IMG/VR virus record: IMGVR_UViG_3300046507_000598
Location: 1-41,812 of that record
Source: a virus
DNA length: 41,812 bases
Strand: one strand, 5' to 3'
Shown here: positions 1 to 41,812 of the stretch, in pieces
Numbering within the stretch: position 1 is the stretch's first letter
Layout: the number at the start of each line of letters is the position of its first letter
The notes under the pieces: model-generated
What the model saw: only the letters and a program-made list of their open reading frames with translations
Told to the model about the DNA's origin: nothing
Database searches by the model: none
Made by a program: the position numbers and the translations under genes

Positions 1-24
1 AGTCAGCCGCTGAAAGCGTCACAA

Positions 25-98
25 GCGGGTGTCGTATAATGGCATTACTCCAGCTTCCCAAGCTGATAACGAGGGTTCGATTCCCTTCACCCGCTCCA
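25..98 (+). tRNA. tRNA-Gly (anticodon CCC)
   Basis: The acceptor stem GCGGGTG pairs with CACCCGC, followed by discriminator T and an encoded CCA (96-98). The anticodon loop TTCCCAA gives anticodon CCC, which reads GGG glycine codons. The T-arm GAGGGTTCGATTCCCTT is canonical. The 3' part from the anticodon stem onward (51-99) is repeated at 40748-40796, so the phage carried a copy of this segment and restored the gene on integrating. Confidence 0.95.
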
Positions 99-99
99 G
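51..99 (+). repeat. attL: 49-bp core repeat, copy 1
   Basis: This segment is identical to 40748-40796 and runs from the anticodon stem to one base past the tRNA CCA end. The flanks diverge at once on both sides (C50 against A40747, T100 against C40797), which fixes the length at 49 bp. It is the site where attP recombined with the tRNA gene. The copy here is part of the intact tRNA. Confidence 0.95.
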
Positions 100-143
100 T
101 CTTTTCAAGGGTTTCAGGCGTGTCAGCGTGAGCCCAAGCGATG

Positions 144-166
144 TTGGTGACAGTTCTGGTGACAGT
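144..166 (+). promoter_or_regulatory. Integrase arm-type sites, left end
   Basis: Two direct copies of GGTGACAGT (146-154 and 158-166) are spaced 12 bp apart just inside attL. The same pair, spaced 13 bp, lies at 40600-40621 near attR. Paired direct repeats on both sides of the core are the usual arrangement of arm sites bound by the N-terminal domain of P4/P2-type tyrosine integrases. The assignment is by position and pattern. Confidence 0.65.
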
Positions 167-714
167 TTGCGTGTAAGCGCACAGTTACTAGTGCGAGACA
201 CTGCCAGCCGCCCTCCCCCTATACCGGTTCTCTTTTCATGTTGACCCATGGGAAACCAGTATTTTAAGTAATTTTTCGTCCTGATCTCCGTCTAGCCCTT
301 ATAAATCAATGGCTACAGCGTATTGGATAGGGTAAGTTTTATAGTCAGATATAGTAATGAACTTACTTTTTGGTATGGTCAGAAAACTAAACATAAATAT
401 CGTTATAAAACAGTGAGTTACGAAAAAATTACTCTCCCTCTTACTCAAAAAAGCTAGTGCTAGGTAAGTGCCCAAAACCGCATCGCGTGTGGGCTACAGC
501 CGATCTCCGACCGCCTCATACCTAAATTACTTGTTTCCCGTGGGTGACCTGAGAAATGGACCGCCCACAACGCTGTGTGAGCGCTCCTAAAACGAGGGGC
601 CCGGTGTAGGGAATTGCAGGGTTTCTCGGCCCCCCTATCGCACAGGAGAGGCCCGGCGGGGACTGTAGAGAGCCTGTTGCAGGGGTGCAGAAAAAACGAC
701 CAATTTAGCCCGCA

Positions 715-733
715 GGCGTGGCGGGGGGACGAC
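715..733 (+). other. Candidate cos site (cohesive end)
   Basis: The 19 bases GGCGTGGCGGGGGGACGAC resemble the 19-base cohesive end of P2 as I remember it, sharing the GGCG-GGCGGGG core. The position fits: a non-coding GC-rich stretch between attL and the portal/terminase genes, where P2-like phages have cos. If correct, packaged DNA starts here and the methyltransferase operon is the first block of the virion chromosome. The exact nick positions cannot be read from sequence alone. Confidence 0.5.
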
Positions 734-856
734 GGCGCGCAGAAGAAGGAACGCTTTGCATCGAGGCGGCATGGCGACGAAGAGAGAGGTAATAGTCCTT
801 GCGATTAGGTGCTCTTGTCTGCAGACTGCCACTTATCCCACGCGACATACCTAAAG

Positions 857-2146
857 ATGAACGGCGAAATCCCACTCTCGGCTTATGCCCATGCAATCCT
901 CCGGGGAGGCGATCTCGAACCTCCTCGCCCTCTCCCGCTAAGTCCCTTTTTTGAAGCTGTCGAATCTAGCTGCGCGACCCAGGTGGTGTACGACGTACTG
1001 TCACGCTCGGACCGGCGGCGCCACGGCATATTTTTTTCAGGCGCAGAATGGGCGCGAACGCTTGTGTCAGAGCTAAGGCTTGAAGAGTGGCGCCGCTTTG
1101 TTGATCCAAGTGTAGGAAGCGGCGACCTTCTGGTAGAGATATGCAGAAGGCTGCCTATCGGCGCCGACGTACATGAAACTATTGAGGAATGGTCGAATCG
1201 CTTAGTCGCGATAGACCTGAGAGAGTCATTCCTGAAGATTGCTTGGGCGCGCATCCAAGGGGTTGCGCTCCTTCGGCATCAGCAAGCAGGCGGAGCTACG
1301 AAGCAGTTTACCCCGCGTCCGCTTCCCGAGAATTTTCGGGTCGGCGACGCTCTAGAAATGTCCTTGGCGTTGAAGCAAAACGATTGTGTCATCATGAATC
1401 CGCCTTATCAGCGAATGTGCGCGAGCATAACCAGCTTCGTAGGATCTGGAATGAGGTCCGCTGCGGCCCTGCATCTTGAGCATGTGCTGAAAGAAGGTCC
1501 TGAGTCGGTAGGAATCATCGCACTGATTCCAGAAGTACTGCGGAGTGGCACCTCCTACAGGCGCTTTAGGGAAGAAGTCCAGCGCAGAATGGTTGTAAAA
1601 AGTTTCGACTCTTCAGGGCGATTTGGTGCGGGGGCGGACATAGACGTGGCAGTGCTGGTTGGTAGGACAGCTGCTGGTAACAACGACTCGATGCCGATCA
1701 TTGAGACGCAAGATCACATAACTCTAGGGGATTATTTCTCAGTAAGAGTAGGACCGGTTGTGCCACATCGATCGGCTATGGACGGTCCTGAATGCGGCTA
1801 TCTCACTGCCAAAAACTCTCGCGTTGGACTGGAGATTACCGTCCCACCAGAGCTGGCGACGTTCAGGACCAGAGTTGAATGCGGCCCCTTCATAATTGTC
1901 CGACGGACCTCAAGTCCCTCAGATAAAAAGCGAGCGAGGGCTACGTTAATTTCTAGCACAAGTAGCTTCTTAGTGGAGAACCATCTACTAATCATCAAGG
2001 CTCACAGTGGAGACATAGCTGAGTTGCTAAAATTGATGTCGATATTGGATGACCCTAGAACCGACACATGGCTTAATAGCCATATCCGTTGCCGACATTT
2101 AACTGTCAGCGCAGTAAAAAAAATCCCTCTTTGGGACCACGCATAA
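857..2146 (+). CDS. N6-adenine DNA methyltransferase, cargo operon gene 1
   Basis: It would transfer methyl groups from S-adenosylmethionine to adenine in DNA. From the ATG at 857 (429 aa), motif I DPSVGSG lies near residues 83-89, an acidic residue of motif II near D120, and the catalytic NPPY at 181-184. Motif I before NPPY gives the gamma-type order of type I/TaqI-like enzymes. The C-terminal half is probably the target-recognition region. A GTG start at 809 would add 16 residues; neither start has a strong Shine-Dalgarno. No restriction endonuclease lies nearby. Fifteen bases separate it from the next gene, so it leads a four-gene operon. Base composition is AT-richer than the phage core. 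Function in defence or self-marking is inferred. Confidence 0.85.
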   Translation: MNGEIPLSAYAHAILRGGDLEPPRPLPLSPFFEAVESSCATQVVYDVLSRSDRRRHGIFFSGAEWARTLVSELRLEEWRRFVDPSVGSGDLLVEICRRLPIGADVHETIEEWSNRLVAIDLRESFLKIAWARIQGVALLRHQQAGGATKQFTPRPLPENFRVGDALEMSLALKQNDCVIMNPPYQRMCASITSFVGSGMRSAAALHLEHVLKEGPESVGIIALIPEVLRSGTSYRRFREEVQRRMVVKSFDSSGRFGAGADIDVAVLVGRTAAGNNDSMPIIETQDHITLGDYFSVRVGPVVPHRSAMDGPECGYLTAKNSRVGLEITVPPELATFRTRVECGPFIIVRRTSSPSDKKRARATLISSTSSFLVENHLLIIKAHSGDIAELLKLMSILDDPRTDTWLNSHIRCRHLTVSAVKKIPLWDHA

Positions 2147-2161
2147 CAAGGGATTGACAGT

Positions 2162-4264
2162 ATGGAAAAGCCGTCTACAGGATTTCGGTTTGCACCATCC
2201 ATCCTCACCCGGCTCGGAGAGGAGTTGGTCCCTAACCTAGATCAAGCGATCATTGAGCTTATAAGGAACTCGTACGACGCAGACGCAACAATCTGCGACA
2301 TACAAATAAAAAGCAATTCTAATGCAGGAAGTACAATCACACTTTCTGATGACGGAACCGGAATGCTGTTGGAGCAGGTTCTAAACAACTGGCTGGTTCT
2401 TGGTGGCTCTTCAAAATCAAGCTCAAAGTTAACAAAAGGAGGGCGGCGGACTGTAGGTGACAAAGGTTTAGGGCGGCTAGCGGCGTTGCGAGCAGGCGAT
2501 AAAGCTGTGATGGTTACCAGGCACGAAAGCCAAGAACCTACTGAAGCGGTATCGATCGATATCGAGTGGAAACGCTTTGAAAATGCAACGGTAGTAGAGG
2601 ACGTTCAGCTGCCGATTAGCAAGTCATATCGTCCAAACTATGGGACGACAATCACGCTAAGCGGAGTAAAACGCAAATTAGGCAGAGCTGAAATAGATCG
2701 CCTAGGTCGTAGCATCGTCCTGTTAACTAGTCCTTTTGAGGGCAGTAGCGATTTCCGTGTGACGCTTGATGCCCCAGATTACCCGGAACTGGAAGCTAGA
2801 GTTCGCAATGCTTATCTTGACGACGCAGAATATGTGCTAAAAGCGCAGATTCTAGAAGACGGAACCGGCATCGCAGAAGTGAGAGACTTCAAAGGCACCG
2901 TACTTTATCGCGACCCTTCAAGTGAATGGTTGTCCCGAAAAACCGAAGAGAGCGCGTCCTACCAAGCACCCGCTACGACGTTTGAACTCTATAGCTTTGT
3001 GTTTAACAAAAATTCGTTTGCTGGAAGAGGAACTACAATCGGAGAGGTAAGAAATTGGCTTAAAACAGTAGGCGGAGTACATTTCTATCATCGAAAGTTT
3101 CGCGTCCCCCCATATGGTGACCCAGGCCACGACTGGCTGGATATGAACCTGTCTCGAGCACGGAGCCCGGAAGAAAGGCCATCAACCAACAATAGTGTTG
3201 GCCGCGTCGTTGTCGACGATCCCGACGGCATACTACGCCAGAAGACAGATAGAGTCGGGTTTATCGAGGGCGAGGAATTCCATGAAATACGGCGCTTTGC
3301 CAAGAATGCTCTAGAATGGTTTGCTCGGCGTAGGTTGAAGGATGCGGAAAGCCGACGCGACAATCAAAAAGAAGAGGCGCGACAAGCCCCTGAAAAAGCA
3401 AGAGCGGAGTTCCTCAAGACGATTTCAGATTCGCTACCGCCTCAAGAAAAAGAACGAGCAATCAAAGCTCTGAATATTATTGAAAAGACTTACGAAAAAG
3501 AGCTAAAAGCAACCCGCGATGACTTGGTACTCTATCGATCTTTAGCTACCGCAGGCACAACGGCTGCGGTGTTTGCGCATGAGATAGGTAAACCTATTCA
3601 GATCATTACGAGTAATCAGAAAACAATCGTACGTCGTACCGAGAACCTGCGCCCGGCCGAGGATGTTAAGCGACTGCAAGAGCCACTAAGATTAATCATG
3701 AGTGCATCTCAGAGACTCTCTAGATTTGCTGGCATGCAAATAGATTTCTTGAAGCGGGAGAAGAGAAGGCATGGGGCCGTGGATATTAATTCCGTCATCA
3801 AAGACCTCCACAAACTCTGGCAGCCGGTTTTGGAGGATTCCAAGATTTCCCTGGTCCTTGAACCACATTTCGTCGAAGGCGCGGTAATTTTCGGAGCCGA
3901 AGCATTAGTAGAAACCATAATCACTAACTGCCTCACAAATGCAGTGAGCGCCTTTGAGCGCGAAGGCGCCAGAACCGTTGACCGCCAAATCATACTTAGG
4001 GCTATCGCGGAAGGGGACACAATCGCCCTTGAAGTCGAAGACAATGGACCTGGCATAAACATGAATCTCGACGAAATCTGGCTTCCAGGGCGGACGACAC
4101 GCCAAGAAGGTACTGGTTTTGGATTGACCATTGTCAAAGATTCAACATTAGATCTTGGCGGAACTTTTAGTGCTTCTACCGAGGCAAACTCGGGCGCGAA
4201 GTTTAGGTTTGTTTTCCCTTTGGTAAATAACAAGGCGAAAATCACAGATGAATCAGATAAATAA
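2162..4264 (+). CDS. Dual GHKL ATPase / histidine kinase, cargo operon gene 2
   Basis: This 700-aa soluble protein joins two ATP-binding modules. The N-terminal one (about 10-220) is Hsp90/MutL/MORC-like: N-box E32 and N36, DDGTGM at 63-68, and GDKGLG at 99-104. The C-terminal one is a histidine-kinase core: H-box AHEIGKP with H473, N-box N589/N593, DNGPGI from D627, and GTGFGL at 650-655. Residues about 385-465 are a charged coiled coil. There is no membrane segment, so the signal is likely cytoplasmic. AAGGGA at 2148-2153 supports the start. It overlaps the receiver gene by 17 bp, so the pair probably forms a phosphorelay. The N-terminal module may sense and the C-terminal one transmit; that is inference. 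Confidence 0.85.
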   Translation: MEKPSTGFRFAPSILTRLGEELVPNLDQAIIELIRNSYDADATICDIQIKSNSNAGSTITLSDDGTGMLLEQVLNNWLVLGGSSKSSSKLTKGGRRTVGDKGLGRLAALRAGDKAVMVTRHESQEPTEAVSIDIEWKRFENATVVEDVQLPISKSYRPNYGTTITLSGVKRKLGRAEIDRLGRSIVLLTSPFEGSSDFRVTLDAPDYPELEARVRNAYLDDAEYVLKAQILEDGTGIAEVRDFKGTVLYRDPSSEWLSRKTEESASYQAPATTFELYSFVFNKNSFAGRGTTIGEVRNWLKTVGGVHFYHRKFRVPPYGDPGHDWLDMNLSRARSPEERPSTNNSVGRVVVDDPDGILRQKTDRVGFIEGEEFHEIRRFAKNALEWFARRRLKDAESRRDNQKEEARQAPEKARAEFLKTISDSLPPQEKERAIKALNIIEKTYEKELKATRDDLVLYRSLATAGTTAAVFAHEIGKPIQIITSNQKTIVRRTENLRPAEDVKRLQEPLRLIMSASQRLSRFAGMQIDFLKREKRRHGAVDINSVIKDLHKLWQPVLEDSKISLVLEPHFVEGAVIFGAEALVETIITNCLTNAVSAFEREGARTVDRQIILRAIAEGDTIALEVEDNGPGINMNLDEIWLPGRTTRQEGTGFGLTIVKDSTLDLGGTFSASTEANSGAKFRFVFPLVNNKAKITDESDK

Positions 4265-4928
4265 GGTCGCCGTCGTCGATGATGATGACGAAGCGGCAAT
4301 GACTATGATCCACACCTTAGAAGACGCAGGGTTTGTCGCATTTAGACAACCTGCTTTTGATACTATCCAGCAAATGGCCGACGCTATTATCGAAGGCTCG
4401 GATGCAGCGGTCTGTGACCACCGCCTCCGCTATGGCGCCTATGCAGACATCACCGGAGCACAATTAGGAGCCGAATTGGTAAGGAGACAGCATCCAACGA
4501 TTCTCGTCACGCAATACTTAGATCAGTACGCAGATATTGCAATCCGTAGCTACAGAAGTAATTTACCGGTAGTTCTTAGACGAGATGAAGCTGACGAACC
4601 TGAATCGCTCCGCGCCGGATTCGCACGATGCATTAACGAGTTTCGACGTGGAAAAATAGATGATAGGAAATTACACAAAACAATCCTGAAAGTTAAAGAA
4701 ATACAAAGTATAGGCGGAGAGGTTGTCATTGACGCTATTGTTCACGGCTGGAACTCTAAAGATGCTGTGCGATTTCCCATGGAGTTGGTAGCCGAAGGTG
4801 ATCGCGCAAGCGTGTGTGAAAACAGCTCTTTAGAGGCAATGACAAATGTTTCCACCGAAACCAAGGTGGACCTGTATTTCGAGGACGTGCGCTTAGCTCC
4901 AGAACCGGACCCTGACGATGGCCTCTAG
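4248..4928 (+). CDS. Receiver-domain response regulator without DNA-binding domain, cargo operon gene 3
   Basis: Residues 5-125 form a receiver domain: acidic cluster D11-D14, phosphoacceptor D57 in AVCDHRL, and a switch threonine in ILVTQY. The conserved lysine is replaced by arginine (VVLRRDE). The last 100 residues do not resemble a helix-turn-helix or any output domain I know and end in an acidic tail. It is therefore more likely to act by protein contact than as a transcription factor. The gene overlaps both neighbours (17 bp upstream, 11 bp downstream), so translation is probably coupled and the likely partners are the kinase and the MBL protein. Confidence 0.8.
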   Translation: MNQINKVAVVDDDDEAAMTMIHTLEDAGFVAFRQPAFDTIQQMADAIIEGSDAAVCDHRLRYGAYADITGAQLGAELVRRQHPTILVTQYLDQYADIAIRSYRSNLPVVLRRDEADEPESLRAGFARCINEFRRGKIDDRKLHKTILKVKEIQSIGGEVVIDAIVHGWNSKDAVRFPMELVAEGDRASVCENSSLEAMTNVSTETKVDLYFEDVRLAPEPDPDDGL

Positions 4929-5967
4929 TGAACTAATAATTTTGGATGTGGGCCACGGTAACTGCGCGCTGATTAAACATGGATCAGAAGCAATCATTAT
5001 AGATGCCCCGGCAAAGCCCATCGTAGCTCGAGCGTTAGATGAACTGGGTATAACCTCGATTCACTCATTAATAATATCTCATGCCGATAACGATCATCTG
5101 TCCGGTGCTATACCACTGATGATGAACGACGACCGCCCCATCCAGCACGTATATGTTAACCCGGACGACAGAGACAGTGCTGCGTGGCACGATTTCAGGA
5201 CAGCCGTGGGGACGGTGCGCAGATCAAAAAGGGGCATTACTGTCCATACATCACTCAACATGGAAGAGCCTCAAGAATTAAAAATCAACGAGACAACGTT
5301 AACTGTCTTGCACCCATCTCCTGAATTATGCCTTGCAACTACTGCTGGCGTGCATACTGACGGCCGAAGAGTGAATGCAAACTATATGTCCGCTGTGGTT
5401 TTGGTCGAGCATGACGGGGAGCGTATTTGCTTACTTGCCGCAGATTCTGATAAATACAGTTTGGATTTGATGTTGGAAGAGAAAACGAATCTCCGAGCGC
5501 CTGTTTTAATCTTTCCTCACCACGGAGGTCGTGCGGGGCAAAATACTGACAACCGGGAATTCGCAAAACAGCTCGTATCGGCAGTTCAACCTTCATTAGT
5601 TTTGTTTTCATTGGGTCGAGGCTCTCATGGAACCCCCCGAGCGGAGATTGTCTTGGGCGTCCGAGAGGCAATGGCAGGTACAGTGCCCTACATTGCCTGC
5701 ACTCAGCTATCCCGAAATTGTTGTAATGACTCTCCCCCATCAAAGAGCCCCCAGCGTTTACTCGACAAGAACTCGGACGGCTATGCTAAAGATAACTGTT
5801 GTGCCGGCACAATATCTATTCCGCTCGAAAAGAAAGGTTGGGAAACGGTCATCTCGTCTTTAACCATGAATCATGGGTCATTCGTAGCCAAAGAGGTCCC
5901 CGGTTCGCTCTGCCGCAGGAAAATTGAGCCGTCCTCTGAATCTTCACGAGTTATTGCAAAGGTTTAG
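4918..5967 (+). CDS. ComEC-like metallo-beta-lactamase-fold protein, cargo operon gene 4
   Basis: A 349-aa soluble MBL-fold hydrolase. The N-terminus LDVGHGNCALIKHG is the ComEC/Rec2 signature. Metal ligands appear as H55-x-D57-x-D59-H60, D176 in AADSD, and H201-H202-G-G. The C-terminal 100 residues contain cysteine pairs (RNCC, NCC) that may form an extra metal site. Unlike ComEC it has no membrane channel. ComEC-type MBL domains are thought to degrade DNA, so it is the best effector candidate in the operon, but a nucleotide or other substrate is possible. The ATG lies inside the end of the receiver gene. It ends 22 bp from the convergent portal gene. Confidence 0.8.
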   Translation: MASSELIILDVGHGNCALIKHGSEAIIIDAPAKPIVARALDELGITSIHSLIISHADNDHLSGAIPLMMNDDRPIQHVYVNPDDRDSAAWHDFRTAVGTVRRSKRGITVHTSLNMEEPQELKINETTLTVLHPSPELCLATTAGVHTDGRRVNANYMSAVVLVEHDGERICLLAADSDKYSLDLMLEEKTNLRAPVLIFPHHGGRAGQNTDNREFAKQLVSAVQPSLVLFSLGRGSHGTPRAEIVLGVREAMAGTVPYIACTQLSRNCCNDSPPSKSPQRLLDKNSDGYAKDNCCAGTISIPLEKKGWETVISSLTMNHGSFVAKEVPGSLCRRKIEPSSESSRVIAKV

Positions 5968-5989
5968 GCGAGCGCCCGCAATATTTGGG

Positions 5990-7045
5990 TCAAGGATTTA
6001 ACTCCGCAATTGAGGGGAGGAACCGCACCACCTCCTCGCCCAGCCAGTCGTTGATCTGCTGCATACGAGCTTGTATCGGCTCAAGCTCGTTCATTGCCCA
6101 GATTTGCGCCGCCTCCTTGATAGAACCGAAACCCCCAGCGTTTTGCGGGACGATCCCCATCAGCTGAGGCGGGATGCGTAGCGCCGCGAGCATGTCGTCG
6201 CGGCTGATGTTCTTGATCGAGCCGAATTCATCCTTCGCCGCGACCTCGCTGACGGGGATCAGCTGGATACCGTCCTTCTTGCCACCGGGCGCGTACATGA
6301 ACAGGTTGCGGAAGTTGCCGGGGCCCTTGGCAGACTTCAGCGCATTACGCAGGGCCCCGACGTCGGTTTCGTTCTGGGCGGTATCGGTCATGTACATGAT
6401 GAAACCGGCGTGGCTGCCGTTGTTGTAGTACTTACGCCGGAACAAGGTGGCGGACTCGTTGAGCAACGCGCTTTGCAGCGCCGGCAACCACTCAGGCAGT
6501 CCGTAGATCTCCTGGTTAATGTCTGCCTCACGCTGATGAAACACACTCCCCTTCTTGAACTCGTGCTCATCGCTCCAGCCACGCACCTGGTAGTAGGTGT
6601 CCATATCCACGCCGCGCCGCATGTATTTGCCTAGAGCAGGCTGCAGGCCAAGCGTGGTGCGCAGCATGTTGTCGCGCTTTTCCAGATACCCGTTCCCGCA
6701 CCACAGGAAGTCGAGGGCATACTGTTCAAATGCCTGTCGCGTCAGCAACTTGTGCGGGATGAAGGTGCGGGCCAGCATGTTGCGTTTGAAGTTCAGCCCC
6801 GACTGCAGGAAGACGCTCGCGCGCGATGACTTGGCCAGGCCGTCCAAGGACATGGGCGGCTCATACCACCGGCCATTCAGCCAGCACTCCAAATAGTCCA
6901 GAATTCCGCGCTCATCGAGCACAGGTGTAGGGTCACCAAATGTGAACGCCTCCATCTTGCCGCCGGACGCCGGTAGCAATTCCCCAGTGATCGGGGGCTG
7001 GATTACGGGGCTGTTATGCTGGTTTCTGTTGCGGCGCTTGCTCAT
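5990..7045 (-). CDS. Q: Portal protein (P2 gpQ)
   Basis: This is the portal vertex protein that forms the DNA entry ring and docks terminase. The 351-aa product matches P2 gpQ in length and in the PBSX-type portal pattern: early GDPTPVLD, an internal GNGYLEKRDN, and a late IPPQLMGIVPQNAGGFG. The ATG overlaps the stop of the terminase gene by one base (TGATG), so the two are translated together on the minus strand. A TTG one codon upstream is less likely. Confidence 0.95.
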   Translation of the reverse strand: MSKRRNRNQHNSPVIQPPITGELLPASGGKMEAFTFGDPTPVLDERGILDYLECWLNGRWYEPPMSLDGLAKSSRASVFLQSGLNFKRNMLARTFIPHKLLTRQAFEQYALDFLWCGNGYLEKRDNMLRTTLGLQPALGKYMRRGVDMDTYYQVRGWSDEHEFKKGSVFHQREADINQEIYGLPEWLPALQSALLNESATLFRRKYYNNGSHAGFIMYMTDTAQNETDVGALRNALKSAKGPGNFRNLFMYAPGGKKDGIQLIPVSEVAAKDEFGSIKNISRDDMLAALRIPPQLMGIVPQNAGGFGSIKEAAQIWAMNELEPIQARMQQINDWLGEEVVRFLPSIAELNP

Positions 7046-8805
7046 CAATAAATCTCCATGAAGCCGGTATTCGTTGAGGTCTGGCCCTCAAGCGGCTCGT
7101 TCTGCAGTGCGTGGAAGAGCGCCCAGGCGAGATCCGCATGCCCTGTTTCATCGTTGCGGCCTGCGGTGTAGGTGAATTGCCGGCCGCTGGCCGTGATGGT
7201 TTTGCGGATAGCCATCAGCGACTGGGCCATGTCGACCCAGCCAGCATCAAATTCGAGGCGTCCCTTGTGAATCACGTCGTATGCCTTAAGCACCAGGCGT
7301 GTCTTCACTTCTGGCGAATAGCTAAAAGTGGTTACGTTGGGGAAGAACTGGCGCACCAGCTGGGCCACGCCCGAGCCCATGCCGGTGATGTCGATACCGA
7401 TATACGTCACCCAATACCGCATCGTGATCTGACGAATAGCCTCAGCCTGGGCCGCGAAATCCATCCCACGGAATTGATGGCGCTCGAGCACGCGGAATTT
7501 CCCGCCCGGTACCAGCGGAGGCGCCACGACCACCAGCCCTGAGCTGTCACCAGTTTCAGCGGGGTCATACCCCACCCACACTTGACGATCGGCAAATGGG
7601 CGGGCCGCAAATGGCTTGTAGTCCTCGGACCACTCAACCCAGCTGTCGACCATGCAGGGCTGCAGGACATTGAGCGGGAAGATGCTCGCCCCGTCATCGA
7701 CGAACTGGCACATGAGCAGGTTGGCAAACGCGTCGGCGTTGTACTCAAGCCGCAGTTCTTCCAGGTCGAACAGATCGCAGCCGCGCTGCTCAGCGTCGAG
7801 GATGGTGACGATCTGACGCCAGATCCTGTCCTCGCAAAGCCTCCCCTGCTGCAGGGCGTCGTGTGACACATCCATTTTGAGGCGCTGGGCCGCAGGCTTA
7901 CCCTTGTTGAAGCGTTCACCGGTCCAGAAGCTGTAAGCCTCATGCGCCATGCTCGATGGCGTCGAGAAGTAGGTGCGCCGATATTGCTTCTGCATCGCCA
8001 TGCCGCTGGCGACCTTGTTCAGCTCGTTGAACTTGAACGTCCAGAAGAATTCGTCGAAGTAGAAATTACCGTGGTAACCCTGAGCGGTTCGGGCGTTAGT
8101 CCCAAGGAAATGCAGCTCGGCGCCGTTGGCCAGAATGATTGGGTCACCCGTCAGCTCAACCCCGCATACCTCACGCGCAAACCCCTGAATGTAGGCCTTG
8201 AATATGTGTGCCTGGTTCTTCGATGCCGACAGGAAAATCTGATTGCGGCCGGTGACCAGGGCGTCAATGAAAGCCTCTCGGGCGAAATAGTAGGTCGCCC
8301 CGATCTGCCGGCTTTTGAGGATGACCCTGGTGCGCTGATTGCTCGCCCGGTACCAGTCCAGTTGATAGCCAAAGCAGCCATCCGTGAACGCCTCGGTGAG
8401 CAGCTCAATCTGCTCCTCGCTGAATTCGTTGCGTGCCGCCTTTTTCTTCGGGCCTTCGTTGCGCTTTGCCAGATTGGGGTTGAGGTCAGTGTCGGTGCCG
8501 CCACTCTTGTACCGTTCGATGCGAGCCTGTCGCTCCAACTGACGATGCAGCAAGTCAATCTCTTTGAAGTCGCCGCCAGTCTTGTCGTCCTTCAGGATCA
8601 ACTGCACCAGGCGGGCTTCCAGTGCCCCGCCGATACGCTCGACGTTGTCGGCCCTGTCCCATTCGTCCCGCGTCTTCCAGGCGTGAACGGTCTTTTCTTT
8701 CTCGCCCAGCATTTCCGCGATCGCGCAGATCCGCAGGCCTGTCCAGTAAAGGAACTTGGCCTGGCGGCGGTTATCGCGAATGGGTGTGGCTTCGGTTGTC
8801 GTCAT
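7045..8805 (-). CDS. P: Terminase large subunit, ATPase (P2 gpP)
   Basis: It cleaves at cos and pumps DNA into the prohead. The 586-aa product is the size of P2 gpP. After an N-terminal helix-turn-helix (ICAIAEMLGEKEKTVHAW) come a Walker A-type KSRQIGAT (about 164-171), Walker B FYFDEF (about 248-253) and nuclease-domain acidic motifs YDPAETGDSS and GIDITGMG. I chose the ATG at 8805 because homology starts there; the frame is open to 8916 but that part looks like leader sequence. Transcription runs away from gene O, with a shared Ogr-like site between them. Confidence 0.93.
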   Translation of the reverse strand: MTTTEATPIRDNRRQAKFLYWTGLRICAIAEMLGEKEKTVHAWKTRDEWDRADNVERIGGALEARLVQLILKDDKTGGDFKEIDLLHRQLERQARIERYKSGGTDTDLNPNLAKRNEGPKKKAARNEFSEEQIELLTEAFTDGCFGYQLDWYRASNQRTRVILKSRQIGATYYFAREAFIDALVTGRNQIFLSASKNQAHIFKAYIQGFAREVCGVELTGDPIILANGAELHFLGTNARTAQGYHGNFYFDEFFWTFKFNELNKVASGMAMQKQYRRTYFSTPSSMAHEAYSFWTGERFNKGKPAAQRLKMDVSHDALQQGRLCEDRIWRQIVTILDAEQRGCDLFDLEELRLEYNADAFANLLMCQFVDDGASIFPLNVLQPCMVDSWVEWSEDYKPFAARPFADRQVWVGYDPAETGDSSGLVVVAPPLVPGGKFRVLERHQFRGMDFAAQAEAIRQITMRYWVTYIGIDITGMGSGVAQLVRQFFPNVTTFSYSPEVKTRLVLKAYDVIHKGRLEFDAGWVDMAQSLMAIRKTITASGRQFTYTAGRNDETGHADLAWALFHALQNEPLEGQTSTNTGFMEIY

Positions 8806-8853
8806 GGCGGCGATGCTGACGCCACGCGCGCGTGAAGGCGTAGTGACGGGCCG

Positions 8854-8872
8854 TGTAGGGCCCGAGGTTACA
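8854..8872. promoter_or_regulatory. Ogr-like activator site, P/O divergent promoters
   Basis: TGTAGGGCCCGAGGTTACA is a TGT-N13-ACA dyad between the divergent genes P and O. The same 19-bp pattern occurs before V (15259) and FI (21367), which are the P2 late operon heads. P2 late promoters are activated by Ogr/Delta at a TGT...ACA dyad. The centre is 58 bp from the P start and 99 bp from the O start, so one symmetric site could serve both directions. Confidence 0.7.
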
Positions 8873-8961
8873 ACTGGCGCCGATTGCTCATAAAAGCGCC
8901 AATGTCGACGATGCACCTCAACGCAACTGCACCCAGCAGCATCGCTTTGAGGACCCGCTCA

Positions 8962-9828
8962 ATGAGTAAGAAATTTCGTTCCAAATGGTTTCGCGTCGCC
9001 GTAGAAGGCGCGACCACTGACGGCCGCCAGATTGAGCGCCAGTGGCTGGTCGACGCCGCAGAAACCTACAACCCGAACACCTACGCTGCGCGAGTCTGGA
9101 TGGAGCATTACCGCAGCGTCCTGCCCGACAGCCCGTTTCGCGCTTATGGCGATGTCCTGGCTGCGAAGACCGAAGAAGTGGACGTCAACGGTGCGAAGAA
9201 GCTGGCCCTGTTCGTTCAGATCGAGCCGACTGCCGACCTGATCGCCATGAACAAAGCGCGCCAGAAGCTGTACACCAGCATCGAGATCGCACCGAAGTTC
9301 GCGGACACCGGCCGCGCTTACCTCGACGGGTTGGCTGTCACCGACTCCCCCGCAAGCCTGGGCACCGAGATGCTCACGTTCAGCGCGCAGAACCCTGACG
9401 CATCCCCGCTCAAGGCGCGTAAGAGCAAACCGGACAACCTGTTTTCGGAGCTGCTCGAAGCGAAGCTGGAATTCGATGAGATTGAAGAAACCCCCAGCAA
9501 GTTCGAGGAACTGTTCGCTCGCGTTGCTGAGCTCCTGGGTTCGGCCAAAGAAAAAAACAAGCCCGTCGAAAATGACAAGCCCGCTGCCGACGACGGGAAG
9601 TTCTCGAAACTGAACGAAGTCGTTGAGGTGCTTGCCGGCCACGCAGCCGAGCAATCAAAGCTGTTCACCTCGATCGAGGAAGCCAACAAATCACTGCAGG
9701 GCAAGTACGACAAGCTCAGCACTGACTTCAACGACCTGATCAAACGCCTGGGCGACAGCCAGGACCACAGCCAAGTGAGCCGTCCACCTGTAGTTGGCGG
9801 CGAAGGCTCAGTGCTGACCGCTTACTGA
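8962..9828 (+). CDS. O: Capsid scaffolding protein / prohead protease (P2 gpO)
   Basis: It guides capsid assembly and cleaves itself and other capsid proteins. The 288-aa product matches gpO in length. The N-terminal half is the serine protease domain (KWFRVAVEGATTDGR, then TDSPASLGTEML), and the C-terminal half is a charged, helical scaffold ending near ALTAY-like VLTAY. The ATG at 8962 has GAGGA at 8949-8953; the frame is open further upstream but the family starts here. It leads the capsid operon. Confidence 0.92.
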   Translation: MSKKFRSKWFRVAVEGATTDGRQIERQWLVDAAETYNPNTYAARVWMEHYRSVLPDSPFRAYGDVLAAKTEEVDVNGAKKLALFVQIEPTADLIAMNKARQKLYTSIEIAPKFADTGRAYLDGLAVTDSPASLGTEMLTFSAQNPDASPLKARKSKPDNLFSELLEAKLEFDEIEETPSKFEELFARVAELLGSAKEKNKPVENDKPAADDGKFSKLNEVVEVLAGHAAEQSKLFTSIEEANKSLQGKYDKLSTDFNDLIKRLGDSQDHSQVSRPPVVGGEGSVLTAY

Positions 9829-9865
9829 TCGGACCGATCATCACAAGGTTTACCTGGAGAACACC

Positions 9866-10870
9866 ATGCGTAACGAAACTCGACTCGCCTTCAACGGCTT
9901 CACCCGGCAGGTAGCCCTGCTCAACGCTGTAGCCTCGGCGGCAGAGAAATTCACCGTCACCCCAACGATCCAGCAGACGTTGGAAACGGCAATCCAGGAA
10001 TCGAGCGACTTCCTGAAGCAGATCAACATCATCGGCGTCGATGAACAGGAAGGCGAAGCGATCCTGTTGGCGGTTGGCTCGACGATCGCAGGCCGGACCG
10101 ACACTTCGACCAAGGCTCGCGACCCTCGAAGCGTAGGTACGCTGAAAAGTGACACCTACAGCTGCAAGAAAACCGACTTCGACACCTACGTGAAGTATCA
10201 GCTTCTGGATGCCTGGGCGAAGTTCAAAGACTTCCAAGCTCGCCTGTCGGGTGCCATCGTCGGGCAACAGGCGCTTGACCGCATCATGATCGGTTTCAAC
10301 GGAAAATCGGTTGCCGCTGATACCGACCGCGTTAACAACCCGCTGCTGCAGGATGTGAACATCGGCTGGCTGGAGAAGTACCGCACCAAGGCGCCCGCGC
10401 GTGTCATGAGCAGCGGTAAGGTCGCCGGCAAGGTCACGATCGGCCCGAGCGGTGACTACAAGACTCTCGACGGTCTGGTTTACGACGCCATCCAGTTGCT
10501 GGACCCATGGCATCGCAAGCGTCCAGATCTGGTCGTGCTGGTTGACCGCAACCTGCTGCACTCCAAATTCCTGGCCAACATCGAAGGCGCGGCGGACAAC
10601 GAAAACGAGCTCGCTGCAGCACGAATCATTGCCAACGGCACATTGGGCGGACTGCCCGTGGTCGACGCCCCTTTCTTCATCGACGGTGGCATCTTCATCA
10701 CCACCCTGAAGAACCTGTCGATCTACTTCCAGATCGGTGGCCGTCGCCGCATGACCCGTGAAGAACCGGAGCGCGATCGCATCGCCGACTACCAGTCCTC
10801 GAACGAAGCGTATGTCGTAGAAGACTTCGGTCTGGGCGCCTTGGTCGAAAACATCGAAGAGGCCGCATAA
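9866..10870 (+). CDS. N: Major capsid protein (P2 gpN)
   Basis: This HK97-fold shell protein builds the icosahedral head. It has 334 aa, close to P2 gpN. The start MRNETRLAFNGFTRQVALLN and the C-terminal YQSSNEAYVVEDFG are typical of the family. As in P2, the N-terminus is probably trimmed by the gpO protease. A GGAG lies just upstream of the ATG. The codon use is the most GC-rich and regular in the window, as expected for an abundant product. Confidence 0.95.
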   Translation: MRNETRLAFNGFTRQVALLNAVASAAEKFTVTPTIQQTLETAIQESSDFLKQINIIGVDEQEGEAILLAVGSTIAGRTDTSTKARDPRSVGTLKSDTYSCKKTDFDTYVKYQLLDAWAKFKDFQARLSGAIVGQQALDRIMIGFNGKSVAADTDRVNNPLLQDVNIGWLEKYRTKAPARVMSSGKVAGKVTIGPSGDYKTLDGLVYDAIQLLDPWHRKRPDLVVLVDRNLLHSKFLANIEGAADNENELAAARIIANGTLGGLPVVDAPFFIDGGIFITTLKNLSIYFQIGGRRRMTREEPERDRIADYQSSNEAYVVEDFGLGALVENIEEAA

Positions 10871-10872
10871 CC

Positions 10873-11577
10873 ATGGGTCTCTCTCTCGCCCAACGTCATC
10901 GGCTGCAGGCGCTCGCGTCGCAGGAAGCCGCTGCTGCTACGCCGTCCGTGTCGATGGCGGGCGGGACGGCCTACGAAATGCAGCTGGCCCAACTGCTACA
11001 GGATCGGCTGCGCCTCAAGGGGATCCAGTCAAACGAAGGCAAGGCCGCGTTGAAGTTGCAGCTTCTGCCGGCCTACGTGCCCTATGTCGACGGGATTTTG
11101 GCTGCAGGTAATGGCGCCCAGGACGAAGTACTCACCACGATCATGATCTGGCGGGTAGACGCTTCGGACTACGCAGGTGCGCTGGACATCGCCGCGTACG
11201 TGTTGCAGCACAACCTGCTGATGCCGGACCGCTTTGAACGTACCACCGGGTGCCTAATTGCCGAAGAGATCGCGGAAGCGGCTCTGAAAGCTCAGAAAAC
11301 CAATGGGACTTTCGACCTCGCCACCCTGCACCGCGCCATGGAACTCACCGCTGACCACGACATGCCCGACGAAGCCAGGGCGAAGCTGTACCTGGCCACT
11401 GGACGCGCCACCGTGGCTGGGCTGGACGTGGATAACCCCGGCCAACCCGGTCAGGTAATGGCTGGTATCGAACTGCTGAAACGTGCGATCGAGCTGAACA
11501 ACAGCTGCGGTGGCAAGAAGGATCTGGATGGCGCCGAGCGCCTCCTGAAAAAGATTGCTCCCCCACAAGGGAGCTGA
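10873..11577 (+). CDS. M: Terminase small subunit (P2 gpM)
   Basis: The small terminase subunit recognises cos DNA and works with gpP in cutting it. The 234-aa product is near P2 gpM in length, with the family N-terminus SLAQRHRLQALASQEAAAA and central FERTTGCLIAEEIAEAAL. It starts two bases after the N stop codon, with GAGG inside the end of N as ribosome site. About 100 bp of non-coding DNA follow before L. Confidence 0.92.
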   Translation: MGLSLAQRHRLQALASQEAAAATPSVSMAGGTAYEMQLAQLLQDRLRLKGIQSNEGKAALKLQLLPAYVPYVDGILAAGNGAQDEVLTTIMIWRVDASDYAGALDIAAYVLQHNLLMPDRFERTTGCLIAEEIAEAALKAQKTNGTFDLATLHRAMELTADHDMPDEARAKLYLATGRATVAGLDVDNPGQPGQVMAGIELLKRAIELNNSCGGKKDLDGAERLLKKIAPPQGS

Positions 11578-11677
11578 CCGAGCGTACCCCGCAACCCCGG
11601 CGGCCCGAGGCTGATCAGCAGGTTCCTCTCCTTTCCTTGCTGTGACGCCTCGGCCACCGCCGACTTAGGGCAGAAAC

Positions 11678-12145
11678 ATGAGCGGATTCATTGCCACCGG
11701 CACGAACACCAGCGTGCCCTACCCCATCACGAACGACGGATTCTGGCCGGACATTGACGGTGCCAACGTGCGCGCGTCCCTGCGGATCGACGGCAGCGTG
11801 ACCGACGCGCGTTTGGAGGTAGCCATCGTCAACGCGCTGATCCAGGTGAACGGTGAGCTGGCCCAGATCAAACGCGACCACCTGGCAAGTGGCTATAGCA
11901 ATCTCGAAACCGTGCCGGCAGACGAGATCAACGGTGTCAGCCTGTTGGTCCACCTCTATCGCCGATCGATCTATTGCACTGTCGGCGCCGAACTTACTGA
12001 GCGGTACCGCAGCTATGACAGCTCCGTCGACGGCAACAAAAACGCCGACGAACTGACCCCTTCAGTAGATGAATACCGACGCGATGCGCGCTTTGCCATC
12101 CGGGATCTGCTGGGCGTTCCGCATTCAACCGTGGAGCTGATCTGA
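11678..12145 (+). CDS. L: Head completion protein (P2 gpL)
   Basis: It finishes and stabilises the filled head at the connector. The 155-aa product resembles P2 gpL, with the N-terminal FIATGTNTSVPYPITNDGFWPDI and a C-terminal RDARFAIRDLLG segment. An AGGGCAG lies before the ATG. The stop overlaps the start of gpX by one base (TGATG). Confidence 0.9.
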   Translation: MSGFIATGTNTSVPYPITNDGFWPDIDGANVRASLRIDGSVTDARLEVAIVNALIQVNGELAQIKRDHLASGYSNLETVPADEINGVSLLVHLYRRSIYCTVGAELTERYRSYDSSVDGNKNADELTPSVDEYRRDARFAIRDLLGVPHSTVELI

Positions 12146-12357
12146 TGGCATCCCCTGTGTACGCACAGCAAGGCGACACCGTCGACGCCATCTGCTGGCG
12201 GATTTACGGACGGACCGCGAGCGTCACCGAAGCGGTTTTGGATGCAAATCCTGGACTCGCAGATCTGGGGCCGATCTTGCCCCATGGAACGGCAGTCATC
12301 CTCCCCGACGCAGCGCCGCAAGCCCAAGAGTTGCAAATGGTGAATCTATGGGACTGA
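12145..12357 (+). CDS. X: Tail protein X (P2 gpX, LysM-like)
   Basis: This 70-aa tail protein is needed for a functional tail. The sequence QQGDTVDAICWRIYGR... TEAVLDANPGLADLGPILPHG is a single LysM-like repeat typical of gpX. It is translationally coupled to L upstream and may overlap the holin frame downstream by 10 bp. Confidence 0.92.
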   Translation: MASPVYAQQGDTVDAICWRIYGRTASVTEAVLDANPGLADLGPILPHGTAVILPDAAPQAQELQMVNLWD

Positions 12358-12734
12358 TCCACCACACCACAGCCAAGGATGAGCACCCAATTCCACCCTC
12401 GGACAGCGGAACAAAGCGCATGCCTGACAAACCGGAAACATGGGCCTGGTTCGCTGCCTGGCTCCAACAAAACTGGCCTGCCTTCTACGCGGGAGGCCTT
12501 GCTGCAGTGATCGCGGCCCTACGAATCATGTATGGCGGCGGCACATGGCGCCGAGTACTCCTCGAGGCTCCGCTGTGTGGGTTGCTTGCCCTTTCTGCCA
12601 GCCATGGCCTTTCACTGCTGGGGATCCCCGCGACCACTGGCCCGTTCTTTGGCGGCGTCATTGGCCTGCTGGGTGTGGAGACCACCCGAGCCATCGCCAA
12701 ATCTATTTTCAAACGCAAGGTGGAGCAGATATGA
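12348..12734 (+). CDS. Phage holin
   Basis: It forms inner-membrane holes that time lysis. A hydrophilic N-terminus is followed by two to three hydrophobic segments: AFYAGGLAAVIAALRIM, LLEAPLCGLLALSASHGLSLL and TGPFFGGVIGLLGVE. This pattern fits the HP1/lambda-type holins found at this position in Pseudomonas P2-like phages. The start is uncertain: ATG 12348 (128 aa) overlaps gpX, while ATG 12420 (104 aa) begins at MPDKPETW and looks closer to the family. The stop overlaps the endolysin start (ATGA). Confidence 0.8.
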   Translation: MGLIHHTTAKDEHPIPPSDSGTKRMPDKPETWAWFAAWLQQNWPAFYAGGLAAVIAALRIMYGGGTWRRVLLEAPLCGLLALSASHGLSLLGIPATTGPFFGGVIGLLGVETTRAIAKSIFKRKVEQI

Positions 12735-13570
12735 GCGTCTTACGTCATGGGGATCGCGGTCAGGAAGTCCGTGTGTTGCAGCAGCGCCTGAACCTGAACG
12801 GAGCTGGTCTTGTTGCTGACGGCGTCTTTGGAGACGCCACGGAGACAGCTGTGCGTGATTACCAGCGCAAGGTTGGCTTGGTAATCGACGGTATTGCAGG
12901 CCAAAAGACCGCCTTGGCGCTTGCCGGCGCTGACTGCTCCTATCTCCTGCAGCACGCCTCGCTGGTGAGCGCCGCAACTCGATTGGGCGTAGAGCTCGCC
13001 GCCGTGATGGCGGTCAACGAAGTGGAGAGCCAAGGCAGCGGCTTCCTTGACAACGGCAAACCAAAGATTCTGTTTGAGCGCCACATTATGTACCGCCAGC
13101 TCGAAACCCCACGCACTGCCGACGATGATGCAGCCGCATTAAAGGCGCGGGCGGATCGGCTGGCAGTGGCTCAGCCAAACCTGGTCAACCCAAAGGCCGG
13201 CGGATATGCCGGTGGGTCAGCGGAACATCAACGCCTGGCGAATGCTCGTCTCATTGACGACGTGTGTGCACTGGAGTCGGCTAGTTGGGGCGCATTTCAG
13301 GTGATGGGCTATCACGCCATGCGGCTCGGATACGCGAACGTGCAGGACTTCGTTTCGCGCATGAACAAGGACGAGAACGAGCAGTTCGAAGCCTTCGTGC
13401 GGTTCATCGAGGCTGATGCAGGGCTGCTCAAATCACTGAAAGGCAAGAAATGGGCTGCGTTCGCGAAGGAATACAACGGCCCGGACTACGCCCGCAACTT
13501 GTATGACACCAAGCTGGAGCGCGCTTATCAGCGTCATGCAGTCGGCTGTCCGATGCCGGAGGCCGCATGA
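12731..13570 (+). CDS. Endolysin: N-acetylmuramidase with peptidoglycan-binding domain
   Basis: It cuts the glycan strands of the cell wall at lysis. Residues 3-62 are a PG_binding_1 domain (HGDRGQEVRVLQQRLNL). Residues about 75-275 are the N-acetylmuramidase domain (DUF3380 type), with MAVNEVESQGSGF and PKILFERH; E97 or E99 is the likely catalytic acid. No signal peptide is visible, so it depends on the holin. ATG 12731 is supported by GGAG and by the ATGA overlap with the holin. The frame is open upstream but without homology. Confidence 0.93.
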   Translation: MSVLRHGDRGQEVRVLQQRLNLNGAGLVADGVFGDATETAVRDYQRKVGLVIDGIAGQKTALALAGADCSYLLQHASLVSAATRLGVELAAVMAVNEVESQGSGFLDNGKPKILFERHIMYRQLETPRTADDDAAALKARADRLAVAQPNLVNPKAGGYAGGSAEHQRLANARLIDDVCALESASWGAFQVMGYHAMRLGYANVQDFVSRMNKDENEQFEAFVRFIEADAGLLKSLKGKKWAAFAKEYNGPDYARNLYDTKLERAYQRHAVGCPMPEAA

Positions 13571-13773
13571 TCGATCACGAGCAGATCCGCAAGCTGTCTC
13601 CGGCCGATGGCGATATCTTCGTGCTGCCCGCTGGCACTCCCTTTGAGCTGGCCCGCGAGCTCGGCGAGGCGATCACCATTGCGAAGCCTGGCGTTAAAGC
13701 AATGGTCATCCTTGGCGACCTTCGCAAGGCCGACACCGCAGCCATGAATGCCGCTGGCTGGTATAGAGCATGA
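13567..13773 (+). CDS. Small lysis-cassette protein of unknown function
   Basis: A 68-aa acidic-to-neutral protein, starting MIDHEQIRKLSPADGDIFVL, with no membrane segment. I do not recognise a domain. It overlaps the endolysin by four bases (ATGA) and the i-spanin gene by four bases, so it is translated as part of the lysis cassette. That tight packing, together with phage-like codon use, supports it as a real gene. Confidence 0.8.
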   Translation: MIDHEQIRKLSPADGDIFVLPAGTPFELARELGEAITIAKPGVKAMVILGDLRKADTAAMNAAGWYRA

Positions 13774-14213
13774 GCACGCTGCGCCAGGTGCTATACGGAC
13801 TGGCGCTGCTCGGCGCCCTGTCCCTGTTGCTCTGGGCCCAATCGGAGCGGATTGAGGTAGCGGAGAAGAACACGGAGCTTGCCCAAGGCGAGACGACCGC
13901 TGCGCTGGGAAGAGCAACCCGCAGCGAAGCTGTGACCGCCAAGCTCGAAGGCACCCTGACCGCTGAGCGCAAAGCTCAAGCGGCATTACGCCTCCTGCAG
14001 GATGACCTTCGAAAATCCCTCTCCGATCGCAAACAAACCATTGAGGATTTGAAACGTGAGAACCAAGAGCTTCAGCTATGGGCTGACCAGCTTCTCCCTG
14101 ATGCTGCTCGCCGCCTGCGCGAACGTCCCGCCATCACAGGAGCCGCAGCTTATCGAGACTGGCTGTCCGGCGGTCGTGCCTTGCACCCTACCGTCAGTCC
14201 GGCCGCTCAGTAA
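13770..14213 (+). CDS. i-spanin (Rz/LysB-like)
   Basis: The inner-membrane spanin subunit, which joins with the o-spanin to fuse inner and outer membranes in the last lysis step. The 147-aa product has an N-terminal membrane anchor (VLYGLALLGALSLLLWA) followed by a long coiled coil (about 25-115). The o-spanin gene begins inside it in another frame at 14056, the classical Rz/Rz1 nesting. Confidence 0.9.
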   Translation: MSTLRQVLYGLALLGALSLLLWAQSERIEVAEKNTELAQGETTAALGRATRSEAVTAKLEGTLTAERKAQAALRLLQDDLRKSLSDRKQTIEDLKRENQELQLWADQLLPDAARRLRERPAITGAAAYRDWLSGGRALHPTVSPAAQ

Positions 14214-14322
14214 CGGCGCTCTGCTTGACGATCAGGACACGATCGAGGCGGCGTGGGCGGACTGCGCAGCGCAAGTCGACACGGTTTATCAGCATCAGTT
14301 GGAACAGGCGCAGAAACAATGA
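14056..14322 (+). CDS. o-spanin lipoprotein (Rz1/LysC-like), overlapping Rz
   Basis: The outer-membrane lipoprotein spanin. It starts at GTG 14056 inside the Rz gene in another frame and runs past its end. A signal peptide with lipobox LLAAC puts the lipidated cysteine at residue 21. The mature part is proline- and cysteine-containing, 67 residues. The stop overlaps the start of R (ATGA). This gene is often missed in annotation because of the frame overlap and the GTG start. Confidence 0.87.
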   Translation: MRTKSFSYGLTSFSLMLLAACANVPPSQEPQLIETGCPAVVPCTLPSVRPLSNGALLDDQDTIEAAWADCAAQVDTVYQHQLEQAQKQ

Positions 14323-14801
14323 ACAAGCACGAATCCCTGCGCGCGCACCTGATCTCGTCTGTGCCGGATCTGGCCCAGAATCCGGACCGGCTGATGATAT
14401 TCATCGACAACGGCAAAATCCGAAGTACCGCCGCTTTCGGCCTCTCATTTGAGTACATCTACACGCTCAATCTGATCCTGACCGACTACGCCGGCCACCC
14501 TGATGCCGTGGCTATTCCGCTGCTAGCTTGGGTGCTGGTCAATCAGCGCGAACTGATGGAGAACGTCGAGCGCAGCAAGGACTCGATCATCTTTGAGGCC
14601 GATGTCCTGGACAACAGCAAAGTAGACCTGTCGATCAAACTGCCGCTAACTGAACGGGTAATCGTCAAACGTCAGGACGATGGAAAGCTCCTGGTCAGTC
14701 ATCCGCCCGAGCCGGTTGTTGATGACGATCCGTTTGATCTGCCGAGCCTTGAATTGTGGGCTGCCGGCGGCGAGTTCATCACGCGCTGGGATCGACCATG
14801 A
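14319..14801 (+). CDS. R: Tail completion protein (P2 gpR)
   Basis: gpR acts with gpS to complete the tail so it can join the head. The 160-aa product begins MNKHESLRAHL and carries the family segment FEYIYTLNLILTDY. ATG 14319 overlaps the Rz1 stop; upstream in-frame codons are ignored because homology starts here. It overlaps S by four bases. Confidence 0.92.
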   Translation: MNKHESLRAHLISSVPDLAQNPDRLMIFIDNGKIRSTAAFGLSFEYIYTLNLILTDYAGHPDAVAIPLLAWVLVNQRELMENVERSKDSIIFEADVLDNSKVDLSIKLPLTERVIVKRQDDGKLLVSHPPEPVVDDDPFDLPSLELWAAGGEFITRWDRP

Positions 14802-15250
14802 GTCAGGATCTGCATGCCCTGGAACAATGGGCAAGTGTCCTGCTCGCCAAGCTGGACGAATCAGAGCGGCGCAAGCTGCTCGGCACGATGGCGCGGGACC
14901 TGCGCCGCAGTCAGCAGAAGCGTGTGACGGCGCAACGCAACCCAGACGGCAGTTCTTTTGTCCCTCGCAAGCCCAAGGACCTGCGCGGGAAAAAAGGCCG
15001 GGTGAAGACCAAAATGTTCACCAAATTAAGAACCGCGAGATACCTGCGAACGGAGAACAACGCCGGCGGATTCTCGACTGGCTTTGTTGGCCGGGTCAGC
15101 CGGATTGCGCGGGTCCACCAGTACGGCTTACGAGACCGCCCCGCCAAAGGCCAGGCCGACGTTCAGTACGACACCCGTGAGCTGCTGGGATTCTCTGGCG
15201 ACGAGCTGGATAACATCCGCAACGCCCTGATCGATCACCTCGCCGGTTAG
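14798..15250 (+). CDS. S: Tail completion protein (P2 gpS)
   Basis: A 150-aa partner of gpR, the same length as in P2. A basic middle region (RKPKDLRGKKGRVKTKMF) and RIARVHQYGLRDRP are typical of the family. ATG 14798 overlaps the R stop as ATGA. It is the last gene of the operon driven from the O promoter; a new Ogr-like site follows at 15259. Confidence 0.92.
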   Translation: MSQDLHALEQWASVLLAKLDESERRKLLGTMARDLRRSQQKRVTAQRNPDGSSFVPRKPKDLRGKKGRVKTKMFTKLRTARYLRTENNAGGFSTGFVGRVSRIARVHQYGLRDRPAKGQADVQYDTRELLGFSGDELDNIRNALIDHLAG

Positions 15251-15258
15251 CGTCACCT

Positions 15259-15277
15259 TGTACACCCCTCGCTTACA
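15259..15277. promoter_or_regulatory. Ogr-like activator site, V promoter
   Basis: TGTACACCCCTCGCTTACA matches the TGT-N13-ACA pattern seen before P/O and FI and shares CCCTCG with the FI site. Its centre is 57 bp before the V start, nearly the same as the 58 bp to the P start at the first site. It would drive the baseplate and tail fibre genes V-W-J-I-H-G. Confidence 0.7.
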
Positions 15278-15324
15278 CCGGCCCGGTGATGCGGCACGCA
15301 CGCGCGAGCCGCAACATCCGGGAC

Positions 15325-15881
15325 ATGGACTCCCTCACAGATGTAATTCGACGTCTTGAAAACCTGATTCGTGCCGGCACAGTTGCCGAGATCGATCCGG
15401 CGGCTCCACGTTGCCGAGTGAAAACCGGCGGGCTGATGACCGACTGGCTGCCGTTCTTCACCGTGCGTGCCGGTGAAGATGCTGAGTGGGATCCGCCAAG
15501 CATCAATGAACAATGCCTGGTGCTCTCTCCGTCCGGCAATCCGGCCCACGGCTTCGTGATCTTCGGATTCAACAGCGACCTGTTTCCTGCTCCGGACAAC
15601 AGCCTCACCCGCCGTCGACGCCGGTACCGCGACGGCGCGACCGTCGACTACGACACGGCATCCCACACGCTGACTGCAACGCTACCAGGCGGCGGCAAGG
15701 CGGCGGCAAGGCGGTGCTCGTCGCACCAGGTGGCGTGCATGTCACCGGTGACGTGGTTATCGATGGTCTTGTGACTGTAAGTAAAGACGTGGTTGCAGGG
15801 CCACAGGCAATCAGCCTGATCAATCACCGGACTGCCGGCGTGAAGCGCGGCAATGAGATCTCGGATGGGCCAATCCCATGA
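15325..15881 (+). pseudogene. V: Baseplate spike protein gpV, frameshifted by an 11-bp tandem duplication
   Basis: gpV is the membrane-piercing spike at the tail tip and is essential in P2. The reading frame from ATG 15325 (MDSLTDVIRRLENLIRAG) leaves frame after YDTASHTLTATLPGGGK and runs on to 15774 as unrelated residues. The proper C-terminus (AVLVAPGGVHVTGDVVIDG to the end at 15881) is in another frame. Removing one copy of GCGGCGGCAAG (15689-15699/15700-15710) restores a 181-aa gpV. The W start overlaps the restored stop. Either the prophage is spike-defective, or the repeat switches by slippage, or it is an assembly error. Confidence 0.88.
15689..15710 (+). repeat. 11-bp perfect tandem repeat within gpV
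   Basis: GCGGCGGCAAG occurs twice in tandem, followed by a third partial GCGG. Eleven is not a multiple of three, so the extra unit breaks the V frame. With one unit the frame reads LPGGGKAVLVAPGG, the expected family sequence. Confidence 0.95.
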
Positions 15882-16231
15882 TCGGCATGAACAGCAGCAC
15901 CGGCAAAGCGCTGACCGGTAGCGCCCATCTCGCCCAATCGATCAACGACATTCTCAGCACGCCGCTGGGGACTCGCATCATGCGCCGTGACTACGGCAGC
16001 CAACTGGCGGACCTAATCGACTGGCCTTTGAACAATGCGACCCGCCTGCAGGCGTATGCCGCCGTCGCGATCGCACTGATGCGTTGGGAACCCAGAATCA
16101 GGTTGAGCCGGGTGCAGCTGTCGCTGGGTGAACAGGCCGGTCAGGCCTATCTGGATGTCGAGGGCACAGTGGTGGATACCAACGAGCCGTTAAACCTGCG
16201 CGTGCCGCTGAGCCTGGGAGCGTCTGCATGA
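15878..16231 (+). CDS. W: Baseplate wedge protein (P2 gpW, T4 gp25-like)
   Basis: Part of the baseplate wedge. The 117-aa product has the gp25/GPW signature: SAHLAQSINDILSTPLGTRIMRRDYGS. The start overlaps the end of V (ATGA) and the stop overlaps J, so W depends on coupled translation through V. If ribosomes stop early on the frameshifted V message, W expression may fall as well. Confidence 0.93.
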   Translation: MIGMNSSTGKALTGSAHLAQSINDILSTPLGTRIMRRDYGSQLADLIDWPLNNATRLQAYAAVAIALMRWEPRIRLSRVQLSLGEQAGQAYLDVEGTVVDTNEPLNLRVPLSLGASA

Positions 16232-17142
16232 ATACCTTTACTCCCATCGACCTCACCTTGCTGCCGGATCCGGATGTGGTGGAGCGGATCGACTACGAAG
16301 AGATTCTGGCCGAGCGCAAGGCTTATGCCGTCAGCCTCTGGCCGGCGGAGCAGCAAGCCGAGGTCGCAGCTACCCTGGCGCTCGAATCTGAACCTCTCAC
16401 CAAGTTGATCCAGGAGAACGCCTATCGCGAAACATTGTGGCGTCAGCGCGTCAACGAGGCGGCTTTGGGTACCATGCTTGCCAAGGCCAAAGGCAAGGAT
16501 CTGGACCAGGCCGCAGGCAACGTGAACGTGACACGGCTGGTAGTGGTCGCTGCTAACCCGAACGCAATCCCTCCGACGCCTGCTGTGATGGAGATCGACG
16601 ACAGCCTGCGTGAACGCGCCCAGATGGCTTGGGAAGGTCTATCCACAGCAGGACCGAAGAACAGCTACATTCTGCACGCGCGCAGCGCTGACGGCCGCAT
16701 CGCAGACGCGACTGCCGAGAGCCCTTCGCCTGCGGTGGTCATCGTGACTGTGCAGGCGCTATTGGGTGATGGTGCGGTCGATCAAGCCATGCTCGATGTC
16801 GTATCCGCGTATTTGAGCGACGAAGACCGGCGCCCCGTGGCTGACCGGCTCACGGTGCAGTCTGCCGAAGTTTTGCACTACGGCGTCGACGCGACCCTGT
16901 ATCTCGCCACCACCGGTCCCGAGGGTGAGCCCATCCGCGCCGCAGCTCAGGCGAAGCTCTCCGCATTCGTGACGCAACGTCGACGCCTCGGGGTTGAGAT
17001 TTCCGAATCGGCGGTGCATGCGGCGCTGCATGTCGAGGGCGTTCGTAAAGTCGTTCTGCACAACTGGACGGACATCAACCCTACGCCGTACCAGGCTGCG
17101 TACTGCACCAGCGTCAGCGTCCTAGTCGGTACAGAATCGTGA
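16228..17142 (+). CDS. J: Baseplate assembly protein (P2 gpJ)
   Basis: A baseplate wedge component of the Mu gp47/gpJ family. The 304 aa are almost the P2 length. The N-terminal IDLTLLPDPDVVERIDYEEILAER is characteristic. It overlaps W and I by four bases each. Confidence 0.93.
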   Translation: MNTFTPIDLTLLPDPDVVERIDYEEILAERKAYAVSLWPAEQQAEVAATLALESEPLTKLIQENAYRETLWRQRVNEAALGTMLAKAKGKDLDQAAGNVNVTRLVVVAANPNAIPPTPAVMEIDDSLRERAQMAWEGLSTAGPKNSYILHARSADGRIADATAESPSPAVVIVTVQALLGDGAVDQAMLDVVSAYLSDEDRRPVADRLTVQSAEVLHYGVDATLYLATTGPEGEPIRAAAQAKLSAFVTQRRRLGVEISESAVHAALHVEGVRKVVLHNWTDINPTPYQAAYCTSVSVLVGTES

Positions 17143-17750
17143 CCGCCCTGCTGCCTCCCAACGCGAAATCACTGGAGAGCCTGGCTGCGGAGGCTTTGAT
17201 CCAGATCGAGCGCGTTCCAATCCCGATTCGTGACCTGGTCAATCCCGATCGCTGCCCACTCGCCCTGTTGCCGTATCTCGCATGGGCCTTCTCGGTGGAT
17301 CGGTGGGACGAGCGCTGGCCAGAGGCGACCAAACGCAGGGTCATCAAGTCTTCGTACTTCGTGCATTCGCGCAAAGGCACGATCGGCGCGCTACGCCGTG
17401 TCGTCGAGCCACTGGGCTATCTGATCGAAGTTCTCGAATGGTGGCAGCTCACACCACCAGGCGTTCCGGGGACCTTTGAATTAAAGGTCGGCGTCCTGGA
17501 TACCGGCATCACCGACGAGATGTACCAGGAGCTGACGGCGCTCATCGATGACGCCAAGCCCCTCTCCCGCCATTTGATCGGTTTGGCCATCAGTCTGGAA
17601 ACCAGCGGCCGCACCTACCTGAGCGCCTCAATCAGCGAAGGCGACGAAATTGACGTTTACCCACCGCAACAACGAGACATCGATGTCTCTGGCGTTATCG
17701 GCCGTGGTGGACGTGAGACCACTATAGACACCCTGGACGTGTATTCATGA
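17139..17750 (+). CDS. I: Tail protein I (P2 gpI)
   Basis: A baseplate protein that links wedge and tail fibres. The 203-aa product carries LLPPNAKSLESLAAEAL and LPYLAWAFSVDRWDERWPE, both diagnostic for the family. It starts at a GTG overlapping the J stop (GTGA) and its stop overlaps the H start. Confidence 0.92.
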   Translation: MTALLPPNAKSLESLAAEALIQIERVPIPIRDLVNPDRCPLALLPYLAWAFSVDRWDERWPEATKRRVIKSSYFVHSRKGTIGALRRVVEPLGYLIEVLEWWQLTPPGVPGTFELKVGVLDTGITDEMYQELTALIDDAKPLSRHLIGLAISLETSGRTYLSASISEGDEIDVYPPQQRDIDVSGVIGRGGRETTIDTLDVYS

Positions 17751-20632
17751 CAGACCAAAACTCGCAGTTTTTTGCCATCCTCACGAACATCGGTGTCGCG
17801 AAGCAGGCCAACGCGGATGCGCTGGGCATTGCCTGGAAGATCACGCAAATGGGTGTGGGTGATGCCAACGGCACCGACCCCCAGCCAGACGCTAACCAGA
17901 AGACGCTGATTCGGGAATGGCGCCGCGCGCCGCTTAACCAGCTCAAGCAGGACCCGAGCAACCCGGCAATTATCATTGCCGAGCAGGTCATTCCTGCAGA
18001 GATCGGCGGCAACTGGATTCGCGAGATCGGATTGTACGACGCAGACGGCGATCTAGTAGCCGTTGCAAACTGCGCACCCTCGTACAAGCCAACCCTCGCC
18101 CAAGGCTCTGGCCGGACCCAAGTGGTTCGCATGAACCTGATCGTCAGCAACACGGTCAACGTCGAGTTGAAGATCGACCCGAGCGTTGTGCTTGCCACTC
18201 GCGAATTTGTGTTGGGTGAGCTGGCAAAACAGGACTTTAAAAGCTCGGTACTGGTGTGTGCGCCTGGCAACGTCGTTCTGAGCGGTATCCAGACCATCGA
18301 CGGCATAGCGGTTCCTGCAGGAAAGCGGGTTCTGAACCCGTTCCAGACAGCTGCTAAGGATCGCGGCATCTGGGTGACTGCTGCGGGTGCGTGGACCCGT
18401 GCAACCGATGCGGACATTAGCGAGGAAGTGACACCGGGCATGCTGGTGTTGGTGGAACAGGGCACACAGTACAGCGACAGCGCGTGGCAGCTGGTCACCG
18501 ATGCACCGATTACCTTGGGTGTGACCGCGCTGACGTTCGAAATGGCGTGGGGGCGCACCGGCGTGACGCCTGGCGAGTACCGCAGTGTGACGGTCGACAA
18601 GCTTGGCCGCGTGGTGGCAGCCACCAATCCGACGACGGTCGCGGGCTATGGACTGACGGACGTTTACACAAAGACGCAGATCGATACAGCTCTCGCCCAG
18701 AAGGCGTCCCTGAATAGCCCGGTGTTAACGGGTCTTCCTAAAGCTCCAACCGCTCCGACCTCAACCAACTCGGACCAGATCGCGACGACGGCATTTGTCC
18801 AGGCGCTGCTAACCGCGCTGGTGGGCGCGGCGCCTGAGACGCTCAACCAGATCAACGAAATCGCAGCGGCGTTGGGTAACGACCCGAACTTCGCCACTAC
18901 GATCATGACTCTGATGGCGCAAAAGGCGCCGCTGGCTTCCCCCGTCTTAACGGGCGACCCAAGGGCGCCGACCCCGGCGCAAGGGGACAACGACACCAGC
19001 ATTGCCACAACGGCATTTGTTCAGGCTGCACTTGCGATGTTCGGTGTCGGTGCCTCGGCGGCGGTTATCACCGACTACAACGCTATCACGGCGTCAGGCT
19101 TTTACCGGGATGTCGGAACCGCTGTAAATGCGCCGCTAGCTACCACGATGAGCATTATTCATGTGCAGTGGAGCGGTAACGCGGGCTTGCAGATTGCAGC
19201 AGCTGCTACCGCGCAGCTCGGGTCGTCGCGCATTTTCTGGCGTAACGCTGCTGGCGGTTCCTGGAGTGGCTGGAAGGAATTCGGCGCCCTTGATTCGCCG
19301 GTGATGACAGGTGATCCAAAAGCGCCGACACCGGCCGTTACAGATAACGATACGTCGGTGGCGACTACTGCCTTCGTGTATTCCGTTCTGTCGGCCTTGG
19401 GTATCGCGCCGGGCGCCAAGAACAACAACGAACTTGCGCAGGGGACCGACCTCAATGCGGTTCTGAATTTCGGTGTGTATTCACAGCCAGCGACCGCAAA
19501 CGCGACGTTGGCCCTGAATTATCCGAAGGCGGTGGCGGGCACGCTGCTGGTGCTGCGTGGCAGCGCCACGTTCGTCAATCAGGTCTATCAGGAGTACAAC
19601 ACAGGCCAGCTCTGGACGCGTTCGATTTACAACGGGGTGCCGTCAGCCTGGTTGCAATCGGCGAGCATTGACTCGCCCGTTTTAACGGGTGATCCACGGG
19701 CACCAACTCAGAACGTCGGGGACAACGATACAAGCATTGCCACGACTGCATTCGTACAGGCAGCACTGGCCGCGTTTGGCATTGGCTCATTCACTGGCCC
19801 GCTCGCAGCGGATCTAAATACGACTGTGCTTGGCGGAGCTTTTCGAACCACGAACGCCACGGCAAACACGCCTGTTACGGGCAATCTTTCGGGGTTCACC
19901 TTCCCTTACAACAACGGCGGCTGTTTGCAAATTGCTTCGCAGCTGGGCGGCGTCGGGCGGTTGTTCTGGCGGACTCAAGCGGGTTCAACTTGGTCACCAT
20001 GGCGAGAGGTGGCGGGGACCGATAGCCCGGCATTGCTCGGTAACCCAACCGCTCCAACGCCTGGAGCTGGCGACAACAGTCAGTCGATTGCCACTACTGC
20101 ATTCGTCAGAGGCGCGGCGGGCGATATGGTGGGAATGGTGGCTCACTTCGCCATGCCGACGCCTCCGGATGGCTGGCTGAAACGAAACGGTGCTGCGGTA
20201 TCCCGCACCACCTATGCAGCGCTGTTCGCGAAGATCGGGACAGCTTGGGGAGCGGGTGACGGCTCAACCACGTTCAACCTGCCGGACGCTCGGGGCTACT
20301 TTGACCGGGCTTGGGATGACTCGCGCGGGATCGATACGGGGCGGGCTTTTGCCAGCAATCAGGCTCCCCAGAACCAAAGTCACACCCACTCGGGCACGGC
20401 TTTGACATCCGGCGTTCACTCCCACGTAACCGATTTTGTGCGGGAAAAGCTTCCGGTCGCGAACGTAACTGATGGTGGTAACGCCGTGCTGGGCGATCAG
20501 ATAACGGATGGGATTCAGCCGATGACGAGTTCGACAGATCCCGGACACACGCACACCCTGAGCATTGCCAGTTCTGGCGGCACGGAAGCGCGACCTTATA
20601 ACCAGGCGTATTTGGCCTGTATCAAATATTGA
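17747..20632 (+). CDS. H: Tail fibre protein (P2 gpH) with repeats, knob domains and collar domain
   Basis: This receptor-binding fibre has 961 aa, longer than P2 gpH. Residues 1-150 form the DUF3751-type baseplate attachment domain. Five copies of a motif SPVLTGDPRAPTP...ATTAFV start near residues 324, 398, 517, 643 and 760. Between copies 2-5 lie three domains of about 70 residues that resemble pyocin knob domains (for example IFWRNAAGGSWSGWKEF). The C-terminus from about 790 is a phage tail collar domain (MPTPPDGWLKRNGAAVSR, then HTHS motifs). It overlaps I by four bases. The modular repeats make it prone to recombination and host-range change. Confidence 0.92.
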   Translation: MTDQNSQFFAILTNIGVAKQANADALGIAWKITQMGVGDANGTDPQPDANQKTLIREWRRAPLNQLKQDPSNPAIIIAEQVIPAEIGGNWIREIGLYDADGDLVAVANCAPSYKPTLAQGSGRTQVVRMNLIVSNTVNVELKIDPSVVLATREFVLGELAKQDFKSSVLVCAPGNVVLSGIQTIDGIAVPAGKRVLNPFQTAAKDRGIWVTAAGAWTRATDADISEEVTPGMLVLVEQGTQYSDSAWQLVTDAPITLGVTALTFEMAWGRTGVTPGEYRSVTVDKLGRVVAATNPTTVAGYGLTDVYTKTQIDTALAQKASLNSPVLTGLPKAPTAPTSTNSDQIATTAFVQALLTALVGAAPETLNQINEIAAALGNDPNFATTIMTLMAQKAPLASPVLTGDPRAPTPAQGDNDTSIATTAFVQAALAMFGVGASAAVITDYNAITASGFYRDVGTAVNAPLATTMSIIHVQWSGNAGLQIAAAATAQLGSSRIFWRNAAGGSWSGWKEFGALDSPVMTGDPKAPTPAVTDNDTSVATTAFVYSVLSALGIAPGAKNNNELAQGTDLNAVLNFGVYSQPATANATLALNYPKAVAGTLLVLRGSATFVNQVYQEYNTGQLWTRSIYNGVPSAWLQSASIDSPVLTGDPRAPTQNVGDNDTSIATTAFVQAALAAFGIGSFTGPLAADLNTTVLGGAFRTTNATANTPVTGNLSGFTFPYNNGGCLQIASQLGGVGRLFWRTQAGSTWSPWREVAGTDSPALLGNPTAPTPGAGDNSQSIATTAFVRGAAGDMVGMVAHFAMPTPPDGWLKRNGAAVSRTTYAALFAKIGTAWGAGDGSTTFNLPDARGYFDRAWDDSRGIDTGRAFASNQAPQNQSHTHSGTALTSGVHSHVTDFVREKLPVANVTDGGNAVLGDQITDGIQPMTSSTDPGHTHTLSIASSGGTEARPYNQAYLACIKY
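18716..20130 (+). repeat. Five in-frame repeats within the tail fibre gene
   Basis: Imperfect repeats of about 100 bp begin near 18716, 18938, 19295, 19673 and 20024, each encoding SPV-TG-P-APT followed by D-S-ATTAFV. Copies 1 and 2 are about 220 bp apart and the later ones about 350-380 bp apart, because a knob-like domain is inserted between them. Confidence 0.88.
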
Positions 20633-20653
20633 TCATCGGCCGGAGGGTTTCAT

Positions 20654-21340
20654 ATGGGCGAAATTGAACAAGGCTCACAGGTTCAGGATGTTGATGCGCC
20701 TGTGGTGCGCTGGTGGGAGCAGCAAGGGGTTGTTATTCCAACTGTGTGTCACGTCTCGCCGTTGACGGGCGAGTTTGTGGGGCTGGGGATCGCAGATCCG
20801 AGCCCGCTTGAACCCGACGTCTGGCTAATTCCTGCCGGGGCGCATTTGGGGGATGCGCCTATTGTCTTCGCGGACAGCGCGGCAGTTTGGAGCGCGGATG
20901 AGGCTACCTGGCACCAGGTATCCGATTACCGAGGCAGGACCATCTACAACAAGGACACCCGAGAGGCAAGCGTGCAGGAGGTGCTAGGCGAACTCCCTGA
21001 GTCGTTTACCTTACTGGCGCCCATGACCGATTTTGATGTCTGGAGAGGCAAGTGGGTGCTCGACGTTGAAGCGCGCAATGCAGCGCTGACCAATCAAGCT
21101 CGCCTAAAGAAATCGCTGCTAATACAGTGCGCTGCGGGCATGGTTTCAACGCTGCAATTTGCCGTCGACAAGGGCATTGCGACCGATTCGGAGGTGGCGG
21201 CGCTCGATGCTTGGCGCACCTACGGTGTCCTGCTCAACAGGGTCGAGCCTGCGCCAGAAATAGAATGGCCGAACAGCCCAGATGACTCTGCGACGTCGGC
21301 ATATCTCCTATCCCGTGGATTCGAAGACATCACTGCCTAA
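20654..21340 (+). CDS. G: Tail fibre assembly chaperone (P2 gpG-like)
   Basis: It helps fold or attach the fibre. The 228-aa product has a C-terminal half typical of the Caudo_TAP family: [21 protein letters not shown], then [19 protein letters not shown]. It follows H as in P2, with GGAGGG before the ATG at 20654. A GGGGGC...GCCCCC inverted repeat (21348-21377) after the stop could end the operon, though it overlaps the next activator site. Confidence 0.88.
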
Positions 21341-21366
21341 CAACTACGGGGGCTCGCAACGCAGTT

Positions 21367-21385
21367 TGTCTGCCCCCTCGCTACA
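21367..21385. promoter_or_regulatory. Ogr-like activator site, FI promoter
   Basis: TGTCTGCCCCCTCGCTACA is the third TGT-N13-ACA dyad and lies in the intergenic region before FI, where P2 has its fourth late promoter. The centre is 83 bp from the FI start. It shares CCCTCGCT with the V site. Confidence 0.7.
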
Positions 21386-21458
21386 AGCCCCTCCGCTACA
21401 TTCCCCGACGCGCGCGCGTCAACCTGTGCTCTACCGCCATCAACGCGCAGGATCCATC

Positions 21459-22631
21459 ATGCCAACCGATTATCATCACGGCGTCCGAGTCGTCGAAATC
21501 AACACGGGCTCACGCCCCGTACGCACCGTCGCCACCGCCGTGATCGGCATGGTCTGCACCGCTGAAGATGCGGATGCGGCGACCTTCCCTCTCAACAAGC
21601 CTGTACTTCTCACCGACGTTCTGACTGCCAGCGGCAAAGCCGGCATAAAGGGCACGCTCGCGAAAAGCCTGGATGCGATCGCTGATCAGTCCAGCCCTGT
21701 GGCCGTAGTAGTGCGTGTCGCCGAAGGCGCCGATGCAGCGGCTACCAGTTCCAATGTGATTGGTGGTGTGACTGCCACTGGCCAATACACCGGACTGAAA
21801 GCACTGCTGGCAGCGGAAGCGCAGCTGGGCGTCCGTCCACGCATCTTGGGCGTGCCAGGTCTGGACAGCCTGGCCGTTGCCACCGAGCTGGTTACGATCG
21901 CTCAAAAGCTTCGCGGCTTTGCTTACGTCAATGCCTGGGACTGCGAAACCGTCTCGGAAGCGATCGCTTACCGCGAGAACTTTGGCGCCCGCGAGCTGAT
22001 GACCATCTGGCCCGACTTCATCAATTTCGACACGGCACTGAGCGCCGATGCCCCGGCTGCCGCTGTGGCCCGCGCCTTGGGCCTGCGGGCGAAGATTGAC
22101 GAGCAGACCGGCTGGCACAAGACCATTTCAAACGTCGCCGTCAATGGCGTCACTGGGCTGAGCAAAGACGTGTACTGGGACCTGCAGAGCCCGGACACGG
22201 ATGCAGGGCTGCTGAACGCTGCTGACGTCACCACGCTGGTCCGACGCGACGGTTTCCGCTTCTGGGGCTCACGAACTTGCAGCGACGATCCGCTGTTTGC
22301 ATTTGAGAACTACACCCGAACCGCTCAGGTGCTCGCGGACACCATGGCGGACAACCAATTCTGGTCGGTGGACAGCCCGATGCACCCGAGTCTGGTGCGC
22401 GACATCGTGGAAGGGATCAGGGCGAAGTTCCGTGACCTGGTGCGACAGGGGTATCTGATCGGCGCCGACTGCTGGTACGACGAGTCCGCCAACGACAAGG
22501 ACACCCTGAAGGCCGGCAAGCTCTTCCTGGATTACGACTACACGCCGGTCCCTCCTCTGGAAAACCTGATGCTGCGTCAGCGCATCACCGATCGCTACCT
22601 GGTCGACTTCGCCGCCCGCGTCAACAGTTGA
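21459..22631 (+). CDS. FI: Contractile tail sheath protein (P2 gpFI)
   Basis: It forms the sheath that contracts on infection. The 390-aa product is near the P2 length, with N-terminal [17 protein letters not shown] and C-terminal [23 protein letters not shown] 21459 has AGGA upstream; the open frame before it is not conserved sequence. It leads the FI-FII-E-T-U-D operon. Confidence 0.95.
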
Positions 22632-22681
22632 TCCCTTATTGAATCGCGCGGCCACGCCCGCGCCTGCAGGAGAGCGCCAAT

Positions 22682-23197
22682 ATGGCTCTGCCCAAAAAAC
22701 TCAAGAACATGAACCTGTACAACGACGGCGTCAGCTACGTCGGTCAGTGCAAAACGGTCACTCTGCCGAAACTTGGCCGGAAGCTTGAAGCCTGGCGCGG
22801 CGGTGGTATGGACGGCCCGGTAAAAGCCGACATGGGTCACAGCGACGATGGCATCACCATGGAATGGACCCTCGGCGGATGGGATATGACCGCTTTGCGC
22901 CAATACGGCGCTGTGTCCGCAAGCGGCGTCCAGCTGCGCTGGGCGGGTTCGATCCAGAGAGATGACGATGGGCAGGTGTCCGCCGTGGAGGTCGTCGTTC
23001 GTGGCCGCCACGAAGAGATCGACATGGGCGACTCGGAGCCAGGCGAAGACACCGAGCACAAATTCAACACCGCCTGCAGCTATTACAAGCTCACGGTCGA
23101 CGGAAACGTCGAGGTGGAAATTGACCTGCTCAACTTCATTTTCGTCGTTAACGGCGAAGACCGGCTAGCCGAGCATCGTAAGGCGATCGGCCTGTAA
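22682..23197 (+). CDS. FII: Tail tube protein (P2 gpFII)
   Basis: The inner tube subunit. Its 171 aa are almost the P2 length, and it begins MALPKKLKNMNLYNDG, the family start. AGGAG lies before the ATG. Clear hallmarks include LPKLGRKLEAWRGGGMDGPV. Confidence 0.95.
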   Translation: MALPKKLKNMNLYNDGVSYVGQCKTVTLPKLGRKLEAWRGGGMDGPVKADMGHSDDGITMEWTLGGWDMTALRQYGAVSASGVQLRWAGSIQRDDDGQVSAVEVVVRGRHEEIDMGDSEPGEDTEHKFNTACSYYKLTVDGNVEVEIDLLNFIFVVNGEDRLAEHRKAIGL

Positions 23198-23254
23198 TTC
23201 CACTCTCACGCGCCGGCAAAACCGGCGCCATTCTTTCCGCACCAGGTACTAACC

Positions 23255-23590
23255 ATGAAAGCCACTGAAACCAGCACTGAAGTTGAAGCAATCGAGCCGA
23301 ACCCGAACACCATCATCCTGGACACCCCGATCAAGCGTGGTTCGTCCGAGCTCACCGAGGTCACCCTTCGCAAGCCCATGGCAGGGGAATTGCGCGGTGT
23401 GACCCTGACCGATCTGTTGCAGATGGATGTTCTGGCGTTGCGCAAAGTGCTGCCGCGCATCACCACTCCACACCTGACCGAACATGAAATCGGCCAGATG
23501 GACCCTGCTGATCTGGTGCAAATGGCGAGCTTGGTAACCGGTTTTTTGTTGCCGAAGTCGGCGAAGACGGATGCATCCCTCGTTGCGTAG
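23255..23590 (+). CDS. E: Tail assembly chaperone, short form (P2 gpE)
   Basis: The short tail assembly chaperone of the P2 E/Mu gp41 type, 111 aa, with KRGSSELTEVTLRKPMAGELRG. A fraction of ribosomes would shift at 23542-23548 to make the longer E+E' form. It lies between the tube and tape measure genes, as in most contractile phages. Confidence 0.92.
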   Translation: MKATETSTEVEAIEPNPNTIILDTPIKRGSSELTEVTLRKPMAGELRGVTLTDLLQMDVLALRKVLPRITTPHLTEHEIGQMDPADLVQMASLVTGFLLPKSAKTDASLVA

Positions 23591-23718
23591 ATGACGCAAT
23601 GGCGGATATCGCCGTGATATTTCACTGGGGACCAGCGGCGATGGATCCGCTGTCCCTGACCGAATTGATGGACTGGCGCGAACGCGCCCGCGTAAGAAGT
23701 GGGGCTAAGGATGACTGA
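23255..23718 (+). CDS. E': Tail assembly chaperone, frameshift product (P2 gpE+E')
   Basis: The -1 slip at 23542-23548 makes a protein of about 154 aa. The E' part reads VAEVGEDGCIPRCVDDAMAD, then IAVIFHWGPAAMDPLSLTEL and MDWRERARVRSG, which is the GpE family signature. It ends eight bases inside the tape measure gene. In P2 both forms are required for tail assembly. An ATG at 23599 could also begin E' alone, but the conserved slippery site makes frameshifting more likely. Confidence 0.87.
23542..23548 (+). promoter_or_regulatory. Programmed -1 frameshift site T TTT TTG
   Basis: In the E frame the bases read ggT TTT TTG, the X-XXY-YYZ slippery pattern used in P2. A -1 slip here joins E to a frame that is open to 23718 and encodes a conserved E' extension. 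The shift is expected to set the ratio of the two chaperones. Confidence 0.88.
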
Positions 23719-26700
23719 CAAGCTGCGGCTGGAAGTACTGCTGTCGGCGATCGACAAAGTCACCGGCCCCCTGAAACAGATCAGCGCCGGCAGCTCGGCA
23801 ACCTCGCGGGCGCTCAAGGCTGCACGCGACCAGCTCCGAGAGCTAAATGCCCAGCAGTCGAACATCTCCAGTTATACCCGGCAGAAGGAAGCGGTTCGCC
23901 AATCCTCAGACGAGCTCGCCAAAGCGCAGAACAGATTGCGCGCGTTGCGTGAGCAGCTGCAGGGCATGGATGCTCCGACAGCCGCCTTTCAAAAGTCGTT
24001 CGTTAACGCGAGCGCTGCCGTTGAAAAGCTGACCAGCAAACACAACGCTCAGCGATCGGAGTTGCAGCGCCTGATCCCCCTAATGAAGTCGACAGGCGCG
24101 GACACCCGCGACCTCGGTAGCACCGAGCGCCGGCTGAAAACCGAGATCGAAGCGGCGAACATCGCCATCCAATCGCAAAAGGATCGGCTGTCTGCGCTCG
24201 CCAAGCAGCAAGAGCGCGTATCCAGAGCACAAAAGAATTACTCCAAGGGTAAGGAGCTCGCCGGCAATGCCGCCGTGGCAGGCGCGAGCGCTGGGGCTGT
24301 CGGTGCTGCAGCCGGATTACCGATCTTGGGCATGATCAAGAACTACGCCACCTACGAAGACGCCATGGCCGGCGTAGCGAAACAAGTCAGCGGAGCCCGT
24401 GACGGCAACGGACAGTTGACCGCGACCTACTACGAGATGGGTGCGGCGATCAAAAAAATGTCCGAAACCATCCCCATGGCCACCACCGATATCGCTGCCC
24501 TGGTTGAAGGCGGCGCGCGAATGGGCGTTGAGGGTAAAGACAACCTGCTGGAATTTGCACGGGTAGCGGCCACTGCCGCCACCGCGTTCGAGCTGCCGGC
24601 TGAACAGGTTGGTGAGAACCTGGCGCGGATCGCGCAGCTGTATAACTTGCCGATCAAGAACGTCAGCCAGCTCGGTGACGCGATCAACTACCTCGACGAC
24701 AACGCCATGTCGAAAGGTGCTGACATCATCGACGTGATGCAGCGAACGGCGGGTGTCACCGCCTCTGTGGGGATGTCATTCAAGGATGCGGCCGCGCTGG
24801 GTTCTACCTTCCTGACGCTTGGCGCATCGTCCGAGATCGCCGCGACCGCCACCAATGCGATGATTCGAGAGCTGGCCATCGCCACCCAGCAGCCAAAACG
24901 CTTCGTCAAAGGTCTGCAGTCCATCGGCCTGGAAGCAAAAGCCGTCCAGGACGGAATGACCAAGGATGCGACCGGCACCATCGAAAAAGTGATGGATGCG
25001 GTCAACAAGCTGCCGAAGAACAAGCAACTGGGCGTGATGACGCAGCTGTTTGGCAAAGAGTATGGCGACGACGCAGCCAAGCTCGCCTCCAACATGGGCG
25101 AGTACCGCCGCCAGCTGGAGCTCGTCAACGGCGCGGAAACTGCGAAAAAGCGCGATGGCTCGATGCAACGTGAGGGCGATATTCGCGCGGACCAGCTCTC
25201 AGCTCGTTGGCAGATGTCGCAGAACCGCATGTTCAACCTCAGTGCCGCTCTGGGCGCGACTTTACGGCCCGCGTTGATCGAGCTGGTCAACGGTTTGAAT
25301 GGCGTGCTGGCAAAGGTCAACGCATGGGCGGATGCCAATCCCGGCCTGGTGCTGGGCATCCTGAAAGTTGGCGCCGGCATTGCTGCTCTGTCGATAGGCT
25401 TCAGTTCCGTTGCACTTGCACTTGCGACCACGCTCGGACCCTTCCTGGCTGTTCGCTATGGTTTGGCTTTGATTGGAATCAAGCTGCCTTCGCTGATCGG
25501 GCTGATGATCAATCTGGGATCGAAGGTGCTTCCCTTCGTCGGGCAAGCTTTCATGTGGCTGGGTCGGCTGCTTCTGACCAACCCGATCGGGCTGGCCATC
25601 ACCGCCATCGCCGCAGCCGCGTATCTCATCTATGCGAACTGGGACAAAGTGAAGGCCTATTTCGCAAGCGCCTGGGAAGAGATCAAACAGGGGTTCAGCG
25701 GCGGCATCGGCAGCATTCTGCAAACCATTGCCAATTTCAGCCCGATAGGGCTGATCTACCAGGCATTCTCGGCGGTGATGAATTACATGGGAGTCGAGTT
25801 GCCAAGCCGCTTCACTGAGTTTGGCGGAATGATCATGACCGGTCTGGTGAACGGGATTACCAACGCCATGGGCGCTGTGAAGACCGCGATCTCTGATGCC
25901 GGCACGGAAACGATCGGGTGGTTCAAGGAAAAGCTGGGCATCCACAGTCCGTCGCGCGTATTCGCCGAGCTGGGTGGTTTCACCATGGCGGGTCTGGCCC
26001 AAGGGCTTACGCAGACTCAAGGCGGGCCACTCGAAGCTGTGGCGGCCATTGCCAAGCGAGTCGCGCAGGCGGGCACCGTCACGATCGGTACTAACGTTGC
26101 CCCGGCGTCTGACTTACCTAGTGGACCGTCGCTACCTCCCCTCTCCGGCACGCCGATACCTGCCAAACCTGAGGGGATGTTGGGAGCAGTAGCGGACATC
26201 GGTAAAAGCATGGCCAAGGCTGGGCTTAGTGCCGTGACCGCCTTGTCGTCGTCAGCATCGCAGCTCGGGTTATCTAATTCCCCCGCAGGCATGCTGCTGG
26301 ACATGGTGTCCAGCGTCGGAAAACGCTGGGCACAACCAGGAGGCGCCCCCGACAAGGGTCCAACGACTCAGTCAACACTGAGCCCGTCCGGCGTTGAGCA
26401 GACGACGCAAGCGCCCATCGGTACCCAAACTACCCCAGATGTTCTCGGCGTCCTCGCCGGCATCGGAAAACGCGTGGCACAGGTTGGGCAAAGCGCACTC
26501 GGGATGCCCGGTCCGAATGCCGCTGGAGAAAGCCAGGCTCCCAATTCATCCAGCGGGTTCGGCATGCTCGATGCCATCAGCAACATGGGCAAGACCTTGG
26601 CTCAGGCCGGCGCCGTCGCTGTTGGCATGACAGGCGCACCTGCGTCGATCGCAGTGGACAATCGGCCCCCGATTGCATCTGTGGCGCCCCAGCCCGTCGT

Positions 26701-26851
26701 GCAGCCAGCACCGGACCACATCGAAATCAACATTCACCCGACGCCAGGAATGGACGCGGCCGCGATCGCCCGTGCAGTTTCTGCCGAGCTGGATAAACGT
26801 CAGAACGCCAAGCGCGCACGCGCACGCAGCGCGCTGTATGACCAGGAGTAA
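23711..26851 (+). CDS. T: Tape measure protein (P2 gpT)
   Basis: It sets tail length and is ejected during infection. The 1046 aa exceed P2 gpT (815 aa), which predicts a longer tail. Residues 1-190 are coiled coil. The middle has the TP901-type tape measure core (YEDAMAGVAKQV...TMSETIP-like KMSETIPM). Hydrophobic segments follow at about 545-620. The last 280 residues hold five degenerate repeats and proline-rich linkers. ATG 23711 overlaps E'; GTG 23699 is possible. Confidence 0.93.
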   Translation: MTDKLRLEVLLSAIDKVTGPLKQISAGSSATSRALKAARDQLRELNAQQSNISSYTRQKEAVRQSSDELAKAQNRLRALREQLQGMDAPTAAFQKSFVNASAAVEKLTSKHNAQRSELQRLIPLMKSTGADTRDLGSTERRLKTEIEAANIAIQSQKDRLSALAKQQERVSRAQKNYSKGKELAGNAAVAGASAGAVGAAAGLPILGMIKNYATYEDAMAGVAKQVSGARDGNGQLTATYYEMGAAIKKMSETIPMATTDIAALVEGGARMGVEGKDNLLEFARVAATAATAFELPAEQVGENLARIAQLYNLPIKNVSQLGDAINYLDDNAMSKGADIIDVMQRTAGVTASVGMSFKDAAALGSTFLTLGASSEIAATATNAMIRELAIATQQPKRFVKGLQSIGLEAKAVQDGMTKDATGTIEKVMDAVNKLPKNKQLGVMTQLFGKEYGDDAAKLASNMGEYRRQLELVNGAETAKKRDGSMQREGDIRADQLSARWQMSQNRMFNLSAALGATLRPALIELVNGLNGVLAKVNAWADANPGLVLGILKVGAGIAALSIGFSSVALALATTLGPFLAVRYGLALIGIKLPSLIGLMINLGSKVLPFVGQAFMWLGRLLLTNPIGLAITAIAAAAYLIYANWDKVKAYFASAWEEIKQGFSGGIGSILQTIANFSPIGLIYQAFSAVMNYMGVELPSRFTEFGGMIMTGLVNGITNAMGAVKTAISDAGTETIGWFKEKLGIHSPSRVFAELGGFTMAGLAQGLTQTQGGPLEAVAAIAKRVAQAGTVTIGTNVAPASDLPSGPSLPPLSGTPIPAKPEGMLGAVADIGKSMAKAGLSAVTALSSSASQLGLSNSPAGMLLDMVSSVGKRWAQPGGAPDKGPTTQSTLSPSGVEQTTQAPIGTQTTPDVLGVLAGIGKRVAQVGQSALGMPGPNAAGESQAPNSSSGFGMLDAISNMGKTLAQAGAVAVGMTGAPASIAVDNRPPIASVAPQPVVQPAPDHIEINIHPTPGMDAAAIARAVSAELDKRQNAKRARARSALYDQE
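26024..26640 (+). repeat. Degenerate repeats in the tape measure C-terminus
   Basis: Five copies of a protein motif of the form M/L-L-x3-I-x2-IGK-x2-AQAG occur near 26024, 26177, 26287, 26437 and 26561 (for example AVADIGKSMAKAG and AISNMGKTLAQAG). They are separated by Pro/Ser/Thr-rich linkers. Confidence 0.8.
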
Positions 26852-26857
26852 TCGACC

Positions 26858-27298
26858 ATGATGATGGCCCTCGGCATGTTCATCTTCAGCCTTGAGACGC
26901 TGGTGTACCAGGAGCTGCAGCGGCAGACGGAATGGCGGCATGGTTCGACCTCTCGCATCGGCACAAATCCCGCACGACAGTTCCTGGGGCGCGGTGATGA
27001 TTCGATAACGCTCCCCGGCGTGCTGCTGCCAGCGCTAGCCGGCACGCCACTGAGCCTGGACACCCTGCGTTACATGGCAGACACAGGTAAAGCCTGGCCC
27101 TTGGTCGAAGGCACGGGGCGAATCCTTGGGATATGGGTGATCGAAAGCATTAATGAGACCCGAACGTTGTTCTTCCAGGATGGCGCGGCGCGCCGGATCG
27201 AATTCACGATTGCCCTGAAACGCATTGATGACGGCCGGGTTGACTTGCTCGGGGCTGCTGTCAGCACCTCCGGCAACATCTTGAGGGCGATCCTGTGA
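26858..27298 (+). CDS. U: Tail protein (P2 gpU)
   Basis: A tail terminator or baseplate-proximal protein of the gpU family. The 146-aa product begins MMMALGMFIFSLETLVYQEL and includes STRIGT-like TSRIGTNPARQFLG and LPGVLLPALAGT, typical of gpU. The ribosome site AGGAG is in the end of T. The stop overlaps the D start (GTGA). Confidence 0.93.
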   Translation: MMMALGMFIFSLETLVYQELQRQTEWRHGSTSRIGTNPARQFLGRGDDSITLPGVLLPALAGTPLSLDTLRYMADTGKAWPLVEGTGRILGIWVIESINETRTLFFQDGAARRIEFTIALKRIDDGRVDLLGAAVSTSGNILRAIL

Positions 27299-28584
27299 TA
27301 GATCAGGCTCTCGACCAGGTCGACCGTTATCTGAACAGCGCTCAGGATTCGATGCGCGAGGCGAAAGCGTATCCACGCCCGATCTGCCGCCTGGTGGTCG
27401 ACGGTCGCGACATCACCGCGGCTGTGGAAAAGCGTCTGATGGGCATTGAACTCACGGACAACCGGGGACTTGAAGCTGATCAATTGGACGTGACACTTTC
27501 CGACCATGACGGGCTTCTGGTGATTCCGCCAAAAGGGGCAATCCTTCGCCTCTGGCTGGGCTGGAGCGACACCGGATTGATCGACAAAGGGTCGTACACC
27601 GTTGATGAAACTGAGCACAGCGGTGCACCGGATCAGCTGAGCATCCGCGCCCGTAGTGTCGACCTGCGGACAGGCCTGAAGGTCAAGCGCGAGCGGAGTT
27701 GGCACAGCCAAACGATCGGCGCAGTGATCCACGCCATCGCCGGCGCTTACGGGCTCGCTCCTGTCGTGAGTGCTGTCCTGAACGCCATCGAGCTGGTGCA
27801 CCTCGACCAAGCCAACGAATCAGACGCGAATCTGCTGACTCGGCTGGGCCAGGAATACGACGCGATAGCCACCGTAAAAGCCGACAGGCTGTTGTTCATG
27901 CCGATCGGGAAAGCCACAACCGCCAGCGGACTTAACCTGCCACACGTCACGTTGACGCGGCTGGACGGTGACCAGCACCGATTCCTGCAGGCGGATCGCG
28001 ACAGCTACACGGGGGTGCGCGCGTTTTATTACGACGTAAACAGTGCTGAGAAGAAAAGCGCGATTTCGGGTGGAGGGGAAAACATCAAGGACCTGCGGCA
28101 CTCCTACACCGATCAGAAGAGCGCCTTGGTCGCGGCGCGCGCCGAATGGAATCGATTGCAGCGCGGGACCGCCACGCTGAGTTACACGCTCGCCCGAGGA
28201 CGGCCTGAGCTGACGCCAGAGCTGACCTACACCCTCACCGGAATCAAACAGGAAATAGCCGACATCATCTGGCTGGGGGGCAACGTCAAACACAGTTTCA
28301 CCTCGGACGCGTTCACTACCAGCCTTGAACTGGAGTCGAAACTGCCTGATGGGGATGAAGTCGCAGAACTGGCGGAAGACGGGAAAAACTACACCGGTAT
28401 CGTTGCCTGGTATCGGGAATCGAAGACGGGCAAACAGCACACCATCACCGAAGGTGACCAGTCGCAACCCCGCCGACTTACCCATCTGTACGAAAGCAAG
28501 GCGACAGCCAAGCGGGCTGTCGAGCGGGAATACAAGCGGCTCCAGGCAAAAAATAACCCGTCCGCTTCCGGAGCCCCGGCGTGA
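27295..28584 (+). CDS. D: Late tail protein / baseplate hub (P2 gpD)
   Basis: The hub that carries the spike, related to T4 gp27. The product is 429 aa (P2 gpD 387). Typical segments are DLTLSDHDG-like DVTLSDHDGLLVIPP and YTVDETEHSGAPDQLSIRARS. The GTG start overlaps the U stop. The stop codon lies in the loop of the terminator hairpin at 28573-28595. Confidence 0.92.
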   Translation: MIDQALDQVDRYLNSAQDSMREAKAYPRPICRLVVDGRDITAAVEKRLMGIELTDNRGLEADQLDVTLSDHDGLLVIPPKGAILRLWLGWSDTGLIDKGSYTVDETEHSGAPDQLSIRARSVDLRTGLKVKRERSWHSQTIGAVIHAIAGAYGLAPVVSAVLNAIELVHLDQANESDANLLTRLGQEYDAIATVKADRLLFMPIGKATTASGLNLPHVTLTRLDGDQHRFLQADRDSYTGVRAFYYDVNSAEKKSAISGGGENIKDLRHSYTDQKSALVAARAEWNRLQRGTATLSYTLARGRPELTPELTYTLTGIKQEIADIIWLGGNVKHSFTSDAFTTSLELESKLPDGDEVAELAEDGKNYTGIVAWYRESKTGKQHTITEGDQSQPRRLTHLYESKATAKRAVEREYKRLQAKNNPSASGAPA

Positions 28585-28595
28585 ACAGCCGGGGC
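28573..28595 (+). terminator. Late operon terminator hairpin
   Basis: GCCCCGGC (28573-28580) pairs perfectly with GCCGGGGC (28588-28595) around a 7-base loop. The loop contains the gpD stop codon. Only a short T-run follows, so termination may be partial or assisted. Confidence 0.65.
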
Positions 28596-28614
28596 GCGGT
28601 TTGCAGACTCGGAT

Positions 28615-28866
28615 CTATTGAGTCCGGGTCAGCATTTCCGCCAGGCGACGCAAGTGCTCTTGGTCAGTTTCCGACATCTGCCGGTACCGGTGGAGCAGCA
28701 TGCACTCCAACTTCGTCAACTGCGGATTGGTACAGTCGCTGCTCGGAGCATCCTGCTCCAGTCTCTTCAAAACGCCTCGATCCAACATGCTTAATACTCC
28801 TGCGAAACGGAGCGCATCGACGGCATCGCGAGTTTCTAAAGCGCTGAGTATCTGCAGTTTCTTCAC
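28615..28866 (-). CDS. Small helical protein of unknown function
   Basis: An 83-aa protein from a GTG at 28866, opposite to the late operon. The C-terminus LLHRYRQMSETDQEHLRRLAEM is amphipathic and helical, like small prophage regulators. Codon use is phage-like and the reading frame is coherent. The position corresponds to ogr in P2, but there is no cysteine cluster, so it is not Ogr. The start is uncertain: a GGAG lies 13 bases upstream of the GTG. Confidence 0.5.
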   Translation of the reverse strand: MKKLQILSALETRDAVDALRFAGVLSMLDRGVLKRLEQDAPSSDCTNPQLTKLECMLLHRYRQMSETDQEHLRRLAEMLTRTQ

Positions 28867-29270
28867 CCATTACATGGAACTCCGACGATCATTCTCCGCA
28901 AGCGAACCCACTGATATTGACCTATCGACACTTACCTGACTCACCCTACAACTGGCCTCATCCAACGCACGACTGTCAATCTAGCTTAACACCATAGCCG
29001 GCTTATTCTATTTAGCTATTCGTAAAACTATTTTAGCTTCAAAATAATTTATCGCATAGCGGTGCGCTGGACTAATGTAAATTTCGCAATAGAAGCGAAT
29101 CAATTAGTTATTAAACTGCAGTAAGATACCGCTGGCAAATGCTCCACCTGATGTACATCATGGGAACATCAGCGCGAACCGCAAGTACTGATCTGTTTGC
29201 GCAGGGGTATGCGAAGCCAAAACAGTGTGCAACACGAGTTGTTTCCTTTTTCAAATGGAGATAATAAAAA
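28867..29270. other. AT-rich non-coding region before cargo 2
   Basis: I see no gene here. The stretch is much more AT-rich than the late operon and is probably the promoter region of the Nif11-like/diiron/protease cassette. It contains the perfect 12-bp palindrome TGATGTACATCA (29149-29160) and the short inverted repeat TTCGC...GCGAA (29084-29100). A ribosome site GGAG lies before the ATG at 29271. No clear -35/-10 pair stands out. Confidence 0.6.
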
Positions 29271-29540
29271 ATGACTAAGTCTCAGCCACAGCAAACCTTG
29301 AGAGAAATATTAGCGGTAAATGGGGATCTCAGGCGAAAGGTACAAAGTGCCGCAGTACTGGCTGCTTATGGCGTAATTAAGGAGGCAGGGTATTCAATCA
29401 CAGAACAAGATATTGAAGAAGCTAAAGCAGACCAAACGGCTATCGCAATAGCGCTCACAAACGGTGCTAAGGGAGACAATCTTCCGGAAGTGATAATTGC
29501 CACTAGTATCGGAGTGGCGATCGCCTCCGGAGGATTTTAA
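29271..29540 (+). CDS. Nif11-like leader peptide, possible RiPP precursor
   Basis: An 89-aa peptide. Residues 9-52 fit the Nif11 leader pattern: TLREILAVNGDLRRKVQSA, then VIKEAGYSITEQDIEEA. Such leaders direct tailoring enzymes to a C-terminal core that is later cut off and exported. The C-terminus here (about 60-89) is hydrophobic, rich in Ile, Ala and Gly, lacks cysteine and ends ASGGF. A hairpin then separates it from a diiron enzyme gene. A non-RiPP role is possible since many Nif11 proteins are uncharacterised. GGAG supports the start. AT-rich codon use marks it as recently acquired. Confidence 0.65.
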   Translation: MTKSQPQQTLREILAVNGDLRRKVQSAAVLAAYGVIKEAGYSITEQDIEEAKADQTAIAIALTNGAKGDNLPEVIIATSIGVAIASGGF

Positions 29541-29552
29541 CCGGTAATGAGC

Positions 29553-29575
29553 TGGGTGAGGCTTAGCCTCATCCA
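29553..29575 (+). terminator. Intercistronic hairpin between precursor and diiron enzyme genes
   Basis: TGGGTGAGGC and GCCTCATCCA form a 10-bp stem with one G-U pair and a TTA loop. No T-run follows, so it probably acts as a partial terminator or RNA-stability element. Such hairpins often keep precursor mRNA above that of the modifying enzymes. Confidence 0.6.
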
Positions 29576-29599
29576 TAGGAATATGGAGACCTGATTGTC

Positions 29600-30214
29600 A
29601 TGAGTGCCGATAGCCTGTCCTCAAAGCTAATTAAAACAATCACCCGTAGTAAGAAAGATTTTTTTTATGTAAACGGCGACGATATTCAGTGCGTGATTAG
29701 CAATCTAAAGTTCGTCTACAGCGCAGTCATTGGGACCGAGAGCCTTATCTCCTGTGCAATCGAGCAATTGAAACGGATCGAGCCAAGTTCTTATCGCAAT
29801 GTAATAATATCGTATTTGTTAGAACACCTAGATGAAGAGTTCGATCACGCCAGATGGCTTTCAGATGATTTGAACGCACATGGGGTAAATCTTACCAGGT
29901 TAGATAACGACGCCATGTTCATGATAGGCGCCCAATACTACATGATACATCACGAGACACCTTACTGCCTTTTAGGATATATGGCAGTAGCAGAAGGAAC
30001 TCCGACGCCCATATCTGAAATAGAGAAAATGGAACAAGTATACGGCAGAAAACTATTCAGATTCTCAAGATTTCATTCAATAAAGGATCAAGAGCACAAG
30101 CACGCCTTATTTAAATACATTGACAGTGCCCCAACGAACATAGCTGAAAGTATAACCCGAAGCACTGATATCAGCTTGGAATGTATGGCTAGGGCAGCAC
30201 AGCATTGGGTTTAG
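29600..30214 (+). CDS. Haem-oxygenase-like diiron oxidase/oxygenase (HDO)
   Basis: A 204-aa all-helical protein of the iron-containing redox enzyme family. It carries the set of ligands expected for HO-like diiron enzymes: E47, E75, H83, E132, and H159-x3-D163-x2-H166. The last pattern matches that of SznF-type HDO domains as I remember them. Members use O2 to oxidise, cleave or decarboxylate amino-acid-derived substrates. The gene directly follows the Nif11-like precursor, so the peptide is the natural candidate substrate. GGAG lies upstream of the ATG. The assignment to the fold is good; the reaction is unknown. Confidence 0.72.
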   Translation: MSADSLSSKLIKTITRSKKDFFYVNGDDIQCVISNLKFVYSAVIGTESLISCAIEQLKRIEPSSYRNVIISYLLEHLDEEFDHARWLSDDLNAHGVNLTRLDNDAMFMIGAQYYMIHHETPYCLLGYMAVAEGTPTPISEIEKMEQVYGRKLFRFSRFHSIKDQEHKHALFKYIDSAPTNIAESITRSTDISLECMARAAQHWV

Positions 30215-30321
30215 CACGGTTCCAAGAAGCCAAGATAGTGAGCCGAGATATTCTGCCTGCAACTAGCTTGGCGATCCAGATTATAAAATTTATTCAACCT
30301 TCAACAGAGCTGGGGAAAATT

Positions 30322-31320
30322 ATGAAACTTAAGCCGCTATGCCTTGTGTTTTTGACCATATTTATCGGCCAGTCTGGAGAGGTATTATCTGACAACCAGA
30401 GACAGGATACTCTAAAGGAAAATATTAAAATCCTCAACAAACTTCAAGACCTCGCATCAAATCAAAATAAATCGACCGAAGTATTGAACGCGTCTTACGG
30501 CCCGCTCCCGTATAGATTAACATCGATCGAGGGCATCGCGTTTACTTCACTGAACTCGCCTTTGATATTGAGACTCAATAGCGGTGACGGCCTCGATAGA
30601 GTACTTGGCGGAGTCCCGGTAAATATGAGTGAATTTCCTTGGCAAGTTGCCTTATTAAACCCAAAAACTGGAACATTATTTTGTGGTGGCAGCCATATCG
30701 GTAATGGATGGATTGTTACCGCTGCACATTGCATAAGTGACAGGTATAGATCTCCGCTTGTGAAGGCTGACATCATAGTGCTGACGGGAACTAATAGTCT
30801 CACCAATGGAGGCAGCCGAGCCCAGTTACTCTCTGACCCAGTAGTACATCCCAAGTGGAATCCTACAAGCGAAAACGGCGACGAACATCAAAATGACATA
30901 GCTCTCTTGCATATTTCCATGCAAGATTCTCTTCCATCCATTGCGCTACCTCTCGCTACTGTTGAGGCCCCCCTTGTAGCGGATAATTCACAGCTAATGG
31001 TTTCGGGCTGGGGACACACGACAGAAAACGGAACTATATCGACCACTCTTTTGAAAGTTGGGGTTCCAATAGTCAGCAATGACAGTTGTGCACAGTCATA
31101 CGATAATTCTATAACCTCGTTCCAAGTGTGCGCTGGCAAATCCGGCCGAGATTCGTGCCAGGGGGATAGTGGAGGTCCTCTGCATAGTACAGGTAGTGAG
31201 GGGCGCCTATTAATCGGAGTGGTTAGTTATGGAAAGGGCTGCGGGCGCGAGGGATATCCGGGGGTATACACCAGGGTAGTCAAGTATAAAGAATGGATAC
31301 ATGAGACAGCTGGATTATGA
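30322..31320 (+). CDS. Secreted trypsin-like serine protease (S1A) zymogen
   Basis: A 332-aa exported protease. A signal peptide (KPLCLVFLTIFIGQSG) is followed by a propeptide and an activation site R93/V94 (R-VLGG). The triad is H136 (TAAHC), D192 (NDIALL) and S283 (GDSGGP). Asp277, six before the serine, predicts cleavage after Arg/Lys. Cysteine pairs suggest disulphides and a periplasmic or extracellular site. GGGGA supports ATG 30322; the frame is open to 30205 without homology. It may cleave the modified peptide or a host target. AT-rich codon use resembles the two genes before it. Confidence 0.9.
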   Translation: MKLKPLCLVFLTIFIGQSGEVLSDNQRQDTLKENIKILNKLQDLASNQNKSTEVLNASYGPLPYRLTSIEGIAFTSLNSPLILRLNSGDGLDRVLGGVPVNMSEFPWQVALLNPKTGTLFCGGSHIGNGWIVTAAHCISDRYRSPLVKADIIVLTGTNSLTNGGSRAQLLSDPVVHPKWNPTSENGDEHQNDIALLHISMQDSLPSIALPLATVEAPLVADNSQLMVSGWGHTTENGTISTTLLKVGVPIVSNDSCAQSYDNSITSFQVCAGKSGRDSCQGDSGGPLHSTGSEGRLLIGVVSYGKGCGREGYPGVYTRVVKYKEWIHETAGL

Positions 31321-31481
31321 TAGCTTCGATATAGCTCAGGAAATGACCATACTTTCTTTTTCAAAAAAGCGGCCTGTTAAAGCGGGACATGACCATCTGT
31401 CTCTCTTTCAAGTACCGCACTCTGCGACTGGTGTTATCAAAAAAAGCGAAAAGCGAAATCCTCATACCTCCTAACAGGACA

Positions 31482-31862
31482 CTAACAGGGCTCGGGCGGC
31501 TGCGAAATTACATTCATTTTGGCAAGCCCTGTTGCGACACGTCGAACGACCGCCTGATCTGAGGCGGTAAGTGAGCGAAACGCGGCCATCACTTCGGTCT
31601 CGCCTTCGGTTTGCGCCCCCATTGAGCTGTCACGCCGACCGAACAAAACGTACATCACGTCCACTCCTACCCTAGAAATCGCGAGCAGATACGCCGTATC
31701 GGGGTTCTGACGCCCGCGCTCGTAGTTACCCTGGGAGTTCCGTTTGACCCCTCCAATGTCGGCCAGCTCATTCTGATTGATGCCAAGCCGGTCGCGCTCT
31801 TCCCGGAGCCGCTCGCCCAAAGTTTTTTCCAAGGAATCTCCGCACACACAAATTTTTGGCAT
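31482..31862 (-). CDS. Prophage repressor (XRE/CI-like)
   Basis: The candidate lysogeny repressor. The 126-aa product has a helix-turn-helix at about 14-66 (LGINQNELADIGGVKRNSQG) and a short helical C-terminus. It lacks the S24 autocleavage domain of lambda CI, so induction would not be by RecA-driven self-cleavage, as for P2 C. It is divergent from the gene at 31927, with direct repeats between them. ATG 31862 is preferred to the longer frame because the helix-turn-helix begins right after it. Confidence 0.82.
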   Translation of the reverse strand: MPKICVCGDSLEKTLGERLREERDRLGINQNELADIGGVKRNSQGNYERGRQNPDTAYLLAISRVGVDVMYVLFGRRDSSMGAQTEGETEVMAAFRSLTASDQAVVRRVATGLAKMNVISQPPEPC

Positions 31863-31929
31863 GCGCCGCTTTACACGCACAATTTCTTGGGCATAATGAT
31901 GGCACACACAACACGATTGAACACACATG
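31842..31929. promoter_or_regulatory. Repressor/early-gene operator region
   Basis: The region between divergent regulators holds four similar direct elements: CGCACACACAAATT (31841), ACACGCACAATTT (31873), GGCACACACAAC (31901) and GAACACACA (31919). P2-type C repressors bind direct rather than inverted repeats. A possible rightward promoter is TTACAC (31871-31876) with CATAAT (31892-31897), spacing 15. Confidence 0.5.
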
Positions 31930-32136
31930 AACACTATGCCCGTCCTCCTGACAACCGAGCAAGCCCGCGCAGAACTTGACCGCAACGGGGTAACCATCGC
32001 TGAGTTCTGCCGTAAACATGCATTGAACAAAAATTTGGTCAGTGATCTCTTAAACGGTCGTAAGAAGGGCGTTCGTGGTGAGGCCCGACGAGCGGCAGTG
32101 CTCCTGCGAATCAAAGACGGCGTGATATCAAATTAA
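31927..32136 (+). CDS. Cro/Cox-like DNA-binding protein
   Basis: A 69-aa basic protein with a helix-turn-helix (VTIAEFCRKHALNKNLVSDL). It is the first rightward gene opposite the repressor, the position of Cro or P2 Cox. It probably represses lysogenic transcription and, if Cox-like, helps excision. No Shine-Dalgarno is visible; the start at 31927 or the second ATG at 31936 may be leaderless. Confidence 0.72.
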   Translation: MNTMPVLLTTEQARAELDRNGVTIAEFCRKHALNKNLVSDLLNGRKKGVRGEARRAAVLLRIKDGVISN

Positions 32137-32165
32137 TTGCAGTTCTCCCGGTGAGAAACCAGAAG

Positions 32166-32639
32166 ATGAAACGCACCGTTCTAGAAACCCGCCGGCAAGT
32201 CGTAAGCGCAGTGATCTGCGCTTACCCAGGCGGGCGAGATTGCGCAGCTCCCCGCCTTGGTATGTCGGTGAAGAAATTCGACAACCACGCTTATGAGAAC
32301 GCCGGCAGCCGCCCGTTGACGGACGAGCAGATCTGCCTCTTAGAAACACAGACGGCTACCACTCACCTGCCGGATTTCGTTTGCAGCTTGTACGGCGGCG
32401 TCTTCGTCCCGGTAGCCGAGGCCGGCGAGCTGGACAACCTTGATCTGTACGCACGTTCGATCAACACCGCGATCAAGCGAGGCCTGGTCGACGTCATCAT
32501 TGCCAAGGCCCTCGAAGATGGGGTCATCAAAGATGACGAAGTGCAGGAAATTCTCGCTGCGCACCGTGCGCACGTCGCAGCCCGACATGAAGAGATCACC
32601 GCTGTGATCGTTCTGCACCGGGAAGCTCCGAGCAAGTAG
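32166..32639 (+). CDS. CII/YmfL-like phage regulatory protein
   Basis: A 157-aa protein from ATG 32166, starting MKRTVLETRRQVVSAVICAYPGG-like sequence, the mark of YmfL-type phage regulatory (CII) proteins. The C-terminal half is helical. It follows the Cro/Cox-like gene and is probably a DNA-binding regulator of the lysis-lysogeny choice. An upstream in-frame GTG at 32151 would add five residues. Confidence 0.72.
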   Translation: MKRTVLETRRQVVSAVICAYPGGRDCAAPRLGMSVKKFDNHAYENAGSRPLTDEQICLLETQTATTHLPDFVCSLYGGVFVPVAEAGELDNLDLYARSINTAIKRGLVDVIIAKALEDGVIKDDEVQEILAAHRAHVAARHEEITAVIVLHREAPSK

Positions 32640-32715
32640 GAATCGACGTAGGCGCAGGAAGCGCCGCCAATTCTCGGCGTCAGCCGAAGGCCGCGACTAG
32701 CGGCGGGGAGAAAAA

Positions 32716-32997
32716 GTGAGCACTTACAAGCTGGTATGTCCGCACTGCCAGGAGCGAATGCGCATCCGAACCAGTGAAGGCACGCATATCTTTTTGCGGA
32801 TTGCCTACCTGCAATGCACCAACGAAGCCTGTGGATGGTCAGTCCGGGCCCAGTTCGAGATGACTCATGAGATGAGCCCATCCGGTATGCCAAACCCCTC
32901 GGTTTGCCTACCTGTCGCGCCCGTCGCGATTCGCCGGCACGCCATGAAAAAGGAAGGCGAACACCAAATGGATCTACTTGGACTGGAGATGGCCTGA
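32716..32997 (+). CDS. ogr: Ogr/Delta-like zinc-finger late activator
   Basis: It activates late promoters through host RNA polymerase alpha. The 93-aa product begins at GTG 32716 after GGGGAG. The four cysteines (CPHC...CTNEAC) with RIRTSEG-x-F and the QCTNEACGWS segment are the Ogr/Delta signature. The target would be the TGT-N13-ACA dyads at 8854, 15259 and 21367. It lies in the early operon here rather than after D as in P2, so late expression is tied to early transcription. Confidence 0.82.
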   Translation: MSTYKLVCPHCQERMRIRTSEGTHIFLRIAYLQCTNEACGWSVRAQFEMTHEMSPSGMPNPSVCLPVAPVAIRRHAMKKEGEHQMDLLGLEMA

Positions 32998-33371
32998 TGA
33001 AAATCTCACTCAAAGCGCAAAACCCTGAACGCGAATACCGCACTACGATGCAAAGCGCGGCCCTGTGCTTTATGCAGCGTCACCAGGCAGAACACCTGGA
33101 CAACGATCAGCTGCTATTCACGCGTGCGGTCACCTATCTGCAGACTACTCTCGAAGTGCCGATCTACCTCGCAGAAACCCTTGCGGGCCTGGCCTATGGC
33201 GAACTGCGTTCTTCCGGAGATCAGCGCCGTCTGGATCTGGCCAGCAGCAGTGAGTCCGTGGCAGTGCTCACCGATCCTGTGAGCGGCCACTCTTTCGCGA
33301 TCCCCGTTGCACTGATCTTTCTGCACCTGATTGACGCTCCCGAGCAGCGACAGACACCCCCAACCATCTGA
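32997..33371 (+). CDS. Hypothetical early protein
   Basis: A 124-aa protein starting MKISLKAQNPEREYRT. I do not recognise a domain. The start overlaps the ogr stop by one base (TGATG), so it is translated with ogr. The codon use is phage-like. It may be an early accessory protein. Confidence 0.75.
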   Translation: MKISLKAQNPEREYRTTMQSAALCFMQRHQAEHLDNDQLLFTRAVTYLQTTLEVPIYLAETLAGLAYGELRSSGDQRRLDLASSSESVAVLTDPVSGHSFAIPVALIFLHLIDAPEQRQTPPTI

Positions 33372-33435
33372 ACGAATAGCACCACCCGAAGCGTGTGGGT
33401 TTGGGCAAATTGCGCCCGAAATCAGGAATACAGCC

Positions 33436-33669
33436 ATGAACACAGCACTTTCCATCCGAATGGACCTGAGCAAAAACCTCGCAGAAGCCCTGCAACAGGA
33501 GCTGCGCAACCGGCTACGGCTGGGCATTCAGGAGCATTGGTATTCGGATGAGTTTCGACGCGTTCCTGACGGCCTGCGTACCAGCGCAATCCTGTCCGCC
33601 TACCCGGCTTTGGCCGCTCAAAAAACCACACTTGGCGCCCTTCAGGTCGCCATCAGAAAGCAGGCGTGA
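33436..33669 (+). CDS. Hypothetical small early protein
   Basis: A 77-aa helical protein starting MNTALSIRMDLSKNLAEALQ, with AGGA upstream. No domain is recognised. Its stop overlaps the primase start (GTGA), so both are probably translated together. Confidence 0.72.
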   Translation: MNTALSIRMDLSKNLAEALQQELRNRLRLGIQEHWYSDEFRRVPDGLRTSAILSAYPALAAQKTTLGALQVAIRKQA

Positions 33670-36485
33670 AGATGGAACCGATGGAACAAAAAATCCGGGC
33701 AGACGTGCTGGACCGTTTCGAAAGAGACTATGGCCTGAAGCATCGCACCGGCACTGACTTCATGCGTGGGGGTACCTGTCCGGCCTGCGGCAAGAAAGAG
33801 CTGTACAGCAGCCACGTCAACCCGTGGTTCATCAAGTGCGGCCGTGAAAGCAAGTGCGGTCAGCAGTGGCATGTGAAAGAGCTTTACGACGACATCTTTG
33901 ATGATTGGAGCAAGCGTGCGCCCGCGACTGATGAACAGCCAGCAGCTACTGCACGCGCCTATCTGGAGTTCGCTCGCGGTTTCAAAATCGAGCTGGTCGC
34001 GGGGCTGTTTACCCAGGAGAGTTACTACGACCGCGATCTGGAAATAGGCTCCGCGACCGTCCGCTTCGCGTTGGAACGCGGTGGATACTGGGAACGCCTT
34101 ATCGATCGGCCACACCGGTTCGGCAAGAAGAAAGCGCGGTTCAAACCGAAAGAGTCATATCGGGGTTACTGGTGGTGCTCACCCCACGTCGACCTCACAA
34201 AGACCAGCGAGCTGTGGATTGTCGAGGGCATCTTTGACTCGATCGCACTGCAGCACAACGGCATCGACTCGGTTGCAGCGATGTCGTCTAACGCTTTCCC
34301 GGCAGCCTCACTGAAAGCGCTGGCTGCCGCGCGCCCTGGCAATCTTCCAAGGCTTGTATGGGCCTTGGACAACGAACCAGGAGCGCACCGGTACACGCGC
34401 AAATGGGTATCGATGGCCCGGGCCCTGGGCTTTGAATGCACAGCGGCGCAAATCCCCCAACGCGACACGCGCAAGGTCGACTGGAACGACCTGCATCAGC
34501 GCTGGGCGTTTATTGGTGATGAAGCCGATCGGCAGCAAAAAATGCAGGCGGATCTGGAGGAAGCACGCCACCACGGTGCATTGCTGATCGCGGAGAGCGC
34601 CTCGGAAAAAGCCTTGCTGATGTACAACTGGCGTGAGCGCGAAGAATTCCACTTCGGCTTCGAGTCCCGCCTGTACTGGTGGAAACTGGACATCAGCAAA
34701 TTCAACAGCGCTATGCAGGCGCTGGAGACGAGCGAAAACCACGAAGAGCAGCTGCTGAATCAGAAAGCGATGCGCGAGAAAGCGCTGCGCATGTCTGGCT
34801 GCGTTGTGGAGATCGCCAACTGCTACCCACAGGCCCTGTATTTCCAGCGCAACGAGATCACCGACGAGTCCTGGTACTTCTTCCGGGTCGATTTCCCGCA
34901 TGACGGCTCATCAGTCAAGAACACCTTTACAGGTGGCCAGGTCGCAGCAGCGAGCGAGTTCAAAAAGCGCCTGCTCGGTATGGCGGCGGGTGCTGTGTTC
35001 ACTGGCAGTGGCCAGCAGCTCGACAAGATCATGAAAGACCAGTTGTTTGCGATCAAAACGGTCCAGACGATCGACTTCGTCGGCTACAGCAAAGAATACG
35101 GCTGCTATGTGTACGGCGATCTGGCGGTGAAAGACGGCCAGGTGGTCGACGTCAACGACGAAGAGTTTTTCGAGTTCGGGAAACTGCGCCTGAAAACCCT
35201 GCAGAAAGCGGTACCGGTCCGTATTCAGAAGGATCCGAAGGAATATAACGACAGCTGGGCAAAACTGTTGTGGACGTGTTTCGGCGCCCAGGGCGTGGTT
35301 GCGCTGACCTTCTGGTTCGGATCGCTGTTCGCCGAGCAGATCCGTGCTCGCTATCAATCATTCCCTTTTCTGGAAGCGACGGGTGAAGCCGGCGCCGGTA
35401 AAACCACGTTGCTCAATCTGCTGTGGAAGCTGCTGGGCCGAGCAGGCTACGAAGGATTTGACCCCTCCAAGTCGACCAAGGCCGGCCGCAGCCGCCTGAT
35501 GGGGCAGGTTTCGGGCATGCCGGTTGTGTTGCTTGAGTCCGATCGGAGCGGAGACGACAAGTCTCACGCGAAAAACTTCGAATGGGACGAGCTCAAGGAT
35601 TACTTCGGCGGCGGCACGCTGGCAACCAAAGGCGTCAAAACCGCCGGCAACGAAACCTATGAACCGCCTTTCCGGGGCACGATTGCGATCAGCCAGAACG
35701 CGCCGGTTATTGCGTCCGAAGCCATCATGACGCGAATCGTGAAGCTGCACTTTGTTCGTCCGAACGTAACGCCAGAAAGTCGCGCTGCGGCTGATGAGCT
35801 CACGGCTTTGGACGGTAGCCAGCTCAGCCACTTCCTCCTGCAGGCGGTGAAGCGCGAAGCCGACGTCCTGTCCACACTCGCCGACAAGATCCCGGCTCAC
35901 GAAGCCCGCCTGCGTCGACTGCATACCCACTGCATCAGCTGCGATACCGAGTACCCGGCGAATAACGAAAAGGCTGCCTGCCAAAGCTGCGGAAACCAGC
36001 TGCGCGGTTATATCCGCGTTGAGCGAATCGTTAAGAACCACGCACAGATGCTAGGGCTGTTGGACTGCCTCCGTTCGCTCATCCCTCTGAACGACGCGCA
36101 AATCAGCGCCACTCAGCGATGCATCGCTTCCATGGCGATCGAGCGGCAGAGCTCAATCAGTGCTGACCACCCTGTAGTGGCTGAATTCTGGGAGGTTTAC
36201 GAGTACCTGCAGGGGTTGGACGCCGAAGGCCCCGTGGTCAACCACAGCAAGAAAGACAACGTCATCGCCATCAACCTCAACGAGTTCGTCGAGCGCGCCG
36301 CCGAGCACCGCCAGAAGCTGGCCGACGTCAGCGAACTGCGCGATCGCCTCAAGGAATCCCGCTGCCGCAAGTTTCTGGAATCGAACAAAGCTGTCGACAG
36401 CGCGGTTCGCGCATATCAGGCCACACGGCAAAACAACACGATCACCAAATCCCCCACCGTCAAGTGCTGGATGTTCCAGGCGTAG
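33666..36485 (+). CDS. Toprim primase-helicase (replication protein)
   Basis: It replicates the phage genome in place of the P2 gpA nickase. The 939-aa product has a CHC2-like zinc finger (C38, C41, C58, C64), a Toprim domain (about 180-300: ELWIVEGIFDS, then WALDNEPG) and a helicase ATPase with Walker A GEAGAGKT (573-580) and Walker B VVLLESDRS. A second four-cysteine cluster lies after the ATPase (CISC...CQSC). GTG 33666 overlaps the upstream gene; ATG 33672 is an alternative. The architecture fits phiCTX-like phages. Confidence 0.88.
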   Translation: MKMEPMEQKIRADVLDRFERDYGLKHRTGTDFMRGGTCPACGKKELYSSHVNPWFIKCGRESKCGQQWHVKELYDDIFDDWSKRAPATDEQPAATARAYLEFARGFKIELVAGLFTQESYYDRDLEIGSATVRFALERGGYWERLIDRPHRFGKKKARFKPKESYRGYWWCSPHVDLTKTSELWIVEGIFDSIALQHNGIDSVAAMSSNAFPAASLKALAAARPGNLPRLVWALDNEPGAHRYTRKWVSMARALGFECTAAQIPQRDTRKVDWNDLHQRWAFIGDEADRQQKMQADLEEARHHGALLIAESASEKALLMYNWREREEFHFGFESRLYWWKLDISKFNSAMQALETSENHEEQLLNQKAMREKALRMSGCVVEIANCYPQALYFQRNEITDESWYFFRVDFPHDGSSVKNTFTGGQVAAASEFKKRLLGMAAGAVFTGSGQQLDKIMKDQLFAIKTVQTIDFVGYSKEYGCYVYGDLAVKDGQVVDVNDEEFFEFGKLRLKTLQKAVPVRIQKDPKEYNDSWAKLLWTCFGAQGVVALTFWFGSLFAEQIRARYQSFPFLEATGEAGAGKTTLLNLLWKLLGRAGYEGFDPSKSTKAGRSRLMGQVSGMPVVLLESDRSGDDKSHAKNFEWDELKDYFGGGTLATKGVKTAGNETYEPPFRGTIAISQNAPVIASEAIMTRIVKLHFVRPNVTPESRAAADELTALDGSQLSHFLLQAVKREADVLSTLADKIPAHEARLRRLHTHCISCDTEYPANNEKAACQSCGNQLRGYIRVERIVKNHAQMLGLLDCLRSLIPLNDAQISATQRCIASMAIERQSSISADHPVVAEFWEVYEYLQGLDAEGPVVNHSKKDNVIAINLNEFVERAAEHRQKLADVSELRDRLKESRCRKFLESNKAVDSAVRAYQATRQNNTITKSPTVKCWMFQA

Positions 36486-36525
36486 GGCTGCAACCCGCGC
36501 AGAACAACCCTGAAAGGAGAGAACC

Positions 36526-36822
36526 ATGCAGATCCAAATCGTTGCCGGCACTGCGCTCGCGCAACAAAGCCGAGTGACCGAGTTGCTCGACGAGCTGGGC
36601 AACGACCGTCGCAAAACCGTTCAGGCAGAAGCATACGGCCCTGCTGGCTTGATCGACATTCTGGAGGTCAGGAGCAGCGATGGCCAGCGGGAGATCCTGG
36701 TACTGAATTGTTCAAGGCAGCAGATCCAGGCGGTTCTGGACTGGCAGTCATGTGAGGAGGACAGCGCCCGACTTGAGAACCTGGTGCTGCACCTGGTGCG
36801 AATTCCAGACAGCACCCTGTAA
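36526..36822 (+). CDS. Hypothetical small protein
   Basis: A 98-aa protein, starting MQIQIVAGTALAQQSRVTEL, with no recognised domain. It has a perfect AAGGAG ribosome site in a leader that is repeated before the next two genes (36841, 37047), so all three are probably expressed at similar levels. Confidence 0.75.
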   Translation: MQIQIVAGTALAQQSRVTELLDELGNDRRKTVQAEAYGPAGLIDILEVRSSDGQREILVLNCSRQQIQAVLDWQSCEEDSARLENLVLHLVRIPDSTL

Positions 36823-36859
36823 CGCCGGCTGCAACCGGCAACCCTGAAAGGAGAGAACC

Positions 36860-36997
36860 ATGCGCAACACTGAACCTTTTGAACATGCTCATCGCGGCGC
36901 TCTGCTGGGACAACTGCTTGGTGCAGTGCTGACCGTCACGCTGATCGCAATCGTCGCGATACAAGTGCCGGATTTGATGATCTGGATCCTGAGCTAA
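36860..36997 (+). CDS. Small membrane protein
   Basis: A 45-aa peptide beginning MRNTEPFEHAHRG, followed by a single hydrophobic segment (LLGQLLGAVLTVTLIAIVAI). It is too short for most gene finders. The repeated AAGGAG leader and the in-frame stop make it a credible gene. Function unknown; a membrane-acting phage peptide is possible. Confidence 0.68.
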   Translation: MRNTEPFEHAHRGALLGQLLGAVLTVTLIAIVAIQVPDLMIWILS

Positions 36998-37065
36998 AGA
37001 CCTGAAAAGTTGGTGCCGTAGGGCTGCAACCCCACGGCACCTGCCACCCCTGAAAGGAGAAAACC

Positions 37066-37428
37066 ATGCAAGCTCAAACCCTCAACGGCGACGCAGTCGA
37101 GGCTACCATGATTGCTGTTGCCTCTGGTGCCGAGGTCACCTGCGAAAAATCCCAAATTATTAATACGTTTTTTGCACAGGGTCTTACACCGCACACACGG
37201 CTTTCCATGGCCACTCGTAGGCTAGGTTTACCCCGCATACGCGACGCCTGCAGACAGGCCCTTTTTGCTCCTAACAATCAGAAATACGATTTCATGCGGA
37301 AAGCACCAAAATCTGAGAAAGGGCCAGAATCAGTCGCTAAAAAACGGGTGGCCAGCTTAAATCAACATGCTGGAATGCGAGGCAAACCTAACGGGGAGGC
37401 ATTGGCGGAGGTTGACTGTCGTGGGTAA
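37066..37428 (+). CDS. Hypothetical protein
   Basis: A 120-aa basic protein with no domain I recognise. It starts from the third copy of the repeated AAGGAG leader and overlaps the AlpA gene by eight bases. The C-terminal half is lysine- and arginine-rich, which could mean nucleic-acid contact. Confidence 0.68.
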   Translation: MQAQTLNGDAVEATMIAVASGAEVTCEKSQIINTFFAQGLTPHTRLSMATRRLGLPRIRDACRQALFAPNNQKYDFMRKAPKSEKGPESVAKKRVASLNQHAGMRGKPNGEALAEVDCRG

Positions 37429-37624
37429 GCTGGACAGATTTTTAAGAGAACGGGACGTCATCGCCGCTACATCCTTGTCTCATGCGACTCTGTGGCGGGC
37501 TATGAAAAACGGTCGCTTCCCACGTCCGGTTGCGATTTCGCCGGGGCGTGTGGGATGGAGAGAATCGGCAATCGTGGCTTGGCAACAAGACCCGTCAGGC
37601 TGGAAACCTGCTGAGGCCACCTAA
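37421..37624 (+). CDS. AlpA-family regulator / excisionase-like
   Basis: A 67-aa winged helix-turn-helix of AlpA type: LRERDVIAATSLSHATLWRA, then GRFPRPVAISPGRVGWRES. AlpA proteins activate or direct excision of P4/P2-type elements. It starts at GTG 37421 after GGAGG. The integrase is 1.75 kb downstream on the opposite strand, separated by cargo 3. Confidence 0.85.
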   Translation: MGKLDRFLRERDVIAATSLSHATLWRAMKNGRFPRPVAISPGRVGWRESAIVAWQQDPSGWKPAEAT

Positions 37625-37685
37625 CGTGGTCAAAACTTATCAGGCAACAAAAATTCTCAATAGACCCCTAATCTATGATGCGCTA

Positions 37686-37715
37686 TTGACTAGAATGCAC
37701 GTCAGCCGGCATAAA
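37686..37715 (+). promoter_or_regulatory. Candidate promoter of the DUF262-HEPN pair
   Basis: TTGACT (37686-37691) and CATAAA (37710-37715) are 18 bp apart, upstream of the DUF262 start at 37751. This is a fair sigma-70 match and suggests the cargo pair is expressed from its own promoter in the lysogen. Confidence 0.45.
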
Positions 37716-37750
37716 TGCGTGCCTTAATACACCGAACACTGGGTAATTTT

Positions 37751-38740
37751 ATGGATCGAGTCGACTATCAAGCTCTGATTATTCAAGACATTATTAATCT
37801 TGAAGCTAGAGCTGAACTGAACCTAGCACCTTGGTATCAACGACGGTCCGTATGGAGCACTCCACAGAAATCGTACCTCGTAAATACACTACTTGAGCGG
37901 AAACCGATTCCCGCTATCTACATCAGGCATTCACTGGACCTCGACAACGCAAAGAGCATTAAAGAAGTCGTGGATGGGCAACAGCGAACGCGCGCAATAA
38001 TCAGCTACTACAATAATGAATTTAGCGCTAGACATCCCAACTATCCACGAAAGATTTATTACAATCAGCTCAAAAGAGAAGAGCAACAGCTATGGCTGCT
38101 GACATCAATTCCAGTAGGCTATTTATTAGGAGCTACTGATGCAGATGTGATTGATATCTTTGGCCGCATCAACTCAATTAGCAAAACATTAAATCCACAA
38201 GAGAAGCGCAACGCGGCTTTTAGCGGAGAGATGAAACAATTTTGCCTAGAGCAAGCTTCGTCCCGAACGCCATTCTGGCGAGAGTACGAAATTTTTTCGG
38301 CAACTGACATCTCAAGAATGTCTGAAGTCCTATTCATATCCGACCTTGTGTTTAATCTAATGAACGGACTATCGGATTACAGCCCTGCAAATCTTAATAA
38401 CATGTATAGTGAATACGATGAGGAATTCGACGACAGGGAAGACCTGTCCAACGAGCTTGACAGGTTATTCGACATCATAGGCTCACTGGATCGAAACCTA
38501 ATTACCGATACGATATTCAACCGTCAGCCATTATTCTTCTCATTGCTCATGGCAGTTCACCAAACTGCAAGAATATCAATGAAAAAGCTATCAACCGCAA
38601 TAAACAATATTGATGAGCGCTTTCACTCGGAAGTTAACAGAACACGAGCGGATGACAATTTCAAAGACGCATGTATTTCGACAACCCAGCGCATAGCTCA
38701 ACGCCGAGTCAGAGACCAATACATCAAGAGTTTCTTTTAA
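37751..38740 (+). CDS. DUF262 protein (ParB-like fold), cargo 3
   Basis: A 329-aa protein with the DUF262/GmrS-N signature: LAPWYQRRSVW (25-35) and VVDGQQRTRA (73-82). DUF262 domains are ParB-like NTP-binding or nuclease modules found in GmrSD-type restriction of modified DNA. The C-terminal HNH domain (DUF1524) of GmrSD is missing, and the remaining sequence is helical. It is followed after two bases by a HEPN nuclease gene, which makes the pair a likely defence or toxin-antitoxin unit. AT-rich codon use suggests recent transfer. ATG 37751 has only a weak ribosome site; an upstream frame from 37715 is less likely. Confidence 0.82.
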   Translation: MDRVDYQALIIQDIINLEARAELNLAPWYQRRSVWSTPQKSYLVNTLLERKPIPAIYIRHSLDLDNAKSIKEVVDGQQRTRAIISYYNNEFSARHPNYPRKIYYNQLKREEQQLWLLTSIPVGYLLGATDADVIDIFGRINSISKTLNPQEKRNAAFSGEMKQFCLEQASSRTPFWREYEIFSATDISRMSEVLFISDLVFNLMNGLSDYSPANLNNMYSEYDEEFDDREDLSNELDRLFDIIGSLDRNLITDTIFNRQPLFFSLLMAVHQTARISMKKLSTAINNIDERFHSEVNRTRADDNFKDACISTTQRIAQRRVRDQYIKSFF

Positions 38741-38742
38741 AA

Positions 38743-39357
38743 ATGGCGAGACCGAATTTGAATATTACGATTCAAAATTCTTTCCGCCAGATTGATAAGC
38801 TCCATCAGCATCAAGTTGACTGTGAGCGACTTGAGGCAAGATATCAGCATTTCATCGGAGAGATGATAATGCTGCGGCTATTTTCAATTTTTGAAGATAC
38901 TGTCGCTGAACTCGCATACAAAATCGCGGCTGGAGCGTTCTACCTTGATGGCACCAGCCCTGCGATTTTAATTAAATCTGGAAGAACCCGGGATTCTAGA
39001 GCGCTACTCATGAACCACGGACGAACCCGGCCGGTGGACAATCTGAAATGGACCAAACCGAAATTTATTAAGGAAAGCGTCGAGCATGTTATTCCAGCAA
39101 CCGAGCCTTTTATTCGGATCGCACAAGCGCACGGACAGATAATTGATGAAATGCGCAAAGTAAGGAATTCACTCGCTCACAACTCACCATCTGCTCGAAC
39201 CGAATTCAAACAGGTGGTACGGCAAATCTACGGCTTTAACAAAAGTGTCACTCCTGGAATATACTTGATTTCCATACGGCATCATCGTGTTTGCAATCTA
39301 ACAAGGTATATTGGATCAACAAAAGCCATCCTTCAGGGCATGGCTAGGGGCAGTTAA
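38743..39357 (+). CDS. HEPN-domain ribonuclease (MAE_28990/RiboL-PSP-like), cargo 3
   Basis: A 204-aa helical protein. The HEPN active-site motif RNSLAH (R141-N142, H146) fits R-x4-6-H. Its overall shape resembles the MAE_28990/RiboL-PSP HEPN families, which cut RNA in abortive infection. It starts two bases after the DUF262 stop, so the two are coupled and may form a sensor-effector or antidote-toxin pair. It ends 20 bp before the convergent integrase gene. Confidence 0.78.
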   Translation: MARPNLNITIQNSFRQIDKLHQHQVDCERLEARYQHFIGEMIMLRLFSIFEDTVAELAYKIAAGAFYLDGTSPAILIKSGRTRDSRALLMNHGRTRPVDNLKWTKPKFIKESVEHVIPATEPFIRIAQAHGQIIDEMRKVRNSLAHNSPSARTEFKQVVRQIYGFNKSVTPGIYLISIRHHRVCNLTRYIGSTKAILQGMARGS

Positions 39358-39377
39358 ATAAGGCTGAACATTTGTCG

Positions 39378-40598
39378 CTAGACGCTTGATTTAATACAAT
39401 TCTTATGGAGCCATAACGACCATTTCTGCATTCCTTTTTTCTTCTCCTTGAAATAGGTGTAGCGATCATAGTGTTTAGAGCCTACATCACCAAAAGCGTG
39501 CCCCTGAATGCGGTCCTTGAGCTCTTTGTCGAGCCCGGCCACCCCCATCAGCGTTTTGCATGTGCGTCGGATATCTCGAAGTGTAAATGGACCACTGAAT
39601 TTTTCAGTATGTCGCCCATAAAGTTTTGTCACCGCTCGTGACAGAGACTGAGTATGAAGCGATTTGCCCTCTGCCTTACCAGCAAATGGGAAAGCGCTGG
39701 CACCACTGACCTCTTCCATCACCCTGAGGCTCTGACGCATCAATTTGTTAAAGGGGACAACATGCAAAGCACGTTCACCTTCAACCCCCTTCCCCCTGCT
39801 CTTCCCTTTTCTATTCCGAATGATCATATGGTCCTTCATGTAGTGGACGCGTGCTGTTGCAAGAACCTGCTCCGGCCGCTGGCCACCAGACGCTATCAAG
39901 AACTTGAGCAACTCGGCCGTTACAAGACTAAGGTGCTCAGGTAATAGCTGCCATAGTGTCGCGAGCTCTTCAGTAGAAAGCGCTCGATCACCAGGTTGCT
40001 CCCAGTCATCCTGAACGGGCACGCTGGCCACAGGATTGCTCGCCAAGCCGAATCGGACTTTGATGTCGAGGTAATTGCGTGGGTTGTATTCCTGCTCGAG
40101 CCCTGCCTGGAACGCAGCGTGCAGCTGTGACCGGACACGATTGCAATAGGTGGTTATCCCAACCCCAATCATCCTGGCGATGATGTCGCGTATGTGGGTC
40201 GGACCGATCTGTGACGCTGGCTTGCCGACCAGGTCTGGAAAGGGCTCGCTGACATAATGCTTAAGCGACCATTTGACGTCGGCTGCCGTTGCGGCGCCCT
40301 CGACGTCTAGTTTTCCGACGTAGAAGTCGATCAGCTCCTGGAAGGTGCCTGCAGATACCTTTTTCTCCTTCTCTTCGCGGCATTTATCACGGGCGACGGT
40401 CAATTTCATACCAGGCCAAGTCCCGAGCTTCTCCATCTTTTTCTTGCCAGCAACATGGCGCTGGAAATAGAACTCCTTATTGCCGCTGGGCCGAACCTTC
40501 AGCACAAGCACACCCTCGCCTCTGGCCGTTCGGCCATCCGACAGAACGAAATCTTTCTCGCGCGGTTTCAGCGCTTGAATCTGCTTTTCCGTGAGCAT
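39378..40598 (-). CDS. int: Tyrosine-type site-specific integrase (P4-like)
   Basis: It integrates and excises the prophage at tRNA-Gly. The 406-aa product has the DUF4102 N-terminal arm-binding domain (MLTEKQIQALKPREKDFVLS, then LKVRPSGNKEFYF), a SAM-like core-binding domain and a C-terminal catalytic domain: R in GGQRPEQVL, box II RDIRRT, H in IQGHAF and tyrosine in HYDRY. In box II the usual His is an Arg. The ATG at 40598 touches the arm sites, which may let Int repress itself. The frame is open to 40667 but homology starts at 40598. Confidence 0.93.
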   Translation of the reverse strand: MLTEKQIQALKPREKDFVLSDGRTARGEGVLVLKVRPSGNKEFYFQRHVAGKKKMEKLGTWPGMKLTVARDKCREEKEKKVSAGTFQELIDFYVGKLDVEGAATAADVKWSLKHYVSEPFPDLVGKPASQIGPTHIRDIIARMIGVGITTYCNRVRSQLHAAFQAGLEQEYNPRNYLDIKVRFGLASNPVASVPVQDDWEQPGDRALSTEELATLWQLLPEHLSLVTAELLKFLIASGGQRPEQVLATARVHYMKDHMIIRNRKGKSRGKGVEGERALHVVPFNKLMRQSLRVMEEVSGASAFPFAGKAEGKSLHTQSLSRAVTKLYGRHTEKFSGPFTLRDIRRTCKTLMGVAGLDKELKDRIQGHAFGDVGSKHYDRYTYFKEKKKGMQKWSLWLHKNCIKSSV

Positions 40599-40621
40599 TG
40601 GTGACAGTCCCCGGTGACAGT
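40599..40621 (-). promoter_or_regulatory. Integrase arm-type sites, right end
   Basis: Two GGTGACAGT copies (40600-40608 and 40613-40621) lie directly upstream of the int start and match the left pair at 146-166. They are also in the int leader, so binding may block int expression. A third, weaker CGTGACAG touches the attR core at 40743-40750. Confidence 0.65.
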
Positions 40622-40747
40622 TAGCGAGATCTAAGGTGATACGGCGTGAAACAACACGCTCAAACACACTTCTCTGAAAGCCGCGATTCTACTGGGCTAC
40701 AGACCAGAATTGGTATCCCCTGCTATGTACTGAGACTGCACGCGTGA

Positions 40748-40796
40748 CAGCTTCCCAAGCTGATAACGAGGGTTCGATTCCCTTCACCCGCTCCAG
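40748..40796 (+). repeat. attR: 49-bp core repeat, copy 2 (tRNA-Gly 3' fragment)
   Basis: Identical to 51-99. It is the original 3' end of the host tRNA-Gly gene, left without its 5' part after integration. It marks the right border of the prophage. Confidence 0.95.
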
Positions 40797-40890
40797 CTTC
40801 CCCCTCTCTCAAAAATTCTCGCTTTTCTCCCGACCAGTTCTCTTGAACCAAGCTCGTGCAGCCGCGTTTCCTGACGGGCGCTCAAGCCAT

Positions 40891-41037
40891 TCACTTGCAC
40901 CCTGGCTGATTTGGCGGGTCCATCGAGCAATAGATATTCGGTCCCTCCTGGTGTGATCTGTAAGGCACGGGTTGCGAGTACGCACTGCAGCCGGCCATAA
41001 ACAACATCCCCATCACAATCATGATCATGATCTTCAT
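40891..41037 (-). CDS. Small host lipoprotein
   Basis: A 48-aa peptide starting MKIMIMIVMGMLFMAGCSAY, a short signal peptide with lipobox MAGC (Cys17). The mature part has two more cysteines. A strong AAAGGAG precedes the ATG at the right distance; a second ATG at 41046 is too close to it. Host side of attR. Its function is unknown; small outer-membrane-type lipoproteins of this kind are common in Pseudomonas. Confidence 0.68.
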   Translation of the reverse strand: MKIMIMIVMGMLFMAGCSAYSQPVPYRSHQEGPNIYCSMDPPNQPGCK

Positions 41038-41241
41038 CCACTGCATCTCCTTTGAAGCGTCGAGTCGGTCCGTTCGTTACACCGAGCTTATAAGCTGCGC
41101 GTTGACGCGAATAGTCGCTACCAAACATATTTTCAACCTCAACCTATCTTTTTATAGATACCTCCCATCACTTCTTTTCGCTTCTTCAGATACCTTGCAC
41201 GCGTGTACCGTCATCGCATCTGAACTCATCGGGCGACGAAG

Positions 41242-41812
41242 ATGGAAAAGGCTCAGGCATCTCCCCGCGACGCGACCACTAACGATCACACCCACAACAG
41301 CAAATGGGGCATTGCAGCGGGGTTTTCGGCGAGTCTGGTGGGCATCGGGTTGGCCCGGTTCGCTTATACGCCGTTGCTGCCAGCGATCATTGATGCAGGG
41401 TGGTTCGATTCTTCGAAAGCAGCCTATCTGGGTGCTGCGAATCTGGCGGGGTATTTGATCGGTGCGCTGACCGGGCGGGTGATGGCCGGGAAAACGTCTA
41501 CCGCCTTCACTCTGCGCGCCATGATGCTGCTGGCGAGTGTTGCGTTTCTGGCCTGTGCATTCCCGGTTTCCTACCTCTGGTTTTTTATCTGGCGTCTGCT
41601 GTCGGGAATATCTGGCGGCGCTTTGATGGTCCTTGCTGCTCCAGCCGTGCTGGCGTATGTGCCGCCCTCAAAAAGAGGCCTGGCTGGTGGGGTTATTTTC
41701 ATGGGGGTTGGCGTCGGAATCGCTGCTTCCGGAACCCTGGTGCCGCTGTTGTTGCAGCAAGGTCTGCAACAGACGTGGATAGGGCTGGGGATCATTTCAC
41801 TGTTGTTCACGG
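41242..41812 (+). CDS. MFS transporter (YbfB/YjiJ-like), 5' part
   Basis: An inner-membrane transporter cut by the window end; 190 residues are visible. A short polar N-terminus is followed by membrane segments such as GIAAGFSASLVGIGLARFAY, then GYLIGALTGRVMAGK and LMVLAAPAVLAY. The GIGLARFAYTPLLPA motif is typical of the YbfB/YjiJ group. The substrate is unknown. It belongs to the host chromosome. Confidence 0.85.
   Translation, partial: MEKAQASPRDATTNDHTHNSKWGIAAGFSASLVGIGLARFAYTPLLPAIIDAGWFDSSKAAYLGAANLAGYLIGALTGRVMAGKTSTAFTLRAMMLLASVAFLACAFPVSYLWFFIWRLLSGISGGALMVLAAPAVLAYVPPSKRGLAGGVIFMGVGVGIAASGTLVPLLLQQGLQQTWIGLGIISLLFT

Follow-up and report, generated by a model that had tools for sequence, protein, structure and literature searches.

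A Nif11-like peptide, a predicted diiron enzyme, and a trypsin encoded together in a P2-like prophage: a possible RiPP-like cassette

Does a three-gene group carried by a P2-like prophage encode a minimal RiPP pathway? The window analyzed here, a viral DNA of 41,812 nucleotides (IMG/VR record IMGVR_UViG_3300046507_000598), encodes a Nif11-like peptide, a predicted heme-oxygenase-like diiron oxidase/oxygenase (HDO), and a trypsin-like protease, which an initial annotation had read as precursor, tailoring enzyme, and protease. All three open reading frames are intact and co-directional, where that annotation had placed them (Table 1). They lie in a complete P2-like prophage, as shown by PHROG matches (portal, terminase, capsid, sheath, and baseplate hub), an Ogr-type regulator, and a 49-bp perfect repeat. 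Because the two copies of this repeat are attL and attR, the prophage is complete and an MFS gene at 41242 belongs to host DNA.

The trio is an A+T-rich moron (GC content of 42 to 44%, versus about 60% for the phage) with gene D on one side and the repressor region on the other, and with a gap of 107 nt ahead of the trypsin gene. A scan for promoters and terminators at the trio found no more than expected by chance and no significant promoter; a hairpin between the peptide and HDO genes could possibly act as an expression step-down. As the initial annotation had noted, a dedicated exporter is missing: we saw no gene for a transporter next to the trio, the MFS gene falling outside attR. No immunity gene was found with the trio. 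Elsewhere in the prophage, the left end (809 to 5967) carries methyltransferase-like (PADLOC mad2/MTase_II), HATPase, receiver-like, and metallo-beta-lactamase-like genes, a possible defense module. A second low-GC patch, which adjoins the integrase (37715 to 39357), encodes a GmrSD_N/DUF262-type protein (PADLOC NsnA-like) and a 228-aa partner, possibly a defense pair.

Table 1. Positions of the trio and of the prophage ends in the window
Feature	Positions	Strand	Basis and remarks
attL	51..99	+	3' part of tRNA-Gly, left prophage end; 49-bp perfect repeat
Nif11-like putative precursor peptide, 89 aa	29271..29540	+	ORF; TIGR03798 leader match, sub-threshold; identical in L002
Proposed core, residues 68-89, GDNLPEVIIATSIGVAIASGGF	29472..29537	+	Predicted from tryptic map and charge count
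Small hairpin, 7 bp, between peptide and HDO genes	29556..29572	+	Fold, z -1.4, not significant
HDO, predicted, 204 aa	29600..30214	+	PF14518, ligand conservation, model and fold match, tree
Secreted trypsin zymogen, 332 aa	30322..31320	+	PF00089, PDB trypsins; signal and propeptide by inspection
attR	40748..40796	+	Second 49-bp repeat copy, right prophage end

The peptide had been described as a Nif11-type leader followed by a hydrophobic core, and this description holds in a slightly weaker form. Residues 17 to 55 match the Nif11 leader model TIGR03798 with 25.9 bits (E = 8.7e-6), below the NCBI cut-off of 32.3 bits; judged by sequence, the peptide would be Nif11-like and not a formal member of TIGR03798. 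Between the leader and the proposed core, a Gly-Gly type leader end is absent, and K67-G68 is found there instead. There is no K or R after K67, the last 15 residues are uncharged, and the C-terminal residue is Phe. The C terminus, VIIATSIGVAIASGGF (SIGVAIASGGF), is of the same type as that found in the neighbors of phage HDOs (see below). In a low-confidence structure model of the peptide alone, the core is hydrophobic and helix-prone. A search of the peptide against plasmids gave no credible match, and Nif11 searches of 20 HDO-bearing records returned only a near relative of the window phage (contig L002) and a 12-bit stray.

The seven-residue ligand pattern noticed in the second gene was borne out by comparison with its relatives. 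The product matches PF14518 (Haem_oxygenas_2) at 30.9 bits, just above the cut-off of 28.9, and its pattern consists of E47, E80, H83, E132, H159, D163, and H166. Across 34 aligned HDO relatives, six of these residues are invariant, while E47 is kept in 29. Sequence searches against solved structures gave no match, nor did a library of viral structures under E = 0.001. An AlphaFold2 model built on the alignment of relatives (pLDDT of 94.5) found its best solved-structure matches in 3dde, CtCADD (TM score of 0.77), and UndA. The enzyme is thus predicted to have the heme-oxygenase-like helical fold, on the basis of this model, and the conserved His/Glu/Asp residues are the predicted dimetal ligands of the HDO superfamily.

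The third gene likewise encodes an exported trypsin-like protease, as first proposed. It matches PF00089 (E = 6e-55), aligns to PDB trypsins (to E = 5e-39) from about its VLGG start, and has the trypsin domain, catalytic triad, and Asp-type specificity pocket of an S1A trypsin. By inspection, an Asp lies 6 residues before the active Ser, indicating trypsin-type specificity, the N terminus is signal-peptide-like, and a propeptide of about 70 aa ends at R93, placing the start of the mature enzyme at V94 (30601). An upstream TTG was considered as the start codon, and the ATG at 30322 was judged likelier.

A genome-neighborhood search, proposed in the initial annotation, recovered the same trio in only one other phage contig, L002. 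The peptide is identical in the two contigs (2 synonymous and no other changes in its gene), the HDO genes differ by 5 synonymous and 5 other changes (dN/dS of about 0.25), and the trypsin genes differ by 6 synonymous and 4 other changes (dN/dS of about 0.2). The trio genes have thus been kept, with the HDO and trypsin genes under purifying selection in both contigs. The trio recurs, then, but because its only other carrier is a near relative, the association represents one lineage. A single-sequence pattern scan of 84,980 species genomes found no close relative, 50,697 deposited phage records gave no match, and single-sequence scans of IMG/VR returned nothing beyond L002; further relatives were reached by profile scans only.

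Those profile scans of IMG/VR recovered 16, then 38, then 13 loci with related HDOs, together about 40, and the phage enzymes among them are mostly 26 to 42% identical to the window HDO. One further phage copy (L026) lies in a Herminiimonas prophage. In two trees, which take in the sequences reachable by pattern scans, the window HDO falls within a phage-only clade (support of 100/99 and 99/100), with L011 as its closest sister, L172 as the next, and a long stem (1.35 to 1.44 changes per column), and the bacterial branches fall outside. It therefore looks like an enzyme recruited from phages rather than acquired from a bacterial RiPP cluster. The phage family is apparently undescribed so far. 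In nearly all loci, its gene overlaps or abuts the end of a gene for a virion structural or DNA-ejection protein (phrog_6121 or phrog_4287), mostly within the structural operon of a podovirus, where a GNAT-type gene comes first and genes for internal virion proteins follow. These podovirus loci (L011-L069, L172, and L178) hold the nearest kin of the window HDO and resemble the trio in that the upstream product has an uncharged, aromatic-ended tail. They differ in that this product is a virion protein and in that neither a Nif11 peptide nor a trypsin was observed at these loci; the window HDO gene, unlike those of most other phage-clade HDOs, stands behind the peptide gene and is not part of the structural operon. 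Matches on plasmids were set aside, since most belong to a different HDO branch within a conserved proteobacterial operon ("thermostable hemolysin," AMP-binding, HDO, and SDR genes; L004, L005, L006, L009, and L010), apparently a separate HDO pathway.

A candidate target of the phage HDOs is suggested by the protein that precedes them. In 29/33 cases, the ejection protein has an uncharged stretch of 15 residues ending in F or Y, an arrangement seen in 0/256 other ORFs at the same loci. As a control, we took homologues of the ejection protein chosen regardless of HDO (80 loci) and nine deposited phages. An empty slot after the ejection protein goes with a C terminus formed by an S74 chaperone domain or by some other non-aromatic sequence (aromatic in 0/61). 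Where the slot is filled, the end is usually aromatic: with an HDO (31/34), with a PP-loop (PAPS-reductase-like) gene (16/17), and with a DUF7694 gene (4/4). Counted as clusters at 70% identity, aromatic to non-aromatic ends stand at about 25:4 for occupied slots and 0:9 for empty slots without S74 (Fisher's p = 4e-6), and in two clusters (cl1 and cl25), related ejection proteins change their end in step with slot occupancy. The tail is therefore linked to any of the three slot genes and not to the HDO alone; a signature unique to HDO phages was accordingly rejected. The PP-loop-like genes occupy the slot in HDO-less phages (L103, 3732 to 4457; L094, 4285 to 4977; L149, 4795 to 5490; and others), with tails ending MAF, and a 100-aa DUF7694 gene does so in a third group (L104, 2345 to 2647; L123, 4870 to 5172; L151, 4828 to 5130), with tails ending MMAF.

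From sequence comparison, this tail is a candidate HDO target, a modifiable C terminus. It is rather unlikely, in our estimate, that the tails carry no substrate signal, being an ancestral, membrane-seeking feature of the ejection protein that is lost with deletion of the slot gene, or a product of overlapping-gene constraint, the Phe of the window peptide then being a coincidence. The sharing of the tail by three unrelated slot genes fits such an origin, as do the many junctions between ejection protein and slot gene that overlap as TTCTGATG. However, Phe and Tyr are both used, so the residue and not the DNA seems to be kept; in some relatives with an empty slot, just a few terminal residues are different (L117 ends MAFI and L115 ends IMRGA); and HDO-adjacent precursors of unrelated families have similar ends. 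A broader proposal is that a widespread phage HDO family, whose slot can instead be taken by PP-loop or DUF7694 proteins, oxidizes the C-terminal aromatic residue of the DNA-ejection protein, and that a P2-like phage moved the enzyme onto a Nif11-led peptide, turning a virion-maturation enzyme into a RiPP pathway; taken as a whole, we regard it as unlikely.

Bacterial relatives of the enzyme bring small peptides back into the picture. At eight Actinomycetota loci, an HDO lies beside a precursor of 60 to 80 aa ending AGGALF; those tested match the NCBIfam "aroma-sacti cluster" domain, and one such locus (L027) additionally encodes an S8 protease and a radical SAM enzyme. In G610, a 57-aa precursor ending RPMMF, again of the aroma-sacti domain family, adjoins an HDO, and in G599 (Pseudomonadota; L203, 6989 to 8879) an operon encodes a 60-aa RiPP-like precursor ending VGIVI, an HDO, and a papain-type protease. 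Three more actinobacterial precursors found beside HDOs have V as the last residue; their leaders are of the aroma-sacti or NHLP-clan type, in some cases with sub-threshold scores. In Sinorhizobium fredii, the neighbors of an HDO gene are apparent YcaO and TfuA genes and one for a peptide ending VICGL. Time and again, then, HDOs of the wider clade are found with RiPP-type precursors whose ends are hydrophobic; the window peptide represents a further precursor family with such an end. The final residue is F in 9/14 of these bacterial precursors and V, I, or L in the other five, so the aromatic-end rule is a loose one.

Comparison with known systems places the trio near, and apart from, several of them. 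The aroma-sacti and NHLP-clan loci of Actinomycetota, G610, and G599 (NF045560 and NF038399) share with it a small precursor, a wider-clade HDO, a hydrophobic C terminus, and often a protease; they differ in leader family, some have radical SAM and cyclase-type genes, and they are not phage-borne. In the thiovarsolin pathway, the HDO VarO likewise tailors a ribosomal peptide, as shown genetically by gene deletion; there, however, the reaction is Arg dehydrogenation, YcaO-TfuA is needed, the precursor is a repeat precursor, the modified residue is not a C-terminal aromatic one, and the host is Streptomyces (PMC6511847). The Sinorhizobium TfuA-YcaO cluster associated with an HDO (PMC8120280) also pairs the enzyme with a precursor-like peptide, but has thioamide enzymes and an HDO only 23 to 26% identical. 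Sublancin, a RiPP encoded in the SPbeta prophage, sets a precedent for a RiPP-type gene in a prophage but is a glycocin with its own immunity protein, a Gram-positive host, and no HDO (PMC6391423).

On balance, we consider it close to an even call whether the trio, a moron, forms a minimal RiPP-like cassette in which the HDO would oxidize a hydrophobic C terminus and the trypsin would free a 22-aa core. This reading rests on a co-directional, intact trio under purifying selection in two contigs, in which the putative precursor gene beside a gene of tailoring-enzyme type is kept in L002; on the HDO fold and ligands, the bacterial kin beside RiPP-type precursors, and the modification of a RiPP by VarO (PMC6511847); and on the uncharged aromatic end shared by the window peptide and the phage HDO neighbors, together with a core without a trypsin site. 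The minimal RiPP cluster of the initial annotation is thus upheld in part: the bacterial kin, G599 (precursor, HDO, and a non-homologous protease), and VarO speak for it, whereas the nearest HDO kin are virion-operon phage enzymes without a precursor peptide. Against the cassette also stand its single lineage, the sub-threshold Nif11 match, the occurrence of the tail with PP-loop and DUF7694 genes, and the lack of an exporter, an immunity gene, and a significant promoter.

If the trio does act as such a cassette, the Nif11-like leader would present the C-terminal segment to the HDO, which, using O2 at the diiron site, would modify the hydrophobic C terminus, most likely at the terminal Phe, a site suggested by comparison. 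UndA-like beta-hydrogen abstraction, with or without CO2 loss, is the chemistry we favor. A C-terminal Phe or Tyr supplies both a carboxylate and a benzylic hydrogen, which UndA-like chemistry could use. The peptide would then exit the cell via a host route, and the exported trypsin, activated at R93|V94, would be expected from its sequence-read specificity to cut after K67, serving as the leader-removing protease and releasing the K/R-free 22-residue core. The core might, speculatively, benefit the lysogen, perhaps against competitors. The enzyme itself would have been recruited from a phage HDO family that in podoviruses may act on the C-terminal tail of the neighboring DNA-ejection protein.

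Two alternatives compete with the cassette. The HDO could have a small molecule as its substrate, or a different protein of the phage or host, with the peptide, HDO, and trypsin genes being separate morons that accumulated at a hot spot flanked by gene D and the repressor. Phage HDOs do work without a small precursor, the hot spot is low in GC, a gap precedes the trypsin gene, and small molecules are the substrates of most known HDOs (reviewed in PMC13108848), but the trio is co-directional and stays together in L002, the peptide end matches those of other HDO neighbors, and the precursor-HDO pairing recurs in bacteria; we consider separate morons fairly improbable. The other alternative, a modified peptide that is retained inside the cell or in the membrane (acting as regulator, superinfection-exclusion peptide, or virion component) while the trypsin serves another purpose, e.g., attacking surface proteins, is live because neither exporter nor immunity gene was found, and the hydrophobic, helix-prone core and the phage HDO kin beside the ejection protein agree with it, but a protease beside the precursor recurs (of another family in G599, and S8 in Streptomyces), and we judge it improbable.

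Prophage RiPPs have been described (sublancin, PMC6391423), and so, separately, has RiPP tailoring by an HDO (VarO, PMC6511847). The initial annotation knew of no described cluster of this make-up in a P2-like prophage, and in the open-access papers searched we likewise found neither the trio combination nor the phage HDO family, its position after the ejection protein, or the C-terminal aromatic signature. The HDO superfamily is growing fast, and VarO is the sole RiPP-tailoring member that we found with genetic proof. If the cassette reading is true, a phage-borne set of three genes would be a simple system for studying how an HDO acts on a ribosomal peptide; comparison predicts the last residue as the substrate site. 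It would also represent a route for phages to evolve new peptide products. Phage-wide modification of ejection proteins, if true, would be an unrecognized post-translational modification in tens of metagenomic phages and categorically new.
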